Shown piece by piece: positions 1 to 64,000 of a stretch of DNA of 64,000 nucleotides. The first letter of the stretch is position 1. The number at the start of each line of letters is the position of its first letter. The translations under genes and the position numbers were made by a program. The notes beneath the pieces were generated by a model. It was not told the origin of the DNA, searched no databases, and saw nothing but the letters and a program-made list of their open reading frames with translations. The stretch covers positions 1 to 64,000 of the IMG/VR virus record IMGVR_UViG_3300013126_000021. One strand, 5' to 3'. This DNA is from a virus.

Positions 1-2
1 GA

Positions 3-437
3 AATTTTGGTGATATATTTGATCCAGGTACATCAGAAAGATTAGGCTTTCAAGGTGAAGCATATCAAGTGCCAAGAAGATCATATTCACCTGCTCCACC
101 TCCCATTTCCCCATATGAAACTGGGGGTACACCTGCAACAAGGGGGCTTGCTCAAGCTCTGAATGAAGTTAGAGGTAGAATAGGAGGAACTGAAATTGAT
201 CCTTCTGTAATGATTACACCGATGAGTGATAATGCTTCTGGGCAAGGGCTTTCACAAATAACGATTGAACAACAAGACCTAAAAGGTAATATATTAAATC
301 AATCCCCTGTAATTATAAATGATCCAAGACCTACAACTCGCGCTGGTAGAAAATCATTTTCTTTCCCCGCCACTACACGAGACACAACAAGGATTTTCGA
401 AAGAGTACTTGATAGAAATCAAGCAACAAGACAATAA
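3..437 (+). CDS. 3' part of an unidentified phage protein (5' end outside window)
   Basis: The frame is open from the window edge to the stop at 435-437, giving 144 residues. A GTG at 69 is an internal start possibility, but the frame continues upstream, so the gene is most likely truncated by the window. The visible part is rich in Pro, Thr and Arg (PAPPPISPYETGG; RPTTRAGRK) with no domain I recognise. It is the only clear plus-strand gene here and converges on gp32, so it may be the end of a structural operon. That is inference only. Confidence 0.7.
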   Translation, partial: NFGDIFDPGTSERLGFQGEAYQVPRRSYSPAPPPISPYETGGTPATRGLAQALNEVRGRIGGTEIDPSVMITPMSDNASGQGLSQITIEQQDLKGNILNQSPVIINDPRPTTRAGRKSFSFPATTRDTTRIFERVLDRNQATRQ

Positions 438-460
438 AAAAGGGGGTTTCCCCCCTTTCT
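436..460. terminator. Bidirectional intrinsic terminator between convergent genes
   Basis: An A-run, a G5 block, a short loop, a C6 block and a T-run form a symmetric hairpin between the end of the plus-strand gene and the end of gp32. It can serve transcription from both sides. Confidence 0.8.
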
Positions 461-1335
461 TAGTCTTCAGCCAACTTACTAAAGTATGCTAGATCGTCCT
501 CATCTTCATCAATACTAATTTCAGCTTCCTGTTTCCTTGGTGCAGCTTTAGCTTGCTCAACGGTTGTTTTGGGCATTGGTGATTGCCCACTCAAACCAAG
601 AACTTTATCCAGTTTTGCTTTGAGTTCATCATAAGTCTTGAAATTTTCAGGAGACAAGAATTCTTTAAGAGAATGCTCTGATTTCCAGATCGCCTCAAGT
701 TTATCATCACCAAAATCACCGAGAACTGAGGGAGATTCAAACTCAGATTTATCGTAGTTTTGGTAACCTTCAACTTTACGAATTTTAAGTTTGAAGTTTG
801 CACCAGACCACATATCAAAAGGATTAATTGCCTTTTCATCCTCAAACTGAGGATTCATTGCTTCATTAATCTTATCGAAGATTTTCTTTCCATACTTGTA
901 CAGAAATACTTTACCTTCATTTTCAGGGTTTTTAGGATCTTCAACAACATAAATGTTGGAGACATATGAAAGTCGGCGTTTTTGTTTACGAGCAATTTCT
1001 TTGTTCGCTTCAACACCAGAATTCCAAAGTTGAGTATTATACTCTGAAACAGGATCTTTTTGCCCAAGAGTTGTGAGGGAATTTTCAATATACCAACCAC
1101 CGGGACCCTGAAATCCATGATTGAAGATTTTAACCCAGGGAAGCCCATCTTCACCATCAACTGATGGTTGCGGAAGAAAACGAATAACAGCGTATCCATT
1201 TCCTGCTTTATCTACTTCAGGTTTCCAGAAGTTATCTTCTTTGGATGCTGATTCATTTGTATTGATTTGCTCGATTGCTTTTGCAAGCTTTTCGAGATTA
1301 CCGGAAGAACGTTTGAGATTTGCGAAAGATGACAT
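460..1335 (-). CDS. 32: gp32-like single-stranded DNA-binding protein
   Basis: Coats single-stranded DNA in replication, repair and recombination and holds the replisome together. The protein has 291 residues, close to T4 gp32. It shows an N-terminal cooperativity region with a basic/Ser cluster (LKRSSG), an OB-type core with HGFQGPGGWYIENS (73-86) and ENEGKVFLYKYGKKI, and an acidic tail (SIDEDEDDLAYF). T4 gp32 binds zinc with one His and three Cys. Here the matching stretch keeps His73 but the Cys positions are Ser, Thr or other residues, so the zinc site looks lost. It lies upstream of the terminator at 436-460. Confidence 0.96.
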   Translation of the reverse strand: MSSFANLKRSSGNLEKLAKAIEQINTNESASKEDNFWKPEVDKAGNGYAVIRFLPQPSVDGEDGLPWVKIFNHGFQGPGGWYIENSLTTLGQKDPVSEYNTQLWNSGVEANKEIARKQKRRLSYVSNIYVVEDPKNPENEGKVFLYKYGKKIFDKINEAMNPQFEDEKAINPFDMWSGANFKLKIRKVEGYQNYDKSEFESPSVLGDFGDDKLEAIWKSEHSLKEFLSPENFKTYDELKAKLDKVLGLSGQSPMPKTTVEQAKAAPRKQEAEISIDEDEDDLAYFSKLAED

Positions 1336-1416
1336 TGTATTTCCTTTATTAACGTTGTATAAGCGATGTATAACGATTTGTCCAAAACTTCATTATATAG
1401 AAGTATATAGCCAAAG

Positions 1417-1908
1417 TCAAATGAAACTCGTATATTTTTTTAGAGTTTCGATGGTGGTTTTGGCATCTTTGTGGAGAATACCAATTCCACCGGCTTCATT
1501 CCAATCATCAATGACTGATTGTGTGTCGTCAATGATGATAGAATTAGGGTTAGCATATTCCTTTTTCAAATGTTTTCCTGGTACAAAAACTTTTGGCCAG
1601 GTAATTTTTTGATTTGCCAGCCAAATCATTTTTTGTTGTGAAACATTCATGTGTTTTTCTTTTCTACCAGTAGATGAAAGAATGCACTTAGGAATATTCA
1701 AAGTTTCAAGATAGTTTTTAAGAGTTACAAACCCTGATCTAGTTTCAAGTGTTTCAAAATGTTTTTCATCAATCAATGTTCGAAAATTTTCTTCGAAATT
1801 GGTTCGATCAGAAGCTGAAATACCAAACAATTCTCTGTAGCGTTTATCGAAATCGGTCAGAACACCATCCATGTCTACATAAATTTTGGTTACTATGCTG
1901 GCTGACAT
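1417..1908 (-). CDS. HAD-superfamily phosphatase / nucleotidase-like protein
   Basis: 163 residues. Near the N-terminus is VDMDGVLTDF, the DxDGx(T/V) nucleophile motif of HAD hydrolases; SST in the middle fits motif II and IIIDDT near residue 125 is the acidic motif. Small phage HAD proteins of this type include 5'(3')-nucleotidases and DNA-end phosphatases; the substrate cannot be told here. The start overlaps the end of the gp59 gene by 16 bases, so it is probably co-transcribed. Confidence 0.85.
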   Translation of the reverse strand: MSASIVTKIYVDMDGVLTDFDKRYRELFGISASDRTNFEENFRTLIDEKHFETLETRSGFVTLKNYLETLNIPKCILSSTGRKEKHMNVSQQKMIWLANQKITWPKVFVPGKHLKKEYANPNSIIIDDTQSVIDDWNEAGGIGILHKDAKTTIETLKKYTSFI

Positions 1909-2498
1909 ATTTTTTCCTTAATGATTTTTTTAAATTTTACTTTATCGTAGTTTAAAAACGGTTGATATTTTTCGCATCTATTGACAAATGATGGAAAAAT
2001 TATATCATCTGAGACTTTATTTTTCCACATTTGCAGAAAATTCATGATATCGTTCATTATGACAATCGTTTCAAATTGAACTTTACCTTGTATATGTTTA
2101 TTATACAGTAAAGGATATTGCCCGGCAACCACTTTTAACATATCTTCCGGCATTTCTACCAAATCAAAAAGATAGTTTAAGTCTTGATCAAAAGAATAAG
2201 ACAAGGATTGTTGCACTTTAAGCCATTGTTTATAATTTTCATCGGCAGTTTCTTCCAGTAAAGTTCCTGCCCATACATTTGAATCTTTTATGAAATTTGA
2301 AACATAAAAACCAAATAGTTCTTCTCTTTTATATTTACGGGATAATTTATAGAAACTATATTTATCTTTACGTGTCATAAAACTATCTTTTGTTACATTG
2401 GTTTTTCCATTGTATTTGATAAAATCATATTTACTTGTGAAATGTAGTTTAAGCGCATGATATAAAGAGAAAGCTTCAAATCCGCTTGTGTCATTCAT
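1893..2498 (-). CDS. 59: gp59-like loader of the gp41 replicative helicase
   Basis: 201 residues. Resembles T4 gp59 (217 residues) in length and in the sequence around YDFIKYNGK, RKDKYSFYKLSRKY and the basic C-terminus. In T4 this protein binds forks and gp32-coated DNA and recruits the gp41 helicase. Both partners are encoded in this window, gp32 just downstream and gp41 near 63 kb. The start overlaps the stop of the gp33 gene (ATGA), which points to translational coupling. Confidence 0.88.
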   Translation of the reverse strand: MNDTSGFEAFSLYHALKLHFTSKYDFIKYNGKTNVTKDSFMTRKDKYSFYKLSRKYKREELFGFYVSNFIKDSNVWAGTLLEETADENYKQWLKVQQSLSYSFDQDLNYLFDLVEMPEDMLKVVAGQYPLLYNKHIQGKVQFETIVIMNDIMNFLQMWKNKVSDDIIFPSFVNRCEKYQPFLNYDKVKFKKIIKEKICQPA

Positions 2499-2716
2499 AT
2501 TGGTAATCGGCTAACCTTTTTAATTAGATTAAGAGAATGAGCCTCATCTGAAATTTTAGACTTAACTGATGCCGTGAGCAAATTGGCTGCCAACTCCAAT
2601 TCAAACCCTGTTTGTTCACAATGATGAACTATTGCATCAATATAACTTATATTTTTTTCTGAAACAATTTGTTCAATTAAATCAGAAAATGATTTTTGTT
2701 CTTCTTTGGTTACCAT
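2495..2716 (-). CDS. 33: gp33-like late transcription coactivator
   Basis: 73 residues from MVTKEEQKSF. I chose this start because the longer frame runs into the upstream gene, whose stop is at 2718-2720. The core (NISYIDAIVHHCEQTGFELE; ANLLTASVKSKI) matches the small gp33 family that bridges RNA polymerase and the sliding clamp at T4-type late promoters. The C-terminus ends KKVSRLPI rather than the hydrophobic clamp-binding tail of T4 gp33. The order 33-59 is the conserved T4-like arrangement. Confidence 0.82.
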   Translation of the reverse strand: MVTKEEQKSFSDLIEQIVSEKNISYIDAIVHHCEQTGFELELAANLLTASVKSKISDEAHSLNLIKKVSRLPI

Positions 2717-2717
2717 A

Positions 2718-3110
2718 TTATTTAAACAGTATAAGAGCCATGAAAACAGCATTAACCATAAAACCGATACCAATTGTAAGAATTACAATCGTGTCTTTGA
2801 GTATTGCCGCGCGAATAAAAAAGGTAATAAGTGCTGCCCACATAAACAGTACTAGATCAATTGCTGGCATCTTATCTGTAATTCCTGACATAACAGCAAG
2901 AAATGTTGGAATCAAAGAAGAAAGCAGAAAAATAAGCCCAATCCAACCGATAGATTCGGCTGTACTAGGCCTTAGTTTATGTTGTAGAAAATTCTTTACA
3001 GAACATTTAATGATTGAAAGTTTTTCCAACCAATTAACCTTTGTAGAAGATGTGTTTTCCAATTTTGGCGACTCGTTGTTTTTTCCATCGGGGGTTGACG
3101 TAATCTGCAT
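2718..3110 (-). CDS. Membrane protein of unknown function
   Basis: 130 residues. A hydrophilic N-terminus of about 50 residues is followed by three or four hydrophobic segments (IGWIGLIFLLSS; MPAIDLVLFMWAALITFF; TIVILTIGIGFM; AVFMALILF). No family recognised. The predicted start lies 77 bases inside the upstream SleB-like gene; an internal TTG near 3062 would shorten the overlap. Inner-membrane location is inferred. Confidence 0.7.
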   Translation of the reverse strand: MQITSTPDGKNNESPKLENTSSTKVNWLEKLSIIKCSVKNFLQHKLRPSTAESIGWIGLIFLLSSLIPTFLAVMSGITDKMPAIDLVLFMWAALITFFIRAAILKDTIVILTIGIGFMVNAVFMALILFK

Positions 3111-3564
3111 GATAAAAAAGTGTGTCCTCTTTAATGATTTCTAATCTGAATCCTTCAAGTAAAACCTTTTTTGCTACAGCTTCAGATTCCCTGTAAGTTT
3201 GAGCATGAATTGGTTTTACTTTTGCTCTTGAATCACAATACCAACTAAATTGGCATATGACAGTATTGTACACTATATTGCGTTCATATACAACAGCGCA
3301 AATATCTTTTGGAAATTTATCTGATTTAACTCTGTTTAAAGTAACTTGAGCTACAGCAACTTTTCCTTCAAAGGACTCAGTACCTGCTTCATAATAAATG
3401 TTTTTTGCTAGGCAATCAAGTTCTTTTTCACGTTGAGCCATTGTGATGTAATTAGGATGATCCTCCTTAGACTCTTCAAATTTGTACTCTATGAGATGTT
3501 GAAAATTTTGTGTGAAAAAGTACCCGAAAATGCCTATGAAAACAAGTTTCATAAGATTTGCCAT
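3034..3564 (-). CDS. SleB-type cell-wall hydrolase (hydrolase_2 family)
   Basis: 176 residues. An N-terminal hydrophobic segment (MKLVFIGIFGYFF) could be a signal or membrane anchor. It is followed by LAKNIYYEAGTESFEGKVAV and VAQVTLNRV, the hallmark of SleB/CwlJ-like peptidoglycan hydrolases, with the glutamate in YYEA as probable catalytic residue. In T4-like phages such proteins are often called cell wall hydrolase. The main endolysin is likely the GH19 protein at 45 kb, so this may act at entry or on the host wall. A repeated hairpin lies just upstream (3582-3608). Confidence 0.85.
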   Translation of the reverse strand: MANLMKLVFIGIFGYFFTQNFQHLIEYKFEESKEDHPNYITMAQREKELDCLAKNIYYEAGTESFEGKVAVAQVTLNRVKSDKFPKDICAVVYERNIVYNTVICQFSWYCDSRAKVKPIHAQTYRESEAVAKKVLLEGFRLEIIKEDTLFYHADYVNPRWKKQRVAKIGKHIFYKG

Positions 3565-3581
3565 TGATTCTCCTTGGAGTT

Positions 3582-3608
3582 AGTGGGTTATTCTTTAGGA
3601 AACCCACT
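3582..3608. repeat. Hairpin repeat copy 1 (flanks the beta-barrel gene)
   Basis: AGTGGGTT and AACCCACT form an 8-bp stem. The unit GTGGGTTATTCT...GGAAACCCAC..GAAACC recurs at 4092-4127 in the same orientation. There is no U-run, so it is not a typical terminator. Confidence 0.75.
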
Positions 3609-3626
3609 GAAACCTGGTGGGGCTTT

Positions 3627-4064
3627 TTAGAAAGTGCTTTTAAGCCCGAAAGTAATTAGAGAGCCTTCGTAATTGGTATCATTTTTGATATCCCAACGAT
3701 AACTATAATCGGCTGAAACAGAGAGGTGTTTATTCAAAGGATAAGAAAATTCAACACCAGTGGCCACAACACCACCACTTTTAAGTGTGCTCGTATCAGC
3801 CCTGATATAGTTTAGTGAGGTGTAAGGAAGAAGCCCAACACCAAAAACGGTGAAGGTTTTTCCTACGCTCGTTCCAATACTGTGATAAGTTCCTTCAACC
3901 CGCGACAAGTCAACAGAAGTATGAAGCCCTACAACTTTAGTCCCAACGGTAAGAACAGTGAGATCCCTATCAAATTTCCGATCTGTACCAACGGATAGCC
4001 CAATATCGGCGGCTTGAACGCCGAATGCAGAGGCCATCAAAATAGCAAAAACAGTTTTACGCAT
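3627..4064 (-). CDS. Secreted outer-membrane beta-barrel protein
   Basis: 145 residues with a clear signal peptide (MRKTVFAILMASAFGVQAA, cleavage after AQA). The rest alternates polar and hydrophobic residues in short strands and ends in Phe (GLKSTF), typical of small outer-membrane barrels of Gram-negative bacteria. RBS AAAGGAG precedes the ATG. A function in changing the host surface or excluding other phages is a guess. The gene is bracketed by two copies of a hairpin repeat, suggesting it arrived as a cassette next to ssrA. Confidence 0.85.
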   Translation of the reverse strand: MRKTVFAILMASAFGVQAADIGLSVGTDRKFDRDLTVLTVGTKVVGLHTSVDLSRVEGTYHSIGTSVGKTFTVFGVGLLPYTSLNYIRADTSTLKSGGVVATGVEFSYPLNKHLSVSADYSYRWDIKNDTNYEGSLITFGLKSTF

Positions 4065-4089
4065 TATAAATCTCCTTTTTTTAGTGAAA

Positions 4090-4279
4090 TGGTGGGTTAT
4101 TCTGTTACGAGGAAACCCACCGAAACCCTAGGCTGAGTTTAGGCAGCCAATGCGAAACGATCTTCGTTTGCGTTTACTTCATTTGCTTCTTCGGCCGGGT
4201 AGCCCCAACCCTAACGGCTTTCACATTGCCGTGTAGATCCTTCGACTAATATTCTGTCAATCGATACTGTTTCAGGCCC
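4090..4279 (-). ncRNA. ssrA: tmRNA coding piece (5' tRNA-like half plus tag-coding mRNA domain) of a permuted ssrA
   Basis: Begins with GGGCCTG (4279-4273), which pairs with CAGGTCC (4360-4354) to give a 7-bp acceptor stem containing G3-U70, the alanine identity pair of all tmRNAs. A D-like stretch (AAACAGTATCGATTGAC) follows, then pseudoknot-like hairpins. The tag frame at 4171-4139 reads GCA AAC GAA GAT CGT TTC GCA TTG GCT GCC TAA: Ala-Asn-Glu-Asp-Arg-Phe-Ala-Leu-Ala-Ala-stop, preceded by the usual GTAAAC context. tmRNA rescues stalled ribosomes and tags the nascent protein for proteolysis. The tag resembles those of betaproteobacteria. The 3' end is uncertain; I include the hairpin at 4091-4121. 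Confidence 0.92.
4091..4121. repeat. Hairpin repeat copy 2, at the 3' end of the tmRNA coding piece
   Basis: GGTGGGTT and AACCCACC form an 8-bp stem. The surrounding unit (4092-4127) repeats copy 1 (3583-3614) with a few changes and a slightly longer loop. The two copies flank the outer-membrane protein gene. Confidence 0.75.
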
Positions 4280-4349
4280 ATCAGAAACACACTAGAATAC
4301 AGTTTTCTCAGTTCAGACTTTAGAGTATCTTATCGGGCTAGTGTGCTTC
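4280..4349 (-). other. Intervening segment of the permuted pre-tmRNA
   Basis: Lies between the CCA end of the acceptor piece (4350) and the first base of the coding piece (4279). CTAGTGTGCTTCT (4338-4350, plus strand) and AGAAACACACTAG (4283-4295) are complementary over 13 positions with one G-U. In the precursor this helix continues the acceptor stem almost without a break, as expected for a processing stem that is removed to give a two-piece tmRNA. Confidence 0.8.
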
Positions 4350-4366
4350 TGGTGGACCTGGGCGGC
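4350..4366 (-). ncRNA. ssrA: tmRNA acceptor piece, 3' fragment (T-stem 3' strand, acceptor strand, CCA)
   Basis: CAGGTCC-A-CCA at 4360-4350 is the acceptor 3' strand, discriminator and encoded CCA. The five bases before it, CCGCC (4365-4361), should be the 3' side of the T-stem. They pair with GGGGG of the upstream fragment except for a central G-G mismatch. The exact exon start is not resolved. The HNH gene separates this fragment from the rest of the T-arm by about 590 bases. Confidence 0.75.
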
Positions 4367-4408
4367 ACTGCCCCGCCGTCTTGCCCAGTGTTCGTCTTAG
4401 GCCTTATA

Positions 4409-4912
4409 CTACAATTTCATAACTCGACCTTTATTATAACCAAGTTCTATATAATGGTCAAGTAATTCTTTTTTTATTTTCAAATTTCCTTTTTCTGGAT
4501 GATAAACCCAACACGTACCATATTGAGAATTTTTTTCAGCTTTTCCTCTACCAGTTTTTTTCCAAGTTTCCTTTTTCTTGGCGATAGCTTCTGGAGTATT
4601 TCCCAAAGAAGCTACATATTTTCTAAATTCCTCATTGACGGAAAAATTATGACTAGTTTTTATACCTGAAAATGGATTACCTGAAATTCTCAATCTTTTT
4701 TTTGCTGCCTCACTTTGTATCATTGATATCAGTTCTTTTCTTGGTATCATTTTACTCAAGCCTAGCCAAGCAACATAATCTTCCCAACGACCAAACTCTT
4801 CAAATAGTTTTCTGTGTGCTTCTGCATGTTCTTCAACAGACAACTCAATTAAATTGCTTTCCTCGTCTGTTCCGCCCATGTGTTTTGGTATAATATGGTG
4901 TTTATGTTTCAT
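4409..4912 (-). CDS. HNH homing-type endonuclease inserted in the tmRNA T-loop
   Basis: 167 residues. N-terminal KHKHHIIPKHMGG, a conserved NL and EEHAEAH form the HNH nuclease core. The C-terminus (GTCWVYHPEKGNLKIKKEL; LGYNKGRVMKL) is of the kind found as a DNA-recognition tail in phage homing endonucleases. It has its own RBS (AGGAGG) and a perfect T4-type late promoter TATAAATA just upstream. Such enzymes cut alleles lacking the insertion and spread by repair. Whether it sits inside a group I intron or is a free-standing insertion is discussed in the findings. Confidence 0.93.
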   Translation of the reverse strand: MKHKHHIIPKHMGGTDEESNLIELSVEEHAEAHRKLFEEFGRWEDYVAWLGLSKMIPRKELISMIQSEAAKKRLRISGNPFSGIKTSHNFSVNEEFRKYVASLGNTPEAIAKKKETWKKTGRGKAEKNSQYGTCWVYHPEKGNLKIKKELLDHYIELGYNKGRVMKL

Positions 4913-4930
4913 AGAGCCTCCTATTATATT

Positions 4931-4938
4931 TATTTATA
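4931..4938 (-). promoter_or_regulatory. T4-type late promoter for the HNH gene in ssrA
   Basis: TATAAATA on the minus strand (TATTTATA on plus), 19 bases upstream of the ATG, with AGGAGG between. It matches the T4 late consensus exactly. Confidence 0.75.
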
Positions 4939-4955
4939 ATAGTTCAACTCTTTGA

Positions 4956-5003
4956 ATCGAACCCCCGTCCAGAACACTTTTTGGTCAACTTCATACAGTC
5001 ATA
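4956..5003 (-). ncRNA. ssrA: tmRNA acceptor piece, 5' fragment (P2 strand and T-arm 5' half)
   Basis: Contains GTGTTCTG (4977-4970) and TTGAC (4988-4984), which pair with CAGAATAT (4256-4249) and GTCGA (4246-4242) of the coding piece to rebuild helix P2. Then comes GGACGGGGGTTCGAT, the T-stem 5' strand and start of the T-loop, as in other tmRNAs. The fragment ends inside the T-loop. GTTCGAT (4962-4956) can pair with GTTGAAC (4948-4942) leaving a terminal U-G, as in the P1 helix of group I introns. The 5' end is set from the promoter at 5010-5038. Confidence 0.82.
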
Positions 5004-5009
5004 AATGAT

Positions 5010-5038
5010 ATTATACTACACTCCTATTTATTTGTCAA
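5010..5038 (-). promoter_or_regulatory. Consensus sigma70 promoter for ssrA
   Basis: TTGACA (5038-5033), 17-base spacer, TATAAT (5015-5010): a perfect host-type promoter reading into the tmRNA acceptor piece. It overlaps the last codons of the exonuclease gene. Confidence 0.9.
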
Positions 5039-5694
5039 GTGTTTTTATGGTAAAAATCAATATATTCTGCAAGTGTTGTAATATAATTTTTAGTTTCCTC
5101 TTCAAAGATCAGAGAAACTCCTTCATCCACTGCCATAACAATTACTATTTGATCAATTGGTTCGCCTACCAATTCTTCATACATTAAAGAGTATGCAGTA
5201 CATTGCGCAAAATAATCAGTAATTTGTTCTTTTGTCTTGATCTTTTGTGATGTTTTAAAATCAATAACAGAAAGTTTTCCTTTCCATTCCGCAATACAGT
5301 CTACTCTACCTGCCAATCCAAGTTTTTCAGACCAAAGTGATTCTTCCATAAAATGAATATTATTAATATATTTCAAATCACGAGCAATTTTACGGAACAT
5401 ATAAACGCCATCGGGCATTTCTGTATTCCAATTTATATCTTCATTCAGTAGATATTTTTCAATTATGTTGTGCATTTTAGTGCCACGCCCAGAGGCAAAT
5501 CTAGATACGCGATTTGCCTCTTCTTCACCTACTTTTCTTCTCCATTCCAGAATGGATTGTTTCTTTTTTGCGCCTATTACTGTCGTAACGGAAGGTAACA
5601 ATTTACCACCGGGAGTAGTGTAGTATCTTTTTCCGTCAGTGTGTGTAACAGAGTTTAGTTTAGGTAAAGTTTTTGGAGGGCAGTGTATAAACAT
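5035..5694 (-). CDS. PD-(D/E)XK exonuclease (RecB/Cas4-like)
   Basis: 219 residues. GRGTKMHNIIEKYL is the His-containing motif of RecB-type nucleases; GRVDCIAEWKGKLSVIDFKT carries the catalytic D...D-x-K. Related genes are part of the core set of many T4-like cyanophages and are usually called exonuclease. Likely processes DNA ends in replication, recombination or host DNA breakdown. The start overlaps the PhoH stop by one base. Confidence 0.88.
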   Translation of the reverse strand: MFIHCPPKTLPKLNSVTHTDGKRYYTTPGGKLLPSVTTVIGAKKKQSILEWRRKVGEEEANRVSRFASGRGTKMHNIIEKYLLNEDINWNTEMPDGVYMFRKIARDLKYINNIHFMEESLWSEKLGLAGRVDCIAEWKGKLSVIDFKTSQKIKTKEQITDYFAQCTAYSLMYEELVGEPIDQIVIVMAVDEGVSLIFEEETKNYITTLAEYIDFYHKNT

Positions 5695-6395
5695 TACAGT
5701 TTCAATTTTTCTTTTACTGTTAAATATGAACGAACAAAACCGGAACGAACAATATCTTCCAATTTAAATTGTACATGTGAGGTGCTACCAATCTTTTCCA
5801 GAATTGATAGCGCATCATGAAATCCGGTTTTCTCTTTTTTAATATTGAGATCATTTTGATTGCAATCGCCACACAAAAAGAATCTACAATTTTCACCAAT
5901 ACGTGTTAGAACCGAATCAATTTCATGAAATGTTGCAGATTGAAATTCATCAAATACAATGATACAATTTCTAAAGGTTAGCCCGCGAAGGAAACTTGTG
6001 GTTTGAAATTGTATAATTTCTTTGTTAAGAAGGAAATGCCACGCATCACCACGCCCAATAAGTTCGTTCACGATATTCATATATGGCTCTTGATAAATCT
6101 TAGATTTTTCTTCCAGTGTACCTGGAACAAATCCTAAATCTCTTGATGGTACGGCCGAACGAATAATTATAATTTTATCATAATATGAATTTGGTTCAAG
6201 TAGATCCTTTAAAGAGAGATATAAAGCAAGAAAAGATTTTCCTGTACCGGCTGAACCAGATAAAACTATATTATTACCTTTTTCAAATTCTTCAAATACT
6301 TTTTTTTGATTATCGGTGAGTGCTTCAATATTTTTTAGCCCGAAATGCTGCGACTGTGCCTGTGCAGCGGCTGTTTTCTTTTTTCCTATTGCCAT
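5694..6395 (-). CDS. phoH: PhoH-like P-loop ATPase
   Basis: 233 residues, the usual phage PhoH length. Walker A GSAGTGKS (47-54), then RSAVPSRDLGFVPG, Walker B IIVFDEFQ and the LCGD motif characterise the PhoH family. An ATPase with proposed RNA-related roles; common in T4-like phages, with real function in infection unknown. It follows closely on a small FmdB-like gene. Confidence 0.95.
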   Translation of the reverse strand: MAIGKKKTAAAQAQSQHFGLKNIEALTDNQKKVFEEFEKGNNIVLSGSAGTGKSFLALYLSLKDLLEPNSYYDKIIIIRSAVPSRDLGFVPGTLEEKSKIYQEPYMNIVNELIGRGDAWHFLLNKEIIQFQTTSFLRGLTFRNCIIVFDEFQSATFHEIDSVLTRIGENCRFFLCGDCNQNDLNIKKEKTGFHDALSILEKIGSTSHVQFKLEDIVRSGFVRSYLTVKEKLKL

Positions 6396-6412
6396 TTGTG
6401 CTCCTCATTTGG

Positions 6413-6694
6413 TTACCATTCCCTCGGCATTTTTGTTTTGTGAGATTTTGCGAGCGTATTACCTGGCACTTTTTCTCGTATACGCCCTATTACTTCCCTC
6501 TCAAATCTAGCGTCTGGTTGACCCATACCTGGGACATTCATTCGCATACCATCACCAAAAACTGGAAGACTATCAACTGAATGATAAGTTTCCAGATGAG
6601 GATTCAATTGCTTGAATTCGTCTAAAAGTTTTACACTAAAAGTGTATTCTTCGATTTCGTCCGTTTCTTTATTTAAAAATTGATATGTGGGCAT
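6413..6694 (-). CDS. Small conserved phage protein (MPTYQF start, FmdB-like without Cys)
   Basis: 93 residues from MPTYQFLNKETDEIEEYTF; the longer frame would overlap the upstream oxygenase gene. The opening resembles FmdB-type zinc-ribbon proteins, but the ribbon cysteines are absent. The Cys-free form lies next to phoH and a 2OG oxygenase. Function unknown. Confidence 0.8.
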   Translation of the reverse strand: MPTYQFLNKETDEIEEYTFSVKLLDEFKQLNPHLETYHSVDSLPVFGDGMRMNVPGMGQPDARFEREVIGRIREKVPGNTLAKSHKTKMPREW

Positions 6695-6701
6695 TTTTAC
6701 C

Positions 6702-7283
6702 TCAGAGATTGAATACGATTGAAACTCTGGGTTCCACAGAGTCATTTGGTGGAACTTCGTGATAAAGCCATGCCGGCCACATCAACAGAAGCCCTGGATA
6801 CGGTTCATAATCGTAATGTGAAAGCGCAAACCAATTATTTTTATCTTTGACATGAAAAAAGTAATCGAAGAAGTCACGAAAAGGTTGATTAGGAATAAAT
6901 CTAATCTTAGAGGAACCTGGAGGAGTTTGTAGGTAGAAAATACCTGAGATATTGCACTGAGTGTGTACATGTTTAGGGTGTGAACTACCCTTTTGAAATG
7001 AATTCAAAAAGAAATATGGATTAAATCTAATTGGTTTCGAATCATATCCTTGCAATTCTAGAAATTCTTTTCCTTTTGAAATAATAAAATCAGTAAAAGG
7101 TTTGAAATCTGAATTTTTAGTTAGATCAAAACCAGTTCCATGTGTCGTGTTCCCATTGTAGTAGAAGTTTGCATTTGATGATTGGGTTTCAAAAAAGTTT
7201 TTGACCACCGGGAGCAACTTATCACTCCAATCAAAATGTTCTTCTCTACCTACAACTGACGGAAAAAAGTTATCAAATATCAT
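6702..7283 (-). CDS. Putative 2OG-Fe(II) oxygenase
   Basis: 193 residues. HPKHVHTQCNISGIFYLQTP contains the likely iron-binding His residues, LMWPAWLYHEVPP the distal His, and EPRVSIVFNL the Arg/Ser that would hold 2-oxoglutarate. This arrangement fits the 2OG oxygenase family widespread in T4-like phages. Substrate unknown; DNA, protein or sugar modification are all possible. Confidence 0.85.
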   Translation of the reverse strand: MIFDNFFPSVVGREEHFDWSDKLLPVVKNFFETQSSNANFYYNGNTTHGTGFDLTKNSDFKPFTDFIISKGKEFLELQGYDSKPIRFNPYFFLNSFQKGSSHPKHVHTQCNISGIFYLQTPPGSSKIRFIPNQPFRDFFDYFFHVKDKNNWFALSHYDYEPYPGLLLMWPAWLYHEVPPNDSVEPRVSIVFNL

Positions 7284-7289
7284 AGTTCA

Positions 7290-7574
7290 TCAACTTTCAA
7301 CTGGTAAAAATATTTTAAGTTTTTCTCTCTTTGCTTCTATTGCATCAATTACTTCATCTTCAGAAATATTTATATCAGTTTCATTGATGAGTATATCAAT
7401 AAGCGCAAGAACATCTCCTATTTCCGTAACAAGAGATTGTTTGTTTGTGATGCCGTTCCAGGAATTGTCAAGCCCAAACCGATATATTTTCGATACGGCT
7501 TGAATGACTTCTGCACACTCTTCGATCAAAACACCCATCACTTGAGTACTATTCCTCATAAAATTCTCCATCAT
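7290..7574 (-). CDS. MazG-like nucleotide pyrophosphohydrolase
   Basis: 94 residues. EECAEVIQAVSK followed about 35 residues later by EIGDVLALIDIL is the ExxE...ExxD metal site of the all-alpha MazG fold. It would hydrolyse NTPs, dNTPs or related nucleotides to monophosphates. The first ATG has a second ATG five codons later; either is possible. A second MazG-type gene lies at 41.3 kb. Confidence 0.85.
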   Translation of the reverse strand: MMENFMRNSTQVMGVLIEECAEVIQAVSKIYRFGLDNSWNGITNKQSLVTEIGDVLALIDILINETDINISEDEVIDAIEAKREKLKIFLPVES

Positions 7575-7628
7575 TCATAAATAAATAAAGATGTGGATCA
7601 CGGTACGCCAATACCCATCCACAAATAA

Positions 7629-8174
7629 TTATTTATTCACTCCATACCAATGTGGAATAGGGCGATTTTTCCATGACGCGAGATGCGTTTTGTTTTTGTT
7701 GTAGTAGTTACGATATGATGCAATAGAATCACCGGGAACTTTTACATCATCGGGCATTGCTGGAGTGGGAGCATAAAACTTACAGGCTTTGATATTGTTT
7801 GGTGGCAAATACAATGCATTCATCATGCGAGTTTCAACTGCATGAATTTTACCATAACGATACGTATATTCTTTGCATAGGTAATACCATAGTCGGTACA
7901 GCCAAACATAATTTTCTTTGGTTGCTCGTGCCCATACGGCTGAAGGATGATTGATATGCGATGCTTTCATCATAACGGTTTCATTTTCACCTTCAAGACG
8001 CCACCGCTTGATTGAACGCCCGTTGGAGGTTTTGTCGATGTATGGTACACCGTCAAGCAAACGGTGAGCCGTTGACATGAGTTGGGAGTATTCGATAACC
8101 ATCTTCGTACAGTGCTTATCTACATGATGTTCAGCACAAGTTTGAGGGTTAGAATCTAAAAAAAATATGTTCAA
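7629..8174 (-). CDS. Conserved phage protein of unknown function
   Basis: 181 residues. The opening (MNIFFLDSNPQTCAEHHVDK) and HCTKMVIEYSQLMSTAHRLL identify a family common in T4-like and other large phages. It has many conserved His, Cys and Trp residues, which suggests a metal-binding enzyme, but I know of no firm function. The start overlaps the stop of the second HNH gene by four bases. Confidence 0.82.
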   Translation of the reverse strand: MNIFFLDSNPQTCAEHHVDKHCTKMVIEYSQLMSTAHRLLDGVPYIDKTSNGRSIKRWRLEGENETVMMKASHINHPSAVWARATKENYVWLYRLWYYLCKEYTYRYGKIHAVETRMMNALYLPPNNIKACKFYAPTPAMPDDVKVPGDSIASYRNYYNKNKTHLASWKNRPIPHWYGVNK

Positions 8175-8704
8175 TTTTGTTTCTCTTTCAATTCACGATA
8201 AAAATTGCCAATCATAATCAATTCATCGATACTAGCATCTTTTTTTAAGATGTTAGCTCTATTTGAAACTATCATTATATTTTCTTTTATATAACCTTTA
8301 GAATTGTCTATTCTATCTATACTTGGTGCATTGCCATGGCTTTTTCTGTCTCCTGTTTCTAATTTTATACCTAGAACTGGGCATTTTTCTGGTATAACAA
8401 TATCATCGATAGTTATTGTGTGTTCCAGTCCTGCAACTTTTGCTCTTTGTTTTGAATTATTAAACATTGCTAACGTTGGTTTATATTTCCAATTATTTTT
8501 TCTTTTTTCGCGTTCTTTTGCTGCTCTTTCCGCAGAACAACTTTTACATTTATCACGAATCCCTTGAGAAGGATCTTCTTTTATTTTATATGAAAATAGA
8601 TTCTGTGGCAATAGTTGTTTACAGCCAACACATATGACCTTAGGTCTTGGTTCTCCGAACCCATTTTTACCATTTCTGGCCATCTGAGGCATTTTTTTGG
8701 ACAT
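8171..8704 (-). CDS. HNH endonuclease with N-terminal zinc finger
   Basis: 177 residues. CVGC and CKSC in the first third form a probable zinc site. The C-terminal half has CPVLGIKLETG, SIDRIDNSKGYIKEN and VSNRANILK, the signature of an HNH/His-Me nuclease family found as free-standing homing endonucleases. It sits alone between two unrelated genes and has its own late promoter at 8735-8742, like the HNH gene in ssrA. No interrupted gene is evident at this site. Confidence 0.88.
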   Translation of the reverse strand: MSKKMPQMARNGKNGFGEPRPKVICVGCKQLLPQNLFSYKIKEDPSQGIRDKCKSCSAERAAKEREKRKNNWKYKPTLAMFNNSKQRAKVAGLEHTITIDDIVIPEKCPVLGIKLETGDRKSHGNAPSIDRIDNSKGYIKENIMIVSNRANILKKDASIDELIMIGNFYRELKEKQN

Positions 8705-8734
8705 AAAGTTCTCCTATGCATATTCTATTATAAC

Positions 8735-8742
8735 TATTTATA
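8735..8742 (-). promoter_or_regulatory. T4-type late promoter for the second HNH gene
   Basis: TATAAATA on the minus strand, about 30 bases upstream of the ATG, with RBS AGGAG in between. Confidence 0.72.
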
Positions 8743-8765
8743 AAAAAAAGAATATGCACAGATAT

Positions 8766-9566
8766 TCACGGTACGATATAACCTTTTTGTTTAAGATTTT
8801 CGACATTCATTTCAAAGTAAGGATACAACACATGATGAGGCATTGGCAAGATATTATTGACCATTTCTTGGATATTATCCGGCCATTTACCTTCCATTTC
8901 AAAATATTTCCATTTATACAAAAAAACTTCCCAGGATAGCCCACGGAAATTGTGTGAGCGAGACTGTTCTTTATATCTTGCCGCATCGGGTTCTGGGCGT
9001 TTTGCTAGGTGTAGAGTTGGATTCCAAACCCTTCCGTGCGCAAAATCATTGATCGATGATCGTTCTGGTAGGTACTTGATTGCACGGAGAAAATAGTCAC
9101 CTTCACCAAATCCATAATGAAATCTTTCATCCCAAAGCCCGATCTTTTTTACTGCATTTGGTGTATAAGAACATACCATATCACCAGCATCATCAGCATA
9201 GAAATCGAAAACAGTATGTAACTTGATCAACTTAAAAAGCCAATCACAATCCCATACTGTGTCATCTTGCGCAGTTACAACTATGTCAGCATCAGGATTA
9301 TTTAAATCTTTAAAGCCGTGAATCAATGCTGTATTCCACATTCTACCGAGCATAGCAGTAGCAAAATCTGGTGTCGCTCGATTATGAATAATGTTGACAT
9401 GCTCAACAAACGCAGGGTCTATCTTAAAATTAGTGTGATTATTAATAATGTTGACATGAAGATCAATGTTTTCAAGTTGGTTATCAAAGACTTGAAACAG
9501 AGTAGAAAGGTTTCTGTTTAAAGAAACCTCATCTTGCCAAGTAACAATAAAAACTTTAATTTTCAT
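8766..9566 (-). CDS. GT2-like glycosyltransferase
   Basis: 266 residues. The start KIKVFIVTWQDEVSLNRNL and VVTAQDDTVWDCDWL (a DD acidic motif at the GT-A nucleotide-sugar site) with WDERFHYGFGEGDYFLR fit family 2-type glycosyltransferases. Acceptor unknown; separate from the glycan cluster at 55-61 kb. Confidence 0.8.
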   Translation of the reverse strand: MKIKVFIVTWQDEVSLNRNLSTLFQVFDNQLENIDLHVNIINNHTNFKIDPAFVEHVNIIHNRATPDFATAMLGRMWNTALIHGFKDLNNPDADIVVTAQDDTVWDCDWLFKLIKLHTVFDFYADDAGDMVCSYTPNAVKKIGLWDERFHYGFGEGDYFLRAIKYLPERSSINDFAHGRVWNPTLHLAKRPEPDAARYKEQSRSHNFRGLSWEVFLYKWKYFEMEGKWPDNIQEMVNNILPMPHHVLYPYFEMNVENLKQKGYIVP

Positions 9567-9782
9567 TTATCCACGCGCAGTGAATTCGGGAGGCACCTGA
9601 GTTAAGACGGGGGTAACTTTACCAACAAAACCCAATTTATTATCACTTCCAATAGAATATCCTGATACAACCAAAAACTTTTGTATAATGTCTAAGGTTT
9701 CTTCCAAAGTTTTATCAGAAAAATATATTTCGACTGATACTTTATCGTCAGACATGCTTCTCAATTCAAAAGATGAATTCAT
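9567..9782 (-). CDS. Small hypothetical protein
   Basis: 71 residues from MNSSFELRSM; an ATG four codons upstream (9794) would overlap the previous gene. The middle (SDKTLEETLDIIQKFLV) looks like an alpha helix after two strands. No family recognised. Confidence 0.65.
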   Translation of the reverse strand: MNSSFELRSMSDDKVSVEIYFSDKTLEETLDIIQKFLVVSGYSIGSDNKLGFVGKVTPVLTQVPPEFTARG

Positions 9783-9783
9783 T

Positions 9784-10098
9784 TTATGCTCCAAAAGTTG
9801 GAATGTTTAGTTCGACACCCTTGTCGGATTGCGGTTTAATGTTTCCAATATCAGGTTTCTTTTTTGTTGGAAACCTTTTTGCAATATCTTCAGAGGTAAC
9901 TGTTTGCAAAACGAATTGCATAAACATAGAATAGTCATCGGATACTGTCATAGTTCGTGGTGAACCAGATTCGAGAGTGGAGAAATAAAGAACACATCCA
10001 CCTGCAACAAGTGGTGCTACCTCCATTATATTTTCCAGATTGATAATAACTTTACAGTTTTTAGGTACCAATGAATTTACTTCAATAAACATAGACAT
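9784..10098 (-). CDS. Hypothetical protein
   Basis: 104 residues, beginning MSMFIEVNSLVPKNCKVIIN. Strand-rich first half, Lys/Pro-rich C-terminal third. Directly follows the MITQLNPPIP-type gene with no gap. Unknown function. Confidence 0.7.
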   Translation of the reverse strand: MSMFIEVNSLVPKNCKVIINLENIMEVAPLVAGGCVLYFSTLESGSPRTMTVSDDYSMFMQFVLQTVTSEDIAKRFPTKKKPDIGNIKPQSDKGVELNIPTFGA

Positions 10099-10323
10099 TT
10101 ACATCTCCTCAATTTTAAATTTCAAGTCTTTATTTCGTCTGTTCATCGTATAATTAGTTTGAATTCTTACTTCCGGATTTTGAAAAGCCCAACACTCTCC
10201 ACCATCATCAAGAAAAACCACCCATTCAATATGGTGCTCTTGACTCCTTTCGATGAGAAAGTAAGCCCAACCATTTCCTTTTGGAGTTACAAGTGGTATA
10301 GGAGGGTTTAATTGTGTGATCAT
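10099..10323 (-). CDS. Conserved phage hypothetical (MITQLNPPIP family)
   Basis: 74 residues from MITQLNPPIPLVTPKG. The TAA stop of the upstream 46-residue gene overlaps this ATG as TAATG, which fixes the start. The core (EHHIEWVVFLDDGGECWAF) belongs to a family often seen in phages, with no known function. Confidence 0.82.
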   Translation of the reverse strand: MITQLNPPIPLVTPKGNGWAYFLIERSQEHHIEWVVFLDDGGECWAFQNPEVRIQTNYTMNRRNKDLKFKIEEM

Positions 10324-10463
10324 TATAACATAAACCAAAATGAAAATACAAGAGCAATTGAAATGAAAAAAGCCACAGTAAAAAGAATTCTCCTCATTCT
10401 GCGGCGTTTTTCTATTTCCCGATAAATTTTTTCTAATTCCAAAAAAAGGTCAACATGTATCAT
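10323..10463 (-). CDS. Small single-span membrane protein (46 aa)
   Basis: Reads MIHVDLFLELEKIYREIEKR, then a basic stretch RRMRR, then a hydrophobic segment (ILFTVAFFISIALVFSF). The TAATG junction with the next gene and the clean amphipathic-basic-membrane design support it as a real gene. A cytoplasmic N-terminus is expected from the positive-inside rule. Confidence 0.7.
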   Translation of the reverse strand: MIHVDLFLELEKIYREIEKRRRMRRILFTVAFFISIALVFSFWFML

Positions 10464-10493
10464 AACAAACTCTTTTAATTTATACTACATTAT

Positions 10494-10562
10494 TTAGTGA
10501 TACCAATTAGATGAAATATTTTTATTTTTAATATATAGCATTTCACAGTAACAATCTACCAT
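10494..10562 (-). CDS. Possible 22-residue peptide
   Basis: ATG-initiated frame MVDCYCEMLYIKNKNISSNW.. between two small genes. Too short to judge by composition and without a good RBS. Otherwise 10464-10582 holds only AT-rich sequence. Confidence 0.25.
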   Translation of the reverse strand: MVDCYCEMLYIKNKNISSNWYH

Positions 10563-10582
10563 AAAATATACGAAATTTTTAA

Positions 10583-10741
10583 TTAGTTCCAAGATTTTCT
10601 CCCTAAGGTTCTTTGGTATTGAATTGTAAACCTTTCCACTTCGAATACTGTTTGAGGTCTTTTAGACTCAACATAATTCTGAATGGATGATTCATTCTTT
10701 TTTGCGAACGAATCAAGTATTTTATAAATTGTTTTTATCAT
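10583..10741 (-). CDS. Small hypothetical protein (52 aa)
   Basis: Begins MIKTIYKILDSFAKKNESSI and ends VERFTIQYQRTLGRKSWN. Its ATG overlaps the stop of the upstream 66-residue gene (TAATG), so the two are translationally coupled. Unknown function. Confidence 0.7.
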   Translation of the reverse strand: MIKTIYKILDSFAKKNESSIQNYVESKRPQTVFEVERFTIQYQRTLGRKSWN

Positions 10742-10941
10742 TATTTTACTTTTTTAATTACGCTTTCAGTAAAATAAGATAAAATGTCATTACTGGTTTT
10801 TACAATCTGCTTGACGAATTCGGTTTGTGTATCCACATAAGCATGTAATGAATTTTGAATACTCTTATCAGTTACAAAAGTATTCACTACATATTTTTTA
10901 CCATTTTGGATGGTGTCAATCATTTGATCGGCTGCAAACAT
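10741..10941 (-). CDS. Small helical hypothetical protein
   Basis: 66 residues, mostly amphipathic helix (NSLHAYVDTQTEFVKQIVKT), reminiscent in pattern of short phasin-like proteins but not clearly related. RBS AGGAG precedes the ATG. Confidence 0.7.
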   Translation of the reverse strand: MFAADQMIDTIQNGKKYVVNTFVTDKSIQNSLHAYVDTQTEFVKQIVKTSNDILSYFTESVIKKVK

Positions 10942-11003
10942 ATTTTTCTCCTAAAGTTAATGTTACTATTGTATATAGGAAATTTTATGCTGCAAGCGCA
11001 CAA

Positions 11004-11252
11004 TTATCCGATGAGTTTTTGTAGGTGCAGTCTAGCAGAGTCCACCGAGGTACACTTTTGCCCATTGACGAAAATAGACTTAGGAGAATAAATTAAAACT
11101 TCACCATTTCTCATAGACAAACGATAAAAAGTTTGCCCCTTTCGATCTTTATCTTTAGTTTTGAAACTGGAAAAATTATGTACAAGATCGCCCCACATGA
11201 GTGTTTCACACAATTCTTCACAAGCAAGCGAACGAAAATAATTTGCATTCAT
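11004..11252 (-). CDS. Hypothetical protein
   Basis: 82 residues (MNANYFRSLACEELCETLMW...). No family recognised. The consensus promoter at 11277-11305 ends 25 bases upstream of the ATG, so this is the first gene of a transcript. Confidence 0.7.
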   Translation of the reverse strand: MNANYFRSLACEELCETLMWGDLVHNFSSFKTKDKDRKGQTFYRLSMRNGEVLIYSPKSIFVNGQKCTSVDSARLHLQKLIG

Positions 11253-11276
11253 AACGAAATCCTTTGTCTATACAAT

Positions 11277-11323
11277 ATTATAGCATAGACAAAGGGTAAT
11301 GGCAAGTGTTGCTTTTATACAAC
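11277..11323 (-). promoter_or_regulatory. Early promoter with GTTG-N8-CAAC operator
   Basis: TTGCCA (11305-11300), 17-base spacer, TATAAT (11282-11277). The inverted repeat GTTG-N8-CAAC (11308-11323) starts two bases upstream of the -35 box. Member of the repeated promoter family. Confidence 0.85.
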
Positions 11324-11518
11324 AGAATTAACAATATCTTTGAAATTTTTCCATTCGTTTTTATTCATAAAAAATTGAATTTTCGAACGGAGCGCATCAG
11401 GGTGTTTAGCTCCTTGATATTCCACTTCGAGAATGACCTGTTTCAGTTCACCCACATTGTTCGTTGTAAAATAATACCTATATTGCTGGTATTGGTCAGA
11501 AAATTCAAAACGAATCAT
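11315..11518 (-). CDS. Hypothetical protein
   Basis: 67 residues (MIRFEFSDQYQQYRYYFTTN...), ATGA overlap with the upstream AAA ATPase gene. Its end overlaps the operator of the next promoter. Unknown function. Confidence 0.68.
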   Translation of the reverse strand: MIRFEFSDQYQQYRYYFTTNNVGELKQVILEVEYQGAKHPDALRSKIQFFMNKNEWKNFKDIVNSVV

Positions 11519-12663
11519 ATAAATCCTACCTTTCGTTCAAGTGGTTTTGAAGTATTTATGTTTTGCTCAAAGAAAATATCGGAGATAGTCCATTTTTCTT
11601 TCTTATCGTTGTTAAGAGAAACACCAACTTTTTCGGCCAGTTTTTTTGCGTCTACCAAATTCAACTCAGAAAAGGTAACAATATCATAACATCTACCTGG
11701 GCGAATGAGTGCTGGATCAATATCACGGATTGATGGTAGATTAGTGGAGAACACTAGTTTCTTATTTCGAGTTGTCACAAGCCCATCACCAACATTCAGA
11801 AACTTGTGCATCATTGTATTGCCATCTTGACGAGATTTCAAAAACATATCCGCATCTTCAAGAACAAGAATAGATTTGTTACTCTCAATAAAATTAGCAA
11901 AAACATAATCTTTTTCGAGAATATTCGAATCGTAGGACACCATTGCGGAGATATTGCAATGTTGTAGCAGCCCTCGAATAAAGGTTGTTTTTCCTGTACC
12001 GGGAGGACCAATCAAAAGGAGAATCGATGCAGAAGATTCCATAAAATCGTCATAGTAATCATCAAGTGATTTACCATTTAGAAAAGGATACATCTCTTCA
12101 ATTGGTTTCCGATCATGCATGATGGGAATGTCAATAGAATGCCCTTCTGAACTGTACAACCATTCAATGTGATTGTTAACTATCTCAAAATTATTTACCA
12201 AACCTGCCTTTTGCTTTCTAATAAATTTGCTATCACCTACTAGATCAATCGTTGCATGAGTGGGGTGAATATTGTATTCAAGATAAGAAATATTTTTGTC
12301 GTCAAAAAGATAACCGCGATTCGAACTAATCTGAACAACTCTCAGATTAAGATTTCTGATATATTCTTTCCAATTCTGCGCAGAAACATATACACCAAAG
12401 GTGTCATACTCACACTCCAGGTTTTGTCTGACACGCTCATATACAACTTTACTTGTGAGCATATCTGTCAAGTCTGATGCACCCAAGTAAATCTCTTGTT
12501 GTTTTAACTCTTTTACTGCAATATCCATAGGTATACCGTCTCCATAAATTCCTTTAGATGAATATCTAAAAAATCTTTTTTTAGATGTGGCTTTTCTTTT
12601 TTTACCAGGGAAAAGCCGCATCTGATTTAATTTCATCAGCATCTCATTTAGAGAATACTTCAT
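11515..12663 (-). CDS. AAA-family ATPase
   Basis: 382 residues. About 215 N-terminal residues without recognised domain, then Walker A GPPGTGKT (219-226), Walker B SILVLEDAD, sensor-1 FSTNLP and DPALIRPGR, the arginine-finger region of classical AAA proteins. Probably a hexameric motor or remodelling ATPase. Role in infection unknown. Its ATG overlaps the stop of the 52-residue gene upstream (ATGA). Confidence 0.88.
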   Translation of the reverse strand: MKYSLNEMLMKLNQMRLFPGKKRKATSKKRFFRYSSKGIYGDGIPMDIAVKELKQQEIYLGASDLTDMLTSKVVYERVRQNLECEYDTFGVYVSAQNWKEYIRNLNLRVVQISSNRGYLFDDKNISYLEYNIHPTHATIDLVGDSKFIRKQKAGLVNNFEIVNNHIEWLYSSEGHSIDIPIMHDRKPIEEMYPFLNGKSLDDYYDDFMESSASILLLIGPPGTGKTTFIRGLLQHCNISAMVSYDSNILEKDYVFANFIESNKSILVLEDADMFLKSRQDGNTMMHKFLNVGDGLVTTRNKKLVFSTNLPSIRDIDPALIRPGRCYDIVTFSELNLVDAKKLAEKVGVSLNNDKKEKWTISDIFFEQNINTSKPLERKVGFI

Positions 12664-12818
12664 TTACTTAAAATTTCCCATGTTTTAAAATCAACTTTTT
12701 TTATTTTTTTAATATCAATGTCATGTTTGCGACAATAGTTCCATGCATCCAAATAAAAGGTGAAATATTTTTCATTCACGGTATTTTCCTCTTCCACTTC
12801 TTTTTTATTTTTCTTCAT
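12660..12818 (-). CDS. Small hypothetical protein (52 aa)
   Basis: Charged start MKKNKKEVEEENTVNEK followed by YFTFYLDAWNYCRKHDIDI. Stop overlaps the AAA ATPase start (ATGA) and the start overlaps the end of the gene upstream, the usual coupling here. Confidence 0.7.
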   Translation of the reverse strand: MKKNKKEVEEENTVNEKYFTFYLDAWNYCRKHDIDIKKIKKVDFKTWEILSK

Positions 12819-12990
12819 TGTTTTTCATGAACCTTTGCAAAACCATCTTTGCATCTTTATATTCTGTCATTGAATAGATTTCTTTTTCAATTTTATCCTC
12901 AACAGTCATCGTAACCAAATTTGAAACATGGTTCTCAGAGTTAGGTTGCAGTCGTAAGGAAAAAACAGGATCAATATTAAAACGATTCAT
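12805..12990 (-). CDS. Small hypothetical protein
   Basis: 61 residues (MNRFNIDPVFSLRLQPNSEN...). No family recognised; fits the contiguous operon between the winged-helix-like gene and the AAA ATPase. Confidence 0.68.
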   Translation of the reverse strand: MNRFNIDPVFSLRLQPNSENHVSNLVTMTVEDKIEKEIYSMTEYKDAKMVLQRFMKNNEEK

Positions 12991-13000
12991 TTATTATTCC

Positions 13001-13336
13001 TTATGCGGCAAGTTCTTCAAGTTCTTCGCGTTTTGGAGTAGGCTGAATAGGTTCAACTGGTGTTACAGGCTTGATTTGTTTACCAATATAACGCCCATCT
13101 GGATTGAATTCTTGTGGGTTCATCAATTGATATGCAAGCACTTTCGTTCCTTTTTTATGTACTCTAACCACACCACCGTCTTTCCTGATATTATAAATGT
13201 TGGTTGAAAGACGATACAGTACGGATTCCTGATCCGTGCCCTTAAAACATTCTCGAATATCATCTGGCGAAATAGGTTTACCAGACAAGAGCACACAAGC
13301 AATTTTTTCGTGACGGTTAATTTTGCGTTTGTTCAT
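13001..13336 (-). CDS. Small protein with winged-helix-like pattern
   Basis: 111 residues from MNKRKINRHEKIACVLLSGK; RBS GAGGAAC fixes this start over an upstream ATG. SPDDIRECFKG, YRLSTNIYNIRKDGG and VRVHKKGTKVLAYQL read like helix-helix-wing of a winged-helix domain, so DNA binding is possible. The Pro/Glu-rich tail is probably disordered. Unconfirmed. Confidence 0.7.
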   Translation of the reverse strand: MNKRKINRHEKIACVLLSGKPISPDDIRECFKGTDQESVLYRLSTNIYNIRKDGGVVRVHKKGTKVLAYQLMNPQEFNPDGRYIGKQIKPVTPVEPIQPTPKREELEELAA

Positions 13337-13375
13337 TATAAAGTTCCTCTTCAAATTGGAAAATACATACAATTC

Positions 13376-13434
13376 ATTATAACATATTCAAAATGTTTCG
13401 GCAACAATAAATTTTACTGTTGTTGTTTTGCAAC
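13376..13434 (-). promoter_or_regulatory. Early promoter with GTTG-N8-CAAC operator
   Basis: TTGCCG (13404-13399), 17-base spacer, TATAAT (13381-13376); inverted repeat GTTG-N8-CAAC at 13419-13434, 14 bases upstream of the -35. Drives the winged-helix-like gene. Confidence 0.78.
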
Positions 13435-13995
13435 ACCATATAAAAGCTGCATCGCATCGGCAATACAATCATCCACCGGGTCATGTTTTGTTATATGTAT
13501 GTCAAAATTAAACCCAGGATAATCTACCTCCACGTATCCGTTTTGTGTATTGTAGAAGATATCGATTGCTGTACGAACATCACGCCACCGAGCGTATGGA
13601 AAGACTGGATCGATACCCAGTTGTTCTTCAATGTCATCCATGACCAACTGATCTAGATTACCTCTTGCCCACACCCAAGATTTATTATCATTGAATTGTG
13701 ACGCATATTCTCGAAGCATTTCATAACCTTCTTCAAAAACAACATCTTTTGCGCTAGGACTAAATGACTTTCGTTTCACGTTGTCGCATTGTTTAGCCCA
13801 CCATTCCATGGTTGACCTACTTACCGACCTTTTCAGTCGAGTCATCTGGTCTTCTGCATTCAATTTAACAAAAAAAGCATTTAGTTGCAAATCGCCAAAG
13901 GTAGGTTTTTTAACTGGATCGAAGTGAATTGCGGCCATTGAAAGAATGACCGAATTCGACCTCTTACCAAGTGTCTCCACGTCGAATATGAACAT
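13414..13995 (-). CDS. dexA: DexA-like 3'-5' exonuclease (DEDD family)
   Basis: 193 residues. FIFDVETLG at the start is the DxE motif; WARGNLDQLVMDDI carries the second acidic motif and HDPVDDCIADA the third (H...D). Matches T4 exonuclease A in type and approximate length. Degrades DNA from the 3' end, probably to help destroy host DNA or process recombination ends. The start overlaps the stop of the CobS-like gene by one base. Confidence 0.88.
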   Translation of the reverse strand: MFIFDVETLGKRSNSVILSMAAIHFDPVKKPTFGDLQLNAFFVKLNAEDQMTRLKRSVSRSTMEWWAKQCDNVKRKSFSPSAKDVVFEEGYEMLREYASQFNDNKSWVWARGNLDQLVMDDIEEQLGIDPVFPYARWRDVRTAIDIFYNTQNGYVEVDYPGFNFDIHITKHDPVDDCIADAMQLLYGVAKQQQ

Positions 13996-15152
13996 TATAG
14001 AGGAAGCTCGTCTTTAATTATTTCAGTTGCGGGAGCAGGTTGTTCCGCATCTGCAACTTTTGTATCAACTTTACTATACAGGTCAAGAAACGAAAGTTTT
14101 GTTTCTTCATCAAAACGATTCACGCAGAGTTCAATTGCTTTTTTCCTATCAGGGAAAATTGAATAAGTTTTTGCAATATGGACGAGGCGCCGAGTTGAAA
14201 TAATTTCATCAATACCGCCTTCGGCATAAGTTTTGCGAATTACATCTGCCCATTTAACAAGATTTTCACAAAACTCATCATCTCGAATAAGAGGTTTCAA
14301 AATTTTCAATTCGACCCGAGATTCTGGATATTCCTGTTCGACAGTAATAGTAAACCTTTCTAAAAACGCATCATCGAGAATTTGTGAAAGATATTTACCT
14401 TCGTCAGAACCACGCCCTTTTGTGTTTGCCGTTGCAATGACATTGAATCCATCTTTAGCATGAATGTATTCACCAGACTTTTTATTGAAATATGGTTTAC
14501 CTTCAAGAATACCTTGGAGGCACATGAGTTTATTTGATCCACGGTCGATTTCGTCAATCAGCAAAATAGCACCACGTTTCATTGCTGTGATAACTGGACC
14601 ATCACGGTATACGATATTGCCATCGATTAGCGTTTGCCCACCAATCAGATCAGTTTCATCAGTTTCAACTGAAATGTTTACGCGAATACATTCACGTTTC
14701 AAGTTTGCGCAAACTTGTTCAACCATCAAAGTTTTACCGTTACCTGACATTCCAGTAATGAAAACGGGAAAAAAACTTTTCGTTTGAACAATTGAAAGTA
14801 GGTCTTTATAGAATCCAAAAGGTACATAACCATCGTATTTTTCGGGAATAGAAACGTCAACATCATCTTGCATCTTCTTTTGACGCAATACATGAACCGT
14901 GGCAGACATATCTACCACCGGGAGCGTTTCTTGTTTTTCTACTGTTTTTGTAGTAACAATTTTTCCGTCAACTGTATCTGGGAGTTTATACAAACCACGA
15001 TCAGCGCGAAATTCTTGTCGAGTCACAAACCAGAAAGGATACGGAACATTTCTTTCTTCAACAACTTTTTGAATTTGATCTCGGTTAATAACCGCATTTT
15101 GCCCAAATACTTCGGTGGCAGCATTAACGAAAGCCTTTGCATTTTTGTTCAT
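13995..15152 (-). CDS. cobS-like: MoxR/CobS-like AAA+ ATPase
   Basis: 385 residues from MNKNAKAF; the codons ATG GAG AAC just upstream supply the RBS, so this start is preferred to 15164. Walker A GMSGNGKT, Walker B ILLIDEIDR, sensor NVIATANTKG and IISTRRLVHI are typical of MoxR/CobS ATPases. T4-like cyanophages carry homologs named cobS. Such ATPases act with VWA proteins; one is encoded at 31-33 kb. A role in cobalamin synthesis is not shown. Confidence 0.9.
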   Translation of the reverse strand: MNKNAKAFVNAATEVFGQNAVINRDQIQKVVEERNVPYPFWFVTRQEFRADRGLYKLPDTVDGKIVTTKTVEKQETLPVVDMSATVHVLRQKKMQDDVDVSIPEKYDGYVPFGFYKDLLSIVQTKSFFPVFITGMSGNGKTLMVEQVCANLKRECIRVNISVETDETDLIGGQTLIDGNIVYRDGPVITAMKRGAILLIDEIDRGSNKLMCLQGILEGKPYFNKKSGEYIHAKDGFNVIATANTKGRGSDEGKYLSQILDDAFLERFTITVEQEYPESRVELKILKPLIRDDEFCENLVKWADVIRKTYAEGGIDEIISTRRLVHIAKTYSIFPDRKKAIELCVNRFDEETKLSFLDLYSKVDTKVADAEQPAPATEIIKDELPL

Positions 15153-15179
15153 CAAGTTCTCCATAATTTAGAATGTTCC

Positions 15180-15232
15180 ATATATTAACATCAATTTCAA
15201 ACAATGGCAAATGGTATTTTTGTTTTTTTACA
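15180..15232 (-). promoter_or_regulatory. Probable promoter of the CobS-like gene
   Basis: TTGCCA (15208-15203), 17-base spacer, TAATAT (15185-15180), with an imperfect half-site pair TTTG-N8-CAAC at 15217-15232. Weaker member of the repeated family. Confidence 0.55.
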
Positions 15233-15285
15233 ACACATTTACCAAAAAACAACACATTTTTGTACCTATATACTTATGCCGTACC

Positions 15286-15414
15286 TTAGAATAAAAGGTT
15301 CTTAACAAAATCAAACAAAGAACCAAATGTAATTGATAAGACAATAATCAACAATATCAATAATGAAAAACAAATCAACGGCAAGAAAATAAAACCAATT
15401 ATTCTTTCTAACAT
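15286..15414 (-). CDS. Small hydrophobic membrane protein (42 aa)
   Basis: MLERIIGFIFLPLICFSLLI continuing with LLIIVLSITFGSLFDF is one long membrane segment. Its ATG overlaps the end of the 61-residue gene upstream. Unknown role. Confidence 0.6.
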   Translation of the reverse strand: MLERIIGFIFLPLICFSLLILLIIVLSITFGSLFDFVKNLLF

Positions 15415-15593
15415 GTGTAATCGGAAATAATTAGTTTCAACGCATCAATTCTTTTTTTATTTCCTTCAATATCATCTAGATGAATATAACAATCATCTTT
15501 TAATGATTCTTCCAGACATTCTAAATAATTTTTAAGAGCAATGACAACGATTTGATCCGCCGTTTCCGCATCAATTTTAATATCATAAAACAT
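15408..15593 (-). CDS. Small hypothetical protein
   Basis: 61 residues (MFYDIKIDAETADQIVVIAL...), helical and acidic. No family recognised. Confidence 0.7.
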   Translation of the reverse strand: MFYDIKIDAETADQIVVIALKNYLECLEESLKDDCYIHLDDIEGNKKRIDALKLIISDYTC

Positions 15594-15605
15594 TTTTTTA
15601 TTTCC

Positions 15606-15788
15606 TTATAGATTATCTGGATTACCACCCATATAAAAAGGCCTTTTTACCTTTTCTTTTTGTTGTTCATTAGTATTAGTATCTGTTTTTGGTGGGCAAT
15701 AGAAGCACATCGGTGTCATTGGGCTGTATACTCTATGGCAAAGAGGGCATTGCCACCCCTGCTGAACAAAAAGATTTGGTGTATTCAT
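15606..15788 (-). CDS. Small zinc-ribbon protein
   Basis: 60 residues. CPLCHRVYSP and CFYCPP form a CxxC...CxxC zinc ribbon, followed by a basic, disordered tail. Overlaps the membrane protein gene upstream by four bases. Confidence 0.75.
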   Translation of the reverse strand: MNTPNLFVQQGWQCPLCHRVYSPMTPMCFYCPPKTDTNTNEQQKEKVKRPFYMGGNPDNL

Positions 15789-15964
15789 TTTACATCACAA
15801 ATAAAAGTTTTGTTACCGACATAAAATCCATTTAATCGTTCGCATTCTTTTGCAATCATGTTATGTGCGGAGACATATCCAATAAACAAACCAATAAACA
15901 AACCACAAATCGCTGTTAGAATTGAGAACATAACTGCACCCGTTGAATCAATACTGGTTCGCAT
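15785..15964 (-). CDS. Small membrane protein
   Basis: 59 residues from MRTSIDSTGAVMF (an ATG two codons earlier is also possible). One hydrophobic stretch (MFSILTAICGLFIGLFIGYV), then a polar C-terminus with two Cys. Unknown function. Confidence 0.68.
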   Translation of the reverse strand: MRTSIDSTGAVMFSILTAICGLFIGLFIGYVSAHNMIAKECERLNGFYVGNKTFICDVK

Positions 15965-15966
15965 AA

Positions 15967-16317
15967 TCACCTCTTAGCAACTTTGACTTGCATAATGATA
16001 TCGTTGATATCAGGTCTTTCAATCCAACGCCCAACAAATTTAACATTTGGGTTTGAAGTACCCCTTAGACAATCTAAACCGTAAACAAATTTGTATTTCA
16101 CTTCGTCTGTATTCTTATAACCAAAACTCCGATATTCATCATAATTTAGACATACAATATAAAGAGTTTTTGGGCTTAAAAGTTGTTGTTCGTAATTTTT
16201 AATAACACGTTCTTTAGCAGCAAGACGATCTTCTTGCCAAACATTAGTTTCTACAATTGTTTTCATCCAATCATAAAATTCATTGAGTTTTTTCATATCT
16301 TTATTAAGATCAATCAT
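15967..16317 (-). CDS. Hypothetical protein
   Basis: 116 residues (MIDLNKDMKKLNEFYDWMKT...). Helical N-terminus, strand-rich C-terminus. ATGA overlaps at both ends. No family recognised. Confidence 0.7.
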   Translation of the reverse strand: MIDLNKDMKKLNEFYDWMKTIVETNVWQEDRLAAKERVIKNYEQQLLSPKTLYIVCLNYDEYRSFGYKNTDEVKYKFVYGLDCLRGTSNPNVKFVGRWIERPDINDIIMQVKVAKR

Positions 16318-16511
16318 TCTTCAACTCCGAAATGTTCAAAGATATTCAATGCTTCATTGCGGGTGACCTTGCTGGCACATTCCTTCACAATCAACTCGGC
16401 GAACTTTTCGGCAAAGGCATCTAACTCGGCATTTTTAGAAATCTTTTTGTTCGTAGTTTCTTCAGCCATAAACTTGGCCTGCCCTACAAGTTCTCGAATT
16501 CGTTCGTTCAT
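16314..16511 (-). CDS. MNER-family small protein 1
   Basis: 65 residues: MNERIRELVGQAKFMAEE, then FAEKFAELIVKECA and the end FEHFGVEE. These three blocks recur in the genes at 16897, 20878 and 21132, so they are paralogs. Function unknown. Confidence 0.75.
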   Translation of the reverse strand: MNERIRELVGQAKFMAEETTNKKISKNAELDAFAEKFAELIVKECASKVTRNEALNIFEHFGVEE

Positions 16512-16897
16512 GAAAACTCTCTTTCTGAAAAACTGTAACCATCCTCATCATCCCAATCATATTCGGGATTGAACCAAGTGTGCCCATACTTGTTAGGTTT
16601 TCTTCCTTCATCATTGTGAAGCTGATTCTTGCGCCCAGACCCATTTACAAAATCAGGAGACTTTTGTCCTTCAATATACTGCACAAACCAATCGTAGTCA
16701 ATTCGTTCGCGATACTCGTCCATGATGATCCGATCTTTTAGAAACTCTTTCCATTGTTTCCAAGACACCAGACGCTCTGCACGATACCCATGAAAAGAGA
16801 ATGCCCAACCTCCGGAAGATTTACCGATATGGTATTCTTCATCGTAACGGTCACAACATTCGCAATGGTTAGAAGCAACATAATAATTAGTTCCCAT
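16508..16897 (-). CDS. Conserved phage hypothetical (MGTNYY family)
   Basis: 129 residues. MGTNYYVASNHCECCDRYDE and HIGKSSGGWAFSFHGY define a family frequent in phages. CxCC and His residues suggest metal binding. No known function. Confidence 0.78.
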   Translation of the reverse strand: MGTNYYVASNHCECCDRYDEEYHIGKSSGGWAFSFHGYRAERLVSWKQWKEFLKDRIIMDEYRERIDYDWFVQYIEGQKSPDFVNGSGRKNQLHNDEGRKPNKYGHTWFNPEYDWDDEDGYSFSEREFS

Positions 16898-17097
16898 TAT
16901 TCAATCCCAAAATGTTGTTTGATTTGATGCGCCACATGACGACCATAAAAAGGTTTATCAGGTTCTTCGGCAAAATTTTTAGCACATTCCCGAACAATCA
17001 ACTCGGCAAACTTTTCCAACACTAACTCCAAAAGTATACCTTCTTTTTCAACAGCATGTTTGGCACTTTCGGCAAGTTCTTGCATTCGTTCGTTCAT
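16897..17097 (-). CDS. MNER-family small protein 2
   Basis: 66 residues: MNERMQELAESAKHAVEK, LEKFAELIVRECAKNF, end IKQHFGIE. Clear paralog of the gene at 16314-16511. Confidence 0.75.
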   Translation of the reverse strand: MNERMQELAESAKHAVEKEGILLELVLEKFAELIVRECAKNFAEEPDKPFYGRHVAHQIKQHFGIE

Positions 17098-17100
17098 AGT

Positions 17101-17217
17101 TCAATACCATCCGTGTCGAGATTTGAAATCGCCCAATCGAGCCATGGCTGCACCTAACCCAAGACCACGGGCACGATACACTCTCAAAAGTTTTACGACT
17201 CGAATCTGTGACAGCAT
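17101..17217 (-). CDS. Small basic peptide (38 aa)
   Basis: MLSQIRVVKLLRVYRARGLG.. ends DFKSRHGWY. Its ATG overlaps the TGA of the 48-residue gene upstream (TGATG), arguing for coupled translation. Very basic; could bind nucleic acid. Confidence 0.55.
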   Translation of the reverse strand: MLSQIRVVKLLRVYRARGLGLGAAMARLGDFKSRHGWY

Positions 17218-17363
17218 CACAGCACCACCTTTTCAAGAATACTGACATCCCAAGCTATCATGGCATTACGCCCGAACTTGCGTTCAGCAAACTCATAGGC
17301 TTTGTCTCGGCTGTCAAACACATCATAAACTGTTCCTCGATAGTTGACAATGTAGACTGTCAT
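17217..17363 (-). CDS. Small hypothetical protein (48 aa), first gene after an early promoter
   Basis: MTVYIVNYRGTVYDVFDSRD continuing KAYEFAERKFG. GGAG lies six bases before this ATG; a further in-frame ATG at 17387 falls at the predicted transcription start and is unlikely. Strand-helix pattern typical of small soluble proteins. Confidence 0.75.
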   Translation of the reverse strand: MTVYIVNYRGTVYDVFDSRDKAYEFAERKFGRNAMIAWDVSILEKVVL

Positions 17364-17393
17364 CTCTTGCTCCGTTTTGTTCACCATATACAC

Positions 17394-17440
17394 ATTATAG
17401 CGAAAAGTATGGTGTTTGTCAAGTGTTGTTTCTATACAAC
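17394..17440 (-). promoter_or_regulatory. Consensus early promoter with GTTG-N8-CAAC operator
   Basis: TTGACA (17422-17417), 17-base spacer, TATAAT (17399-17394). GTTG-N8-CAAC (17425-17440) ends two bases before the -35 box. Strongest example in the AT-rich part. Confidence 0.9.
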
Positions 17441-17449
17441 ATATCTGTT

Positions 17450-17872
17450 TTATGCAACACTTGAGCGTTCGTATTTTTCCCCTGCTCCTCTGACCTCAGA
17501 CATGTTTCTTCGAGCAATATCCTCATAAAACTTTTCGTTCGGTTGTTGAATTCTGTACGCAAATTTACCACCAAAGTACACACAGAATCCTCCACCCTGA
17601 TCAGATTCGAGAATAGTAGTGTAAGCTGATGTTATTGCCGCACCCCCAATACCACCAAACCCCAGTGCAGTTGAAGCCCATGTTTGCGGAAACATTGCGT
17701 AAACTGAGATATTATACTCAGTATGCTTACCCTTCTTTGTGATTCGTCGATCTTCTTTCGTCTTACGATAGTGTTCCCAGTCACGATCTTCATACTCAAA
17801 TTCGGGAAATCCTGCATAAACTGCATGAGCAAAAGCACTGTGAAGATCGTTGATTCCGTTGCCTGTTTTCAT
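17450..17872 (-). CDS. Hypothetical protein
   Basis: 140 residues (MKTGNGINDLHSAFAHAVYA...). Contains a Gly-rich stretch (STALGFGGIGGAAIT) and FCVYFGGKFAYRIQ. Conserved-looking but not recognised. Confidence 0.7.
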   Translation of the reverse strand: MKTGNGINDLHSAFAHAVYAGFPEFEYEDRDWEHYRKTKEDRRITKKGKHTEYNISVYAMFPQTWASTALGFGGIGGAAITSAYTTILESDQGGGFCVYFGGKFAYRIQQPNEKFYEDIARRNMSEVRGAGEKYERSSVA

Positions 17873-17875
17873 AAT

Positions 17876-18208
17876 TTAGTCCTTCATTTCAAAAACATAA
17901 TGCCCACCACGCTGCGAAGAATACCAGTGCCATCTCCATAGTACATGGTTTTTTTGCATAGCCATGATGATAGCTTCATTGCCGCCCCACCCGGCTGTAC
18001 TGATGTAGATACGCTTTACAGGACGCTTAAAGATTTCATCAATTTCTTCTACTTCAGACCAGCCCCAAGATCGAAGATACCAGATTTCGTTGATGAAGGC
18101 AAACCATCCTTCTGAATCTTCAAACTTCCAGTTGGCAATCTTGTTTAGTGCCTCATGGGTAGGATAGCCATCATCATCAACGTATTCAGACACTTTACAC
18201 TCCATCAT
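17876..18208 (-). CDS. Hypothetical protein
   Basis: 110 residues from MMECKVSEYVDDDGYPTHEA; the ATG at 18235 would deepen the overlap with the upstream gene. Trp-rich (WRWHWYSSQRGGHYVFEMKD). Unknown function. Confidence 0.68.
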   Translation of the reverse strand: MMECKVSEYVDDDGYPTHEALNKIANWKFEDSEGWFAFINEIWYLRSWGWSEVEEIDEIFKRPVKRIYISTAGWGGNEAIIMAMQKNHVLWRWHWYSSQRGGHYVFEMKD

Positions 18209-18437
18209 TAAAATTAGATCCGCGCCAAACTTCAACAGTGTTTAGCATACCCTTTGCATGTTCAATTGCCATTTCTTCAGCACGATGTTTATTTCGGTAA
18301 TGATTAGGGCGGCTAGCATCCTCGTCAAATTTATAGCAGGAATCAAAATGCCACACGAACCAATTACGATACCAAATTTCGTATTGCTTCTGATGAGCAT
18401 TATAAATGACTTTGACAGATTTGTAAAGAGGTTTCAT
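18195..18437 (-). CDS. Hypothetical protein
   Basis: 80 residues (MKPLYKSVKVIYNAHQKQYE...). Aromatic-rich strands followed by a helix (HRAEEMAIEHAKGML). No family recognised. Confidence 0.68.
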   Translation of the reverse strand: MKPLYKSVKVIYNAHQKQYEIWYRNWFVWHFDSCYKFDEDASRPNHYRNKHRAEEMAIEHAKGMLNTVEVWRGSNFNDGV

Positions 18438-18844
18438 TCTCTATCTTCCTCTCTTGTATGCTCATCACATGCAGTATAATACCAACCACGCCCTCGAAAC
18501 TTACCAGGATTGCCACACACCTCACAGGTTACAGCACTCATGGCCTCAGCCATACGTGCCATGCCGTGAATTTGTTCATCGCCGCCATCATAGTAAAATC
18601 GCAAAGTACCATACTTCTCTTTGATTTGAGTAAGTATAAAAGGCACCTTTTCAATGTCATCCTTGCCCTTGTTGATCCAATCTAGATGGCTATTGATGCA
18701 AGCAAAAAGTTGATTGAGAATAGGATGCCACCCCGATCCACATTCAACACCAAACATGGGAAATGGTTCGATGGAAGATGCTTTGCGAGCAAACACAAGA
18801 GGATACTTTTCAACCATTTCTGCTAGAAAATTTTCTTCACTCAT
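18434..18844 (-). CDS. Conserved phage hypothetical with zinc ribbon
   Basis: 136 residues. CGSGWHPILNQLFACI, EKYGTLRFYYDGGDE and CEVCGNPG...YTACDEH place it in a family common in large phages. The Cys/His set suggests a C-terminal zinc ribbon. Function unknown. Confidence 0.78.
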   Translation of the reverse strand: MSEENFLAEMVEKYPLVFARKASSIEPFPMFGVECGSGWHPILNQLFACINSHLDWINKGKDDIEKVPFILTQIKEKYGTLRFYYDGGDEQIHGMARMAEAMSAVTCEVCGNPGKFRGRGWYYTACDEHTREEDRE

Positions 18845-19320
18845 TCTTCAATTCTTTCTTTATACTCTTTTGTGGGGATGTACGGAAAAGTCACCGGGAC
18901 ACGACTACCTCGGCTAGTAAAATAGCTTTTGTATTTTTCGCCAGTCTCTTCATCCGTGTACCAATCGTAGAAAATAATACCTTCACAATCATATGCCCCA
19001 GTATTATCTTTGAAAACATGCCCACACCGTTTGTTCTGAAATACAGGACCATTATCTCGCCCGGCGTATTCACTTACATCATGCCATTCCCAATCTTCAC
19101 CAGTCAAAGGTGCAATAGGTTCAAACTTCGCCAACTTTTCAAATAGATTGATAGCATATGGTGCAGAAGAACCAGAGTGCCCCTCACCATGAAATACTTC
19201 CAGCAACTTCAGAACATGATTGCAGATCATCTCCTGCATTTCATCATTAAACTTTCCGTTCTCATCAGTCCAACCAGCCGCCCTAAATTCACGCATAGCA
19301 TGATTAATGTAATTATTCAT
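18841..19320 (-). CDS. Hypothetical protein
   Basis: 159 residues (MNNYINHAMREFRAAGWTDE...). Contains GEDWEWHDVSEY, RCGHVFKD and YDWYTDEETGEKYKSYFTSR. Soluble; overlaps neighbours by four bases or one base. No known function. Confidence 0.75.
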   Translation of the reverse strand: MNNYINHAMREFRAAGWTDENGKFNDEMQEMICNHVLKLLEVFHGEGHSGSSAPYAINLFEKLAKFEPIAPLTGEDWEWHDVSEYAGRDNGPVFQNKRCGHVFKDNTGAYDCEGIIFYDWYTDEETGEKYKSYFTSRGSRVPVTFPYIPTKEYKERIEE

Positions 19321-19703
19321 TAAAAATATTTCCTTTGAATATATTGTGAAAGAACTTCAGCATCAATCTTAGCATAATCGGCAAACTCTTTCAATATCCG
19401 TTCTTCATCTTTACCAGTAAAGATTGCATTGTGAATTTCTAGATATCCTGCACATTGAGCAGGTACGTATGCTTCAGGACCAAAGCCGAAAACGTCATAC
19501 AGCACATAGCGGTAGGATCCACCTTGCTTGATTTCACCATCGAAGATCCGCCGGGAGATAGCGCAGAATGCCATCAACTGCTGTTCTTTAGTAAGAGAAT
19601 TCCAATATTGTTCTTGGTGTTCTTCTTCGGCTTTCATTGCTTCTTGGAATCGCTCAGAAATTTCAGACAGTTCCTGCAATGCTTTTTCAGTCTTTTCGTC
19701 CAT
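19320..19703 (-). CDS. Conserved phage hypothetical
   Basis: 127 residues from MDEKTEKALQELSEIS (start overlaps the upstream stop as TAATG; 19709 is also possible). SLTKEQQLMAFCAISRRIFD and YDVFGFGPEAYVPAQCAGYL belong to a family seen in many phages. Helical; function unknown. Confidence 0.76.
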   Translation of the reverse strand: MDEKTEKALQELSEISERFQEAMKAEEEHQEQYWNSLTKEQQLMAFCAISRRIFDGEIKQGGSYRYVLYDVFGFGPEAYVPAQCAGYLEIHNAIFTGKDEERILKEFADYAKIDAEVLSQYIQRKYF

Positions 19704-19906
19704 TACCATTCCTCTTTCTTTAGCCATTCGTTTGCTTGTTCTTCGGTGTCGAATACATGATCTACTTCTTGATACTGATCGAGACACAGACCACACACGG
19801 TCATGTAACCGATTGCCTTTTCACCTTTTCGACTTGTTTCTTTGACCATTACATCATAAGCGTGGTCAAAGTCAAATACCTCATGCCCGCAAGAAAGTAT
19901 GATCAT
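19703..19906 (-). CDS. Small zinc-binding-like protein
   Basis: 67 residues. CGHEVFDFDHAYDV and VCGLCLDQY provide Cys/His ligands. Tail DTEEQANEWLKKEEW. Conserved-looking, unknown function. Confidence 0.72.
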   Translation of the reverse strand: MIILSCGHEVFDFDHAYDVMVKETSRKGEKAIGYMTVCGLCLDQYQEVDHVFDTEEQANEWLKKEEW

Positions 19907-20166
19907 ATCAATCCATACCTATCTTGAATGCGTGATTTGACTAGTTTTACTGCATCTTCGCAACAATCTTGCTCAAGGTAGTGCTGAGAAAGAATTTCAT
20001 CACCACAGACATGAAGAATGTCTTTTAAAAGCATATCAACGAATAGATTAAACTCTTTCGTATAGTCTGCATTCCAATCAATATGCCCAGGACCAGGTCC
20101 CCATTCTTCATCACTCCAAAAACAAAACTCTGCTTGGGTTAGGAGTTCTCGAATTCGTTCGTTCAT
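19903..20166 (-). CDS. MNER-start small protein
   Basis: 87 residues: MNERIRELLTQAEFCFW then an acidic middle and VKLVKSRIQDRYGLI. It shares the N-terminus with the MNER family but lacks the FAELIV-EC block, so it may be a diverged relative. Confidence 0.7.
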   Translation of the reverse strand: MNERIRELLTQAEFCFWSDEEWGPGPGHIDWNADYTKEFNLFVDMLLKDILHVCGDEILSQHYLEQDCCEDAVKLVKSRIQDRYGLI

Positions 20167-20327
20167 TTTCTATACACCAAACTTTTTGTGGGTTGGTTAG
20201 TAACGGGGCAAGTGTAATGCATAACATCTCGCCCTTGCATATCTTCCTCAACATTAAGAAACTCTACCTCGGTGGTAAGATGTTTCTCACCACATTCAGA
20301 ACAAATTACAATATATCGTTCGTTCAT
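20163..20327 (-). CDS. Small Cys-containing protein with MNER start (54 aa)
   Basis: MNERYIVICSECGEKHLTTE, then HYTCPVTNQ: a CxxC plus one Cys and a His. The first codons match the MNER family at the DNA level, though the rest is unrelated. Both ends overlap neighbours by four bases or one base. Confidence 0.7.
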   Translation of the reverse strand: MNERYIVICSECGEKHLTTEVEFLNVEEDMQGRDVMHYTCPVTNQPTKSLVYRK

Positions 20328-20539
20328 CACCAGTTATTCTCATCAGTAATAACTACCGAGAACTCACCTGGAATAGATAGATGGTTAAGATAAAACTTAG
20401 CAGTCAGAATAGTACCAATACCATTACCTCCCTCCTGAATCAATTCTACGCTTGCATGACTCATATCACCATGCAATTTTTCGATGATTTCAAGGATTCG
20501 ATCCAATTCACGACGATTAATTGTAATTCTGTTCATCAT
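20327..20539 (-). CDS. Hypothetical protein
   Basis: 70 residues (MMNRITINRRELDRILEIIE...). Helix followed by strands; no family recognised. Confidence 0.68.
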   Translation of the reverse strand: MMNRITINRRELDRILEIIEKLHGDMSHASVELIQEGGNGIGTILTAKFYLNHLSIPGEFSVVITDENNW

Positions 20540-20711
20540 AGTCCTTCATGTAGATGCTGCCTGTTTTAGCGTAGAATTCGGCGTATTTCCAACCTCGTTT
20601 GAAACCATGCCAGCGCATTAGGGTTAGCTTCTCACCCTCTTCGGTCATTGGTACAGCATATGCTTCCGAGTCTCGCCATGCATCATGAATTAGTTGTTCT
20701 TGTTCGTTCAT
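20517..20711 (-). CDS. Hypothetical protein (MNEQ start)
   Basis: 64 residues: MNEQEQLIHDAWRDSEAYAV.. MRWHGFKRGWKYAEFYAKTG. Overlaps the next gene by 23 bases. Unknown. Confidence 0.68.
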   Translation of the reverse strand: MNEQEQLIHDAWRDSEAYAVPMTEEGEKLTLMRWHGFKRGWKYAEFYAKTGSIYMKDYDEQNYN

Positions 20712-20881
20712 TCTCCAACATCCTCATCGGTGTATTCTGCCCATTCTTTGTGAACAGAATGAATAATATATCCGGCATCAATTTGTTCTTTGATGAACTT
20801 TGACGCATCCGAATACTTGGTGAAAATTTTCTGCTGATAAGGCACTTGCCCATACCAAACTCGATACACAAACTTTTTCAT
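20708..20881 (-). CDS. Small hypothetical protein (57 aa)
   Basis: MKKFVYRVWYGQVPYQQKIF, then FIKEQIDAGYIIHSVHKEWA. Coupled by ATGA overlaps at both ends; strand-helix-strand pattern. Preferred over a longer open frame on the same strand, which has poor composition. Confidence 0.72.
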   Translation of the reverse strand: MKKFVYRVWYGQVPYQQKIFTKYSDASKFIKEQIDAGYIIHSVHKEWAEYTDEDVGE

Positions 20882-21132
20882 TCTTCAACACCAAACGATT
20901 GTTTCAATACATCAGGATATTCACTGGCAGGGACTCGACGATCAACACAATCTTGAACAATTGCAGAGCATTTCCTCACAATCAACTCGCCGAACTTTTG
21001 TAAATCAATCGCCGCATACAATTTGTCACCAAGTTGCGGATAAACATTATCTTTCCATTCAACTCTACCCCAATTACCGATTGTTGCAATAGGACCTAAT
21101 TCATTAGCAAGTAGTCTAATCCGTTCGTTCAT
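20878..21132 (-). CDS. MNER-family small protein 3
   Basis: 84 residues from MNERIRLLANELGPIATIG; LQKFGELIVRKCSAIVQD and the end LKQSFGVEE mark it as a paralog of the genes at 16314, 16897 and 21132. Confidence 0.74.
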   Translation of the reverse strand: MNERIRLLANELGPIATIGNWGRVEWKDNVYPQLGDKLYAAIDLQKFGELIVRKCSAIVQDCVDRRVPASEYPDVLKQSFGVEE

Positions 21133-21323
21133 CATTCTACTCCAAAATGTTCCTGGATATTCTTTACATATTCATCATTGGGAAATTGCGATGGTGTCCA
21201 TTTAACGACTTCCACGCATTCCCGCACAATCAAATCGGCGAACTTTTCTGAGTCAAACCAAGGAGGACCATATTTGCGTTCTTCCCAGCATTGGGATTCA
21301 AGGTCTTTAATTCGTTCGTTCAT
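21132..21323 (-). CDS. MNER-family small protein 4
   Basis: 63 residues: MNERIKDLESQCWEERKYG, SEKFADLIVRECVEVVKW, end IQEHFGVE. Paralog of its downstream neighbour; the tandem pair suggests local duplication. Confidence 0.75.
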   Translation of the reverse strand: MNERIKDLESQCWEERKYGPPWFDSEKFADLIVRECVEVVKWTPSQFPNDEYVKNIQEHFGVE

Positions 21324-21559
21324 TTTCTTGGATCCATTTCACCATTGCTAACGATATCAGTATAACATGAATTGGATTTGTTTTGCAAGTATTTTATTGC
21401 CTCTTCCCAACCTTCTTGAAAAGTCTGCCAATGATCTTCTAGACTGTCACTAACATATTCTCCATTAGGTTTGCGGCGTAGACTATGCCCAGATGTTACA
21501 CCAAAGCTGGGATAACAAACTTTTTCAAATGCTTCACGGATAGGATCGATCATTTCCAC
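21320..21559 (-). CDS. Hypothetical protein
   Basis: 79 residues (start at the first ATG or two codons later at MIDPIREAFEKV). A middle helix reads FQEGWEEAIKYLQ. A possible weak promoter (TTGCAA, 18 bases, TATACT with extended TG) lies inside at 21359-21388. Unknown function. Confidence 0.66.
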   Translation of the reverse strand: MEMIDPIREAFEKVCYPSFGVTSGHSLRRKPNGEYVSDSLEDHWQTFQEGWEEAIKYLQNKSNSCYTDIVSNGEMDPRK

Positions 21560-21774
21560 ATATCCTTAGAAAAGATAGGTTGACAATGATCGCCCATTTT
21601 ATTGATATCACAAACCATATCAAGGTCTGATTCAAAGGGATAGTGACGCAGAAGTGCCCTAGCACGATCCCGAACCTCTTTGGGTATTCGCGGAGTCTTA
21701 GACGGAATGGCTAGATCAAACAGGAATTCACGAGTCGAATTAACTGCGCGGAGTCTTTCAAATGGTAGAGTCAT
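21550..21774 (-). CDS. BPSL0761-like conserved protein
   Basis: 74 residues. MTLPFERLRAVNSTREFLFD and ARALLRHYPFESDLDM match a small family known from Burkholderia and other betaproteobacteria, including their prophages. Function unknown. Its presence supports a betaproteobacterial host. Confidence 0.8.
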   Translation of the reverse strand: MTLPFERLRAVNSTREFLFDLAIPSKTPRIPKEVRDRARALLRHYPFESDLDMVCDINKMGDHCQPIFSKDMWK

Positions 21775-22025
21775 TTTGAAAAGTATCCTATAATGTAGAG
21801 TGAAACGATTACCAATTGCACCGTAATCAAAGACATTTTACGCCAAATCACGGCGACTGTCAACCATCCTAGATTACCTAGTATCGAAAAAACAACATTC
21901 AATGGATAATAATTGATGGCTGTAAGCCATACACCTACCAAAAGAATAGCCGTTGAACCCCACTCTAGAATGAATTCTAGTTTTTTCTCGGTAAAAGCCA
22001 CCGGGAGCATTACGCCTGCATCCAT
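21771..22025 (-). CDS. Small membrane protein with three hydrophobic segments
   Basis: 84 residues (a later ATG at MLPVAFTEKK is possible). Segments: STAILLVGVWLTAI, LNVVFSILGNLGWLTVAVIW and LITVQLVIVSLYIIGYF. Arrangement similar to small conserved membrane proteins of T4-like phages. Unknown role. Confidence 0.72.
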   Translation of the reverse strand: MDAGVMLPVAFTEKKLEFILEWGSTAILLVGVWLTAINYYPLNVVFSILGNLGWLTVAVIWRKMSLITVQLVIVSLYIIGYFSK

Positions 22026-22324
22026 TTAATATCAGATTTCAAGTGCAAGGATTCTGCACCATCATATTCCTCGATGATAAACTCCTCACCTTCATTCACC
22101 CAATGAATGTACAATCCATCAGCACCGCCACCGTAAAAATCATCACCATATTTCTTTTCGGCATATTGTTCGATATCGTATGGAGCGGCTTCTTTTTCAA
22201 CCATATCCACGATAACAGGATCAAAAAGGCATTGAGTCACACCTTGATTCCAAGTGTACCAACCAGCACCCCAACCACGGGAAACCAAAACGGCGACCTT
22301 ACCATCACGTACAACTTTTTTCAT
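22010..22324 (-). CDS. Conserved phage hypothetical
   Basis: 104 residues from MKKVVRDGKVAVLVSRGWGA; GWYTWNQ and the KKYGDDFYGGGADGLYIHWV region are typical of a phage family of unknown function. Acidic. Confidence 0.75.
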   Translation of the reverse strand: MKKVVRDGKVAVLVSRGWGAGWYTWNQGVTQCLFDPVIVDMVEKEAAPYDIEQYAEKKYGDDFYGGGADGLYIHWVNEGEEFIIEEYDGAESLHLKSDIKWMQA

Positions 22325-22419
22325 CATACTCTCCTATTGAGAATAATTCCCTTAATATCCCGCCATATTACTACAATATGGTGCTTAAATTGCTTGAAAT
22401 AATATGCTCTATACGTCAT
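22324..22419 (-). CDS. Possible small basic peptide (31 aa)
   Basis: MTYRAYYFKQFKHHIVVIWR.. ends ILNRRV. Starts at a TAATG junction with the gene upstream and stops at a TGATG junction with the gene downstream, which favours translation. No other support. Confidence 0.45.
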   Translation of the reverse strand: MTYRAYYFKQFKHHIVVIWRDIKGIILNRRV

Positions 22420-22802
22420 TATGCATCATCATCATTACAGAAATCCGAAAAATCTTTCCATGAACCAAGGAAAATAACCTCTCCGGAATAATTCATCACT
22501 CTTACCTTCTCAGCATATAGGTCATATGTATATTCCTGCCAATGGTCAAAATCCTTGCATGAGACAATATAGAATGAGCCCGGCGTTTTTTTGAAATTGC
22601 ACACAAGTTGCGCGGCAAGGCATCCCATACCGTTTGCAATTCGTTTATTTTCGCCAATTGAAATTCCATTTACAAGTTGCATACCATTTAGGAAATCGGC
22701 CAAGTCTCGCCCAACACCAGACGGATATCCATCATATTGCCCATACAAGGAAAGAATTTTCTCCGATTCATCATATACATTGATAATTGAACGGGTTCCC
22801 AT
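22419..22802 (-). CDS. Conserved phage hypothetical
   Basis: 127 residues. MGTRSIINVYDE, LYGQYDGYPSGVGRDLADFL and NGMGCLAAQLVCNFKK define a family widespread in phages. Probably a globular enzyme-like fold; function unknown. Confidence 0.8.
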   Translation of the reverse strand: MGTRSIINVYDESEKILSLYGQYDGYPSGVGRDLADFLNGMQLVNGISIGENKRIANGMGCLAAQLVCNFKKTPGSFYIVSCKDFDHWQEYTYDLYAEKVRVMNYSGEVIFLGSWKDFSDFCNDDDA

Positions 22803-22814
22803 TATTTTATCTCC

Positions 22815-22949
22815 TTAGAATACAAAAAGCATGAACAAAAACCAAGCAAAAACCACACCAAATAATCCTGGTGCACCATCCAGTTGGAAGGCTTTACTGG
22901 ATAAAATATAAAAGCAAATATAATAAACCACCGGGTAGTATTCACCCAT
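22815..22949 (-). CDS. Small membrane protein (44 aa)
   Basis: MGEYYPVVYYICFYILSSKA, then LFGVVFAWFLFMLFVF. The start is set by the TGATG junction with the gene upstream; the longer frame on this strand is not needed. Confidence 0.65.
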   Translation of the reverse strand: MGEYYPVVYYICFYILSSKAFQLDGAPGLFGVVFAWFLFMLFVF

Positions 22950-23068
22950 CACAAAATACCGAGGATGGTCAATAATACAAGAGAAAAGAAAAACATATAA
23001 CCTACAATTCCAATCCAATATGCATTGTCGAGGAGGTAAATCATTACTCTGTCAAAAAAATCTTTCAT
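22949..23068 (-). CDS. Small membrane protein (39 aa)
   Basis: MKDFFDRVMIYLLDNAYWIG, then IVGYMFFFSLVLLTILGIL. Coupled to the next gene by TGATG. One membrane segment. Confidence 0.62.
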   Translation of the reverse strand: MKDFFDRVMIYLLDNAYWIGIVGYMFFFSLVLLTILGIL

Positions 23069-23089
23069 AATGCCACCGGGAGCCTTTTT

Positions 23090-23353
23090 TTAATAGTCAT
23101 CGGAATATGAACCATAATCCTCATCGGTACCCCAGCCAACCGAGGCCAGCGCCGATGCATGGTCTCCATCCATGTTATCATAATCTTCCATGTCACGATA
23201 ACGGATTGCCAATCGAGTCTCGGCATCGGCAATGAGTTCCATGCAGGTGTCGGCTGTATAATACGGAAAAAAGGATCGAATATAATCCACGATGGAGGAA
23301 TAATCCTCATCGAGTTCGAGCATTTCCTCAATGCCAATGCTCAGGTCTTTCAT
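23090..23353 (-). CDS. Acidic hypothetical protein
   Basis: 87 residues from MKDLSIGIEEMLELDEDYSS (an ATG three codons earlier also possible). ADTCMELIADAETRLAI is helical; the tail is rich in Asp, Gly and Tyr. Unknown. Confidence 0.7.
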   Translation of the reverse strand: MKDLSIGIEEMLELDEDYSSIVDYIRSFFPYYTADTCMELIADAETRLAIRYRDMEDYDNMDGDHASALASVGWGTDEDYGSYSDDY

Positions 23354-23418
23354 TTTACCCATGGTTTTTCCTTTTGGTTAGAGTGTAACAGGTTGCAAGA
23401 GGTTGCAAGAGGTTGTGG

Positions 23419-23775
23419 TCAGATACGGAAGAGGTAGGTCGTACCTTCATGGTCTACCTCCGAATAGTCCATGCGCAGGTTCTCGGCCGTGGCTTCCCAG
23501 TCCACGACCACGTAAGAGGGCAGGTCGCGCGGAATCTCGCCGCAGTCTTCCAGGAGTTCCTGGCAGTATTCCGTGAAATCCTCTTCCGGAATCAATTGGA
23601 CGCCATCCTTCCACGTATCCGAAGCATAGCCCTCCACCTCTTCCTTGAGGCTCTCCAGGGACGCCAATTCCTCCATCAGAACCGCCCGTTCGGTGTCGGG
23701 CATTTCCAGGGTCTCCAGGTCATATTGAATCTCATCCATGCGGTCCTGAAGGTCGCGGGTGTCAATGATGTCCAT
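23419..23775 (-). CDS. Acidic protein with an ArdA-like C-terminal stretch
   Basis: 118 residues from MDIIDTRDLQDRMDEIQYDL; the frame upstream of this ATG covers the promoter at 23816-23843. N-terminal coiled coil, then LIPEEDFTEYCQELLEDCG, PSYVVVDWEATAENLRMDYS and EVDHEGTTYLFR. This C-terminal stretch is common on plasmids and phages and resembles part of ArdA-like anti-restriction proteins, which mimic DNA by acidity. Anti-restriction function is a guess. First gene of the GC-richer island. Confidence 0.75.
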   Translation of the reverse strand: MDIIDTRDLQDRMDEIQYDLETLEMPDTERAVLMEELASLESLKEEVEGYASDTWKDGVQLIPEEDFTEYCQELLEDCGEIPRDLPSYVVVDWEATAENLRMDYSEVDHEGTTYLFRI

Positions 23776-23815
23776 GCTTTTCTTTCCTTGTCTTAAAATT
23801 GATTCGATGGAATGA

Positions 23816-23872
23816 ATTCTACAGGTACCAGCGCCCAAGGCAACCAACCCTGGAGTGTTGCATCGGTACAAC
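23816..23872 (-). promoter_or_regulatory. Island promoter 1 with operator
   Basis: TTGCCT (23843-23838), 16-base spacer ending CTG, TAGAAT (23821-23816); GTTG-N8-CAAC at 23857-23872. Drives the ArdA-like gene. Confidence 0.82.
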
Positions 23873-24043
23873 AAACCGATCCAATGCTCCAGGACCAACG
23901 GATCGATCCGCCCATAGTGGGACCTTCCTCGATTCCTCCAGGCGCTTGGAGGCGCTCCTATCGGCTCGATTGTCTCGGTGCTGGTTGGTGGCTCTCACGG
24001 TGGAGCCTCTTATATAGTCTTATTCTATAAAAAAGGAACGATG
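23873..24043. other. Non-coding stretch between the promoter region and a terminator
   Basis: No convincing frame on either strand. It contains a GC-rich inverted sequence (CTCCAGGCGC TTGGAGGCGC) and a block starting TGGGACCTTCCT that recurs in reverse orientation in the non-coding stretch near 27.6 kb. May be a leader or structured RNA remnant. Confidence 0.5.
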
Positions 24044-24075
24044 ATAGCCTCCGCCTATCGATAGGCGGAGGCTAT
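24044..24075 (-). terminator. Perfect 32-base palindrome, intrinsic terminator
   Basis: ATAGCCTCCGCCTATC and its exact reverse complement abut without a loop, followed on the minus strand by CATCGTTCC and a T6 run. It ends the operon coming from 25.3 kb. Confidence 0.78.
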
Positions 24076-24104
24076 GAGCAGGATTTCCTGATTGATTTAG
24101 ACTA

Positions 24105-24230
24105 TTAACGGAACCGGTGTTTTTTCTTGGAGACAACCCGAAGCCCCTCGGTGTACAGGTAGAATTCTACCAATTCGGTACCTGTACCTGCTTCCCTTTT
24201 AAGGTATGCGATCATATAATCCCAGCCCAT
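24105..24230 (-). CDS. Small hypothetical protein (41 aa)
   Basis: MGWDYMIAYLKREAGTGTEL, then VEFYLYTEGLRVVSKKKHRF. RBS AAAGGAA overlaps the end of the upstream gene. Last gene before the palindromic terminator. Confidence 0.7.
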   Translation of the reverse strand: MGWDYMIAYLKREAGTGTELVEFYLYTEGLRVVSKKKHRFR

Positions 24231-24232
24231 TA

Positions 24233-24424
24233 TTATTCCTTTATAAGATAAGAGCGGAAAGAATCCAAGAGGGCTTGGTACTCCAATGCCATCTCGGTAG
24301 AATCCACCACGTTATTATATTCCCGAGCGGCGACATATGCTTGGTTAAACCAATTTATATCGCCATGCTTTTCTACATAATCGATGGCTTCACGCAGGAA
24401 AACCATTGGGCTTTTATTCAACAT
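24233..24424 (-). CDS. Small hypothetical protein
   Basis: 63 residues from MLNKSPMVFLREAIDYVEKH; RBS AGGAGG three bases before the ATG fixes the start. Helical. Second gene behind the ATPase. Confidence 0.72.
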   Translation of the reverse strand: MLNKSPMVFLREAIDYVEKHGDINWFNQAYVAAREYNNVVDSTEMALEYQALLDSFRSYLIKE

Positions 24425-24435
24425 AATACCTCCTA

Positions 24436-25263
24436 TCAACCGACGATGGTGTATTCCGCAAGGTCTTTCCACTTTGCACCTGCGGACTTGCGGATTTTCG
24501 TAACCTGAATGAGAGTCCGAAGGGACAATTCCTTCACCTGATCCATGAGGGACTCAATCAACCCAAGGGCATCGACCTTGTGGGCTCTGTCATATTCGGG
24601 CATGAAGCCCTTTTGATCGAGCAGGTACCGCATGCGGTCGATTTTCTGAGCATTGGACATGGTGAGGTCAACCGCCATGGATCGGGTGATGATAGCCTGA
24701 TCGATTGCTTCGGCTGGCAGGTTGGAGATAAAAACCACGCGCCCCTTGAATTCAAAGGACTGCGGAAGGTCGTCATCACGGAGATCCGCGCGCCATGAGA
24801 TAACACGGCGCGCATAGGAGTCCAATGCACCTTTGAGCAGGTTCAACGACACCGGATCCTTGAGGACTGAATCGCAATCATCGAACACGACCACGCCGTC
24901 CTTGTTTTCGTAGAGGGTGCGGTACAGCCCTTTGGGTGTAGAATAACCCTTGATGACTCGAAAGGACTTGCCCGTGTTAAGTTTGGAACCAACCTCGAAT
25001 TCATCCAGGAGCGTAACGTCGACCATGCCAGCCGCATTCAGGGCTTCGGACACGGTGTAGGACTTACCAAGCCCGCCAGGGCCGGACACGACCACGGACG
25101 CTTGGTCGCCTTTGGCCAACATGGTAACCATGTCGCCAAGGAAACCGAACCGTTGGTTGATCGAGAACCGCGATTCTACGGCCTTTTGGGTAAGGGCTTC
25201 GACCGCGGTGGTCAGGCGGGACTTGGTACGACGGAAACCTGCTTTTGGTACGCCACGGGGCAT
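24436..25263 (-). CDS. AAA-type ATPase
   Basis: 275 residues. Basic N-terminus MPRGVPKAGFRRTKSR, Walker A GPGGLGKS, Walker B GVVVFDDCD, sensor-1 VVFISNLP, then RSMAVDLTMS with the arginine-finger position. Similar single-domain ATPases occur on plasmids and phages without known role. Its leader contains three tandem copies of an 11-base CAACACCAACG unit. Confidence 0.85.
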   Translation of the reverse strand: MPRGVPKAGFRRTKSRLTTAVEALTQKAVESRFSINQRFGFLGDMVTMLAKGDQASVVVSGPGGLGKSYTVSEALNAAGMVDVTLLDEFEVGSKLNTGKSFRVIKGYSTPKGLYRTLYENKDGVVVFDDCDSVLKDPVSLNLLKGALDSYARRVISWRADLRDDDLPQSFEFKGRVVFISNLPAEAIDQAIITRSMAVDLTMSNAQKIDRMRYLLDQKGFMPEYDRAHKVDALGLIESLMDQVKELSLRTLIQVTKIRKSAGAKWKDLAEYTIVG

Positions 25264-25285
25264 AGTCTAAACTCCTGTTGTTTTG

Positions 25286-25321
25286 TCTTGGTGTTGCGTT
25301 GGTGTTGCGTTGGTGTTGTTT
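25286..25321. repeat. Three tandem 11-base repeats in the ATPase leader
   Basis: TTGGTGTTGCG on the plus strand is repeated back to back (third copy partial), giving a CAACACCAACG-rich, probably unstructured, 5' leader in the mRNA. Confidence 0.75.
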
Positions 25322-25339
25322 AATCAATCGATGGAGAGA

Positions 25340-25397
25340 ATTCTACAGGAACCAGACGGTGTGGCAACCATGCTCCGGAGTGTTGTACCTATACAAC
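25340..25397 (-). promoter_or_regulatory. Island promoter 2 with operator
   Basis: TTGCCA (25367-25362), 16-base spacer, TAGAAT (25345-25340); operator GTTG-N8-CAAC at 25382-25397, immediately after the stop of the upstream gene. Drives the ATPase operon. Confidence 0.85.
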
Positions 25398-25398
25398 A

Positions 25399-25668
25399 TC
25401 AGTTGAAGTGCTCATAACGCCGGATGGGGCTGTCCTTGTGAGGGGAGTTCCTATGCTCAATTTCCACAATATAACCCGCACCTTTCACGGCTTCAAGGAA
25501 TCGAGGTGCATCATAATCCTCCTCCAGATAAACCGTTTTACCATTCATGTAGGAATAACCTGTAACAGGTTCTGACACCATATATTGGTCGACCAATACT
25601 CTTTTCACGGCCAACCAGCCATGCCCCGGATCGGTGTAGAATTTCAATTTCAAGGTTTTGGTTTTCAT
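25399..25668 (-). CDS. Conserved small protein of plasmids and phages
   Basis: 89 residues from MKTKTLKLKFYTDPGHGWLA. DPGHGWLAVKR, YSYMNGKTVYLEEDYDAPRF and the spacing between them mark a family common on proteobacterial plasmids. Function unknown. Confidence 0.78.
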   Translation of the reverse strand: MKTKTLKLKFYTDPGHGWLAVKRVLVDQYMVSEPVTGYSYMNGKTVYLEEDYDAPRFLEAVKGAGYIVEIEHRNSPHKDSPIRRYEHFN

Positions 25669-25680
25669 GTTAGCGGTCAC

Positions 25681-25884
25681 TTACTGGAGCGATACGGTGG
25701 GAATATCAACCACGGCAAAACCGAGGTCCGTATATTCCTGGATAAGGAGGTCGATCTCCATTAAATTTAGGAGTTCCTGCGCATATGCGATATCATCATC
25801 GGTGGCCTGATTGAACCAAGCCATCAGAACGGATTCTGATGCATTCAGGAGAAAATTCAGATTGGAACGGTCGTCGGTGTTCAT
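25681..25884 (-). CDS. Small hypothetical protein
   Basis: 67 residues from MNTDDRSNLNFLLNASES; RBS AAAGGAAA nine bases ahead. The longer frame is out-of-frame overlap with the 44-residue gene. Helical and acidic. Confidence 0.68.
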   Translation of the reverse strand: MNTDDRSNLNFLLNASESVLMAWFNQATDDDIAYAQELLNLMEIDLLIQEYTDLGFAVVDIPTVSLQ

Positions 25885-26015
25885 TGTGTTTCCTTTCCAG
25901 GGTGTTTTGGTTTGCGTGAATACTTGGTTCGAATCGTATGCCGCTCCATCGGCTTGATGGGTGTACGGCATACGGGCTTGGGTACGGGTACGACAATCGG
26001 TTGGAGAACCTTCAT
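25881..26015 (-). CDS. Small Pro/Lys-rich protein (44 aa)
   Basis: MKVLQPIVVPVPKPVCRTPI continuing KPMERHTIRTKYSRK. Joined to both neighbours by ATGA overlaps. Basic, probably disordered. Confidence 0.6.
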   Translation of the reverse strand: MKVLQPIVVPVPKPVCRTPIKPMERHTIRTKYSRKPKHPGKETQ

Positions 26016-26209
26016 TTCCTTACCTTTCCAATAGATTCAGCAATCCGCCGTTTGAGTTCCTGAATGTATTCATTATGCCAACCGAGTTCGAATTGAGGAT
26101 GATCCTTGGAAAAGGTCGTGGCACGCACCAATTCATTCTGTAGCATCCGAAGGGTCTTACCTTCGAAGTGCTTTGGATCCGTCGGGGACCATTTCCTGGG
26201 CTTGCTCAT
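26012..26209 (-). CDS. Small hypothetical protein
   Basis: 65 residues from MSKPRKWSPTDPKHFEGKTL. Helices LRMLQNELVRATTF and NEYIQELKRRIAESIG. First gene behind island promoter 3. Confidence 0.7.
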   Translation of the reverse strand: MSKPRKWSPTDPKHFEGKTLRMLQNELVRATTFSKDHPQFELGWHNEYIQELKRRIAESIGKVRK

Positions 26210-26239
26210 CATATACTCCAAAATTCAATCAATGGTTGG

Positions 26240-26298
26240 ATGATACAGGTACCAGACAGAATGGCAACCACCGGGCTGATCTGTTGCAGGAAAACAAC
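26240..26298 (-). promoter_or_regulatory. Island promoter 3 with operator
   Basis: TTGCCA (26267-26262), 16-base spacer, TATCAT (26245-26240); GTTG-N8-CAAC at 26283-26298. Confidence 0.8.
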
Positions 26299-26299
26299 T

Positions 26300-26482
26300 T
26301 CATTCCTCAGGTGCGCATTCGACATGATACGGTGCACCGGTACTCCAATCGGAGATCCATACTGTATCATCCTCGGGCACCCATTGGGTACAATGAGCGC
26401 ACCTATATTCCGTTCGGTGCACTCGCCCCGAAAAGGTATCAAGGAAGGACCGAGAATTTCCAGTTTGTTCAATTTGAACCAT
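26300..26482 (-). CDS. Small zinc-finger protein
   Basis: 60 residues. CAHCTQWVPEDDTVWISD and APYHVECAPEE give a CxxC...HxxC zinc site. RBS AAGGAAA ahead of the ATG. Unknown function. Confidence 0.75.
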   Translation of the reverse strand: MVQIEQTGNSRSFLDTFSGRVHRTEYRCAHCTQWVPEDDTVWISDWSTGAPYHVECAPEE

Positions 26483-26510
26483 TTTATTTCCTTATTTCAT
26501 TAAGCCGCGA

Positions 26511-27266
26511 TTAAGCCGCTTTTAACATGATGGAGGGATACTTTACAAAGCCCGAGGTGTCCTTTTTGGCCTTGCCCTTTGCATAGAGCCCGACAACCAC
26601 GCCTTTTGGATCGAGAAACCTAAGATCCGAATCGTCGCCATTGAATACTGCCCGCCCAGCATACGCCACCGGGAGGTCCTGGGATTTAGGTACACCGAAA
26701 ACCACGGCTACATTCATACCAGCATCCATGGCGCGAATTGCATCCGAATCATTGCCATCAGCGGCTGAAAAGGTCAGGTGGTAGTTGGAAATACCGACCA
26801 CCTTACGCCCGAGGATTTTACTATAATCATAAAACTGGACATCAGAGAATGCAAGGAAGATATTAGCATACTCAATACCACCACGCACCACCGGGTACTT
26901 TTCCCATGCAATGTCAGAGGTGCCATTCAGGCGAAAAACGGGGACCAATCCAAGCTTGGTGGATTGACGGATGGCCTTTTCAATATCAGCCACCAACCGA
27001 CTCATGAAGGTAGTACGATCCTCGAAAAACAACCGGGTCTTACGCTTGCGCGCCTCTTGGATGACATTGGTTGATTCACCTTTGCGGAACATGCCACCGC
27101 GCCCAGCCGTGTTAAGACAAGCCGCCGAGCAACCAGCCGTACGCTTGGGGCAAGTCTCATAACCCGAAAGGTCAGCGGGCGCAAGGTGTAGCAGGTACGT
27201 CATGTACCCCTGGTCCATACCTTTGAGGGTTTTCGGATTGCCAACGGTCAATAGTTGAAAGGTCAT
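26511..27266 (-). CDS. Conserved Cys-containing phage/plasmid protein of unknown function
   Basis: 251 residues. CPKRTAGCSAACLNTAGRGG near residue 40 has four clustered Cys, followed by TRLFFEDRTTFMSRLVADI, VFRLNGTSDIAWEKYP and ending with a Lys-rich KGKAKKDTSG segment. The Cys cluster and (beta/alpha)-like pattern recall radical or metal enzymes. The family is widespread in phage accessory regions with no known activity. Confidence 0.78.
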   Translation of the reverse strand: MTFQLLTVGNPKTLKGMDQGYMTYLLHLAPADLSGYETCPKRTAGCSAACLNTAGRGGMFRKGESTNVIQEARKRKTRLFFEDRTTFMSRLVADIEKAIRQSTKLGLVPVFRLNGTSDIAWEKYPVVRGGIEYANIFLAFSDVQFYDYSKILGRKVVGISNYHLTFSAADGNDSDAIRAMDAGMNVAVVFGVPKSQDLPVAYAGRAVFNGDDSDLRFLDPKGVVVGLYAKGKAKKDTSGFVKYPSIMLKAA

Positions 27267-27314
27267 CAGAGGTCCTTGGTTGCTTTGTTGGTTGCTTCGT
27301 TCATCATGTAATGG

Positions 27315-27372
27315 ATTCTACAGGTACCAGAACCGATGGCAATGATGTGGAGGAGTGTAGTGAGAAAACAAC
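27315..27372 (-). promoter_or_regulatory. Island promoter 4 with imperfect operator
   Basis: TTGCCA (27342-27337), 16-base spacer, TAGAAT (27320-27315); GTAG-N8-CAAC at 27357-27372 (one mismatch in the left arm). Confidence 0.8.
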
Positions 27373-27446
27373 AAGGATTGTGGGATAGATTATTCCAAAT
27401 TGGATTGGAATATGATAGGAAAAGGCTATTCGCCAGCCGATGGTGT

Positions 27447-27476
27447 CAAAAAACCGACACTTGTCGCGGTGTCGGT
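27447..27476 (-). terminator. Intrinsic terminator
   Basis: ACCGACAC and GTGTCGGT form an 8-bp stem with an 8-base loop, followed on the minus strand by a T6 run. Confidence 0.82.
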
Positions 27477-27828
27477 CGCGGATGGTCGGATGAGAATGAT
27501 TGCTATTTAGGATGAGCGTGGATGGGCGTGAACCAGAGCCCACCAGTGCCAGCCGACCACTAGCAGCCAGAGCCAGCCAACCTAAGCCCGAGGCTCTCAC
27601 GCGCCAAAACGATCTAGGAGCGCCTCGGAGGTGCGCAGGAAGGTCCCAGTACCATCCACACCGTTCCAAACGCTCCTACGCGCCTCCTTGGTTCCGTTGC
27701 ATCGGAGCCACACTGGTGGGGTGCTGGTTGCCTCTACGGCTCTCCGCATGCTATAATGGTCCAAACGGCTTGCGCCGGTGCTGGTGGGCAGGCAGGGGCG
27801 GATTAGAGCCTCGGACGTCCAGTGCTAT
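27447..27828 (-). ncRNA. Candidate non-coding RNA of about 380 bases
   Basis: Bounded by island promoter 5 (TAGGAT at 27840-27835) and the terminator at 27447-27476. Open frames inside (for example at 27304-27669) have poor, Arg/Ser/Pro-biased composition and no RBS, so I see no gene. The first 45 bases repeat at the start of the transcript from 28654. GC-rich palindromic pieces suggest structure. Existence as an RNA is inferred from the signals. Confidence 0.5.
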
Positions 27829-27864
27829 GGTTCCATCCTACAGGAACCAGAACCGGTGGCAACC
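27792..27864. repeat. 73-base direct repeat copy A (promoter plus transcript start)
   Basis: Shares about 90% of positions with 28611-28683. It spans the -35/-10 region and the first 40 or so transcribed bases (GCAGGGGCGGATTAGAGCC on plus). Conservation continues past the promoter into the transcribed part. Confidence 0.8.
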
Positions 27865-27892
27865 AACCCTGGACCTGTTGTATCAGGCCAAC
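27835..27892 (-). promoter_or_regulatory. Island promoter 5 with operator
   Basis: TTGCCA (27862-27857), 16-base spacer, TAGGAT (27840-27835); GTTG-N8-CAAC at 27877-27892. Confidence 0.8.
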
Positions 27893-28110
27893 ACCTCTTG
27901 GATACCAATCTCATCCACCAGCAGGCGGGACACCGGTTCGGTACCACGCCAGCGGAGGTGGATAGGTTCATCCAGCACCAGCGTATGCTGAACGGTCCCT
28001 CCGTACTTTACACGGGACTCCACTACAGTACCGACCACGACGGTATCGGTAAGGTAAGCCGCTCGGACACGTTGACCCTCACGGATCCAGGTTGAATTGG
28101 TGGTTTTCAT
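27883..28110 (-). CDS. Small SH3-like conserved protein
   Basis: 75 residues from MKTTNSTWIREGQRVRAAYL; the upstream ATG would overlap the gene before it further. Strand-rich (TVVVGTVVESRVKYGG; HTLVLDEPIHLRW). Family present on proteobacterial plasmids and phages. Unknown function. Its end overlaps the operator of promoter 5. Confidence 0.75.
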   Translation of the reverse strand: MKTTNSTWIREGQRVRAAYLTDTVVVGTVVESRVKYGGTVQHTLVLDEPIHLRWRGTEPVSRLLVDEIGIQEVLA

Positions 28111-28316
28111 CAGACTAGGTCCCATCCGGAATCTCCGAAGTTTTCTTCGTAAAAGGAATGAAGCATGGAATCAATATATTCGGCATACGCTTGGCGCGCC
28201 TCTTCCTCATGGGACTCCTCTACCAATTCCCTCAATTCACGGTTCACCTCATCCATACGGACCTCCTCGATTGGTTTCTCGGTAAAAAAACGGTTGGAAT
28301 CGTTTGGTCGCATCAA
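28110..28316 (-). CDS. Acidic helical protein
   Basis: 68 residues (MMRPNDSNRFFTEKPIEEVR...). Highly charged (ELVEESHEEEARQAYAEY). Unknown function. Confidence 0.68.
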   Translation of the reverse strand: MMRPNDSNRFFTEKPIEEVRMDEVNRELRELVEESHEEEARQAYAEYIDSMLHSFYEENFGDSGWDLV

Positions 28317-28502
28317 TTATTCTCCTTCCTCTTCCGACAGCCCCTGATCATATTCCATCACGGCCAACAGGTTGTTCCAGATATGCCGACGGTGCTCATT
28401 GTCGGCTTGGTTCCATTCATTCCAAAAGGAAGGATCCGGGCGAAAACCAAAGGCATCCTTGTGCAGGTCGGATACGAACCTGGTCATAGAATCGATGGGC
28501 AT
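28317..28502 (-). CDS. Small hypothetical protein
   Basis: 61 residues from MPIDSMTRFVSDLHKDAFGF; RBS AAGGAAG six bases ahead, and the promoter at 28540 excludes the longer frame. Core PDPSFWNEWNQADNEHRRHI; acidic end. Unknown. Confidence 0.73.
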   Translation of the reverse strand: MPIDSMTRFVSDLHKDAFGFRPDPSFWNEWNQADNEHRRHIWNNLLAVMEYDQGLSEEEGE

Positions 28503-28539
28503 GGTGCTTCCTTGTTTTGCTTCGTTCATCATGTAATGG

Positions 28540-28597
28540 ATTCTACAGGTGCCATGGGTGGTGGCAACCATTGGTGAACCTGTTGTATGGAAGCAAC
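28540..28597 (-). promoter_or_regulatory. Island promoter 6 with operator
   Basis: TTGCCA (28567-28562), 16-base spacer, TAGAAT (28545-28540); GTTG-N8-CAAC at 28582-28597. Confidence 0.84.
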
Positions 28598-28610
28598 GGA
28601 AAAAAGGTGC

Positions 28611-28683
28611 GCAGGGGCGGATTAGAGCCTCGGGCATCCAGTGCTATGGTTCCATCCTACAGGTACCAGACTGGCTGGCAACC
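28611..28683. repeat. 73-base direct repeat copy B
   Basis: Second copy of the block at 27792-27864, about seven differences. Here it places a promoter about 110 bases upstream of island promoter 6, giving tandem promoters for the gene at 28317-28502. Confidence 0.8.
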
Positions 28684-28701
28684 GTGTAGCATGGAAACAA
28701 C
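28654..28701 (-). promoter_or_regulatory. Island promoter 7 with imperfect operator
   Basis: TTGCCA (28681-28676), 16-base spacer, TAGGAT (28659-28654); GTAG-N8-CAAC at 28686-28701. Confidence 0.78.
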
Positions 28702-28704
28702 AGG

Positions 28705-28926
28705 TCAGTCCAGAAGGACCATGTATTCCTCGGGGAAGTACCGACGGAACCAATCCAGGCCCTTCCTGACGATGGCATAATTCCCGACCATTTCCGCACC
28801 AATGATGCAATCATATACGGCTACCGCATCAGGGGGAAGTGTCACCGACTGCCCGGTGAACCGGTTGGTGATCACCTCAGGTTCGGTCCCAAGGATGAGA
28901 GAAAAGGGAGGCTTTCGGTTGCTCAT
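28705..28926 (-). CDS. Small hypothetical protein
   Basis: 73 residues: MSNRKPPFSLILGTEPEVIT.. VYDCIIGAEMVGNYAIVRKG. Resembles small accessory proteins of proteobacterial plasmids; function unknown. Confidence 0.73.
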   Translation of the reverse strand: MSNRKPPFSLILGTEPEVITNRFTGQSVTLPPDAVAVYDCIIGAEMVGNYAIVRKGLDWFRRYFPEEYMVLLD

Positions 28927-28929
28927 CGT

Positions 28930-29106
28930 TCATTCTCCAGAAAAGGAAGGGGTTACACCGCAAGCTTCGAAAAACCGGATGGTATCGAAGCGGGGGTTAA
29001 GCTTCACGCAAGCCGACGCCACGGCCACCGAGGCATTCAGGCGGGCGGTGGGGTCCATCATCATACGGATGGATTCGGCGATGGTCTCGAAGTCTTTTTT
29101 GGACAT
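28930..29106 (-). CDS. Small conserved protein
   Basis: 58 residues from MSKKDFETIAESIRMMMDPT. The pattern ending NPRFDTIRFFEACGV is shared by a very common small protein of proteobacterial plasmids and phages. Function unknown. Confidence 0.78.
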   Translation of the reverse strand: MSKKDFETIAESIRMMMDPTARLNASVAVASACVKLNPRFDTIRFFEACGVTPSFSGE

Positions 29107-29158
29107 TGCCATGGTATTTCCTTGGTTGGCTTGGTTGGTTTTTTGTTTCGATGGATGG

Positions 29159-29216
29159 ATTCTACAGGAACTAGACTGGCTGGCAACCTGTAGGGCCCCT
29201 GTTGTTTTTCTGCATC
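29159..29216 (-). promoter_or_regulatory. Island promoter 8 with degenerate operator
   Basis: TTGCCA (29186-29181), 16-base spacer, TAGAAT (29164-29159); GTTG-N8-CATC at 29201-29216 (one mismatch in the right arm). Confidence 0.78.
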
Positions 29217-29301
29217 ACCATGGTCTCCAAACGAAGAGGTCCAACAGGATCACCACCAGGGCGAAGAAAAACAACACCGAGAACACCGAGCGCTCAAGCA
29301 T
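29215..29301 (-). CDS. Possible 28-residue membrane peptide
   Basis: MLERSVFSVLFFFALVVILL, then DLFVWRPW: a single membrane span. The ATG overlaps the stop of the gene upstream by a few bases. Good composition but very short. Confidence 0.5.
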   Translation of the reverse strand: MLERSVFSVLFFFALVVILLDLFVWRPW

Positions 29302-29548
29302 GGCGGCGCGCATTGGACATGTCACGGGCGACCATTTCCGTCCGCGCGACAAAGCTAGGCAGGAGGTCCGGATTGTCGGAGACCATATCGATCAGCATGG
29401 ACTCCAGATAGCCGAGGGCATACAATCCGGAATTGGTTGAATCGGATCCACGCGAGACCTCCTCGCGGGTTCGGATCATACGGACGAAGGTCTCGACCAC
29501 ATTGGCGGCGAGGGCTCGGTCGACCTTGATGGTTTTGGCTTTGCTCAT
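29294..29548 (-). CDS. Hypothetical helical protein
   Basis: 84 residues from MSKAKTIKVDRALAANVVET; the promoter at 29583 excludes the longer frame. Helices ETFVRMIRTREEV and LYALGYLESMLIDMV. Unknown. Confidence 0.72.
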   Translation of the reverse strand: MSKAKTIKVDRALAANVVETFVRMIRTREEVSRGSDSTNSGLYALGYLESMLIDMVSDNPDLLPSFVARTEMVARDMSNARRHA

Positions 29549-29582
29549 GCTTGGCTCCTTGTAAATTTTCATCATGGAATGG

Positions 29583-29639
29583 ATTCTACAGGGGCCACTG
29601 GTGGTGGCAACCAGTTCGGTAGTGTTGTGTGAGTGCAAC
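29583..29639 (-). promoter_or_regulatory. Island promoter 9 with operator
   Basis: TTGCCA (29610-29605), 16-base spacer, TAGAAT (29588-29583); GTTG-N8-CAAC at 29624-29639. Right-hand edge of the island. Confidence 0.84.
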
Positions 29640-29785
29640 AGGGGGGCTTAAAATTTGGCGGGCTGTTGCTTAAAAATTACGCGGTGTAAGTAATTTTGCG
29701 CTATGGCCCAAACTCTTTTTTTTAAAAATTTATTTTCTGGGGGCCGGAAGAGAAATTTCGAAAAAATGCTATAGATAAAATTTTT

Positions 29786-29808
29786 TTGGAGGGCCCGGAG
29801 CCCTCCAA
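29786..29808. terminator. Strong hairpin at the island border
   Basis: TTGGAGGGC and GCCCTCCAA pair with a five-base loop. T-rich sequence lies on both sides on the plus strand; the minus strand has an A-run after the stem, so it is not a canonical minus-strand terminator. A second weaker hairpin (AAAATTAC / GTAATTTT) lies near 29.68 kb. Confidence 0.5.
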
Positions 29809-29828
29809 CCTTTTTACTACTCTGTTTA

Positions 29829-30059
29829 CTACTCTGTTATTACAACTACATCACCTACGAGCATTTCACCTGAGATATGGGCTGAACCCATCAATTCATT
29901 ACCTTTTGCTTCGGCTAATTCAACTGTTGAAAATGGTCCTGCTGCTACAAAAAGGTCTCCTGAAATGTATTCAGTAATATATGTACCATCTACATCTACA
30001 TAGATTTTACAGGTCATATCATTGGCTGAAATGTCTTTTACTTCTACTGGATCGCTCAT
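29829..30059 (-). CDS. Hypothetical protein
   Basis: 76 residues (MSDPVEVKDISANDMTCKIY...). Strand-rich; could be a small virion or regulatory protein. No family recognised. Confidence 0.68.
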   Translation of the reverse strand: MSDPVEVKDISANDMTCKIYVDVDGTYITEYISGDLFVAAGPFSTVELAEAKGNELMGSAHISGEMLVGDVVVITE

Positions 30060-30068
30060 GTTTTTTCC

Positions 30069-30491
30069 TTATAGTTCGGGCTGATTTTTGGATTTCCATC
30101 GTTTAATACTGTAGTACTGTTCAACACGTTGTTTAGCATCACGAAGGTTTAGCCCTAGCACTGTGACATGGAGTATATTGTCTTGTATATAACTACGAAA
30201 AGGGCAATCTGGATTTACATGGATTTTATCGTCTGCAAGTTCTGCTTTAAGGTGGTAAAAATTTCCATCTTTTACTCTCTGTACAAGGTTCATTGATTCT
30301 GTGTGTATGTACATCATTTCTTTCCACCAGAATTCTGCATCTTCTTGTGTTAGGAAATCTCCTGATATTTTTGCTCCTGTTTTTGGATTAATCCAGAACC
30401 AAACGAAGTCTTGTAGTTCTTCATCCCTATATCGAATGAGATGGGCTGTGAAGTATCTCTTATTATCTTTTTTCTGTTCGTTTATACTCAT
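30069..30491 (-). CDS. Hypothetical protein
   Basis: 140 residues (MSINEQKKDNKRYFTAHLIR...). Contains WFWINPKTGAKISGDFLTQE and a Lys-rich end. Follows the 2OG oxygenase gene. Unknown function. Confidence 0.72.
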   Translation of the reverse strand: MSINEQKKDNKRYFTAHLIRYRDEELQDFVWFWINPKTGAKISGDFLTQEDAEFWWKEMMYIHTESMNLVQRVKDGNFYHLKAELADDKIHVNPDCPFRSYIQDNILHVTVLGLNLRDAKQRVEQYYSIKRWKSKNQPEL

Positions 30492-30496
30492 CTATT

Positions 30497-31060
30497 TTAC
30501 GGAGATTTGTCTGATTTAGTGAACCATAGTTGGATTGAGTAACGTATTTGCGCATTGGGTGAAATTGGTGTCGTGCAATGCCATTCTGTGTTTGTCGTGT
30601 GAATGGCTGTATTGTACTGTGGAATCCAGAAGTTACCGTACGGAACATTAAATGCTGGTTGAGACAGGTCATTTCCTGAATTCTCTGTCGTCCATGCGAA
30701 CCAACCACCCCAATTGGAATCCCATTCCCGTGATAGGTATATCGAGAGCGCATCATACTCCGGAAAATCTGGATGCCAATTTACACAAGACAAAGGAAAA
30801 CCCATATAGAAAAGCGCAGAGGTTGTCTCTGGTTTCCAAGAGATTTTACCTCTTGTATATAATTCGTCATAAATTTCTGCTCGAAGGTGCTCGGGCATTA
30901 CACGAGAAAGAATCGTTCCTGTCGTCGTGTATTTAAGCACATCCAACCACTTTACTTGATTGGATGCCCATACATCACCTTGTTTGGTCTCCTCATTCCA
31001 AGAAAAAATTCTATCAATGAGATTCTGAGAAAGCACATCTGTAAGTATATTAACTGCCAT
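30497..31060 (-). CDS. Prolyl-hydroxylase-like 2OG-Fe(II) oxygenase
   Basis: 187 residues. NWHPDFPEYDALSIYLSREW supplies the HxD-type start of the jelly roll, WFAWTTENSGN follows, and EWHCTTPI...IRYSIQLWF carries the distal His and the Arg/Ser pair for 2-oxoglutarate. Differs from the oxygenase at 6.7 kb. Substrate unknown. Confidence 0.83.
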   Translation of the reverse strand: MAVNILTDVLSQNLIDRIFSWNEETKQGDVWASNQVKWLDVLKYTTTGTILSRVMPEHLRAEIYDELYTRGKISWKPETTSALFYMGFPLSCVNWHPDFPEYDALSIYLSREWDSNWGGWFAWTTENSGNDLSQPAFNVPYGNFWIPQYNTAIHTTNTEWHCTTPISPNAQIRYSIQLWFTKSDKSP

Positions 31061-31069
31061 TATTTCACC

Positions 31070-33163
31070 TTATGAAATCAACTGAATAAACCGATTCAGT
31101 AAAATACGATCATTTACACGCCCGGCTCTATATTTAGAAAAAGCAGAAACAAGGGAACGTGTCGTGTTTTTAGTGGGTTCGAAATCAACCTCATCATCTA
31201 ATCCTATTTTATCGGAACGCAGAAAGTAGTATTCATCATATCCATCAACCTTTGCAAAAGTAAATTTCTTACGAGAAAAATCTGAAATAAGTTTATCTTT
31301 TTCAAAGTAATTAATTTCTTTTTCAAAGGAATAACTGGACAAAAATCTACGAAGCTCACGGTTCATTGCAATATAGAAACCGATAAAATTTCCACCAACA
31401 CGTTCTTTTAACAATTTCAAAAGCGCAGACGTCTGAAGGCTGGAAACATCTTTGCCATATTTACTTTCATCATTTGTTGATACAACGCTTTTGGTTTTTG
31501 TGTCACGGAAAAAGATTTTTGTATTGTATGGAAATGCTCCAAAGGTCAATTTTCCTTCTTCATTTGCGGAAGTAACATAAGAAGAAAGTTGCGAACCATC
31601 TCCATCACTTAGAAAAACAGTATTTACAATTTCGACTTTATTTTTTTCCTTGAATTGTGGAATTACATCAAACGCAGCAATGATACATTCATTCAAAGGA
31701 GTACCGGAAAGAGACATGATATGTGGAATACTATAGTTGCACATATATTTTCTTCCACCTTGTGGTGGGTAATTTACAAGGTAAGAACACATTTTTACGT
31801 ATTCATTTGAAGTCATTTTTGAAGAAAGAAGATTTAGTAGAGAAAACTTTCCAATGCAGATATCACCATATTTTGGATTTGATAAAGAACTTGAATGCGA
31901 AAAATCTCCCGTATCATTGTTGGTGTGAGTAGAAAATGCATACACTTCAAACGGAAGGTTCACTTTCTTACAAAAGAATACGATATTCAACAATTGTTTG
32001 ATCGTTGAATTAATATGTTCTTGCATCGATCCGGACCAATCAATAAACAAAACCAATCCGTGTGATTTACCATTAGGTACTTTTGTCATTCTTGCGAAAA
32101 TGTCATCGGTGAATTTGTATTCATGAATTTTGTTCATGTTAATATCACCGGTTTTTGAGATTTTTGCGCGAGCCATCTGAGATGCATTTTTCCTAAGCTC
32201 GAATTCTTTTACAAGATACGAAACAACTTTACTTGATTCCTTTTTGAATTTATTGAATTCTTTCATCATTTCAGAAAAATCCAAAAATTCATTACCTGAA
32301 TTGTGATCATCCAGTTTCCGAATAAGCTCACTATATGGAATAATAATATTTTTTAGATTCAGTTCAGGAATATTCAGATATTTCAAATCTTTCCGATCAC
32401 TTGAAAATAATTGTTTTTCATTTTCCCGAAAAACATTATCGGTTTTTGATTCGATGTATTCTTCAAACAGGTTGGAATCATTTTTTTTATATTTTTCCGT
32501 ATCTGATTCATTATCTTCATATTCATTTTCCTGATAATCACCTTCATCTTCATCTTCATCTGAATCATCCAATTCAAATAAACGAACAGTTTGATTTTGA
32601 ATTTGTTCGAATTCACTTTTCATAAACTGTTCGATTTTTTGAGCGATTTTTACGACCTCATCGAAAGTTTCGGTACTCTCAACTTCTCTCAGTAGGAGTT
32701 CTTCCTCAAATGAAAATTGAATTCCTTGAGCAGAACCACCTTTTGTGTATAAATTAACACGATCAATGAAGTTAAGTTCATTCAAATTTTGATTTTTTAC
32801 ACCGAAAAAATCTTTTTCTAGTAGTTCCCGATAACCTTTTACGAAGGAGTAACGAATGCCCGGAAATTTTCGTTTGATTTTCTTTTCGATTCTAGCATCT
32901 TCACACACATTAAGTATGGAGCGATTGACTTTTAGATCAACGACTGAATGATGCCATCCATCTTTAGGCGTTTCAAGCGCATGCCCGACTTCATGCCCCA
33001 AAAGTAGATCAAGAAGTTCAGAGGAAAGATTACCATCAAGAATGGGAATCGTCAGAGTTCGATTTTCTAGATCGAAAAACGCCGTCGGAACTTTTTTTTG
33101 CTCGATGAAAATATTTTCTGTAGCCATCAGACGAGCAAGATTTGATTTTGACTGAATAATCAC
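31070..33163 (-). CDS. CobT-like VWA protein with an HExxH motif
   Basis: 697 residues. N-terminal LLLGHEVGHALETP is a zinc-protease-like HExxH. A middle acidic, low-complexity region (SDEDEDEGDYQENEYEDNES) precedes the C-terminal VWA domain with MIDAS DWSGS near residue 374 and TVFLSDGDG. The build resembles CobT-type partners of MoxR/CobS ATPases, and such an ATPase is encoded at 14-15 kb. T4-like cyanophage relatives are annotated as peptidase. Whether the HExxH is active is unknown. Confidence 0.85.
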   Translation of the reverse strand: MIIQSKSNLARLMATENIFIEQKKVPTAFFDLENRTLTIPILDGNLSSELLDLLLGHEVGHALETPKDGWHHSVVDLKVNRSILNVCEDARIEKKIKRKFPGIRYSFVKGYRELLEKDFFGVKNQNLNELNFIDRVNLYTKGGSAQGIQFSFEEELLLREVESTETFDEVVKIAQKIEQFMKSEFEQIQNQTVRLFELDDSDEDEDEGDYQENEYEDNESDTEKYKKNDSNLFEEYIESKTDNVFRENEKQLFSSDRKDLKYLNIPELNLKNIIIPYSELIRKLDDHNSGNEFLDFSEMMKEFNKFKKESSKVVSYLVKEFELRKNASQMARAKISKTGDINMNKIHEYKFTDDIFARMTKVPNGKSHGLVLFIDWSGSMQEHINSTIKQLLNIVFFCKKVNLPFEVYAFSTHTNNDTGDFSHSSSLSNPKYGDICIGKFSLLNLLSSKMTSNEYVKMCSYLVNYPPQGGRKYMCNYSIPHIMSLSGTPLNECIIAAFDVIPQFKEKNKVEIVNTVFLSDGDGSQLSSYVTSANEEGKLTFGAFPYNTKIFFRDTKTKSVVSTNDESKYGKDVSSLQTSALLKLLKERVGGNFIGFYIAMNRELRRFLSSYSFEKEINYFEKDKLISDFSRKKFTFAKVDGYDEYYFLRSDKIGLDDEVDFEPTKNTTRSLVSAFSKYRAGRVNDRILLNRFIQLIS

Positions 33164-33207
33164 TATTATTCCTTGAAAAACTTTTGAAAATTATTGATTT
33201 ATAAGTT

Positions 33208-33236
33208 ATTTTATCAAAAAATATGAAAAAAGTCAA
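33208..33236 (-). promoter_or_regulatory. Sigma70-type promoter upstream of the VWA gene
   Basis: TTGACT (33236-33231), 17-base spacer, TAAAAT (33213-33208). A TATAAATC sequence about 10 bases downstream could act as a late promoter. Confidence 0.6.
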
Positions 33237-33484
33237 GAAAAATCAAACGAAAGTTGTTCCGGTGCGACTTTTTTGACAATTATTTGTTTTTTTTCTTCAT
33301 CAAAAGAGAAATGTAACTTGTCACCTTCGTTCCAATTCAGTTTTTCACACAATCCTTCAGGAAATGTCAAAAATCCATCACCGGAACCATCATCAGCATC
33401 AACAATTTCTACATAACCACTAAAAATGTCTTGAGGTTGAATCCAATTGTGAATTATTTCATTTAATTGTTGCCATGCTTCCAT
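33233..33484 (-). CDS. AbrB-like small protein
   Basis: 83 residues. GDGFLTFPEGLCEKLNWNEG followed by DKLHFSFDEEKKQIIVKKV is the strand-turn pattern of SpoVT/AbrB DNA-binding folds (compare 'lp.elre.lgl..GD.l.v...'). May be a transcription factor or an antitoxin-like protein; no toxin partner is next to it. Confidence 0.72.
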   Translation of the reverse strand: MEAWQQLNEIIHNWIQPQDIFSGYVEIVDADDGSGDGFLTFPEGLCEKLNWNEGDKLHFSFDEEKKQIIVKKVAPEQLSFDFS

Positions 33485-33485
33485 T

Positions 33486-33827
33486 TTATCTCCTCATTTT
33501 TGCAATATCCTTAGCTTCTTCATCAGAAAAAATAGGAATAGCATTAGATTTGTGTAGAGTACCAATTCCAATAATTTTTGTACCAGTATAAACTTTTTTC
33601 TGTGGCGCAGGAGCGACTTGCAATCCAGAGTCAACAGACGGAATATGTTTTGTCGTGAACCTTCCAGGAGGAATCTTAGGAACGTACTTTAGTGTTTTCG
33701 AATTGGTTTTTGGTTTGTTTGTCGGTGTAGCACTAGTATGTTTTTTTAACCATGCGGCATACTCTTCTCGCTCCTTTTGAGGAGCGAGTTTATGTTTTGA
33801 CTTTTCGGCACCAGTGTAAATCATCAT
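33486..33827 (-). CDS. Conserved phage hypothetical
   Basis: 113 residues. A basic, Pro/Thr-rich protein with YTGAEKSKHKLAPQKEREEY, YTGTKIIGIGTLHKSN and IPIFSDEEAKDIAKMRR. Similar proteins occur in T4-like phages of aquatic bacteria. Unknown function. First gene behind the promoter at 33854. Confidence 0.77.
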   Translation of the reverse strand: MMIYTGAEKSKHKLAPQKEREEYAAWLKKHTSATPTNKPKTNSKTLKYVPKIPPGRFTTKHIPSVDSGLQVAPAPQKKVYTGTKIIGIGTLHKSNAIPIFSDEEAKDIAKMRR

Positions 33828-33853
33828 TTTTCATACTCCGTTAAACAGTTTTT

Positions 33854-33906
33854 ATTATAACGGATATCATTACAATTGTCAAGAAATTTCGTTGTTTATA
33901 TACAAC
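33854..33906 (-). promoter_or_regulatory. Consensus promoter with GTTG-N8-CAAC operator
   Basis: TTGACA (33882-33877), 17-base spacer, TATAAT (33859-33854); operator at 33891-33906, eight bases upstream of the -35. Confidence 0.88.
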
Positions 33907-33909
33907 TTA

Positions 33910-34098
33910 CTACTTGTTTGATTCTACTGTATCATAACCACCGGAATAATTCTCATCCTCAAGACTACGCATTTTCATTTTACGCATTTCTCTATAGATT
34001 TCCTTTTTTCTTTTTTTGTTTTTAGTGAAATCTCTAGAATATCCTTCATCATCATTATAATTACGATTTTGACGAAATTTTCCAACAAATTTTGACAC
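33910..34098 (-). CDS. Small basic conserved protein
   Basis: 62 residues; MSKFVGKFRQNRNYNDDEGY then a Lys/Arg-rich helix (KKRKKEIYREMRKMKMRS). Similar proteins occur next to RNase H in T4-like cyanophages. Possibly nucleic-acid binding. Confidence 0.74.
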   Translation of the reverse strand: MSKFVGKFRQNRNYNDDEGYSRDFTKNKKRKKEIYREMRKMKMRSLEDENYSGGYDTVESNK

Positions 34099-34117
34099 TT
34101 AGTTTTTCTCCTTAAAA

Positions 34118-34540
34118 TTATAGAACATCTGGAATATTGTCTTTGACAAATTTATATGTAAGCCCTTTAATACCAAGGTCTTTTTTGAAGATACCAATAA
34201 TAACATCCGCTTCACGAGGTTCAAGAGATTCAAGTAGAATAATTAGAAGTTCTTTACTCCTTTTTTCTGACAATTTCTCTGCGGTTTCATTACCTTTTTG
34301 AAAGAGATACAACCTTTTCAATTCAGTATCAAGTGACGCAAAAGAAATACCTTTCACTGTGTCAGGAATTTTATACTCCTTTGGATAGCTATTGTATTTC
34401 CATTGCACTTCTGGGCGAAACGTAAGTTGCAAAACTAATTTTAGTGTTGGAGTCCAATTTCTAGCCAACACATCAATTTTCCCCTGTTTCGTACTTTCTT
34501 TTTGAAATTCATCAAAAATTTCGTAAATATTTTTTCTCAT
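34118..34540 (-). CDS. Conserved T4-like phage protein (DUF6433-like)
   Basis: 140 residues, helical. IFDEFQKESTKQGKIDVLAR, LVLQLTFRPEVQW and IKGLTYKFVKDNIP fit a family coupled to RNase H in T4-like cyanophages. Function unknown; a replication accessory role is suggested only by the context. Overlaps the RNase H stop by one base. Confidence 0.78.
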   Translation of the reverse strand: MRKNIYEIFDEFQKESTKQGKIDVLARNWTPTLKLVLQLTFRPEVQWKYNSYPKEYKIPDTVKGISFASLDTELKRLYLFQKGNETAEKLSEKRSKELLIILLESLEPREADVIIGIFKKDLGIKGLTYKFVKDNIPDVL

Positions 34541-35382
34541 TAGAATTCCTCAATAACATCAATAAGATTTTTAAGTTTGTTTTGCATAAAATAAGTAATC
34601 AAAGTTGCGCGTGGTGCTGGCTTTGTATTTTCAAATGAAACGACGATTGATTTTTTTATATCTTCTGGAATACAATTCAAATCAATAAGAGTTTGATTTC
34701 TAGAAAATCCAATTCGACAATTTTCATCATATTGTGAATAGTGTTCATCTAGAAACTGTGTTAATTTCCCCTTTGTAATAGGTTTTTGCCTTTGTTCAAG
34801 AACAAAACAATTCGAAGGTGACATGATATTGGGAATACCATCACCTTTGTCGCCTTTGATAATTTTTTCTTTAAGTTCGAGTATTGGATTTTTTGAAGTA
34901 ACAAATTTCTTAGTTGCAGGATTATACTGTTTGATATTTTTGTGAGCCTGCAATTGAAGAAAATCACCATCACTGGACAGAATAAGAATTTTTTCTTGTG
35001 ATGAAAATCTAGGAGCCAACACACCAATTATGTCATCGGCTTCTGCCCTTTCAACATCAAGCACCTTGTATGGAAAGTTGTCTTTCAATTCTTGTTTAAT
35101 TTTACCAAGAATATCAAAAATAAGTTGCCAATCAAGGTTGGTTTTATCACGAGCCTTTTTTCTTCCAGCTTTGTAAAAAGGAAAGAATTCTTTTCTCCAG
35201 TACTGTTTGTTGTCGCAACAGAGTACTGCATCTCCATATTCTTTTTTAAACTGCTTGATGTGTGAACGAAGAACATTCAAAACTAAATGTCGGACTAAAC
35301 CTTCTTCCAGTTTGGTATTCTTATCTGAGATTTGTGCCATTAATCCTGATAATAGTACCTGATTGAGATCAATGAGAATCAT
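34540..35382 (-). CDS. rnh: T4-type RNase H (FEN-family 5' nuclease)
   Basis: 280 residues. Asp motifs: MILIDLNQ, CCDNKQYWRKEFFPFYKAGR, AEADDIIGVLA, SSDGDFLQL and GDKGDGIPN, the metal-binding Asp set and helix-hairpin of FEN nucleases. Removes RNA primers and 5' flaps on the lagging strand. Fits the gp32, gp41, gp59 and gp61 set in the window. Confidence 0.93.
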   Translation of the reverse strand: MILIDLNQVLLSGLMAQISDKNTKLEEGLVRHLVLNVLRSHIKQFKKEYGDAVLCCDNKQYWRKEFFPFYKAGRKKARDKTNLDWQLIFDILGKIKQELKDNFPYKVLDVERAEADDIIGVLAPRFSSQEKILILSSDGDFLQLQAHKNIKQYNPATKKFVTSKNPILELKEKIIKGDKGDGIPNIMSPSNCFVLEQRQKPITKGKLTQFLDEHYSQYDENCRIGFSRNQTLIDLNCIPEDIKKSIVVSFENTKPAPRATLITYFMQNKLKNLIDVIEEF

Positions 35383-35390
35383 GATAACCT

Positions 35391-36479
35391 TTATTTGTTA
35401 ATTCTTAACAGAATTGTATCAGAATTGATCCTGCCTGTCAAATTCTGTTCAACGGAATTGATATCAGGTAAGATTTTTTTCAGTGTAATTTTTCCAGCTT
35501 TTAATAGTGTCGGAAGTATTGCATCAGGTTTCCTAACTTTTTTCTGAATAGAAGTTTGTTCATTGAAATTTAGAATGGTCGTACCTTTTACTGACAATCC
35601 AGAAGAATCAATTGAATTGTATACTCCCAAATTTCTAGTTTTGGTATTAAACACCCATAGTTGCGAACAACCAATTATTTCAGATGGATTTACTGATGCA
35701 ATTTTAAAATCATTATCTTCTTTTTTGTATTGTAGTTTTGCAATTACTTTATCAACAGGTTTTGCTTTTTTCTTACGAGGTGCGCGTGTAAGTTTGGTAA
35801 CTTGTGAAATTTTTTCTGCATCAGAAATGATTTTTCTAATATATTCCAAATATTGCTTTAGTTCTTTTTTGGAGAAATTGGAATACCCCTCTACAAATTG
35901 TGGATCTTTACTTTTAATGACTTCTTCAAATTCTTCTTCACGTTTTTTAAAAAAACTGATAATATGATTTGCATGCACACCCTTTACGGATAATGCTTGC
36001 ATGATATCATAAGGATCAACTGCATCAAAATCCCTTACAAGAAAACAATCATCAATTACACTTTCAATTTCACCAATGATTTCTTTTGATTTTTCTTGTA
36101 TGCGTTCTTGAATTGAAACTGGTTTAGTTTCAACAATTTTAGGTTTTTGATTTTTTTGCGTTTTAGTTTTAATCGTTTGTAGCATTGTATCAATCCATTT
36201 GACATCTTTATCTGTCAATGGACCGCCGCGCTGTTTAATTCTACAAACAAAACCCAAGTTAAGAAAAAGGTTTTCTGATGCTTTTTCCAAAGCATCGATT
36301 GTTTCTTTCTTTTCTTTAATTTCTTTTAGATATTGAATTGTGTATTTTTTGCTATCATTCATATCACAATGATAGTTATACCAATTCAAAGCTTTGACAA
36401 TAGATTGTTCGCCGTTTTTCCAGGTGGGTTCGCCACCTGAAAGAACTTTTTCATAATCTTTAACGGATGTGAGTCTCAT
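35391..36479 (-). CDS. Conserved T4-like phage protein of unknown function
   Basis: 362 residues. N-terminal helical region, a Lys-rich linker (RAPRKKKAKP), then a strand-rich C-terminus with CSQLWVFNTKTRNLGVYNSI and RKPDAILPTLLKAGKITLKK. Similar genes accompany RNase H in T4-like cyanophages. Possibly DNA or RNA binding; not proven. Confidence 0.78.
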   Translation of the reverse strand: MRLTSVKDYEKVLSGGEPTWKNGEQSIVKALNWYNYHCDMNDSKKYTIQYLKEIKEKKETIDALEKASENLFLNLGFVCRIKQRGGPLTDKDVKWIDTMLQTIKTKTQKNQKPKIVETKPVSIQERIQEKSKEIIGEIESVIDDCFLVRDFDAVDPYDIMQALSVKGVHANHIISFFKKREEEFEEVIKSKDPQFVEGYSNFSKKELKQYLEYIRKIISDAEKISQVTKLTRAPRKKKAKPVDKVIAKLQYKKEDNDFKIASVNPSEIIGCSQLWVFNTKTRNLGVYNSIDSSGLSVKGTTILNFNEQTSIQKKVRKPDAILPTLLKAGKITLKKILPDINSVEQNLTGRINSDTILLRINK

Positions 36480-36735
36480 TTTTGGTTACAGTTTTAATTG
36501 AGTCAATACGGAATGATCGCCAGGCATTATTTTCCAAATCCCATACTGCAATTGTATTAGGATTTTCGGCTTTTGGCAAACTTTCCGTAAGAAGTTGTTG
36601 TTTTTCGGCAACAACTTGTGGAATGTACTCGGGAAGTAAAGTGCAATTCATCACTCTTTCTGTACCATCAACCTTTGTAAATATAACAGTAACCACGGAA
36701 TTCTGTAATACCTCTTTCAATTCATATTTATTCAT
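36460..36735 (-). CDS. DUF2693-like small protein
   Basis: 91 residues from MNKYELKEVLQNSVVTVIFT (an ATG one codon earlier also possible). GTERVMNCTLLPEYIP and TIAVWDLENNAWRSFRIDSI characterise a small phage family with WYL/SH3-like strands. Overlaps its neighbours. Confidence 0.78.
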   Translation of the reverse strand: MNKYELKEVLQNSVVTVIFTKVDGTERVMNCTLLPEYIPQVVAEKQQLLTESLPKAENPNTIAVWDLENNAWRSFRIDSIKTVTKNETHIR

Positions 36736-37093
36736 CATTTTTGTTTTCCTCATTATTTTCAATATATTTAACGACAACTTCATTTAATTGCTTATAAACT
36801 TTATCCATATATTTACCACTTTTTTCTGTTGACCTAACTACAACTCCTTGAAAACCATCATCTATCATTCTTTCTACATAGTCAATAGGTGATGTTAAGA
36901 TTGCCTCAAATCTTTCGGGTATAAATTGTTTTTTATGTATATCTGCAAGGATAATAATATCGTACCAATCACCCATAACTGATCCTGGCTTTTTTTCACC
37001 AATATCATCTAAAGTGAAGCCTTCAATTTTAACACTTGTTTCATCAAAGCGAAAAAAATTAATTCCGTCAAATTTACTTTCCGCTACATTCAT
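36728..37093 (-). CDS. Hypothetical protein
   Basis: 121 residues (MNVAESKFDGINFFRFDETS...). C-terminal helix and Asn/Glu-rich end. The start overlaps the GIY-YIG-like gene by 20 bases. Unknown function. Confidence 0.7.
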   Translation of the reverse strand: MNVAESKFDGINFFRFDETSVKIEGFTLDDIGEKKPGSVMGDWYDIIILADIHKKQFIPERFEAILTSPIDYVERMIDDGFQGVVVRSTEKSGKYMDKVYKQLNEVVVKYIENNEENKNDE

Positions 37094-37502
37094 TTAATAT
37101 ACCTTTTATATGTGTTTTTCTGACTCGTACCATTATCCAACTATTGTAGTAGTCATTAGACTCTAATACTTTTTTTGTGAATTGTTCTCTAGCTTCAATA
37201 TAACCACATTCGCCTTTGGACTTACACAAATAAAGTATCTCTCTTTTGAAATTTTCCTTTCCTTGTATTATAACATCATTTTGCAATTCTGTGTTAGATC
37301 CATAGTAAGTTTTCCAATCTGATTGCAATTTTTGTTTTTTTCTTTTTCCTTTAATTACTTTTGTTTTTATTGAATAGAAAAATTTTTTACCAATATATTT
37401 TTTACCAGTTTTTAAATTGGTAATTTCATAAACGAATCCGTAGTTATCACCTATTTCATTTTCGGAAAATTCTTTGTCTCCAAAAATCCATTCTAACGCC
37501 AT
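37074..37502 (-). CDS. GIY-YIG-like nuclease
   Basis: 142 residues. NYGFVYEITNLKTGKKYIGK is the GIY...YIG double motif (GFVYEI, KYIGK); GSN and the later glutamate (GYIEAREQF) complete the expected site. Conserved in T4-like phages as a putative endonuclease. Lacks an obvious C-terminal DNA-binding domain; could be for DNA repair or host DNA cutting rather than homing. Confidence 0.78.
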   Translation of the reverse strand: MALEWIFGDKEFSENEIGDNYGFVYEITNLKTGKKYIGKKFFYSIKTKVIKGKRKKQKLQSDWKTYYGSNTELQNDVIIQGKENFKREILYLCKSKGECGYIEAREQFTKKVLESNDYYNSWIMVRVRKTHIKGILNECSGK

Positions 37503-37693
37503 TCGTCTTGCCAGTCTTTGATTAAATCATCAGAATCATCTTCATCATATTCTTCTTCCATAACCTCTTCTATTTTTTCACCACAAAAGGGGCAAAAGCA
37601 AGGAAGGTCTTCAGAAACCAATTCTTCTTCGTATACTATTTCAAAGGATGATTCACATTCGGAACACTCCGCTAAAATTGTTTTATCATTCAA
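37493..37693 (-). CDS. Small zinc-ribbon protein with a TTG start
   Basis: 66 residues starting at TTG (LNDKTILAECSECESSFE); GGAG lies seven bases upstream and no ATG is available without running into nrdB. CSEC...CPFC is a zinc ribbon; the tail is strongly acidic. Such small ribbons occur next to nrdB in T4-like phages. Confidence 0.72.
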   Translation of the reverse strand: MNDKTILAECSECESSFEIVYEEELVSEDLPCFCPFCGEKIEEVMEEEYDEDDSDDLIKDWQDEWR

Positions 37694-37712
37694 AATATTT
37701 CTCCGTTTTTTG

Positions 37713-38702
37713 TTATTGTTTCCCCCAAACGCTACTCCAATCACCTGTTAAAGCACCTTTTGCATAATCAGTTGCTCTATTTTCAAAAAAGTTTGTGTGT
37801 GTCGGAGCATTGATCATTTCTTCCACCCAAGGTAAAGGGTTCTTTTTAACTTTCATTATACCTTTGAGGCCCATACTAATAAGGCGCCTATCAGCAATAT
37901 AGCGAATATAGCGTTTAACTTCATCAGAAGATAACCCAGGCATATCACCCATGCTGAATGATAAATCAATAAACTTATCTTCGAGTTCAACCATTTTTGT
38001 TGCAATAGTGTAAATTTCAGATTTGAGAGAATCATTCCAAATTTCTCTATTTTCTTCAACATATGCCCTAAAAAGTTTAATCATTGATTCAGCATGTTGT
38101 GTTTCATCGACAATAGACCATGTAACAATTTGACCCATGCCTTTCATTTTTCCATTTCTAGGAAAATTTAATAACATAATAAAAGATGAAAACAACTGCA
38201 TACCTTCAGTAAATGCAGAAAATGCTGCAATGTGTGTTGCAGTAGACTGCACTGTCCCATTATTTAATGATACCTTCATTATATATTCATGTTTATCTTT
38301 CATTTGTTCATATTCGAGAAACTGATTATAAGTGGTTTCAGGTAGCCCAAGCGTTTCAATTAAATGTGAGTATGCTGCAATATGAAGTGCTTCACGGGCA
38401 GCAAAGCCCAACAACATCATACGTACTTCAGGCTGAGGAAAATGAGGCAAATAATTGTTGACGTAACCACCAGCAACGTCGATATCTCCCTGCGTAAAAA
38501 ATCTAAAAATATGGGTGAGAAATTGTTTTTCTTCATTAGATAACCTATTTTTCCAATCTTTGACATCCTCAAGCATTGGTACTTCAGTATGAAGCCAGTG
38601 CGATTGCTCATGTTTAATCCAAGCGTCATAAGCCCAAGGATAATTGAACGGCTTAAAATGATTTCTTTCGTCCGTCAAAATTGAAGTTTTTTTCTTAATC
38701 AT
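37713..38702 (-). CDS. nrdB: Ribonucleotide reductase small subunit
   Basis: 329 residues. AAREALHIAAYSHL holds metal ligands Glu104 and His107 and the radical Tyr111; TEGMQLF and DETQHAE supply the other ligands. Class I enzyme that with NrdA makes deoxynucleotides for phage DNA. Located after thioredoxin, an aldolase and nrdA in one operon; overlaps the thioredoxin stop by eight bases. Confidence 0.95.
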   Translation of the reverse strand: MIKKKTSILTDERNHFKPFNYPWAYDAWIKHEQSHWLHTEVPMLEDVKDWKNRLSNEEKQFLTHIFRFFTQGDIDVAGGYVNNYLPHFPQPEVRMMLLGFAAREALHIAAYSHLIETLGLPETTYNQFLEYEQMKDKHEYIMKVSLNNGTVQSTATHIAAFSAFTEGMQLFSSFIMLLNFPRNGKMKGMGQIVTWSIVDETQHAESMIKLFRAYVEENREIWNDSLKSEIYTIATKMVELEDKFIDLSFSMGDMPGLSSDEVKRYIRYIADRRLISMGLKGIMKVKKNPLPWVEEMINAPTHTNFFENRATDYAKGALTGDWSSVWGKQ

Positions 38703-38940
38703 TTGCCCACTCTCTTATTTGTTGTGGTGTGTGTACACCTACTAGTCTCGTTTTTTCTTTTCCGTCATCAAGTAAAAGCAAAGTTGGCACAGAACGAATT
38801 GCATGATCTACTGCAATATTATCAAAAACATCAATGTCAACAATTTCAATAGGAATGTCTAATTTAGCTTCTTCTAGATTTTTTGACAAAGAAATGCATG
38901 GCTTACACCAAGACGCCGTAAATCTTAATATTTTTTTCAT
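38695..38940 (-). CDS. Thioredoxin-like protein
   Basis: 81 residues with active site ASWCKPC near the start and the cis-Pro motif RSVPTLLLL. Short compared with bacterial thioredoxin. Likely recycles the NrdA disulfide, as suggested by its place between nrdA and nrdB. Confidence 0.9.
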   Translation of the reverse strand: MKKILRFTASWCKPCISLSKNLEEAKLDIPIEIVDIDVFDNIAVDHAIRSVPTLLLLDDGKEKTRLVGVHTPQQIREWAND

Positions 38941-39549
38941 TTATACTCCTGAGGACAAAACTATTTTGCATATATGTTCAAGTCTTTCGATATGTTCGAA
39001 TGCTCTCCACGGGCTCGTATCAACAGCGATTGCTCCGTGACGATCCATACCAATAATATTATACTTTAAACTTCCGTCATTTGCAACACCTAAATTTTCA
39101 ATGCATGCATCGGCCAATTCTTGTGTAATTGGCGGAATCATTGGTACAGTTGGTCCAACAGTTGTGTATCGACTCAATTCTGGAAATTCCGCAACTAAAT
39201 TCTGTAAGTTTATTCCTTTATACATTGCAGCAGTAATGTATGTTGGATGCATATGTATAACAACACGAACTTCAGTATTGATTTTTCTCTGAAGCCCCCA
39301 ATGCATAGGAATTTCACCACTCGGCTCTAGCTCAGAACTAATTTTGGTATATGGTAAAATGTTCCAACTATTTTCACCAATTCCAATTTTTTTGAACATA
39401 TCAGGTTGTAAAGTTTGTTTTCTAACACCCTTCGGCGAGATATGAAAATGGTCTACAGCATTATAACGCAAGCTAGCATTACCATCTCTTGTGGTAACCC
39501 AGCCTCGTCGATATCCTTCTTTGAAAATTTCACCAATAGTTTCTAACAT
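38941..39549 (-). CDS. Class II aldolase/adducin-like protein
   Basis: 202 residues. RGWVTTRDGNASLRY, HISPKGV, the zinc ligands in VVIHMHPTYITA and the third His in GMDRHGAIAVD fit class II aldolases (fuculose- or ribulose-phosphate type). It sits between nrdA and thioredoxin. Its substrate is unknown; a role in sugar-phosphate or deoxyribose metabolism would suit the operon. Confidence 0.86.
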   Translation of the reverse strand: MLETIGEIFKEGYRRGWVTTRDGNASLRYNAVDHFHISPKGVRKQTLQPDMFKKIGIGENSWNILPYTKISSELEPSGEIPMHWGLQRKINTEVRVVIHMHPTYITAAMYKGINLQNLVAEFPELSRYTTVGPTVPMIPPITQELADACIENLGVANDGSLKYNIIGMDRHGAIAVDTSPWRAFEHIERLEHICKIVLSSGV

Positions 39550-39552
39550 AGG

Positions 39553-41361
39553 TCATCCTTCACATGCCAAACATTCTTCACCCTGTGCAAGTGCCTTTAA
39601 ATCAATTTCTTGAATGACTTGGCGTTCGATCTTCTTGGATACTTTATCTGCCTTTGCAAGTTTTTCGCTTCGGCAATAGTAAAGAGTTTTGAGCCCCTGT
39701 TTCCATGCTTGAAAATGCACAGCATGGAGATACATGACATTTACATCTGGCCTGAAAAAGAGGTTAAGGGATTGTGCTTGGTCAATGAAACTTTGTCGGT
39801 GACTTGCGTGCTCCACAAGCCATCGCTGGTCAATCTCCATAGCCGTTTTGTATACGTCTTTTTCCCAGTCAGACAAAAACTCAAGGTGCTGTACTGATCC
39901 GTCGTTTGCAATAATACTTGACCAGACTTCTTGATAATCCAATCGCTTGTCAGCATCGCATTTCTCCTTGATGAGTTTGTCTAAATGCTTATTCTTATTA
40001 AGATAAGCACCTGAAAGAGTATCTTGACGATAAGCATTAGCACGATAAGGCTCAATGGAAGGGCTTGTGTTGCCCATAATAATACTAGAAGAAGCGTTAG
40101 GAGCGATTGCCATCGTATGACTAAACCTACGTCCGGTTCCTTTGGCATCAGGTGCTTCACCGCGTTCTTTACCCAATTCAAGATTTGCATCGTTAAGTTT
40201 TTCATTAATGTGTTTAAAGATTGTTCTGTTCTTTCCGATTGCAAGAGGTGATTCCCACGGGAGGTTACTTTTTTGTAGATATGCATGAAAACCGAGGGCA
40301 CCAACACCAATAGACCGTTCCATGCTAGCAGAATATCTTGCGCGTGATATGCTGTCAGGAGCATTATCAATGAAATACTGTAGAACGTTATCAAGCATTT
40401 CTGCCACGTCCCGAAGAAAAAGTTTGTTATCTTTCCAATCATCATAATACTCCAAATTCAAAGAGGATAAACAGCACACGGCCGTCCTGTCTTTATCTGT
40501 CGGTAACACAATCTCAGAACAAAGATTCGACTGGCGAATTTTCAAACCAAGTGCTTTTTGAGATTCAGGCATCATTTTATTACTTGTATCAATAAAATGA
40601 ATGTAGGGTTCACCAGTCAACATTCTGGTTTCTAGAATTTTTTGCCATAGTTCTTTTGCAGAAACAGTTTCTTTAATTTCACCGTTGTTTGGATCCTTCA
40701 GATGCCATGAATCGTCAAAATCGGATTCTAGCATGCTTTTTTCAATCAACTCCATGAAATCGTCTGTAATATTAATTCCATGGTGCAGATTTAGGGCTCT
40801 CATGTTAGGATCACCCGTAGCCTTTCTCATCTCAAGAAAAATAAGAATATCAGGATGGGAAATATCAAGATAAGCAGCATAGCTACCACGACGAGTACGC
40901 CCTTGGCGATAAGCCAAAGAGCTAGCATCATAGGTACGAAGATGAGGCATAATACCAGTAGACTTATCATCAGCAGAACGAATTCCAACACCGATACCAA
41001 TTCCACCTCCTAACATTGAGAGCCAATTTACTTCCGCAAGACAATCAACCAAGCCCTCTGCGCTATCGTGCAGATATGGTAGAAAGCATGAAATAGGCAA
41101 GCCCCTAGAACTACGCCCAAAAGAAAGAATGGGAGTAGAATAACTGAGCCAATGACGACTACTGTACTCATATAACCTCTGAGCGTGTTCCGGCGAGGAA
41201 GAGAAAGATTTTGAGACATATGCAAACCTTTGTTGTGGAGAAGTTTCTTCTTCACGCATGTAACTTTCTTTTAATCTTTTAAGACCCAATTCATCAAATA
41301 ATGAATCTCTCGCATAATCTATTGTAATACCTTGATATTCTGTCATTTTAATTTCCGTCAT
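39553..41361 (-). CDS. nrdA: Ribonucleotide reductase large subunit
   Basis: 602 residues, without the N-terminal ATP-cone of longer forms. PISCFLP holds the first redox Cys, QSNLCSEIVLP the radical Asn/Cys/Glu, and AVCCLSSLNL the second redox Cys. MAIAPNASSSIIMGNTSPSI is the phosphate loop. C-terminus EECLACEG gives the swinging Cys pair that thioredoxin would reduce. Reduces ribonucleotides to deoxyribonucleotides. Confidence 0.96.
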   Translation of the reverse strand: MTEIKMTEYQGITIDYARDSLFDELGLKRLKESYMREEETSPQQRFAYVSKSFSSSPEHAQRLYEYSSRHWLSYSTPILSFGRSSRGLPISCFLPYLHDSAEGLVDCLAEVNWLSMLGGGIGIGVGIRSADDKSTGIMPHLRTYDASSLAYRQGRTRRGSYAAYLDISHPDILIFLEMRKATGDPNMRALNLHHGINITDDFMELIEKSMLESDFDDSWHLKDPNNGEIKETVSAKELWQKILETRMLTGEPYIHFIDTSNKMMPESQKALGLKIRQSNLCSEIVLPTDKDRTAVCCLSSLNLEYYDDWKDNKLFLRDVAEMLDNVLQYFIDNAPDSISRARYSASMERSIGVGALGFHAYLQKSNLPWESPLAIGKNRTIFKHINEKLNDANLELGKERGEAPDAKGTGRRFSHTMAIAPNASSSIIMGNTSPSIEPYRANAYRQDTLSGAYLNKNKHLDKLIKEKCDADKRLDYQEVWSSIIANDGSVQHLEFLSDWEKDVYKTAMEIDQRWLVEHASHRQSFIDQAQSLNLFFRPDVNVMYLHAVHFQAWKQGLKTLYYCRSEKLAKADKVSKKIERQVIQEIDLKALAQGEECLACEG

Positions 41362-41722
41362 ATAAAATACTTTTAATATTGGGAGGAGAGTATGTATCCG
41401 GTTTAAGAACTTTTCCGTCCGTTCTTTTTATAAGTTTACCATCTATAGTCTTTGATGCATTTGATCGCGCAACTTCATCCCAAACTTTTTGAAGAGGAAT
41501 ACCAAGAGAATGACAGAGGCCTTCGATTACCCAAATCAAATCTGCACAAGCATCCGCTGTCTCCACCATATCAAAATTTCTTACTGCCTCCGCAAGTTCA
41601 TAAAATTCTTCTTTGACTAGATCCATATACATTGCGGATTGTTGATCAAAATGATGCAACTGTTCATGTACATTTTGATTACCTGCTTTCATAAAATCAG
41701 CCACATCATTTTTTGTGTTCAT
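41348..41722 (-). CDS. MazG/PRA-PH-like nucleotide pyrophosphohydrolase
   Basis: 124 residues. LVKEEFYELAEAV and ETADACADLIWVIEG carry the ExxE...DxxD metal site; DEVARSNASK follows. A helical NTP pyrophosphohydrolase probably acting on dNTPs or alarmones. Between thyX and nrdA, overlapping nrdA by 14 bases. A second MazG-type gene is at 7.3 kb. Confidence 0.85.
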   Translation of the reverse strand: MNTKNDVADFMKAGNQNVHEQLHHFDQQSAMYMDLVKEEFYELAEAVRNFDMVETADACADLIWVIEGLCHSLGIPLQKVWDEVARSNASKTIDGKLIKRTDGKVLKPDTYSPPNIKSILYDGN

Positions 41723-42384
41723 ACACTCTCCTGAATAAATTCTTTAGCCATTGGAAAAATAGTTTCAATTACCTTCGCGCATTCAATTGCAATTTCTCTA
41801 TGTTCTTTTTGTGTTCCATTAGAAGAACGAAGTTGTATATAGTGAATCCACGAACGAAGCGTTCCCGACATATACAATTTTGATAGTGTTATTCCCTCCG
41901 GAAGTACTGCTCTTGCCTGCTCTTTTGCGATACCCTTATCAATTGCCCATTTATATGCATTTTCACATTCAGTTATTACTCTATTTTGCATTGATTGCCA
42001 TTGATATGCTAAGATTCTCTCTTCATCATTAGACAGGTCCAATTCTTTTGAATTTTGTCTATTTTTGTCATCTTGTTTTCTAGCTTCTTTTAGTAAAAAG
42101 CCGTTATCAGCTACTGCATATCTTTGACTGAATTCTTGAAAACTGAAACTGCGATGCCTCAAAATTTGCCTAGCGATATCTCTTGTTGTATTGATTTCTA
42201 GACAAACACTCACCATTTCAAACGGCGACCAATGATTATGTTTAATTAAATACCTGACCAATTTTTCTGCGGTCGAATCATTATTTTGATTTGATGGATT
42301 CGACACTCTTGCCACATAAGCAATTTGTTCCAATAGGTTTTTATTTTCATCATTTCTAGAATAACTAATCAATTTTACATTCAT
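41719..42384 (-). CDS. thyX: FAD-dependent thymidylate synthase
   Basis: 221 residues from MNVKLISYSRND. RHRSFSFQEFSQRY matches the ThyX motif RHRx7S. Makes dTMP from dUMP with FAD and methylene-tetrahydrofolate, replacing the T4 Td enzyme. Overlaps the primase stop by four bases, in the nucleotide-metabolism operon. Confidence 0.95.
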   Translation of the reverse strand: MNVKLISYSRNDENKNLLEQIAYVARVSNPSNQNNDSTAEKLVRYLIKHNHWSPFEMVSVCLEINTTRDIARQILRHRSFSFQEFSQRYAVADNGFLLKEARKQDDKNRQNSKELDLSNDEERILAYQWQSMQNRVITECENAYKWAIDKGIAKEQARAVLPEGITLSKLYMSGTLRSWIHYIQLRSSNGTQKEHREIAIECAKVIETIFPMAKEFIQESV

Positions 42385-43400
42385 ATTTTTTTCCACTGTA
42401 TAAACTCCATTTTTGCTCTCAAATTAACAAACGTATTTTTGTCAATGATATCAACTAATTCATCTTTTGAAAAACCGGCTAGTATCATTTCATTTATATC
42501 TTTCTCACGAATCATTTCAGGCCAAATACAAATGGCAAAATGATTTTCAATTGCTTTGTCCATTAAATCACAAATATTTTTATTTCTAGGTTCATTATCA
42601 AATATTAAAACAATATTTTCCTTTGGAACAAAATTCGTCGCATTTAATAAATTTGCATCTGCTGTTGCAATACAATTCGGTAGAAATAGGGAATCTATCG
42701 GACCTTCAGTAACGTAAACTTTTTTTTCTTTATTTACCTTATCGAGACCAAATACTTTTATTGTTTCTGAATTTAATTTTATTGTGATATATCGCAATTT
42801 TGAATCATTTATTGTTCTACCTTGAACTGCTAAAAGTGAACCATCTTCATCGAAAAAAGGAATAATTAGTCTAGAGTCATTCTCTTTTAAATCTTTATTA
42901 TGATCAGGTTTTATTTCATCAACAAAGTTTTTAAAATCTTCTGCAAAGTATATGTTATCATATGTATCCTCCGGAATCTTTCTAGATAAACAATACTCTC
43001 TTGCCTTATGTGATTTTTCCAAAGTGTTAATCGTCGGTAAATTAATTACCGCCTTCATCTTTGTAAAAACTGGCGTTTCAAACTTTATTTCTGGTTTAGG
43101 ATACTTATATTTACTGTCAGTTTCACCATTCAAATATCTTTCAAGTGAATATTCTTTTGCTAGATTCGCATCCAAAGAATTGATAAAATTATACATATTA
43201 TAACCTATGCTACAATTTTGGCATTTATAGAAATACTCATTCTTTTTTCTATAAATGTACCCTCTTGCTTTTAATACATGTTTTTTTGAATCACCACAAA
43301 ATGGGCAACGAAAGTTAAATAGATCATCTTTTTTTTGTGAAAACCTATTTAATTTTGGAGAAAGGAGTTTTAAGTATTTGCGATCAATGAATATAGACAT
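42381..43400 (-). CDS. 61: gp61-like DNA primase
   Basis: 339 residues. Zinc ribbon Cys32, 35, 60, 63 (CPFC...CQNC); TOPRIM motif YVTEGPIDSLF and LIFDNEPRN. Synthesises RNA primers for lagging-strand synthesis with the gp41 helicase encoded at 62.6-64 kb. Confidence 0.92.
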   Translation of the reverse strand: MSIFIDRKYLKLLSPKLNRFSQKKDDLFNFRCPFCGDSKKHVLKARGYIYRKKNEYFYKCQNCSIGYNMYNFINSLDANLAKEYSLERYLNGETDSKYKYPKPEIKFETPVFTKMKAVINLPTINTLEKSHKAREYCLSRKIPEDTYDNIYFAEDFKNFVDEIKPDHNKDLKENDSRLIIPFFDEDGSLLAVQGRTINDSKLRYITIKLNSETIKVFGLDKVNKEKKVYVTEGPIDSLFLPNCIATADANLLNATNFVPKENIVLIFDNEPRNKNICDLMDKAIENHFAICIWPEMIREKDINEMILAGFSKDELVDIIDKNTFVNLRAKMEFIQWKKI

Positions 43401-43418
43401 AATGTAGTGACATGTTAT

Positions 43419-43856
43419 TTAACCAATAAGTTTCATTATTGTATCAAATTTTATCTGAGAAAGCAACCATGCTATTACAATTATTCCACCTGCTGCCATC
43501 CATTTCCATTCTAGTATTTTTTTGATATCATTGTCTTCTTTTTGATTATGTTCTTTGATTTCATTATGTAAATTTTTTATTTCGTCCATTATTCGTCTTT
43601 CGGTAAGTTCAAGTTTATCCGAAAGATTTCTATCAACTGTGGTTATTCTGGAATGTAATTCTTTAATGTCTACATTCGTATCGCTTTTTCTTTTTTCCAT
43701 GTCCATATATATTTGTGTTACCATACGTTCGTGAGTGGACGACAGTTTTTCTATAACTGTGTCCATTTTATTACAAAGTGATGTTAATGTTGAAACTTGT
43801 GTTTTTAAAACTTCTACATCAACTTTCAGTTCTACTGTATCATCCTGGTTTAACAT
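43419..43856 (-). CDS. Coiled-coil protein with C-terminal membrane anchor
   Basis: 145 residues. Long heptad region (VEVLKTQVSTLTSLCNKMDT onward) and a C-terminal segment WMAAGGIIVIAWLLSQI. Resembles XhlA-like haemolysin/holin-associated proteins in build. Lies at the end of the lysis cassette. Confidence 0.72.
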   Translation of the reverse strand: MLNQDDTVELKVDVEVLKTQVSTLTSLCNKMDTVIEKLSSTHERMVTQIYMDMEKRKSDTNVDIKELHSRITTVDRNLSDKLELTERRIMDEIKNLHNEIKEHNQKEDNDIKKILEWKWMAAGGIIVIAWLLSQIKFDTIMKLIG

Positions 43857-44072
43857 TTATTTTTTTGGCACTTGTGTGCCTTCTAATTTTTTATGTACTT
43901 TGATTTCTTTACAATCTTGTACAGGTTTGCCATCTTTGCCCATAACTTTCTTGCCATCATTCGTGATTTTGTCAACGCAAACCTTTTTTACTTCAGCAGC
44001 AAAAGATATATTATGATAGCTTAGAAGTGGAATAGAACCAACTACGAGAGCAATGAATAGAATTTTTTTCAT
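43857..44072 (-). CDS. Small secreted protein
   Basis: 71 residues. Signal peptide (MKKILFIALVVGSIPLLSY ... SFAAE), mature part Lys-rich with two Cys (VCVDKITND; VQDCKEIKV) that could form a disulfide in the periplasm. Unknown role, in the lysis region. Confidence 0.74.
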   Translation of the reverse strand: MKKILFIALVVGSIPLLSYHNISFAAEVKKVCVDKITNDGKKVMGKDGKPVQDCKEIKVHKKLEGTQVPKK

Positions 44073-44326
44073 TTTAACAGCCCTTTATATTTAGGATTAG
44101 GTTGTTCTTCTTTTTTTGCAAACTTTTCTGCTACAGTCACTCCTAGCCCCATGATTGCGATATACATCATGCCATCGTAAAGATGTGGATCTACTTGATA
44201 CCCGAAAAATATATTAGCAAAGAAAGCTATTGAACAAAAAATAAATGCAAGAAAAGTTACAACACGTTTACTGCTAATACCATCATCATTTATATTCGAT
44301 TGGAAGATAGACAGTAAACTTGGCAT
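44069..44326 (-). CDS. Holin-like membrane protein
   Basis: 85 residues with two hydrophobic segments (VVTFLAFIFCSIAFFANIFF and MMYIAIMGLGVTVAEKF) and a charged tail. Similar two-span proteins act as phage holins. Not proven; the next gene upstream is another candidate. Confidence 0.65.
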   Translation of the reverse strand: MPSLLSIFQSNINDDGISSKRVVTFLAFIFCSIAFFANIFFGYQVDPHLYDGMMYIAIMGLGVTVAEKFAKKEEQPNPKYKGLLK

Positions 44327-44766
44327 TATAGTTCTGGGTGTTGTGTGGGAGGAGGTGCTAGCTTTCCATTGTATCCTACAACAACCGGACCGGTATAATG
44401 CATTGTCGGAAGGGAAGGTTCTATCTTAGCAGGTTTTGCCGGCTTCTTAACTTCTTCCATAGTTGTTTTGAATGAATCTGTCGCTTGTTTTTGTGCAGCA
44501 AGCATTGCTTCTTTATCTTCTTTACTAGTGCCCGCAAGCATAATGCCAGACAATGTTCCCGTTAAGAATGTTGCAATCGGCACAATCAACTCAAAGAATT
44601 TTTGATCGATGGGTGACATTGCATCAAGAGGTTGTGTTACAAAAATAATTGAATAGAGAACAACAAACACGATTCCCGTGAGTGTCATTGCAAGACAAAT
44701 TCCTACAAAGAATTTAAGTCTCGCCATCAATTGTTCTTCAGTGTAAATCATTGGCTTATTTTCCAT
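44326..44766 (-). CDS. Two-span membrane protein (possible holin or antiholin)
   Basis: 146 residues. Segments FFVGICLAMTLTGIVFVVLY and LIVPIATFLTGTLSGIML, then a Lys/Pro-rich C-terminal third. Located between the holin-like gene and the endolysin group. Could be holin, antiholin or a structural membrane protein. Confidence 0.68.
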   Translation of the reverse strand: MENKPMIYTEEQLMARLKFFVGICLAMTLTGIVFVVLYSIIFVTQPLDAMSPIDQKFFELIVPIATFLTGTLSGIMLAGTSKEDKEAMLAAQKQATDSFKTTMEEVKKPAKPAKIEPSLPTMHYTGPVVVGYNGKLAPPPTQHPEL

Positions 44767-45019
44767 TTTTCACTCCTGCTTGCTGTTGACATGTTGTGCA
44801 TTGTGCTGGGGCAACATTTTCAATAGCTTTTTTATTTTTGAATATGTGCTCTGGGCAAGTTCTGGTAACTTCGCATTGAGGTTTTTTGCACATTTCACTT
44901 TCCCAATTTTTGGGGTCTTGGCAAGGATAACGAAATCTATCCGCAGCAAATAGTGCAAGAGTAAGGGGAATGAATAAGATTACAGCAAATGATAGTAGTA
45001 GTTTTTTATCACTCACCAT
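44756..45019 (-). CDS. Cys-rich membrane-anchored protein
   Basis: 87 residues. N-terminal anchor LLLSFAVILFIPLTLALFA followed by a periplasmic part with several Cys (CQDPKNWESEMCKKPQCEVT; CTTC). Probably disulfide-stabilised. Unknown role in lysis region. Confidence 0.72.
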   Translation of the reverse strand: MVSDKKLLLSFAVILFIPLTLALFAADRFRYPCQDPKNWESEMCKKPQCEVTRTCPEHIFKNKKAIENVAPAQCTTCQQQAGVKNGK

Positions 45020-45020
45020 A

Positions 45021-45641
45021 TCAAACTCCTAGGGCATGTAACGCATGCTCATAATGCTTGATTCTATCATCTAGCCCTATTGTACCACCATTGATTCGCT
45101 TAGTCAATGTCAGAATGTCACCTTTGTCTGCCCATTGATTCAGTTTATTTGTTTCCCAAAACCAACATGCGGATTGTGCAGCACCTTCAAATGTTATTAA
45201 ATACTCAGATGCTTCTTCTGGGCTAATTTCAAGTGATGCAGCAAACCATGTATAGTTGTGTCGCCCTGTAAGTTGTATTAACCCTCGCCCACGAAATCTG
45301 AATCCGTCTCCGCTTTCTTCATCGCCATTACCCATACGACTTGCATAAATTCGATTCGCAATTGCTTCTTGCTTGTTAGGTCTTGACGCATAGTCCTGAG
45401 CAATTGCATCGTTCGGAAAATACTTAGGAAATACTTTACGAAGTGACTGCCAACGATAATTAAGATTTTCTACTAGTGCAGTAAATCCTGCCGATTCATG
45501 CGAGCATTGTGCAATGAAAGCGGCAACACGTTGAGGAGTATTGATTTCATATTCAGGCAATAGTTGTTCAAGAGCGGTATGCCAATGCTCAACATAAGGA
45601 TTTTTTGGTAGTAATTGTTTTAATTGTTCTTGTGTAATCAT
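45021..45641 (-). CDS. GH19-type endolysin
   Basis: 206 residues. FIAQCSHESAGFTALVENL contains the catalytic Glu49; FRGRGLIQLTGRHNYTWFA is the GH19 substrate-cleft signature. No signal peptide, so it needs the holin to reach peptidoglycan. Chitinase-like glycosidases cut the glycan strand. Adjacent to the spanin genes. Confidence 0.93.
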   Translation of the reverse strand: MITQEQLKQLLPKNPYVEHWHTALEQLLPEYEINTPQRVAAFIAQCSHESAGFTALVENLNYRWQSLRKVFPKYFPNDAIAQDYASRPNKQEAIANRIYASRMGNGDEESGDGFRFRGRGLIQLTGRHNYTWFAASLEISPEEASEYLITFEGAAQSACWFWETNKLNQWADKGDILTLTKRINGGTIGLDDRIKHYEHALHALGV

Positions 45642-45907
45642 TTTACTTCCTCAAAAATTTTTTTATGCGCTTTGTACCATCCTATCCATGCTTGACTTTT
45701 AATTGAACATTCGTGGTAAAGTGTATAGTTATCTGTTACAGTTTTTGCCACATCACTTAGTTTTGCATCTTTTTCTAATTTTTTTAAATCAGTACAAGGG
45801 GTTAAAAGTGTTTCTGGTGCAAGAGGAAAATTTTGTTTTACTGGTACTGGTGTTGAAAAACACCCAGTCAATAAAAAACAAAACGATATTATGACAGCAA
45901 CTTTCAT
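45638..45907 (-). CDS. Outer-membrane spanin (Rz1-like lipoprotein)
   Basis: 89 residues. Lipobox LLTGC at residues 12-16, then a Pro-rich start (FSTPVPVKQNFPLAPE) and two further Cys. With the Rz-like protein encoded just upstream it would fuse inner and outer membranes in lysis. Separate-but-overlapping arrangement (four-base overlap). Confidence 0.82.
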   Translation of the reverse strand: MKVAVIISFCFLLTGCFSTPVPVKQNFPLAPETLLTPCTDLKKLEKDAKLSDVAKTVTDNYTLYHECSIKSQAWIGWYKAHKKIFEEVK

Positions 45908-46338
45908 TTTATATTTTCAGTTGCTTGATTGTGCGCATCAATGAAAGTGGGCGGTATTTCACATTTATTATCAAATTTGACAACTTCACGATCAATATAT
46001 TGAACTATATTTTGGCCTCTTTCTTTTACTATTCTTTCTTTATAGACAACCTTTTCAACGACTTTAATTGTTTCTTTCACACCTTTTGCTTCAGCTTCAG
46101 CTAATTTTGCTTTAACTTCATTTACTTTAGCTAACCAAGATTCATTATTTGCAATTGACCCTGCCATGTAAACACCAATTACAACTAGTATAATTGAAAC
46201 AATTTGTATGGGCGTTCTGTAAATATAAATTGCTGGTATTGGAATAAATTTAATTAAATAAGTTGCAAAGAATCCTAGTAATCCTATTATCAATAAAGCA
46301 TAAAAAAACCAATTTGGAATCCATTGAAGTATCCACAT
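45904..46338 (-). CDS. Inner-membrane spanin (Rz-like)
   Basis: 144 residues. Two hydrophobic segments near the N-terminus (FFYALLIIGLLGFFATYLI; PIQIVSIILVVIGVYMAGSI) then a coiled coil (VNEVKAKLAEAEAKGVKETI) and KCEIPPTFIDAHNQAT, a tail seen in other phage i-spanins. Partner of the downstream lipoprotein. Confidence 0.82.
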   Translation of the reverse strand: MWILQWIPNWFFYALLIIGLLGFFATYLIKFIPIPAIYIYRTPIQIVSIILVVIGVYMAGSIANNESWLAKVNEVKAKLAEAEAKGVKETIKVVEKVVYKERIVKERGQNIVQYIDREVVKFDNKCEIPPTFIDAHNQATENIK

Positions 46339-46339
46339 T

Positions 46340-46522
46340 TTAGTTTATCTTAGGTTTTCTTTTTACCATTGGTTGTAGAATTGTTTTCTTTTTTCTTTTT
46401 AAATAAACACCAGGTTCACCACCCTTTTCACCAGTTCCGGCTATAGCACCACCTGAAACAACGTTCGTTGGTCCTGGTGAACCTCCCATCATATCCTCAT
46501 TGAATTGCTTAAAAGTTTTCAT
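46340..46522 (-). CDS. Small capsid-internal protein with targeting-like N-terminus
   Basis: 60 residues. MKTFKQFNEDMMG resembles the T4 capsid-targeting sequence MKTYQEFIAEA of internal proteins. The rest is Gly/Pro-rich and then basic (RKKKTILQPMVKRKPK), suited to DNA binding in the head. Packaging is inferred. Confidence 0.7.
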   Translation of the reverse strand: MKTFKQFNEDMMGGSPGPTNVVSGGAIAGTGEKGGEPGVYLKRKKKTILQPMVKRKPKIN

Positions 46523-46905
46523 ATTTTCCTTAAAATATCTGCGATATTCATATCAATTAAAATATCACTTGAAAAGATATCTTTACCTTTTATTCCTTTA
46601 ACTTTTTCTGGCATATAATTTAAGTATAACAAAAAAGTTTTTAGAACATCGTAATCTTTTTCATCTATTTTAAAAAATAAAATTCTAGTTGCAGGTTCTA
46701 TATCAAAAACATTATAGAGTAATATAATGTGATTTAAAATTAATCTTTCTTTTAATGTCTTTGTGACCTTATATCTTCTAAACAATCTTTTTAAATACTT
46801 TGTCCTCTTTAAATCACTTTCAAATTCACTCATAATACAATGAGGTGAATTATATGCCTTCATAGCATATAAAATAATATTTTCATCATTTAAATCCTCA
46901 AACAT
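46519..46905 (-). CDS. Conserved T4-like phage protein
   Basis: 128 residues. MFEDLNDENIILYAMKAYNS and SEFESDLKRTKYLKRLFRRY define a family conserved in T4-like phages of aquatic bacteria. Helical; unknown function. Just downstream of a terminator, with capsid-related genes around it. Confidence 0.8.
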   Translation of the reverse strand: MFEDLNDENIILYAMKAYNSPHCIMSEFESDLKRTKYLKRLFRRYKVTKTLKERLILNHIILLYNVFDIEPATRILFFKIDEKDYDVLKTFLLYLNYMPEKVKGIKGKDIFSSDILIDMNIADILRKI

Positions 46906-46910
46906 AATTT

Positions 46911-46935
46911 AAAATGGGCCACCTCAGGTGGCCCA
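46911..46935 (-). terminator. Intrinsic terminator after the Ig-like structural gene
   Basis: TGGGCCACC and GGTGGCCCA pair around TGA, followed by TTTTAAA on the minus strand. Confidence 0.85.
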
Positions 46936-46940
46936 ATTCA

Positions 46941-47627
46941 TTACAGAAGAGTGAGAATTGCGTTCGAAGAGGTATATACCGTGTTCGAATTAGCCAAGTT
47001 GTTATTTGCTGTAATTTGAACACGATAGTAATACAAGTTAGCATCAACGTCAGTTGCATAGACTGTCAATGAGCTTGTCGTGTTACCAACATATGTTGTA
47101 TTTGTTGTTATACCATTCGCCGCTGTAGCATAAGTTGTACCATCTGTTGAATATTGCCATAGATATGAAAGTGTTGCATTTTCTGGAACAACAGTTGTAG
47201 TAACAGAGAATGTTCCGCTATTTCCTGCTCCAGCAATGTATTGTACATTTGTTGGTGATGTAACAAACGTCAATGTCGTATCGACAAGAACAGCATCTTC
47301 TGTGGCTGCTGCATCATTTTGAACTTCTGCGACACAGGCTAATACTTCCCATGTGATACGCCCGGCGCGCCCGCCGGAACCAGTAGTTTTTAATACCCAT
47401 CCTGTGCCAGGAATTGTACTGTCCGCTGCCTGCACTTCGAATTTGTCCGCCATGAAAAGACCGACTGTTTCATTCGTAACGTAAACGTCTGAAGTTGTGT
47501 TACCGAATAATAGAGCAACGTTTGCTGCTGTTGGTGCTGCGGCAGCTTTGTTTACACCAGTTGATACCTGGCTAACAGCCCAATATGGTGCATTTGCTGC
47601 ATTATCGTGATTTCCCCATGAGGACAT
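46941..47627 (-). CDS. Virion structural protein with Ig-like domain
   Basis: 228 residues. N-terminal MSSWGNHDNAANAPYWAVSQ and APTAANVALLFGNTTSD form a conserved head-associated part; the C-terminal 100 residues (LSYLWQYSTDGTTYAT; LYYYRVQITANNN) are an Ig-like fold. Likely on the capsid surface. A near-consensus late promoter lies 29 bases upstream and a strong terminator behind, so probably expressed alone at high level. Confidence 0.85.
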   Translation of the reverse strand: MSSWGNHDNAANAPYWAVSQVSTGVNKAAAAPTAANVALLFGNTTSDVYVTNETVGLFMADKFEVQAADSTIPGTGWVLKTTGSGGRAGRITWEVLACVAEVQNDAAATEDAVLVDTTLTFVTSPTNVQYIAGAGNSGTFSVTTTVVPENATLSYLWQYSTDGTTYATAANGITTNTTYVGNTTSSLTVYATDVDANLYYYRVQITANNNLANSNTVYTSSNAILTLL

Positions 47628-47655
47628 TTTTTTCTCCCTAAAAGATTCTATTTAC

Positions 47656-47663
47656 TATTTATT
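47656..47663 (-). promoter_or_regulatory. Probable late promoter
   Basis: AATAAATA on the minus strand, one base from TATAAATA, 29 bases upstream of the structural gene start. Confidence 0.55.
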
Positions 47664-49794
47664 GTGAATTAGAATTAGATCCATTCTTCATATTTAATTT
47701 CGTTTTGAGAACAGGGTCTATTTCTATAGTGTCTCTAGGTTTTCCTGTCATCGTTTTTCCACCTTTCAAAATCATTTTCGCATTATTTAATTCCGAATCG
47801 GATAAATTTTTATTCTTTTCTGTTTTTTCCCAATCATATATTGTTTCTTTTCTAAGCCCCTTTTTCTTGTAGAGAGCTTTGATCATTCTGGCGGATTTTG
47901 ATTTTTCTTTAGTCATTTTTGACTCCATTGCCTTGACAGAGTTATTTGCAGACAATGGTGAATCTTCTATTCCGTAAATTCCTTCGTTAACATTTTCAAC
48001 TTCTTCTTTTGTTGCTCTCCAGCCACCACCTTTAGATTTATACCACTTTGATGCCCAACCATTTGCATATGCAGAGTTACCTGTAATAGTAATTAATCCG
48101 TTCTGAACCATAACCCATGTTTCATTTTCCGTAGTTGGGCACCATACATCTTCATAACCAGCATCCTTTCTGTAAAGATTTTGTGTTGAATGATATTTTT
48201 TGTTTCTGATGTATGTTGCATTGACCATGTCATCACGATTATTTGTGTTTACATAATATCCGTTTAGATACGAAGCAAGAAGTGATGCCCAAAGATGTTC
48301 ATATTCTTTCTGAACGAAACCAAAAGTATGTCTGTCTTTTATTTTCGGAGAAACTCCTTTATCCCAACCATCATAAACAATAGAACTTGCTAAAAATATT
48401 TCTCTTTCTTTTTCATTCATAGATAATATTTTTTCAATCCAGTTATCTTTTTTTGACCAATTCTCTATTATTAAAGAAGATTGATTTTTTAATACTGAAC
48501 ACATTAAAATTTTCATGTGGGTGTTCAAATCTTTAGTTTCAATCAGTTCACTGCCATTTGATTTCGATATCACCCACTTATGATTTGGTGTACAACGAAT
48601 TGAAAATCCTGTTGGTTTTCCTATTTCCAATAAAGGTGCATTTTCGTAATAATGTTTATGTAAAACTGGTTTCCATTCCAACTCATCAATCTTCATATTG
48701 TACGTTAATATCTCATCACCAATTTCCAGGTCTTCATGTGAAATTGGTCCTTTTTTAGAAATTGCTAAACTATCTAAAGGCACACATGGATATACATCAA
48801 ACTTTGATCTAGCAAGAGACTTTGCTCTTGCCCAAAGTTTTGGATTTGTTGGCGAATTCTTTTCGTCGATTTGTTCAATTTCTTCATTTTTTGGTACACA
48901 ATCTGGTACCATCTTGTTACCCTTCTTCTTCATACCAACTTGTTTGTGTGTAACCCAGCAAGCTTCATCGACAGATTCCTTTGACAGTTTGCCTTTACCA
49001 AAGTTTGATACATTTACTGGCTTGCCACCCTTACCGGCTCTATCTGCAACTGGGTCATGCTTGCGTTTTGCAGCAACAGCGGCCGCTCTTTCTTTTTTGG
49101 AAAGTTTTGCTCGCTTTTCATTTGACATACATTTCGGTTTTGGTTCACCTGGCTCACGGGCGCAAGGACCAATTGCTTCACCTTTGCTATTAATTCTTTT
49201 CCAACCACCTTCAGGATCTGTTTTACTGAACCACTTTCTTAAGTCTTCTCTAGTGATATGAGAATCTAAGTCTTGCGTGTCGGATTGTTTTTTTAGTTCA
49301 TTAATATGCTCGACTTCTTCGTTCCAATCATCACCGCGTTCACCCATACCAGATGTTTCGGCTTTCATTTTTCTATGTTTGAACAATTTGAATTCGCTGG
49401 ACTTTGAATATTTGTTTCTTTGATTGCCGTCCATAGCCCTTGGATCAAGCCCTTTTGACTTGATAAATGACATGAGTAAACCGGTACCAGCTTCATTCAC
49501 AACTTCTTCTGTTGTGCCCATATCAGTATATTTGGCATGATCTCTTGAGAATTTCTTAAATCGATCCGTTCGAGCAAGATTTAAACGATCATTGAGTGAA
49601 ATTGTTCTAGGATCACGACCCATTGCTTTGATATACTTCCATAGAATCTGCGTATTCACTTCATCCAATGGAGCATGTTTTTTTGACCATGGCTCCATTG
49701 GATCAGTATCACCATTTGCCAATTTACCCATTACAGATTCTTTTTTGCTTTTTTTATAAGCTTCTAAAAAAATCTGTTTTTTGCGTTCAGTCAT
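47659..49794 (-). CDS. Virion-associated protein interrupted by an intein
   Basis: 711 residues, of which about 474 are host protein. The first 330 residues contain two similar segments (LWKYIKAMGRDPRTISLNDR and LLMSFIKSKGLDPRAMDGNQ), Lys/Arg-rich parts and EIEQIDE, an I-x-E site like those cut by T4 prohead protease. After the intein comes SAYANGWASKWYKSKGGGW, which with the preceding KFDVYP forms a motif common in phage head proteins. C-terminal basic part ends NGSNSNSQ. Probably packed within the head; spliced product needed. Confidence 0.85.
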   Translation of the reverse strand: MTERKKQIFLEAYKKSKKESVMGKLANGDTDPMEPWSKKHAPLDEVNTQILWKYIKAMGRDPRTISLNDRLNLARTDRFKKFSRDHAKYTDMGTTEEVVNEAGTGLLMSFIKSKGLDPRAMDGNQRNKYSKSSEFKLFKHRKMKAETSGMGERGDDWNEEVEHINELKKQSDTQDLDSHITREDLRKWFSKTDPEGGWKRINSKGEAIGPCAREPGEPKPKCMSNEKRAKLSKKERAAAVAAKRKHDPVADRAGKGGKPVNVSNFGKGKLSKESVDEACWVTHKQVGMKKKGNKMVPDCVPKNEEIEQIDEKNSPTNPKLWARAKSLARSKFDVYPCVPLDSLAISKKGPISHEDLEIGDEILTYNMKIDELEWKPVLHKHYYENAPLLEIGKPTGFSIRCTPNHKWVISKSNGSELIETKDLNTHMKILMCSVLKNQSSLIIENWSKKDNWIEKILSMNEKEREIFLASSIVYDGWDKGVSPKIKDRHTFGFVQKEYEHLWASLLASYLNGYYVNTNNRDDMVNATYIRNKKYHSTQNLYRKDAGYEDVWCPTTENETWVMVQNGLITITGNSAYANGWASKWYKSKGGGWRATKEEVENVNEGIYGIEDSPLSANNSVKAMESKMTKEKSKSARMIKALYKKKGLRKETIYDWEKTEKNKNLSDSELNNAKMILKGGKTMTGKPRDTIEIDPVLKTKLNMKNGSNSNSQ
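48076..48786 (-). other. Intein (237 residues) within the virion-associated protein
   Basis: Residues 337-573. Block A begins CVPLDSLAI after KFDVYP; block B is TPNHKWVIS (TxxH); the end is NGLITITGN followed by extein Ser. Penultimate residue is Gly instead of the usual His, known from other active inteins. The middle (REIFLASSIVYDGW; HLWASLLASYLNGYYV) looks like a reduced LAGLIDADG-type endonuclease. The removal would join ...FDVYP to SAYANGW.... Splicing is predicted, not shown. Confidence 0.88.
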
Positions 49795-49806
49795 GGTCTT
49801 TCCTTT

Positions 49807-51783
49807 TTACTTTTCACCATAAACATTTGGATATTTTTTCTCCATTTCTTCTCTTTCTTTTTTATGTTTATCTATAAGCGCATTCATTTTTTTAGCTCTT
49901 TCTTCTGGGTCATATCCTGACTTTTTCAGTGATGCTTTAAATTTTTCTAAAGCTGTCATTTTAGGTTTTGCTGCTTCTTCTACATGTTTTGGTAACCCAG
50001 AGTGTTTAGTTTTTGCAAAATCTCTAGCCGCTTTAGTTGTCATAGATTTTGCCGCTTTAGCAACTTCTGGGCTTGCAGGTTTCATACCTTTTTTAGCAGC
50101 ATACACCATACCCATAAACTTTTGTTGTGCTTGGCTTACAGATTTTTCATTAATCTGTTCTTCACTTATCTTTTTTTTTTCACTTACCTCGACACTTTCT
50201 TCATGCTTACCTCTTCTTGGATCCCATCTACCTGCATATGGGCTTTTGCTAGACATTTTATCTGTCATTCGGTCCTCTGGAGGCCTGGGAGGTGCGGCTT
50301 GTGCTCTTGCTTTTAAAGCTGCATCTGATTGTGACTTAGACATTGGTGCTTTTGCTTTGATGCCCTTTTTATTTGCAAAAGCTGCAAATTCTGCTCCTAG
50401 GTCACCTTCCATTACATCGTTTGATTCCTTTTTCATTTTCTTTTCATCTGATGAAGCACCGAAAGTACCGTGAACAAGTTTATCAAGATTTCTGTGAAAT
50501 TTATTTTCCTTTTCTGCACTTACACCAGAGGTGGCTTCATCAATTTGAATTTCTTCTCTAACTAATTTAATTTTTTTAAAATTACCACTTTTTGACATTT
50601 TGTAATGTGTCGATAGTGCCTTTTCTTTTGTTGGATGAATTTTTGAATTAAAAGTTTCACCTTCTTTTGTTTGAGCTGTAACTCTCCAACCTTCTGTCAC
50701 ACCTTGCCCTGCTATTTTGTCGCCGGGAACACCGCCCCTCAACTTGATAACACTTTTAGCACCGTGACCTGCGGCAATGCGTTTGGCATCAGCATCATCT
50801 TTGGCAACGAACTTTTTGACTTGTCCATTACGCATCATCAACTCATACTTTTGTGTCTTACCTTCGCCTTCCGACACAACTTCTTCCATTCTGGCAGATG
50901 CTCTTTTAATGCCTCTTGCTCGCATATCAGCTTTGTGTTGTTGACGGTCAGCCAACTCTGAAGATGCCGTTCGTTGTGCCTTAGTTAATTCTGTGTTGTT
51001 TGCCTTTTCTCTATCCGATGCAGCAATTCGGGTATGGACTCCTAGACGCCTTGTTGCTTTTTCCTTGTATCTTGCGGCTAGGTCTGCACTAATCTCATCA
51101 ATTTGTTCGACTTCTTCTTTTTGTGCTTTACTTATTATTCCTCCACTTTGTGCTTTACCTTTTATTCGTCTACCTGTAACTTGGCGAGCTAAAAATTTAG
51201 CAGCACGTTCATCATGCCCAGGCATTAAACTTGTCATAGGCACATTACCTTCTGGTGGTTTGCGAACATTATCTTCGCTGTCATAACCTTTTCCCTTTAC
51301 TTTTCTAGCTGGGATTTCTGCTTTTTTTGGTTTTGAATCTGGCTCACCTTTTCGTTTTAAACCATATGAATCACCATAACCCCAACTGCCCTCATCAACT
51401 TGCTCCGATTCTTCTTGAACTTTAACATATTTGCTGATAGGTTCACCTGCTTTTGGCATTTTACCGCCAGTGTCTTTAGCAGAAATCTCATGTCGTGCAC
51501 CAGCATTGGTAATTGCAACAATCTTACCTGCTCCACCACTTACAGTTTTAATATGATGTGGATTTTTTCCTGTATATGCCGACTCTTTAACTTGTTCAGC
51601 ACCTTTCTTTTCACCACGGAGTATGGCAAAATCATGGGCATCGATTTTGTTGTTTTTATTTTTATCGATCTTATGCTGCCCACCTTTTAATTCTTCCATT
51701 TTTGCTTTTAAGTCAGCTTCGAGGATCGTTTTAACTAGGTTGGCAATTGAGTCCATTTTTGCAAATTTATTATCAGAATACAT
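49807..51783 (-). CDS. Modular capsid-internal protein with I-x-E processing sites
   Basis: 658 residues, made of unlike modules joined by acidic linkers: ESEQVDE, EEVEQIDE, EEIQIDE and SEEQINE. Three of these match (I/L)-x-E, the T4 prohead protease rule. Modules include GGQHKIDKNKNNKIDAHDFA, a charged helical block starting ISADLAARYKEKATRRLG, and SVSQAQQKFMGMVYAAKKG (DUF3008-like). Rich in Lys, so likely DNA-associated in the head. Processing is inferred. Confidence 0.8.
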   Translation of the reverse strand: MYSDNKFAKMDSIANLVKTILEADLKAKMEELKGGQHKIDKNKNNKIDAHDFAILRGEKKGAEQVKESAYTGKNPHHIKTVSGGAGKIVAITNAGARHEISAKDTGGKMPKAGEPISKYVKVQEESEQVDEGSWGYGDSYGLKRKGEPDSKPKKAEIPARKVKGKGYDSEDNVRKPPEGNVPMTSLMPGHDERAAKFLARQVTGRRIKGKAQSGGIISKAQKEEVEQIDEISADLAARYKEKATRRLGVHTRIAASDREKANNTELTKAQRTASSELADRQQHKADMRARGIKRASARMEEVVSEGEGKTQKYELMMRNGQVKKFVAKDDADAKRIAAGHGAKSVIKLRGGVPGDKIAGQGVTEGWRVTAQTKEGETFNSKIHPTKEKALSTHYKMSKSGNFKKIKLVREEIQIDEATSGVSAEKENKFHRNLDKLVHGTFGASSDEKKMKKESNDVMEGDLGAEFAAFANKKGIKAKAPMSKSQSDAALKARAQAAPPRPPEDRMTDKMSSKSPYAGRWDPRRGKHEESVEVSEKKKISEEQINEKSVSQAQQKFMGMVYAAKKGMKPASPEVAKAAKSMTTKAARDFAKTKHSGLPKHVEEAAKPKMTALEKFKASLKKSGYDPEERAKKMNALIDKHKKEREEMEKKYPNVYGEK

Positions 51784-51796
51784 TTTTTTCTCCGTT

Positions 51797-52108
51797 TTAG
51801 CAGTTCCACTTTCTTAAAGAAAGTGCTTTTCTTGTTGGTCTTCCCTTTTCATCTTTCATTGGTCCTGGCATTCCACTCATTCTTGCGCAGAAAGATTTTC
51901 TTCTATTCCAAGCCTTTGAGCCTTTTTTTAGCTTTGAAGGTTTTGTAGTAACGGCCATGGAAAGTTTTGAACCTGGATTTTCTCTTCGATAAGAAGCAAT
52001 ACCTTTACGATTCAAACCTCCAGATGGATTTTTTCCTTCTTTTCTTTGCCAAGCGGCGCTAGCTTCATCTAAAGATTCTTCATTTATAAATTGTTTGAAA
52101 CTTTTCAT
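51797..52108 (-). CDS. Small capsid-internal protein (DUF6321-like)
   Basis: 103 residues. N-terminal MKSFKQFINEES resembles the T4 capsid-targeting sequence and is followed by SLDE, an L-x-E cleavage site. Downstream ASAAWQRKEGKNPSGGLNRK and KSFCARMSGMPGPMKDEKGR form a very conserved basic module. Likely packaged with the genome and cut to release the module. Confidence 0.83.
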   Translation of the reverse strand: MKSFKQFINEESLDEASAAWQRKEGKNPSGGLNRKGIASYRRENPGSKLSMAVTTKPSKLKKGSKAWNRRKSFCARMSGMPGPMKDEKGRPTRKALSLRKWNC

Positions 52109-53994
52109 TTTTTCTTCTTTTTATTTTGGAGGTTAGTTTCAATTTTATTTAATGTTTCCATGGGCTCTTTATTCGTGGGACCGTGAGCAGTTCCAGTAAC
52201 ACCCATATCTGCGCTAGGCGAATCAATTGCTTCATTTCTAAAATTTGCGAAAGATTTGTGTTTTACCTCTGCGGTACTATTATATTTATTTTCTTTTTGT
52301 TCTCTATATGTGACCATTCCAAGCCCAGACATAGGATAAACTGTTCCTGATCCTCTTGTATCATATTCTGGTGATGTACCGGAAACTTTTAAGACCTTCC
52401 CTGCTTCTGAGTTATTGGCTTTTTGCTTCTTGGCTTTGATTTTGTCGGCGTCTTGTTGAAATTTTGTTTCTTTCTTTTCGGTGCTTCTGATGATGGTTGG
52501 AGAGCTTTCGGAGTAGGTTCTGAAGACATAGTTGGTGTTGGATTTAACGTCTCCGTCTGTAACTGAGTCTGCTCTACCTTGTTTTCTGACGAGTTGGCAA
52601 CTGGGGCAGATGTTGTCAAGTAGGCGTTGACCTTTCTTTCTTGGGAATCCACTAAAGCGTCCAGTGGATGTCTTGTTTGTTCCACAGGTACAGTTTCTTT
52701 TTTCGGTAATAAAAGTTTTGCTATTTGTTTTATTCTTTGGAACATATTTTTCTCCAGTTATAGCTTGTTCAAATAAATTATTAATGTTCATCTTTTTGTT
52801 TCTTAACATCCAAGTATTTGCTATTTCATTTTCAACTTCAATATCTAAAAACAAATTTATTAATTCATATATTAATGTTAAGTCCTTTTCCTTTTCACTT
52901 TTTTCGAATTCGTTTGCTTCCTTTAAATCAACAGAATTGTCAAATTCGAAATACTTTTTAAATGTTTTCTTAAAATTTTCAGAAATTAATTGTGTTTTTT
53001 GCCATCTTTCTAGTCGGACAGATTCTTCAAGAACTCTTGTATGTTTTTCGTTTCTTTGCTTTGAAGAATCGTTTGAAGTGTTAACAAACACCATCAATGT
53101 CTCATATCCGAGTTCTTCCAGTTCATTTTTTATTTCGACGATCATATATTGATCATTTGTCGTACTATTAATTATCAATGGATTCCTGTTTCTTATTGCT
53201 TCCTGTCGAATATCATTTGAAGATTCATATAATTTATGTTTATTGTTTAGAATAGATATTGCCAAATTAGCATTCATTTCAACAATTTTTTGACTAGGGA
53301 TACATTCTCTGATAATGATATCTTTTCCTGATCCAGGACCACCTGTCACGAAAATTGCTTTAAATTTTCCATGGTTTACATTTTCATGTATTCCCATTCC
53401 TGACCTTACATCACGAAACAATTCTTTAGCGTGTGCCTCCGAAACATGAGCAGGTACCCCTTGCTTAAAGGAAACAAAATCATTATTTTTTGCATGTTCA
53501 CGCATTTTTGATGCAGACATTCCTTCGACACCTTCGGAATCCGGATCTCTTTGCCCAGCAGATTTGACTTCTATTTTCTTAAAATTAAATAATGCCCCCT
53601 CGTGTGCCCCATTATATTTGTTCAATGTTTTTTCGTATTCATCAACACGATCTGAACCTGCAACCATAACTAGATGATCGTGCCCTGAATGGTAAAGTTT
53701 AGATGCGTGCTGTATAAAAGAGGGTGTTTCCTTACTTGAGGAATAGATATTGGTTCCTGGAAAAAACCTTTTAGCATGTTTTACTTTTTTTGTAACTTCT
53801 AGAGGATTCTTTTTAGAATCTGTTGAATGTGAAATTATTATATGATGTGGAGCATTATAATCCCTTGCTATGTCTTTGACATGTTTTACAAGTTTTTCAT
53901 GCCCAATAGTAGGTGGATTCATTCTACCAAAAGCCATTATAACAGGCCTTTCGGTCTTTTCGTTTTCTTCTACTTTTTCTAGAAAGGTTTTCAT
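52105..53994 (-). CDS. Nucleotidyltransferase / P-loop kinase-like protein
   Basis: 629 residues. Residues 20-35 carry AFGRMNPPTIGH (the TxGH motif of HIGH-type nucleotidyltransferases) and EGMSASKMREHA the matching C-terminal motif. Residues 218-225 are Walker A GGPGSGKD of a kinase-like domain. The end (YDTRGSGTVYPMSGLG) is conserved in T4-like phages. MKTFLEKVEE is like a capsid-targeting start. Between about 52550 and 52750 the product is Cys-rich and odd, while another frame on the same strand looks better (see findings). Confidence 0.83.
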   Translation of the reverse strand: MKTFLEKVEENEKTERPVIMAFGRMNPPTIGHEKLVKHVKDIARDYNAPHHIIISHSTDSKKNPLEVTKKVKHAKRFFPGTNIYSSSKETPSFIQHASKLYHSGHDHLVMVAGSDRVDEYEKTLNKYNGAHEGALFNFKKIEVKSAGQRDPDSEGVEGMSASKMREHAKNNDFVSFKQGVPAHVSEAHAKELFRDVRSGMGIHENVNHGKFKAIFVTGGPGSGKDIIIRECIPSQKIVEMNANLAISILNNKHKLYESSNDIRQEAIRNRNPLIINSTTNDQYMIVEIKNELEELGYETLMVFVNTSNDSSKQRNEKHTRVLEESVRLERWQKTQLISENFKKTFKKYFEFDNSVDLKEANEFEKSEKEKDLTLIYELINLFLDIEVENEIANTWMLRNKKMNINNLFEQAITGEKYVPKNKTNSKTFITEKRNCTCGTNKTSTGRFSGFPRKKGQRLLDNICPSCQLVRKQGRADSVTDGDVKSNTNYVFRTYSESSPTIIRSTEKKETKFQQDADKIKAKKQKANNSEAGKVLKVSGTSPEYDTRGSGTVYPMSGLGMVTYREQKENKYNSTAEVKHKSFANFRNEAIDSPSADMGVTGTAHGPTNKEPMETLNKIETNLQNKKKKK

Positions 53995-55187
53995 ATGTTT
54001 CTTATTCCCTCAAAATTTCTTCTGGAGAATTCTTGTCTGTTTACAAATTTATCCGTATCGTTTTTGTGATGGAAGACATATCCTTCCGGATTTGCATTTT
54101 CACCTGCATGTTGGTGTTGAAATTGTTGGTGTTGATTCATAACATTAATCAGAACATTCTTGGCATTCTGTAAATGTTTATGCATTTTAAATAAATTATT
54201 ATAATGTTTCTTATTTAATTCTATTTTATTCAGTTCACTTTTTAAATCATTTTGTCTAGAAATTTTGTTTTTTTCAACTTTTAATTTATCGATTTCTTTA
54301 GTTTTCTTGTTTTCTAACCAATTTTTAAAATTTTGATGTGTGGGCGTTTCACCGCTTCTTACAGTGTGATTCATATAAGCTTCTAAATGCCCACCGACAC
54401 CTTGATGCATTTTAGTTCCGGCATACATGTCGTCACCATGTGTATTATGTATTTCTTCAGCTTTACTTATATGTTTATTGAATTCTGCGCGGTCTTTTGG
54501 ACCAAAATGCACTTTTGAAGTATCCATTCTTGGATCGACACCAAAGACGTCAGAATGCTCATTAAAATTTTCATGATCAACTTCATGGTACGCATTTAAG
54601 CTTCCTGAATTTTTACCTTCATATTTTAAATGAGTAACAACACCTATTTGTGCTTTTTTTGCTTTTTTACCCAGTTCACCCTTTGCGGTGTAAGTTAAAC
54701 CGGAAGGATTAGGATTAAACGAAACACCACCTTCCTTACTTGCTTTTTTATCTTCAGGAGAAAACATCATATCACCTTGATACACACCTTCTTTTGGTGC
54801 AATTTTAGGTAAATGTTTTAACGCATGTTTAAGTTTTTCTACAAGCCCAGGAGCATGCCCATGATTTCTCACAATGTCTTCTGGTGTGTAATTTATTTTT
54901 GGTGTTTTATTAAAGGCAGATTTTGATGCTACGAAAAACTTTCCGTTATCAGGATGTCGACCATATACGATTGCAGGTGAGCCATCATATTTCGTGGTAA
55001 GTTCAGATGTTTTTTTGCCTTGAGAAATATGGTCTGCGGATGCTCTAAGTGAAGAAAATGAGCGTAATGCACCTTTTTCACCGTTTTGAAGTGCTCGATC
55101 CTCAACATGTGTTAAATGTTTAATTTGACGACTGGCGCCTTCTTCTGGATCTTCTTGTTCCAGTAAAAACTTGGCAAAAGATAACAT
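53991..55187 (-). CDS. Ligase-like nucleotidyltransferase-fold protein (DUF6267-like)
   Basis: 398 residues from MLSFAKFLLEQEDPEEG; RBS AGAGGAA fixes the start. TTKYDGSPAIVYG contains KxDG, the motif I lysine of ATP-dependent DNA/RNA ligases and capping enzymes; YQGDMMFS could be motif III, EGYVFHHK motif IV and DKFVNRQEF motif V. The N-terminus resembles the capsid-targeting sequence. The C-terminal part has a coiled coil and a His/Gln-rich loop. An in-head nucleic-acid ligase would be unusual; activity unknown. Confidence 0.75.
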   Translation of the reverse strand: MLSFAKFLLEQEDPEEGASRQIKHLTHVEDRALQNGEKGALRSFSSLRASADHISQGKKTSELTTKYDGSPAIVYGRHPDNGKFFVASKSAFNKTPKINYTPEDIVRNHGHAPGLVEKLKHALKHLPKIAPKEGVYQGDMMFSPEDKKASKEGGVSFNPNPSGLTYTAKGELGKKAKKAQIGVVTHLKYEGKNSGSLNAYHEVDHENFNEHSDVFGVDPRMDTSKVHFGPKDRAEFNKHISKAEEIHNTHGDDMYAGTKMHQGVGGHLEAYMNHTVRSGETPTHQNFKNWLENKKTKEIDKLKVEKNKISRQNDLKSELNKIELNKKHYNNLFKMHKHLQNAKNVLINVMNQHQQFQHQHAGENANPEGYVFHHKNDTDKFVNRQEFSRRNFEGIRNI

Positions 55188-55225
55188 ATTTCCTCTAATT
55201 AGTACACTGTGACTATAATGGTTAT

Positions 55226-55942
55226 TTAGTAACCCCAAATCTTTAAATCAACCCATTTATCCATATCATCACGTATAATTGAATGTTTACCTATATTAAA
55301 TTTTCCATCTACAAATGGATGATCAATATCAATTCTTTGATATGGTATCTTAAATAGTTGCAGTTGTGCTTCGAGCATAGCATGCCCACAAAATTCAACT
55401 GCTCTGTTATAATGATGTTTTAGGAAAAGATATGTTGAAGAATATATTTTCATTGTTTCAGGATCAGCAATCGCAAATTGATCGTTAAATAGAGGATTAG
55501 TTCCATTTGTGTCTTTTGATATGTACACTAAACCATTTCGCAATTCTTCGAAATTAATTTTTTTATTCAGCGCGAAATCAAATCTACTTCTTATAACAAA
55601 ATCATATTTTTTGTTTAGAAAAAGTTCACCTAAATTTCTTAAGTGATCAGATTTAAAAATTGAATAAAACATTGATGTGCAAAAATTTGCTGGATGTGAT
55701 GCGTTTCTGACCAGCATATCTGAGTTAATATTTTTATTTAATGGAGTATCAAATATTGAAAGGACGGGTTTGTATAAACTTTTTACTTCTTCGTAAATTT
55801 TTAATTGTTTTTGTGCGTTATCATTCTTCCAAGAATGAAGGAAAATATCTACATCATATTGTTGTAAAAGATTTTTTTCTATGTATGCATAGGATTCTTT
55901 ATAACTTCTAGGTTGCCCGGATAGACAAAGCGCCAATTTCAT
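55226..55942 (-). CDS. Putative glycosyltransferase-like protein
   Basis: 238 residues from MKLALCLSGQPRSYKESYAY; the start still overlaps the previous gene by 35 bases. DIFLHSWKN and KKYDFVIRSRFDFAL (an R-x-D acidic site) recall a family of glycan-modifying proteins in T4-like phages. Related in pattern to the gene at 56384. Substrate unknown. Confidence 0.74.
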   Translation of the reverse strand: MKLALCLSGQPRSYKESYAYIEKNLLQQYDVDIFLHSWKNDNAQKQLKIYEEVKSLYKPVLSIFDTPLNKNINSDMLVRNASHPANFCTSMFYSIFKSDHLRNLGELFLNKKYDFVIRSRFDFALNKKINFEELRNGLVYISKDTNGTNPLFNDQFAIADPETMKIYSSTYLFLKHHYNRAVEFCGHAMLEAQLQLFKIPYQRIDIDHPFVDGKFNIGKHSIIRDDMDKWVDLKIWGY

Positions 55943-56387
55943 TTGAGAATTTTTCGACATAATCTGTACACACTCCAAAAATTTTACTATTTTTTACATA
56001 TTCCCAATAATCTTTATTCACTTCAGGTAAAACTGCAATTGAATTTTTAGTTAAGTGTTTCCCCGGATAAGCCCAGATAAAATTGCCTGATGTTAATGTG
56101 TAATCATCGTTTTGGTGCCAAAAATATTCATAATGAATAGGTAAATCATTAAGCGCATGTAGTGCATCTAAATTTTTACAGTGTATCCATAAACCTTGCT
56201 TACCTAAAAAATTAATCGGCACTTCATATTGTGGTTCATCATGGCCAAGAAACCATTTATTGTAAATTAACCAAACATCAATTTCACAATCATAACCTCT
56301 GCTTAGTGATTCTAAAATAAGATCGGGGGTATTTTCAATTTTTTTGTTCGGTCCATTAGTAAGCCCCCTATGTGCAATTAACTTCAT
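55908..56387 (-). CDS. Glycerophosphodiesterase-like protein
   Basis: 159 residues. IAHRGLTNGPN, ENTPDLILESLSRGYDCEID and WFLGHDEP carry His, Arg, Glu, Asp and His residues in the order of GDPD enzymes, but the protein is shorter than the usual 240 or so residues. May hydrolyse or recognise a phosphodiester in a surface glycan. Confidence 0.78.
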   Translation of the reverse strand: MKLIAHRGLTNGPNKKIENTPDLILESLSRGYDCEIDVWLIYNKWFLGHDEPQYEVPINFLGKQGLWIHCKNLDALHALNDLPIHYEYFWHQNDDYTLTSGNFIWAYPGKHLTKNSIAVLPEVNKDYWEYVKNSKIFGVCTDYVEKFSNEIGALSIRAT

Positions 56388-57100
56388 TTTATATACATCT
56401 CTTTTGGTTTATACTCGCCTAATGGCGTGTGCATTATTGTTTTACTTACCATGAATTCTTCCCAAGGAAACCCAAGTCTTTTTATGAAATGTTCAGTGAC
56501 AACGTGTGGGCAAAGTAATCCAGTCTCCCTGTAAATTTGTGGCAAATGATGAAGCAACTTAGAAAAAAGCCCGATTGTAAAGAAATTTCCAATCTGAATC
56601 ATGTCAGAAGTTCCCTGACCCTTATGATTTCTATAACCCATAGTGTAAAATTTATTTCTATCAAAATTTGACAACTCTTGATTGAAAACTAAATCGGGGC
56701 GCATTCGAATAACAAGATCATAAGTTTTACCCGTTTTGAACATGTAGTCTTCCATCAATGCTACGCCACGCCCAAGTTTAAAAAACATTGAGATTATGTT
56801 TTTAGGTACATGATAAAAATTTTCATATTGTCTGGCTCTCTGTTCAAAATTTTTTTCATAGTCTTCATAATGTTCTTTTCTCAACATTACAGGTTTATAT
56901 GTTTCGATGAGTCTATCAAAATTAACCTCAGGTGCATTTTTGACGATGCCATGTGAACTATGTGGATCCCAATATGCTTCATTGTCCCATGTGTCTATAA
57001 AAATATCTGGGGTATACTTATCGACAAAATGATGTTTGAAGTTGGGATATACTTTATCCCAACAACGCATATGTCCCGTTAATATTATGGCAACGTTCAT
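56384..57100 (-). CDS. Putative glycosyltransferase-like protein
   Basis: 238 residues from MNVAIILTGHMRCWDKVYPN. DIFIDTWDNEAYWD and YDLVIRMRPDLVFN parallel DIFLHSW and YDFVIRSRFDFAL of the gene at 55226, so the two belong to one family. Part of the glycan cluster. Confidence 0.76.
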   Translation of the reverse strand: MNVAIILTGHMRCWDKVYPNFKHHFVDKYTPDIFIDTWDNEAYWDPHSSHGIVKNAPEVNFDRLIETYKPVMLRKEHYEDYEKNFEQRARQYENFYHVPKNIISMFFKLGRGVALMEDYMFKTGKTYDLVIRMRPDLVFNQELSNFDRNKFYTMGYRNHKGQGTSDMIQIGNFFTIGLFSKLLHHLPQIYRETGLLCPHVVTEHFIKRLGFPWEEFMVSKTIMHTPLGEYKPKEMYIK

Positions 57101-57705
57101 CACACTCTCTCAAAAAACAAATTATCTTCATTAACTTGTGAAACTACACTTTTCAAAACAAAACCATTTTCCGTTAAAAATTGTAAAGCATCTTCTTTTG
57201 TATGCCGCCCTTTATATAATCTTAATTCTGGTGCTTGTGGCACTTCTACAACACCACTTTGAACAATTTTAATTTTTTCTCCTAAACCTTTTAGTACGGC
57301 TAAATCTGAGCCTTGAGCATCAATATGTAAGTGATAAATTTCGGAAATATGTGGAGCAAACTGTTCTAGCCAAGTGTCAAGGCGAAAAACAGGAACTTTA
57401 ATTGTTTCACGCACTACAAAATCTGTTCTTCCGGGCCATGATTTATCTAAATTGTCGGAAAAAGAATTAAGCGATGCACTACCTGTATCACCTTGTACAA
57501 GATTAAAATCAGAATGCCCGTTATAATCTGAAACAGCATGTTCGTAAACTTTATATCTATCTGAAAAATTTTTTGATTTTTCACGAAGCATATTTGCAAG
57601 TTCAGGTGTAGGCTCAAATGCATATACAGTAACATCTGAATTGTCTCTTGCAATATGCAAAGAATCTTGCCCCCAGTGTGCACCAACATCAAATAAAAAT
57701 TTCAT
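57100..57705 (-). CDS. FkbM-family methyltransferase
   Basis: 201 residues. FLFDVGAHWGQDSL is the SAM-binding glycine loop, VYAFEPTPEL the acidic ribose ligand, and HLHIDAQGSD the FkbM motif. Such enzymes O-methylate sugars. In a glycan cluster it would methylate a glycan on the virion or host surface. Confidence 0.88.
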   Translation of the reverse strand: MKFLFDVGAHWGQDSLHIARDNSDVTVYAFEPTPELANMLREKSKNFSDRYKVYEHAVSDYNGHSDFNLVQGDTGSASLNSFSDNLDKSWPGRTDFVVRETIKVPVFRLDTWLEQFAPHISEIYHLHIDAQGSDLAVLKGLGEKIKIVQSGVVEVPQAPELRLYKGRHTKEDALQFLTENGFVLKSVVSQVNEDNLFFERV

Positions 57706-57708
57706 TTA

Positions 57709-59091
57709 TTATTCCTTATGATTATCCAAAAAGTAATTTAAGTCTTCTGGAGTTCCGATGCCCCACATACGTTGAATATTTTTGACACGAATTTTTTTAC
57801 CATCACCAATTGCTTCATTGAAAACGGGGCAAACATAAAATTCATTATTTGTGCGAACATCTTTTGAAATCATTTGTTCGGCATATTTTACATAGTCTGA
57901 ACCATGTTTCCAATAGTAAATTCCTACAGTTGCCATATTGCTGATCGGGCGTTTTTCTGCAACTTCAGACACAAAACCACCATCACCTAGTTTAGCATAG
58001 GACCATTTGGGGTGTGTCGCTTCAAAAGTAACTATGCCACCATCAATCGAATCAGCCGTAAAGGCGTACATACATTCGTTTGAGTTCCATTCGACAAATT
58101 GATCAGAATTTGCCATAACAAGCGGGCTATCATTATCAATAAATTCTTTTGCAAGCAAAGTTGTACATGCGGCACCTTCTGTTAAACCATCAACTTGAAC
58201 AATTTTACAATTTGGTGCAATGAGGTTAAGCAAATATTTTAGATTATATTTTTCATAATGTTCTTTTTGAACAATGAAAATATAGTTAGCTTCGATATTA
58301 AGATTCTCCACCACAACTTGAATCATCGGCTTACCACGAACTTCAATAAGTGGTTTAGGGAATGTATAACCTACTGATGCAAACCTTGACCCTGCTCCTG
58401 CCATAGGTATCAATACATTTAGTTTGCTATCTCTCCATGGCATTGTTTTTTTACTTTTTCCTTCGATTGTTTCCATCATATCATATAACCTCTGTTTCAT
58501 GCGTTCTGAACTTACTTCTTGTGAATTTTCCACAGGCAATAGGTGTGCTCCTGAATCCATTGCACCTTGACGCCCGATGTGACTATCTTCAACAATAATT
58601 GTATTTTTTGGCAACACATCAAGTGCAGTCATACATTTCCAATACATTTCTGGATATGGTTTTGTTCTGCTCACATCTTCATTGCTCACAAAATAATCTA
58701 CTGAATCGATGACACCAACACTTATTAAAGATAATTTTACGGTCTCTCTAATTGAATTCGATGCTACAGCTATTTTATAACCTTTTGATTTAATTTCCGA
58801 AAAAAGAGATGAAAGAAAATAATTTTTATTGAATCCTCGAATTAAATTAAAAGTTGCTTCTTGTTTGTCTTTCCAAACTCGATCATAAAATTCTAAGGGT
58901 AATCCTTTTCTTTCAGTTAGCATTTTAAGTTTTTTTGTTGTATTTAAACCATCATATAAACTTAAATGTTCTTCTCTGGAAATTACATATTTTGAGTCTA
59001 TTTTTCTAAGAGCATCATTAAGTGCATCATAATGCAACTCTCTTGAATCAATTAAAACTCCGTCCAAATCAAAAATAATCAATTTATTCAT
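57709..59091 (-). CDS. Fusion of HAD hydrolase and sugar nucleotidyltransferase
   Basis: 460 residues from MNKLIIFDLDGVLIDSRELH; the longer frame only overlaps the upstream gene. Residues 1-220: HAD phosphatase/phosphoglucomutase-like domain (FDLDGVLIDS; ASNS; RTKPYPEMYW; VEDSHIGRQGA). From about 240: nucleotidyltransferase (NVLIPMAGAGSRF; FPKPLIEVRGKPM; MANSDQFV). The fusion would turn a sugar phosphate into an NDP-sugar or prepare an unusual donor for the neighbouring transferases. Confidence 0.88.
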   Translation of the reverse strand: MNKLIIFDLDGVLIDSRELHYDALNDALRKIDSKYVISREEHLSLYDGLNTTKKLKMLTERKGLPLEFYDRVWKDKQEATFNLIRGFNKNYFLSSLFSEIKSKGYKIAVASNSIRETVKLSLISVGVIDSVDYFVSNEDVSRTKPYPEMYWKCMTALDVLPKNTIIVEDSHIGRQGAMDSGAHLLPVENSQEVSSERMKQRLYDMMETIEGKSKKTMPWRDSKLNVLIPMAGAGSRFASVGYTFPKPLIEVRGKPMIQVVVENLNIEANYIFIVQKEHYEKYNLKYLLNLIAPNCKIVQVDGLTEGAACTTLLAKEFIDNDSPLVMANSDQFVEWNSNECMYAFTADSIDGGIVTFEATHPKWSYAKLGDGGFVSEVAEKRPISNMATVGIYYWKHGSDYVKYAEQMISKDVRTNNEFYVCPVFNEAIGDGKKIRVKNIQRMWGIGTPEDLNYFLDNHKE

Positions 59092-59914
59092 ACTTATTAA
59101 ATCTCCTGATAATTGAACGTACTTCCTCAATATCTTCATCGAGAGGCATTTTATGCAGTTCATATTTTTCAGGATTTCTAAAATACGACATAAGTAGAAG
59201 ACCCTGATCATCATCAACAAGCTCATTTTTCATTAGAATTTCCATAGATTTATCCATGTGGGTTTCTAACATATCCCATTGTTCTCTTTGCCCAACAAAG
59301 ATTCCACCAATGATATAAACAATATTATTCAATACTGCAAGTTGAATTTGTTCTGCTGACCGCCCAATGTCAGGATCTCTGTAATTAAACAGATGCATTT
59401 TACCTTCTGCGAAATCGAATTCCCATTTTTTAGACGTTGGTATATGTTTTTCATCTCGACAATAACCAAAATCAATCCAAGAAGCCCAATCATTGGTTAT
59501 AATACCCCTTTTATATGCATCATTTACATAAAAGGCCTTGAGCGAAGTGATGCCAACATAATCCTTTGACCAGTATTCGGGATTTCTGACCTGATAAGGA
59601 TTAATACGACGAACAAAATTTTCCGAAGACTGTATTTCTTGGATTTTTTGCCTCAAGTCCTTTCGTTCATTGAAATAATCATATTCAACAACTTTGACTT
59701 TTGGTGAAATGGATGAAATTTTTTCAGACAGATCAGGTGAAGTGTAGACAACAATTTCGGTATCGATTTCACACATACGAGAAAAATGATCGAGATATTT
59801 GTCTACTGATCTTTGTAGATAATGAGGAAGAGGACCACCGTTTTTATGTACATTTGACGACCAATCAGCTCGCCCAATGTCATAGAATGCAGTCACTAAA
59901 GTAATTTTACTCAT
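59084..59914 (-). CDS. HtrL/YibB-like (WlaTC) glycosyltransferase-like protein
   Basis: 276 residues from MSKITLVTAFYDIGRADWSS. The ITLVTAFYDIGR start, SLKAFYVNDAYKRGI, WIDFGYCRD and VDDDQGLLLMSYF match the HtrL/YibB family of LPS- or capsule-associated proteins. Activity unproven; likely a sugar transferase. Confidence 0.8.
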   Translation of the reverse strand: MSKITLVTAFYDIGRADWSSNVHKNGGPLPHYLQRSVDKYLDHFSRMCEIDTEIVVYTSPDLSEKISSISPKVKVVEYDYFNERKDLRQKIQEIQSSENFVRRINPYQVRNPEYWSKDYVGITSLKAFYVNDAYKRGIITNDWASWIDFGYCRDEKHIPTSKKWEFDFAEGKMHLFNYRDPDIGRSAEQIQLAVLNNIVYIIGGIFVGQREQWDMLETHMDKSMEILMKNELVDDDQGLLLMSYFRNPEKYELHKMPLDEDIEEVRSIIRRFNKYE

Positions 59915-59932
59915 AACAAACCTTTTTTTCAA

Positions 59933-60817
59933 TTATGATTGATATAGAAAATATTTAGGTGATGTACCTGTATTTGTATCTTTTGTTATATTAATTTGAT
60001 ATTTTTCGGAAACTTTATTCATCCATGATGGTATTCTATCATACTGATGTACAATTGTAAATGGAACTCCTTCTGAATTTACAATTATACCATCTTTGTT
60101 CATTGATGGGCGCTGTTCCAAAAGGTATGGACCAAATTCATTCATTTGATCGGGTTTATTTGTTACATGAGCATTGAGTGCCCATGCATCTTTGAGTCGC
60201 AACACATTACATTTTGATTTCCAAGGTTCATATGACATAATCATATTATATGCTGCTTGATCTGCCACCCAGTCAGGGCGATTCAATGACATTTGAAATA
60301 AAGAAAAACATAGGTCTTTAATTAACTCAGCTTTACCTGCTATAATTCCAACATTCAAAACTTCTTGCTCAGCCACATCATCATAAAAATAGTTTCCAAA
60401 ATTTTTGATAATATTTTCTCTATTCCATTTTTCATTTTTAATTTTAATAGCTTCTGAAGCCGCTATTACATTAATATTATAGAATTTATTTAAAAGATAA
60501 TCAAATGGATTTTTTTGGAAAATAACGTCCCTAACATCAGTAGAAACCACATAACGATACTTACCTTTATTATTTTTTAGATAGTCATATATTGTTAAAA
60601 ATCTTAACATATGCACCATCATCTTTTGTGCATTCGAACGTCTTACTACTATTACACCTCTTTTTTTGAGCGTTTCTACTAAATTTTCTGAGGCATCAAT
60701 CGCAATCAGAACAATGTCACCTGTGAATCCTGTTTCTTTTATAGATTCCACCCAAGGCTTTAAAACATCATAATCTGTATAATTTGTGAATGCACCTATA
60801 ATTAAATCTTTCTCCAA
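59933..60817 (-). CDS. Glycosyltransferase (GT-A, DxxD site)
   Basis: 294 residues. LIIGAFTNYTDYDVLKPWVE, YRYVVSTDVRDVIFQKNPF (DVRD acidic motif) and NVGIIAGKAELIKD, with WVADQAAYNMIM, fit GT-A-type transferases of phage glycan clusters. Metal-dependent sugar transfer is likely; donor and acceptor unknown. Confidence 0.82.
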   Translation of the reverse strand: MEKDLIIGAFTNYTDYDVLKPWVESIKETGFTGDIVLIAIDASENLVETLKKRGVIVVRRSNAQKMMVHMLRFLTIYDYLKNNKGKYRYVVSTDVRDVIFQKNPFDYLLNKFYNINVIAASEAIKIKNEKWNRENIIKNFGNYFYDDVAEQEVLNVGIIAGKAELIKDLCFSLFQMSLNRPDWVADQAAYNMIMSYEPWKSKCNVLRLKDAWALNAHVTNKPDQMNEFGPYLLEQRPSMNKDGIIVNSEGVPFTIVHQYDRIPSWMNKVSEKYQINITKDTNTGTSPKYFLYQS

Positions 60818-61539
60818 GGGTATTCTCCATTCATAATTTTGTTCATACGTTCATTACCATTTTGAAAAAACGCCGCTTGAACGGAATCGCTTCTGCTGGC
60901 AACTCTATAATTTAATGTATATAGCCCATTTGTATCAGACTGTTCTTTTGGTATCTGATTTAGAAGTAGTTGTGATAACAACCTATCAACTTCAGGTTGT
61001 TCTTGGGGGTGTCGCGCCCTTCGATACCAACCTGGTGAAAATCTTAATGCCAGTAGTTTAGGTAAAAGAAAACAACCAACATCAACAAAGTTGTCATTAA
61101 GCACCGATTTCCATTTACCTAAAGATTCGCAATCATCATTACAAATATAATTTCCAGATTGATCTACAATTTTTCTCAAAGAATATGCCCACACTTTGTT
61201 ACTAACAGTTTCTACAAGTGTTTCTACATGATTTGGTTCATACCAATTGTCTTGATCAAGAAAGCACAGATATTCACCTTCTGCAATGTATGTCATTGCT
61301 CCGTAAATTCTATGCCCATTGTATTGTTCATAACCAGTAACTTGAGGTAATGTGATTAGACTATATCTTGTGCAAGAAAGTGAATCTAAAACTTGTCTTG
61401 TTTTTTCTTCTCTTTCTTTGCCATCGATGACGACAAGATATTGAATATTTTCGTATGTTTGATTTTCAACAGATCGAACGGCATCAGCTAATTGTTCACT
61501 GCCCGTTGTTGGTGTTATAATTGTCACTAAAGGTTTCAT
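60802..61539 (-). CDS. GT2-family glycosyltransferase
   Basis: 245 residues from MKPLVTIITPTTGSEQLADA. SVENQTYENIQYLVVIDG and EGEYLCFLDQDNWYEPNHVE (DQD metal site) are classical family 2 features. First enzyme of the glycan cluster in transcription order. Confidence 0.88.
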   Translation of the reverse strand: MKPLVTIITPTTGSEQLADAVRSVENQTYENIQYLVVIDGKEREEKTRQVLDSLSCTRYSLITLPQVTGYEQYNGHRIYGAMTYIAEGEYLCFLDQDNWYEPNHVETLVETVSNKVWAYSLRKIVDQSGNYICNDDCESLGKWKSVLNDNFVDVGCFLLPKLLALRFSPGWYRRARHPQEQPEVDRLLSQLLLNQIPKEQSDTNGLYTLNYRVASRSDSVQAAFFQNGNERMNKIMNGEYPWRKI

Positions 61540-61558
61540 AATACTCCCATTATTTAAA

Positions 61559-62539
61559 TCAAGGAAACTCAGTTCCTTTTCTGCCACCTACTGGTGATAT
61601 AACAATTCTTGTACCTTTTACTCCAGCGTCACTTCTGTCGCCCTTATATATTGCCATTAAAACCGGATCAAAACCATCTCCATCAACAGAATCTCCGTTG
61701 AAGTGAACATGATTCGCCGTTAATTCATAATTTTTTCCAACTTTTTTTAACCCAGGAGGACCTTGCAATAAAATAGTCACATTTTGCTCACCTAATTTGT
61801 CCCCGTACATATTACCATAAACTGAATAATATTTTAATGTCACATCTTTAATATGTCTATAAACTGTTGTAGCTGGAGGTAATCCTTTTGGATATACTCT
61901 TTTTAGGTCAGAGATAAATTTTTGAGTTTCTGGATGATTAAATATTTTAGGTTCTTTTCTTTCGGAAATTCCGCCCCATTGTTGAAAATCTTTTGCAGTT
62001 GAACCATCTTTGTGAGAAATCCAAATTACAGCCTCACCTTTGTTGTTTATAAGATGAAAATCTGATTTGGGTGTGCCGCTTGTTTTCTCCACACCTACTA
62101 TGTCAGAATAGGTTTTTTTGCCACATTTTATAGTTATTGGTCCATTATTTTTTTTAATTGCATCATCAATTTCTTTTTGTAAATCTTTTTGAGCGGCTTC
62201 TTCTTTTATCAATCCTCCACCCGCTCCTTTTCCACCAAATTCTTGATTTTTTACTATTTGTGATAGTGTTACTTCTTTTATACCGTCAGAAATAACAATC
62301 TTATCACTTGATGTTGCTTTTTTACTTAAAAAGTTGATTGCATCTTTAAATTGTTTATCATCTTTTTTCTTTGGTGTAAAAGCTTCCACCATGACATTTT
62401 TATTATAAACTCTTATCGAATTTGCAATAAAAGTTTTTGATCCAGAAAGTTCGAAGGGTGTTCGTTCAACCAATTTTGTAACTAAAATTGGTATTCTTGC
62501 TGATCTTTTTTTAATTTCGGTAAGTGATAAGTTTGCCAT
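61559..62539 (-). CDS. Unidentified protein with possible PD-(D/E)XK nuclease core
   Basis: 326 residues. TPKSDFHLINNKGEAVIWIS followed by HKDGSTAKDFQQWGGIS gives an acidic residue, a Glu and a Lys spaced like PD-(D/E)XK nucleases (D, E-x-(x)-K with S/H before K). A late-type promoter is just upstream. The C-terminal part has ILLQGPPGLKKV and ELTANHVHFNGDSV. Could be a packaged or late nuclease; not certain. Confidence 0.65.
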   Translation of the reverse strand: MANLSLTEIKKRSARIPILVTKLVERTPFELSGSKTFIANSIRVYNKNVMVEAFTPKKKDDKQFKDAINFLSKKATSSDKIVISDGIKEVTLSQIVKNQEFGGKGAGGGLIKEEAAQKDLQKEIDDAIKKNNGPITIKCGKKTYSDIVGVEKTSGTPKSDFHLINNKGEAVIWISHKDGSTAKDFQQWGGISERKEPKIFNHPETQKFISDLKRVYPKGLPPATTVYRHIKDVTLKYYSVYGNMYGDKLGEQNVTILLQGPPGLKKVGKNYELTANHVHFNGDSVDGDGFDPVLMAIYKGDRSDAGVKGTRIVISPVGGRKGTEFP

Positions 62540-62566
62540 GGTTTTATTTTATGATTTACTTATCAC

Positions 62567-62574
62567 TATTTATT
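62567..62574 (-). promoter_or_regulatory. Probable late promoter
   Basis: AATAAATA on the minus strand, 27 bases upstream of the ATG at 62539, just after the helicase gene. One mismatch to TATAAATA. Confidence 0.55.
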
Positions 62575-62575
62575 A

Positions 62576-63964
62576 CTACACTTTAAACGATTTAAAATCC
62601 TTTTTTTCAAATTTATTTTCAGATTTCATTACCGGATTACTTCCTGCATCTGCAATACCACCTTGTGCAGACTGTTCAACATCATATAGTTTCATTTTTG
62701 ATCTGTCAATACCAAGCACAAATCTTTTGTGTGTAGTTGGATCAGAGTAACGGTTTTTCAACTGCTTGACCATTATTTGATTGAGGGCTTCAAGCTCTTC
62801 GGAAGAAATCAAAGCAAACATCAAGTCAGCAGTTGCGGGCAAACCAAAACTTTCACTTGTGTCTTCAAGTCCGGGGTCGGAAGAGGTATAACCACTCCGT
62901 GTTGTCTGTGTAGCAGAAACAATTGGAACTCCGAACTCAACTGCAAGACCTCGCAATTCTTCTGCAATAGCTTTGACATAAGTGTATGAGTTGACATTTG
63001 CTCCAGCCTTGATACGAGCAGAACAGCAAATATTGAGGTAGTCAATAAAAATAATATCAGGAACAAAATTCTTTTTAAGATTAAGCTCATTTAAAAGAGT
63101 CCTAAAGTGTATTGAGGAAGCTGATGCAGTTGGGTACTCTTTAATAATCAATTTACCCATAGTCATATCTTTCACTCTTTTCACTTTTTTATCATAAACA
63201 TCTTTGGGTAATTCCATCAGATCATCGATTGAAACATTCAAAAGATTTGCGTCAATCCTTTCTGCAATCTTTTCTTCTGCCATTTCCATAGTTATGTATA
63301 GAACATTTTTACCTTGTGTCATACATCCTGCTGCAACATGACACATGAACAAGGATTTACCCACGCCTGTACCTGCAAGTGCAATATTCAAAGTCTTAGC
63401 TGGTAATCCACCTTTAGTAATTTTATTGAAATAGTCTAGATCAAAAGGAATTCTTTCTTCTTTACGGTGATAAAATTCATATCGGTTATCCGAATCTTCA
63501 AGATAATCGTGCCCAACTGAATTGTCAAAACTGACAGAAAGGGCATCAGACAGAAGTTTAGGAATAGATCCTTTGTCATTAGATTTATCTTTGCCCTCTA
63601 GGATTGTAATAGAATTCCTAACTGCATTATAAACTGCCTTTTCTTGACAGAATTTTTCAGTTTTATCAATGAGCCATCGTTCATCGGTCTTTTCAATTTC
63701 TTTTATACTTTTTTCAATTTCTTTCAAATATGAATTACAATTGTTATATTCTTCCTCAGACAAAAATTTGCTCTCTTTTGAAGAGAGAGATAGGGCCTCG
63801 ACACTTGGGCATGTATTATATTTGTTTGTGAATTCAGTTATTTCTTTGAAAATAACCTTTTCTGTTTTATCAAAAAAATATTCATCTTTTAAAAAAGGCA
63901 AAACTTTCCTCAAATAATCTTCATTTTGAATTAGATTCCTCAATATAGTTTGTTCCAGCCTCAT
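62576..63964 (-). CDS. 41: gp41-like replicative DNA helicase (DnaB family)
   Basis: 462 residues. N-terminal helical domain, then Walker A AGTGVGKS (197-204), YITMEMAEEKIAERID (H1a glutamate), Walker B DIIFIDYLN, QTTRSGYTSSDPG and GIDRSKMK, the arginine finger region. Hexameric 5'-3' helicase that opens the fork and works with the gp61 primase (43 kb) and the gp59 loader (2 kb). Confidence 0.95.
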   Translation of the reverse strand: MRLEQTILRNLIQNEDYLRKVLPFLKDEYFFDKTEKVIFKEITEFTNKYNTCPSVEALSLSSKESKFLSEEEYNNCNSYLKEIEKSIKEIEKTDERWLIDKTEKFCQEKAVYNAVRNSITILEGKDKSNDKGSIPKLLSDALSVSFDNSVGHDYLEDSDNRYEFYHRKEERIPFDLDYFNKITKGGLPAKTLNIALAGTGVGKSLFMCHVAAGCMTQGKNVLYITMEMAEEKIAERIDANLLNVSIDDLMELPKDVYDKKVKRVKDMTMGKLIIKEYPTASASSIHFRTLLNELNLKKNFVPDIIFIDYLNICCSARIKAGANVNSYTYVKAIAEELRGLAVEFGVPIVSATQTTRSGYTSSDPGLEDTSESFGLPATADLMFALISSEELEALNQIMVKQLKNRYSDPTTHKRFVLGIDRSKMKLYDVEQSAQGGIADAGSNPVMKSENKFEKKDFKSFKV

Positions 63965-64000
63965 CTAGTAATCCTTTGTCAAGGTTTTGGGAAATAATAT

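What the first reader, a model, noticed from the sequence alone, without database searches (positions are those of the whole stretch)
4090..5038. Phage-encoded, circularly permuted two-piece tmRNA (ssrA) with tag ANEDRFALAA
Seen: the acceptor strands GGGCCTG and CAGGTCC (with G3-U70 and an encoded CCA) occur in reverse order, CCA first. They are joined by a 70-base segment that forms a processing hairpin, and are followed by a tag frame Ala-Asn-Glu-Asp-Arg-Phe-Ala-Leu-Ala-Ala-stop. Helix P2 can be rebuilt between the distant pieces (GTGTTCTG with CAGAATAT, TTGAC with GTCGA). A perfect sigma70 promoter precedes it. Known: two-piece tmRNAs exist in alphaproteobacteria, cyanobacteria and a betaproteobacterial lineage, and some phages carry tmRNA. 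A permuted form on a T4-like phage would be notable. It could rescue ribosomes or redirect tagging in infected cells.
Basis: partly seen in the sequence, partly recalled or inferred. Interest (0 to 1): 0.93.

Follow-up and report, generated by a model that had tools for sequence, protein, structure and literature searches.

The report
Mobile nuclease gene inside phage tmRNA
A virus of bacteria carries a two-piece ribosome-rescue RNA (tmRNA) whose gene was invaded by a mobile DNA-cutting gene that apparently came with a replacement tRNA-like end, so the tmRNA still looks complete while half of the old end lies stranded upstream.

Summary
The permuted two-piece tmRNA is real: Rfam tmRNA_permuted 100.7 bits against a cutoff of 47, tag ANEDRFALAA, encoded CCA, G3-U70. 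Permuted tmRNAs in phages were already published (PMC9004378). The upstream segment used to rebuild helix P2 (5003-4954) is a stranded remnant of an older acceptor piece, cut off in its T-loop. The working tmRNA lies downstream (4413-4091), its first bases overlapping the end of the HNH gene. Three covariation signals, calibrated on about 147 phage tmRNAs, tie the coding piece to the downstream acceptor piece. A close relative (L140) has the uninterrupted allele: it matches the window up to TTCGATTC and again from CGGCAATG; the stretch between, HNH gene plus a different tRNA-like domain, is replaced. The HNH stop codon lies inside the new acceptor piece, and its last codons contain a near-perfect sigma70 promoter. 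The same layout recurs with other HNH and GIY-YIG endonucleases; 14 of 50 records of this HNH family have it within 1 kb of a tmRNA match (2.6 expected). Most likely intronless homing with co-conversion of the tRNA-like domain. Homing activity and RNA processing are inferred, not shown.

The parts
5010..5038 (-). Old promoter: TTGACA-17-TATAAT (12/12), upstream of the displaced remnant; would now read through remnant, endonuclease gene and tmRNA
   Evidence: Scan; region shared with the uninterrupted allele in L140
4954..5003 (-). Displaced remnant of the former acceptor piece: P2 strand (GTGTTCTG 4977-4970), GAC, T-stem GGGGG, T-loop TTCGATT plus C; the rest of the T-stem 3' strand, acceptor strand and CCA are gone
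   Evidence: 96% identical over 50 nt to the intact acceptor piece of L140, then identity stops
4931..4938 (-). TATAAATA, T4-type late-promoter-like box in front of the endonuclease gene (inferred)
   Evidence: Sequence; consensus TATAAAT as quoted in PMC9004378
4917..4922 (-). AGGAGG ribosome-binding site of the endonuclease gene
   Evidence: Sequence
4409..4912 (-). HNH homing-endonuclease gene (167 aa, P0001); its TAG stop (4411-4409) lies inside the new acceptor piece
   Evidence: PHROG 655 homing endonuclease E=1e-10; Pfam HNH E=8e-4, just under its cutoff; invariant H5,H6,P9,G13,G14,D16,N20,H29,H33 in 22 homologs
4433..4461 (-). Embedded promoter TTGACC-17-TATAAT (11/12) inside the last endonuclease codons (LLDHYIELGYNKGR)
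   Evidence: codon-shuffled gene gives a score this good in its last 100 nt in 0.25% of trials; 72 nt from the acceptor strand against a usual 55-70
4350..4413 (-). Working acceptor piece: P2 outer strand TGTAG 4413-4409, P2 inner CTGGGCAA 4388-4381, T-arm GGCGG-GGCAGTG-CCGCC 4377-4361, acceptor CAGGTCC 4360-4354, ACCA 4353-4350
   Evidence: Rfam alignment; covariation
4280..4349 (-). 70-nt intervening spacer with long terminal hairpin, expected to be removed in maturation
   Evidence: Fold z=-4.3
4232..4279 (-). 5' part of the coding piece, from the replaced tract: GGGCCTG, D-loop AAACAGTATCGA, P2 inner TTGACAG 4260-4254, P2 outer CTACA 4236-4232
4091..4231 (-). Rest of the coding piece: pseudoknot region, tag frame 4171-4139 (ANEDRFALAA), terminal hairpin with GTAACAGAA
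   Evidence: About 97-99% identical to L140; Rfam
4232..4953 (-). Whole replaced tract relative to the uninterrupted allele of L140: endonuclease gene plus new tRNA-like domain
   Evidence: Breakpoints from alignment to L140

Best explanation
The phage has a permuted two-piece tmRNA gene that a free-standing (intronless) HNH homing-endonuclease gene has invaded. The endonuclease arrived joined head-to-tail to a complete replacement tRNA-like domain (acceptor piece, spacer, D-arm, P2). Double-strand-break repair across a tmRNA cut near its T-loop would have copied the endonuclease plus this domain into the recipient. That strands the first half of the old acceptor piece upstream and keeps the recipient's tag and pseudoknot part. 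The tmRNA stays usable because the last endonuclease codons double as a sigma70 promoter and as the first bases of the acceptor piece, so the tmRNA no longer needs the stranded half. The new acceptor piece pairs with the coding piece as in ordinary two-piece tmRNAs; it should be charged with alanine and tag stalled proteins with ANEDRFALAA. Shown: gene order, breakpoints, the stranded remnant, complete structure and covariation of the downstream tmRNA, recurrence with several endonuclease families. Inferred: endonuclease activity and target, the homing mechanism, use of the embedded promoter, processing and function of the RNA.
For: (1) tmRNA: Rfam 100.7 bits vs 47. (2) Empty allele: L140 aligns to the window up to 4954 (TTCGATTC) and again from 4231 (CGGCAATG) into the next gene; it has an intact T-arm and no insert. 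(3) Partner assignment: over 147 phage tmRNAs, T-loop and D-loop bases covary (TT with G 82/82; GG with A 21/21) and the first three P2 pairs match in 145/147 (111 Watson-Crick vs 66 shuffled, max 78); the outer P2 helix also covaries (GGTTGT/ACAACT, TGCTGT/ACAGCA, GATCGT/ACGATC). By all three the window's coding piece fits the downstream acceptor piece, not the remnant. (4) Recurrence: other endonucleases sit directly before a tmRNA with the stop codon in the acceptor piece: L320/L327, L008 (GIY-YIG with a P0001-like C-terminus), a second HNH family (L089, L225, L410, L413, L416, L421), L121, with stranded remnants cut at different points: T-loop in L331, L320 and (antisense gene) L119; P2 in L089, L421; after the D-loop in L121. 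(5) P0001-family genes lie within 1 kb of a tmRNA match in 14 of 50 records, 2.6 expected. (6) Embedded promoter. (7) dN/dS 0.06-0.32 in the second HNH family.
Against: No activity, transcript or processing data. The tract is a patchwork: its spacer best matches L207, a canonical-type tmRNA, so several exchanges are possible. The embedded promoter is clear only in the window, L008 and the tRNA-linked L002, not in the other endonuclease families. The exact window junction was found in no other searchable viral contig, so this allele rests on one assembly. The predicted fold of P0001 had no significant PDB match.
Confidence: 0.75

Rival explanations
1. Passive mosaicism: ordinary recombination between phages brought in a new tRNA-like domain and the endonuclease gene merely hitch-hiked or landed next to it; it no longer homes or never targeted the tmRNA.
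For: An identical T-arm/D-arm cassette occurs in 8 different P2 backgrounds, including loci where no endonuclease homolog was detected nearby; the spacer of the tract has a different closest relative; no activity is shown.
Against: Several endonuclease families sit at the same place with stranded remnants; strong clustering of the P0001 family at tmRNA; low dN/dS in the second family.
Confidence: 0.18
2. One reading: the acceptor piece uses the upstream P2 strand (4977-4970), so the tmRNA spans the endonuclease gene and works as three pieces.
For: A 9-bp match between GTGTTCTG and its neighbour and the coding piece.
Against: Such a match is found with most non-cognate acceptor pieces (111 of 145 give 8 bp or more); wrong partner by T-loop/D-loop, inner P2 and outer P2 covariation; the downstream piece already has a full T-arm and P2 strands.
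Confidence: 0.04
3. The endonuclease gene lies in a self-splicing intron, as in tmRNA genes with T-loop group I introns, and splicing restores the T-arm.
For: The remnant breaks off in the T-loop, the known group I intron site of tmRNA (PMC11915505).
Against: No group I or II intron match up to E=5 in 3900-5200; only about 60 nt of the insert are outside the reading frame; joining the halves would pair GGGGG with CCGCC and clash with the D-loop type.
Confidence: 0.02
4. The tmRNA is a decaying pseudogene left after endonuclease insertion.
For: Insertions can break genes; in L121 the downstream copy has CTACACTA in place of CTCCACCA; the window's inner P2 has an internal loop.
Against: Window: 7/7 acceptor pairs with G3-U70, 5/5 T-stem, CCA, intact tag frame, covarying tertiary bases, embedded promoter; Rfam score twice the cutoff.
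Confidence: 0.08

Closest known systems
Permuted two-piece tmRNA of phages (Methylophilales phage Melnitz, Pelagibacter phage Mosig; PMC9004378) and Rfam RF04321/RF01849/RF01850
   Same: Gene order acceptor piece, spacer, coding piece; CCA; tag frame; Rfam scores above cutoff for RF04321 and RF01849 (RF01850 slightly below)
   Different: Here an endonuclease gene overlaps the start of the acceptor piece and the remnant of a second, older acceptor piece lies upstream
tmRNA genes with a group I intron in the T-loop, 4% with a homing endonuclease (PMC11915505)
   Same: Mobile DNA invading the T-loop region of tmRNA
   Different: No intron core, no splicing; the paper lists intron and permuted as separate forms; function is apparently kept by a replacement domain
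Free-standing T4 endonucleases with embedded promoters for the downstream gene (segG before gene 32; segA, segE, mobB, mobC; PMC2988022)
   Same: Endonuclease carries the promoter of its neighbour in its own coding sequence, thought to favour its retention
   Different: The neighbour is an RNA gene, and the endonuclease also overlaps and accompanies part of that RNA
SegB of T4, between tRNA genes (PMC2988022)
   Same: Free-standing endonuclease at tRNA-type genes
   Different: SegB lies in a tRNA intergenic region; here the gene runs into the RNA (and in L002 a P0001 homolog runs into tRNA-Val)
Split nrdA of phage Aeh1 with an endonuclease insertion (PMC2988022)
   Same: Intronless endonuclease insertion into a gene that keeps working
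   Different: There both halves are used; here the first half appears abandoned and replaced

Membership tests
Permuted two-piece tmRNA (RF04321) | Covariance-model score above the curated cutoff | tested here: met
   100.7 bits vs 47, full model 1-213
Permuted two-piece tmRNA (RF04321) | Acceptor piece with CCA precedes the 5' acceptor strand, joined by a removable spacer | tested here: met
   ACCA 4353-4350, spacer 4349-4280, GGGCCTG 4279-4273
Permuted two-piece tmRNA (RF04321) | Alanine identity pair G3-U70 | tested here: met
   GGGCCTG with CAGGTCC, read from sequence
Permuted two-piece tmRNA (RF04321) | Tag reading frame ending in a protease signal and stop | tested here: met
   ANEDRFALAA-stop, 4171-4139
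Permuted two-piece tmRNA (RF04321) | P2 helix joining the two pieces | tested here: met
Permuted two-piece tmRNA (RF04321) | Two mature RNA pieces, aminoacylation, tagging | not testable with these tools
   Needs RNA and activity assays
Group I intron form of tmRNA | Group I intron core in the T-loop | tested here: not met
   No intron match up to E=5
Free-standing HNH homing endonuclease | HNH motif / family match | tested here: met
   PHROG 655 E=1e-10, Pfam HNH E=8e-4 slightly below its cutoff, invariant motif residues
Free-standing HNH homing endonuclease | Allele with insert and otherwise matching allele without | tested here: met
   Window vs L140; L089 vs L305
Free-standing HNH homing endonuclease | Site-specific cleavage and biased inheritance | not testable with these tools
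   No activity data
Free-standing HNH homing endonuclease | Solved structural relative | tested here: inconclusive
   AlphaFold model pLDDT 74; HNH nucleases among PDB hits but all E>1

The most novel reading that the evidence does not exclude
Phage tmRNA genes host a class of composite mobile modules, endonuclease gene plus overlapping promoter plus replacement tRNA-like domain, that move by homing and swap the tRNA-like half of tmRNAs between phages while leaving the tag half in place. Because the endonuclease stop codon lies inside the acceptor piece, maturing the tmRNA would cut the stop off the endonuclease message, making that message a substrate of the tmRNA itself and so limiting endonuclease synthesis (this last step is untested).
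Probability: 0.4. Interest if true: 0.78.

Novelty: new variant of a known kind. Interest (0 to 1): 0.6.

Why it matters
Integrases and introns preserve the tRNA or tmRNA genes they enter by restoring the 3' end or by splicing. Here an intronless endonuclease appears to preserve its target by bringing a replacement RNA domain and promoter. If right, homing drives domain shuffling of tmRNA across phages, explains stranded acceptor halves and mixed tRNA-like domains, and warns annotators: ARAGORN missed this tmRNA and a reader joined the wrong halves. The T-loop/D-loop and P2 covariation rules found here assign the right halves.

Tried and rejected
Group I or II intron: no match, no room. The idea that the coding-strand CAGAATAT is a fossil complementary to the remnant: dropped because TTGACAG also occurs in L299 with its own downstream partner and because the remote match is not specific. 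A stop codon inside the acceptor piece as a mark peculiar to endonucleases: not so, an exonuclease gene does it in L207. Embedded promoter as a general rule: holds for the P0001-type C-terminus in three cases only. Bacterial homologs of P0001 at tmRNA: the one scan of genome contigs gave only two weak or partial relatives. Named phage isolates: no record covers most of the 961-nt region, and the tblastn hits to P0001 are partial; the best, in S-SKS1, lies among protein genes. A second contig with the same junction was sought and not found. Fold comparison: inconclusive.

Full report
What is there. The minus strand carries a permuted tmRNA that passes Rfam's cutoff twofold (100.7 bits vs 47). 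ARAGORN reports nothing.

Between the 'upstream P2 strand' and the CCA lies a 504-nt gene (4409-4912) for an HNH homing endonuclease (PHROG 655, E=1e-10; Pfam HNH just under its cutoff; motif residues invariant in 22 homologs). The upstream segment ends in a truncated canonical T-arm (GGAC-GGGGG-TTCGATTC), while the segment at the end of the endonuclease gene and beyond it contains a complete second T-arm (GAC-GGCGG-GGCAGTG-CCGCC) followed by the acceptor strand.

Which acceptor piece is the partner. I collected phage relatives by the neighbouring exonuclease gene and by conserved coding-piece motifs, with some added through the endonuclease, and parsed 147 distinct tRNA-like domains requiring only acceptor and T-stem pairing and a loose D-loop pattern. 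Three features not used in the selection covary. T-loop second base and D-loop base 18 go together (TT with G 82/82, GG with A 21/21, TG with A 38 or G 5). The three P2 pairs next to the T-arm match in 145/147 (111 Watson-Crick vs 66 in shuffles, maximum 78). The outer P2 helix shows compensatory types GGTTGT/ACAACT, TGCTGT/ACAGCA, GATCGT/ACGATC, GACTGT/ACAGTC. The window's coding piece has D-loop A, inner TTG and outer CTACA. The downstream piece has GG, CAA and TGTAG, all fitting. The remnant has TT, CTG and GACTGT, which do not fit.

How it arose. L140 is a near relative without the insert. Its promoter region, P2 strand and T-arm match the window up to 4954; from 4231 through tag, terminal hairpin and the next gene the two agree again; between them the window has the endonuclease plus a different tRNA-like domain. 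L089 against L305 shows the same picture with another HNH family. Stranded remnants of older acceptor pieces, cut in the T-loop (window, L119, L331, L320), in the acceptor strand (L332), in P2 or before it (L089, L421, L415, L225, L416) or after the D-loop (L121), precede endonuclease genes of three kinds, mostly sense genes running into a complete tmRNA; in L119 the endonuclease gene is antisense. A Rfam search confirms the tmRNAs of nearly all these records. P0001-family genes are within 1 kb of a tmRNA match in 14 of 50 records, 2.6 expected for random placement within the same records. In the second HNH family dN/dS is 0.06-0.32.

How it probably works. The endonuclease stop codon (4411-4409) is part of the outer P2 strand, and the codons for LLDHYIELGYNKGR contain TTGACC-17-TATAAT at about the usual distance from the acceptor strand. 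L008 has the same arrangement. L002, the closest full-length homolog, has TTGACA-17-TATAAT and runs into tRNA-Val. T4 endonucleases are known to carry promoters of their downstream neighbours, thought to favour retention, and free-standing endonucleases move by break repair with co-conversion (PMC2988022). I therefore favour homing with co-conversion of the tRNA-like domain. A TATAAATA box and AGGAGG before the gene suggest late expression of the endonuclease (inferred).

Limits. No expression, cleavage or processing data exist. The exact junction is in one contig only (records very near the window may be left out of that search). The spacer of the tract resembles L207, a canonical-type tmRNA, so more than one exchange is likely. 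The host is unknown; the phage is T4-like by gp59, whose best matches among isolates are cyanophages at under 40% identity.

Known and new. Permuted tmRNAs in phages are published (PMC9004378), as are T-loop group I introns with endonucleases in tmRNA genes (PMC11915505). The searches of the open paper library found no report of intronless endonucleases overlapping tmRNA or of replaced tRNA-like domains; subscription papers were not covered.

Noticed in passing
L002:3001-3620: The closest full-length homolog of the window's endonuclease lies in a 25-tRNA cluster; its last codons (ATG CGG GAT TAG) are the 5' end of tRNA-Val and a perfect TTGACA-17-TATAAT lies just before.
   Followed up: partly
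L121:1500-3200 (also L201, L227): A GIY-YIG endonuclease sits between two tRNA-like domains of one tmRNA; the upstream one is complete, the downstream one reads CTACACTA instead of CTCCACCA.
   Followed up: partly
L013:2900-3600, L052, L059-L064, L003, L081: P0001-type endonuclease genes placed in the spacer between CCA and the 5' acceptor strand of permuted tmRNAs.
   Followed up: partly
L004, L005, L011, L015, L018, L076, L119 (sequence before the endonuclease ATG): Endonuclease genes, mostly antisense to a neighbouring tmRNA, are preceded by D-loop-like GGTTTCGAC or GGATCGAC next to a TAAATA box, possibly a target-like operator comparable to I-TevI autorepression.
   Followed up: no
L155, L159, L170, L181, L189, L214, L311, L321: An identical T-arm/D-arm cassette (AAGACGCGGGGGCAGTGCCCGCCAGGTCCACCA with ACACAGGATCGATTGGG) occurs in clearly different P2 backgrounds, suggesting shuffling of the tRNA-like domain without an endonuclease nearby.
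   Followed up: no
L275 minus strand, just before the tmRNA: Short stretch LVRGRLMAVN resembling the endonuclease C-terminus without an endonuclease gene, perhaps a scar of endonuclease loss.
   Followed up: no
147 phage tmRNAs: T-loop second base and D-loop base 18 covary (U with G, G with A), an alternative elbow contact in alpha-type tmRNAs.
   Followed up: partly
window 3627-4064 (-): Small outer-membrane beta-barrel-like protein directly downstream of the tmRNA.
   Followed up: no
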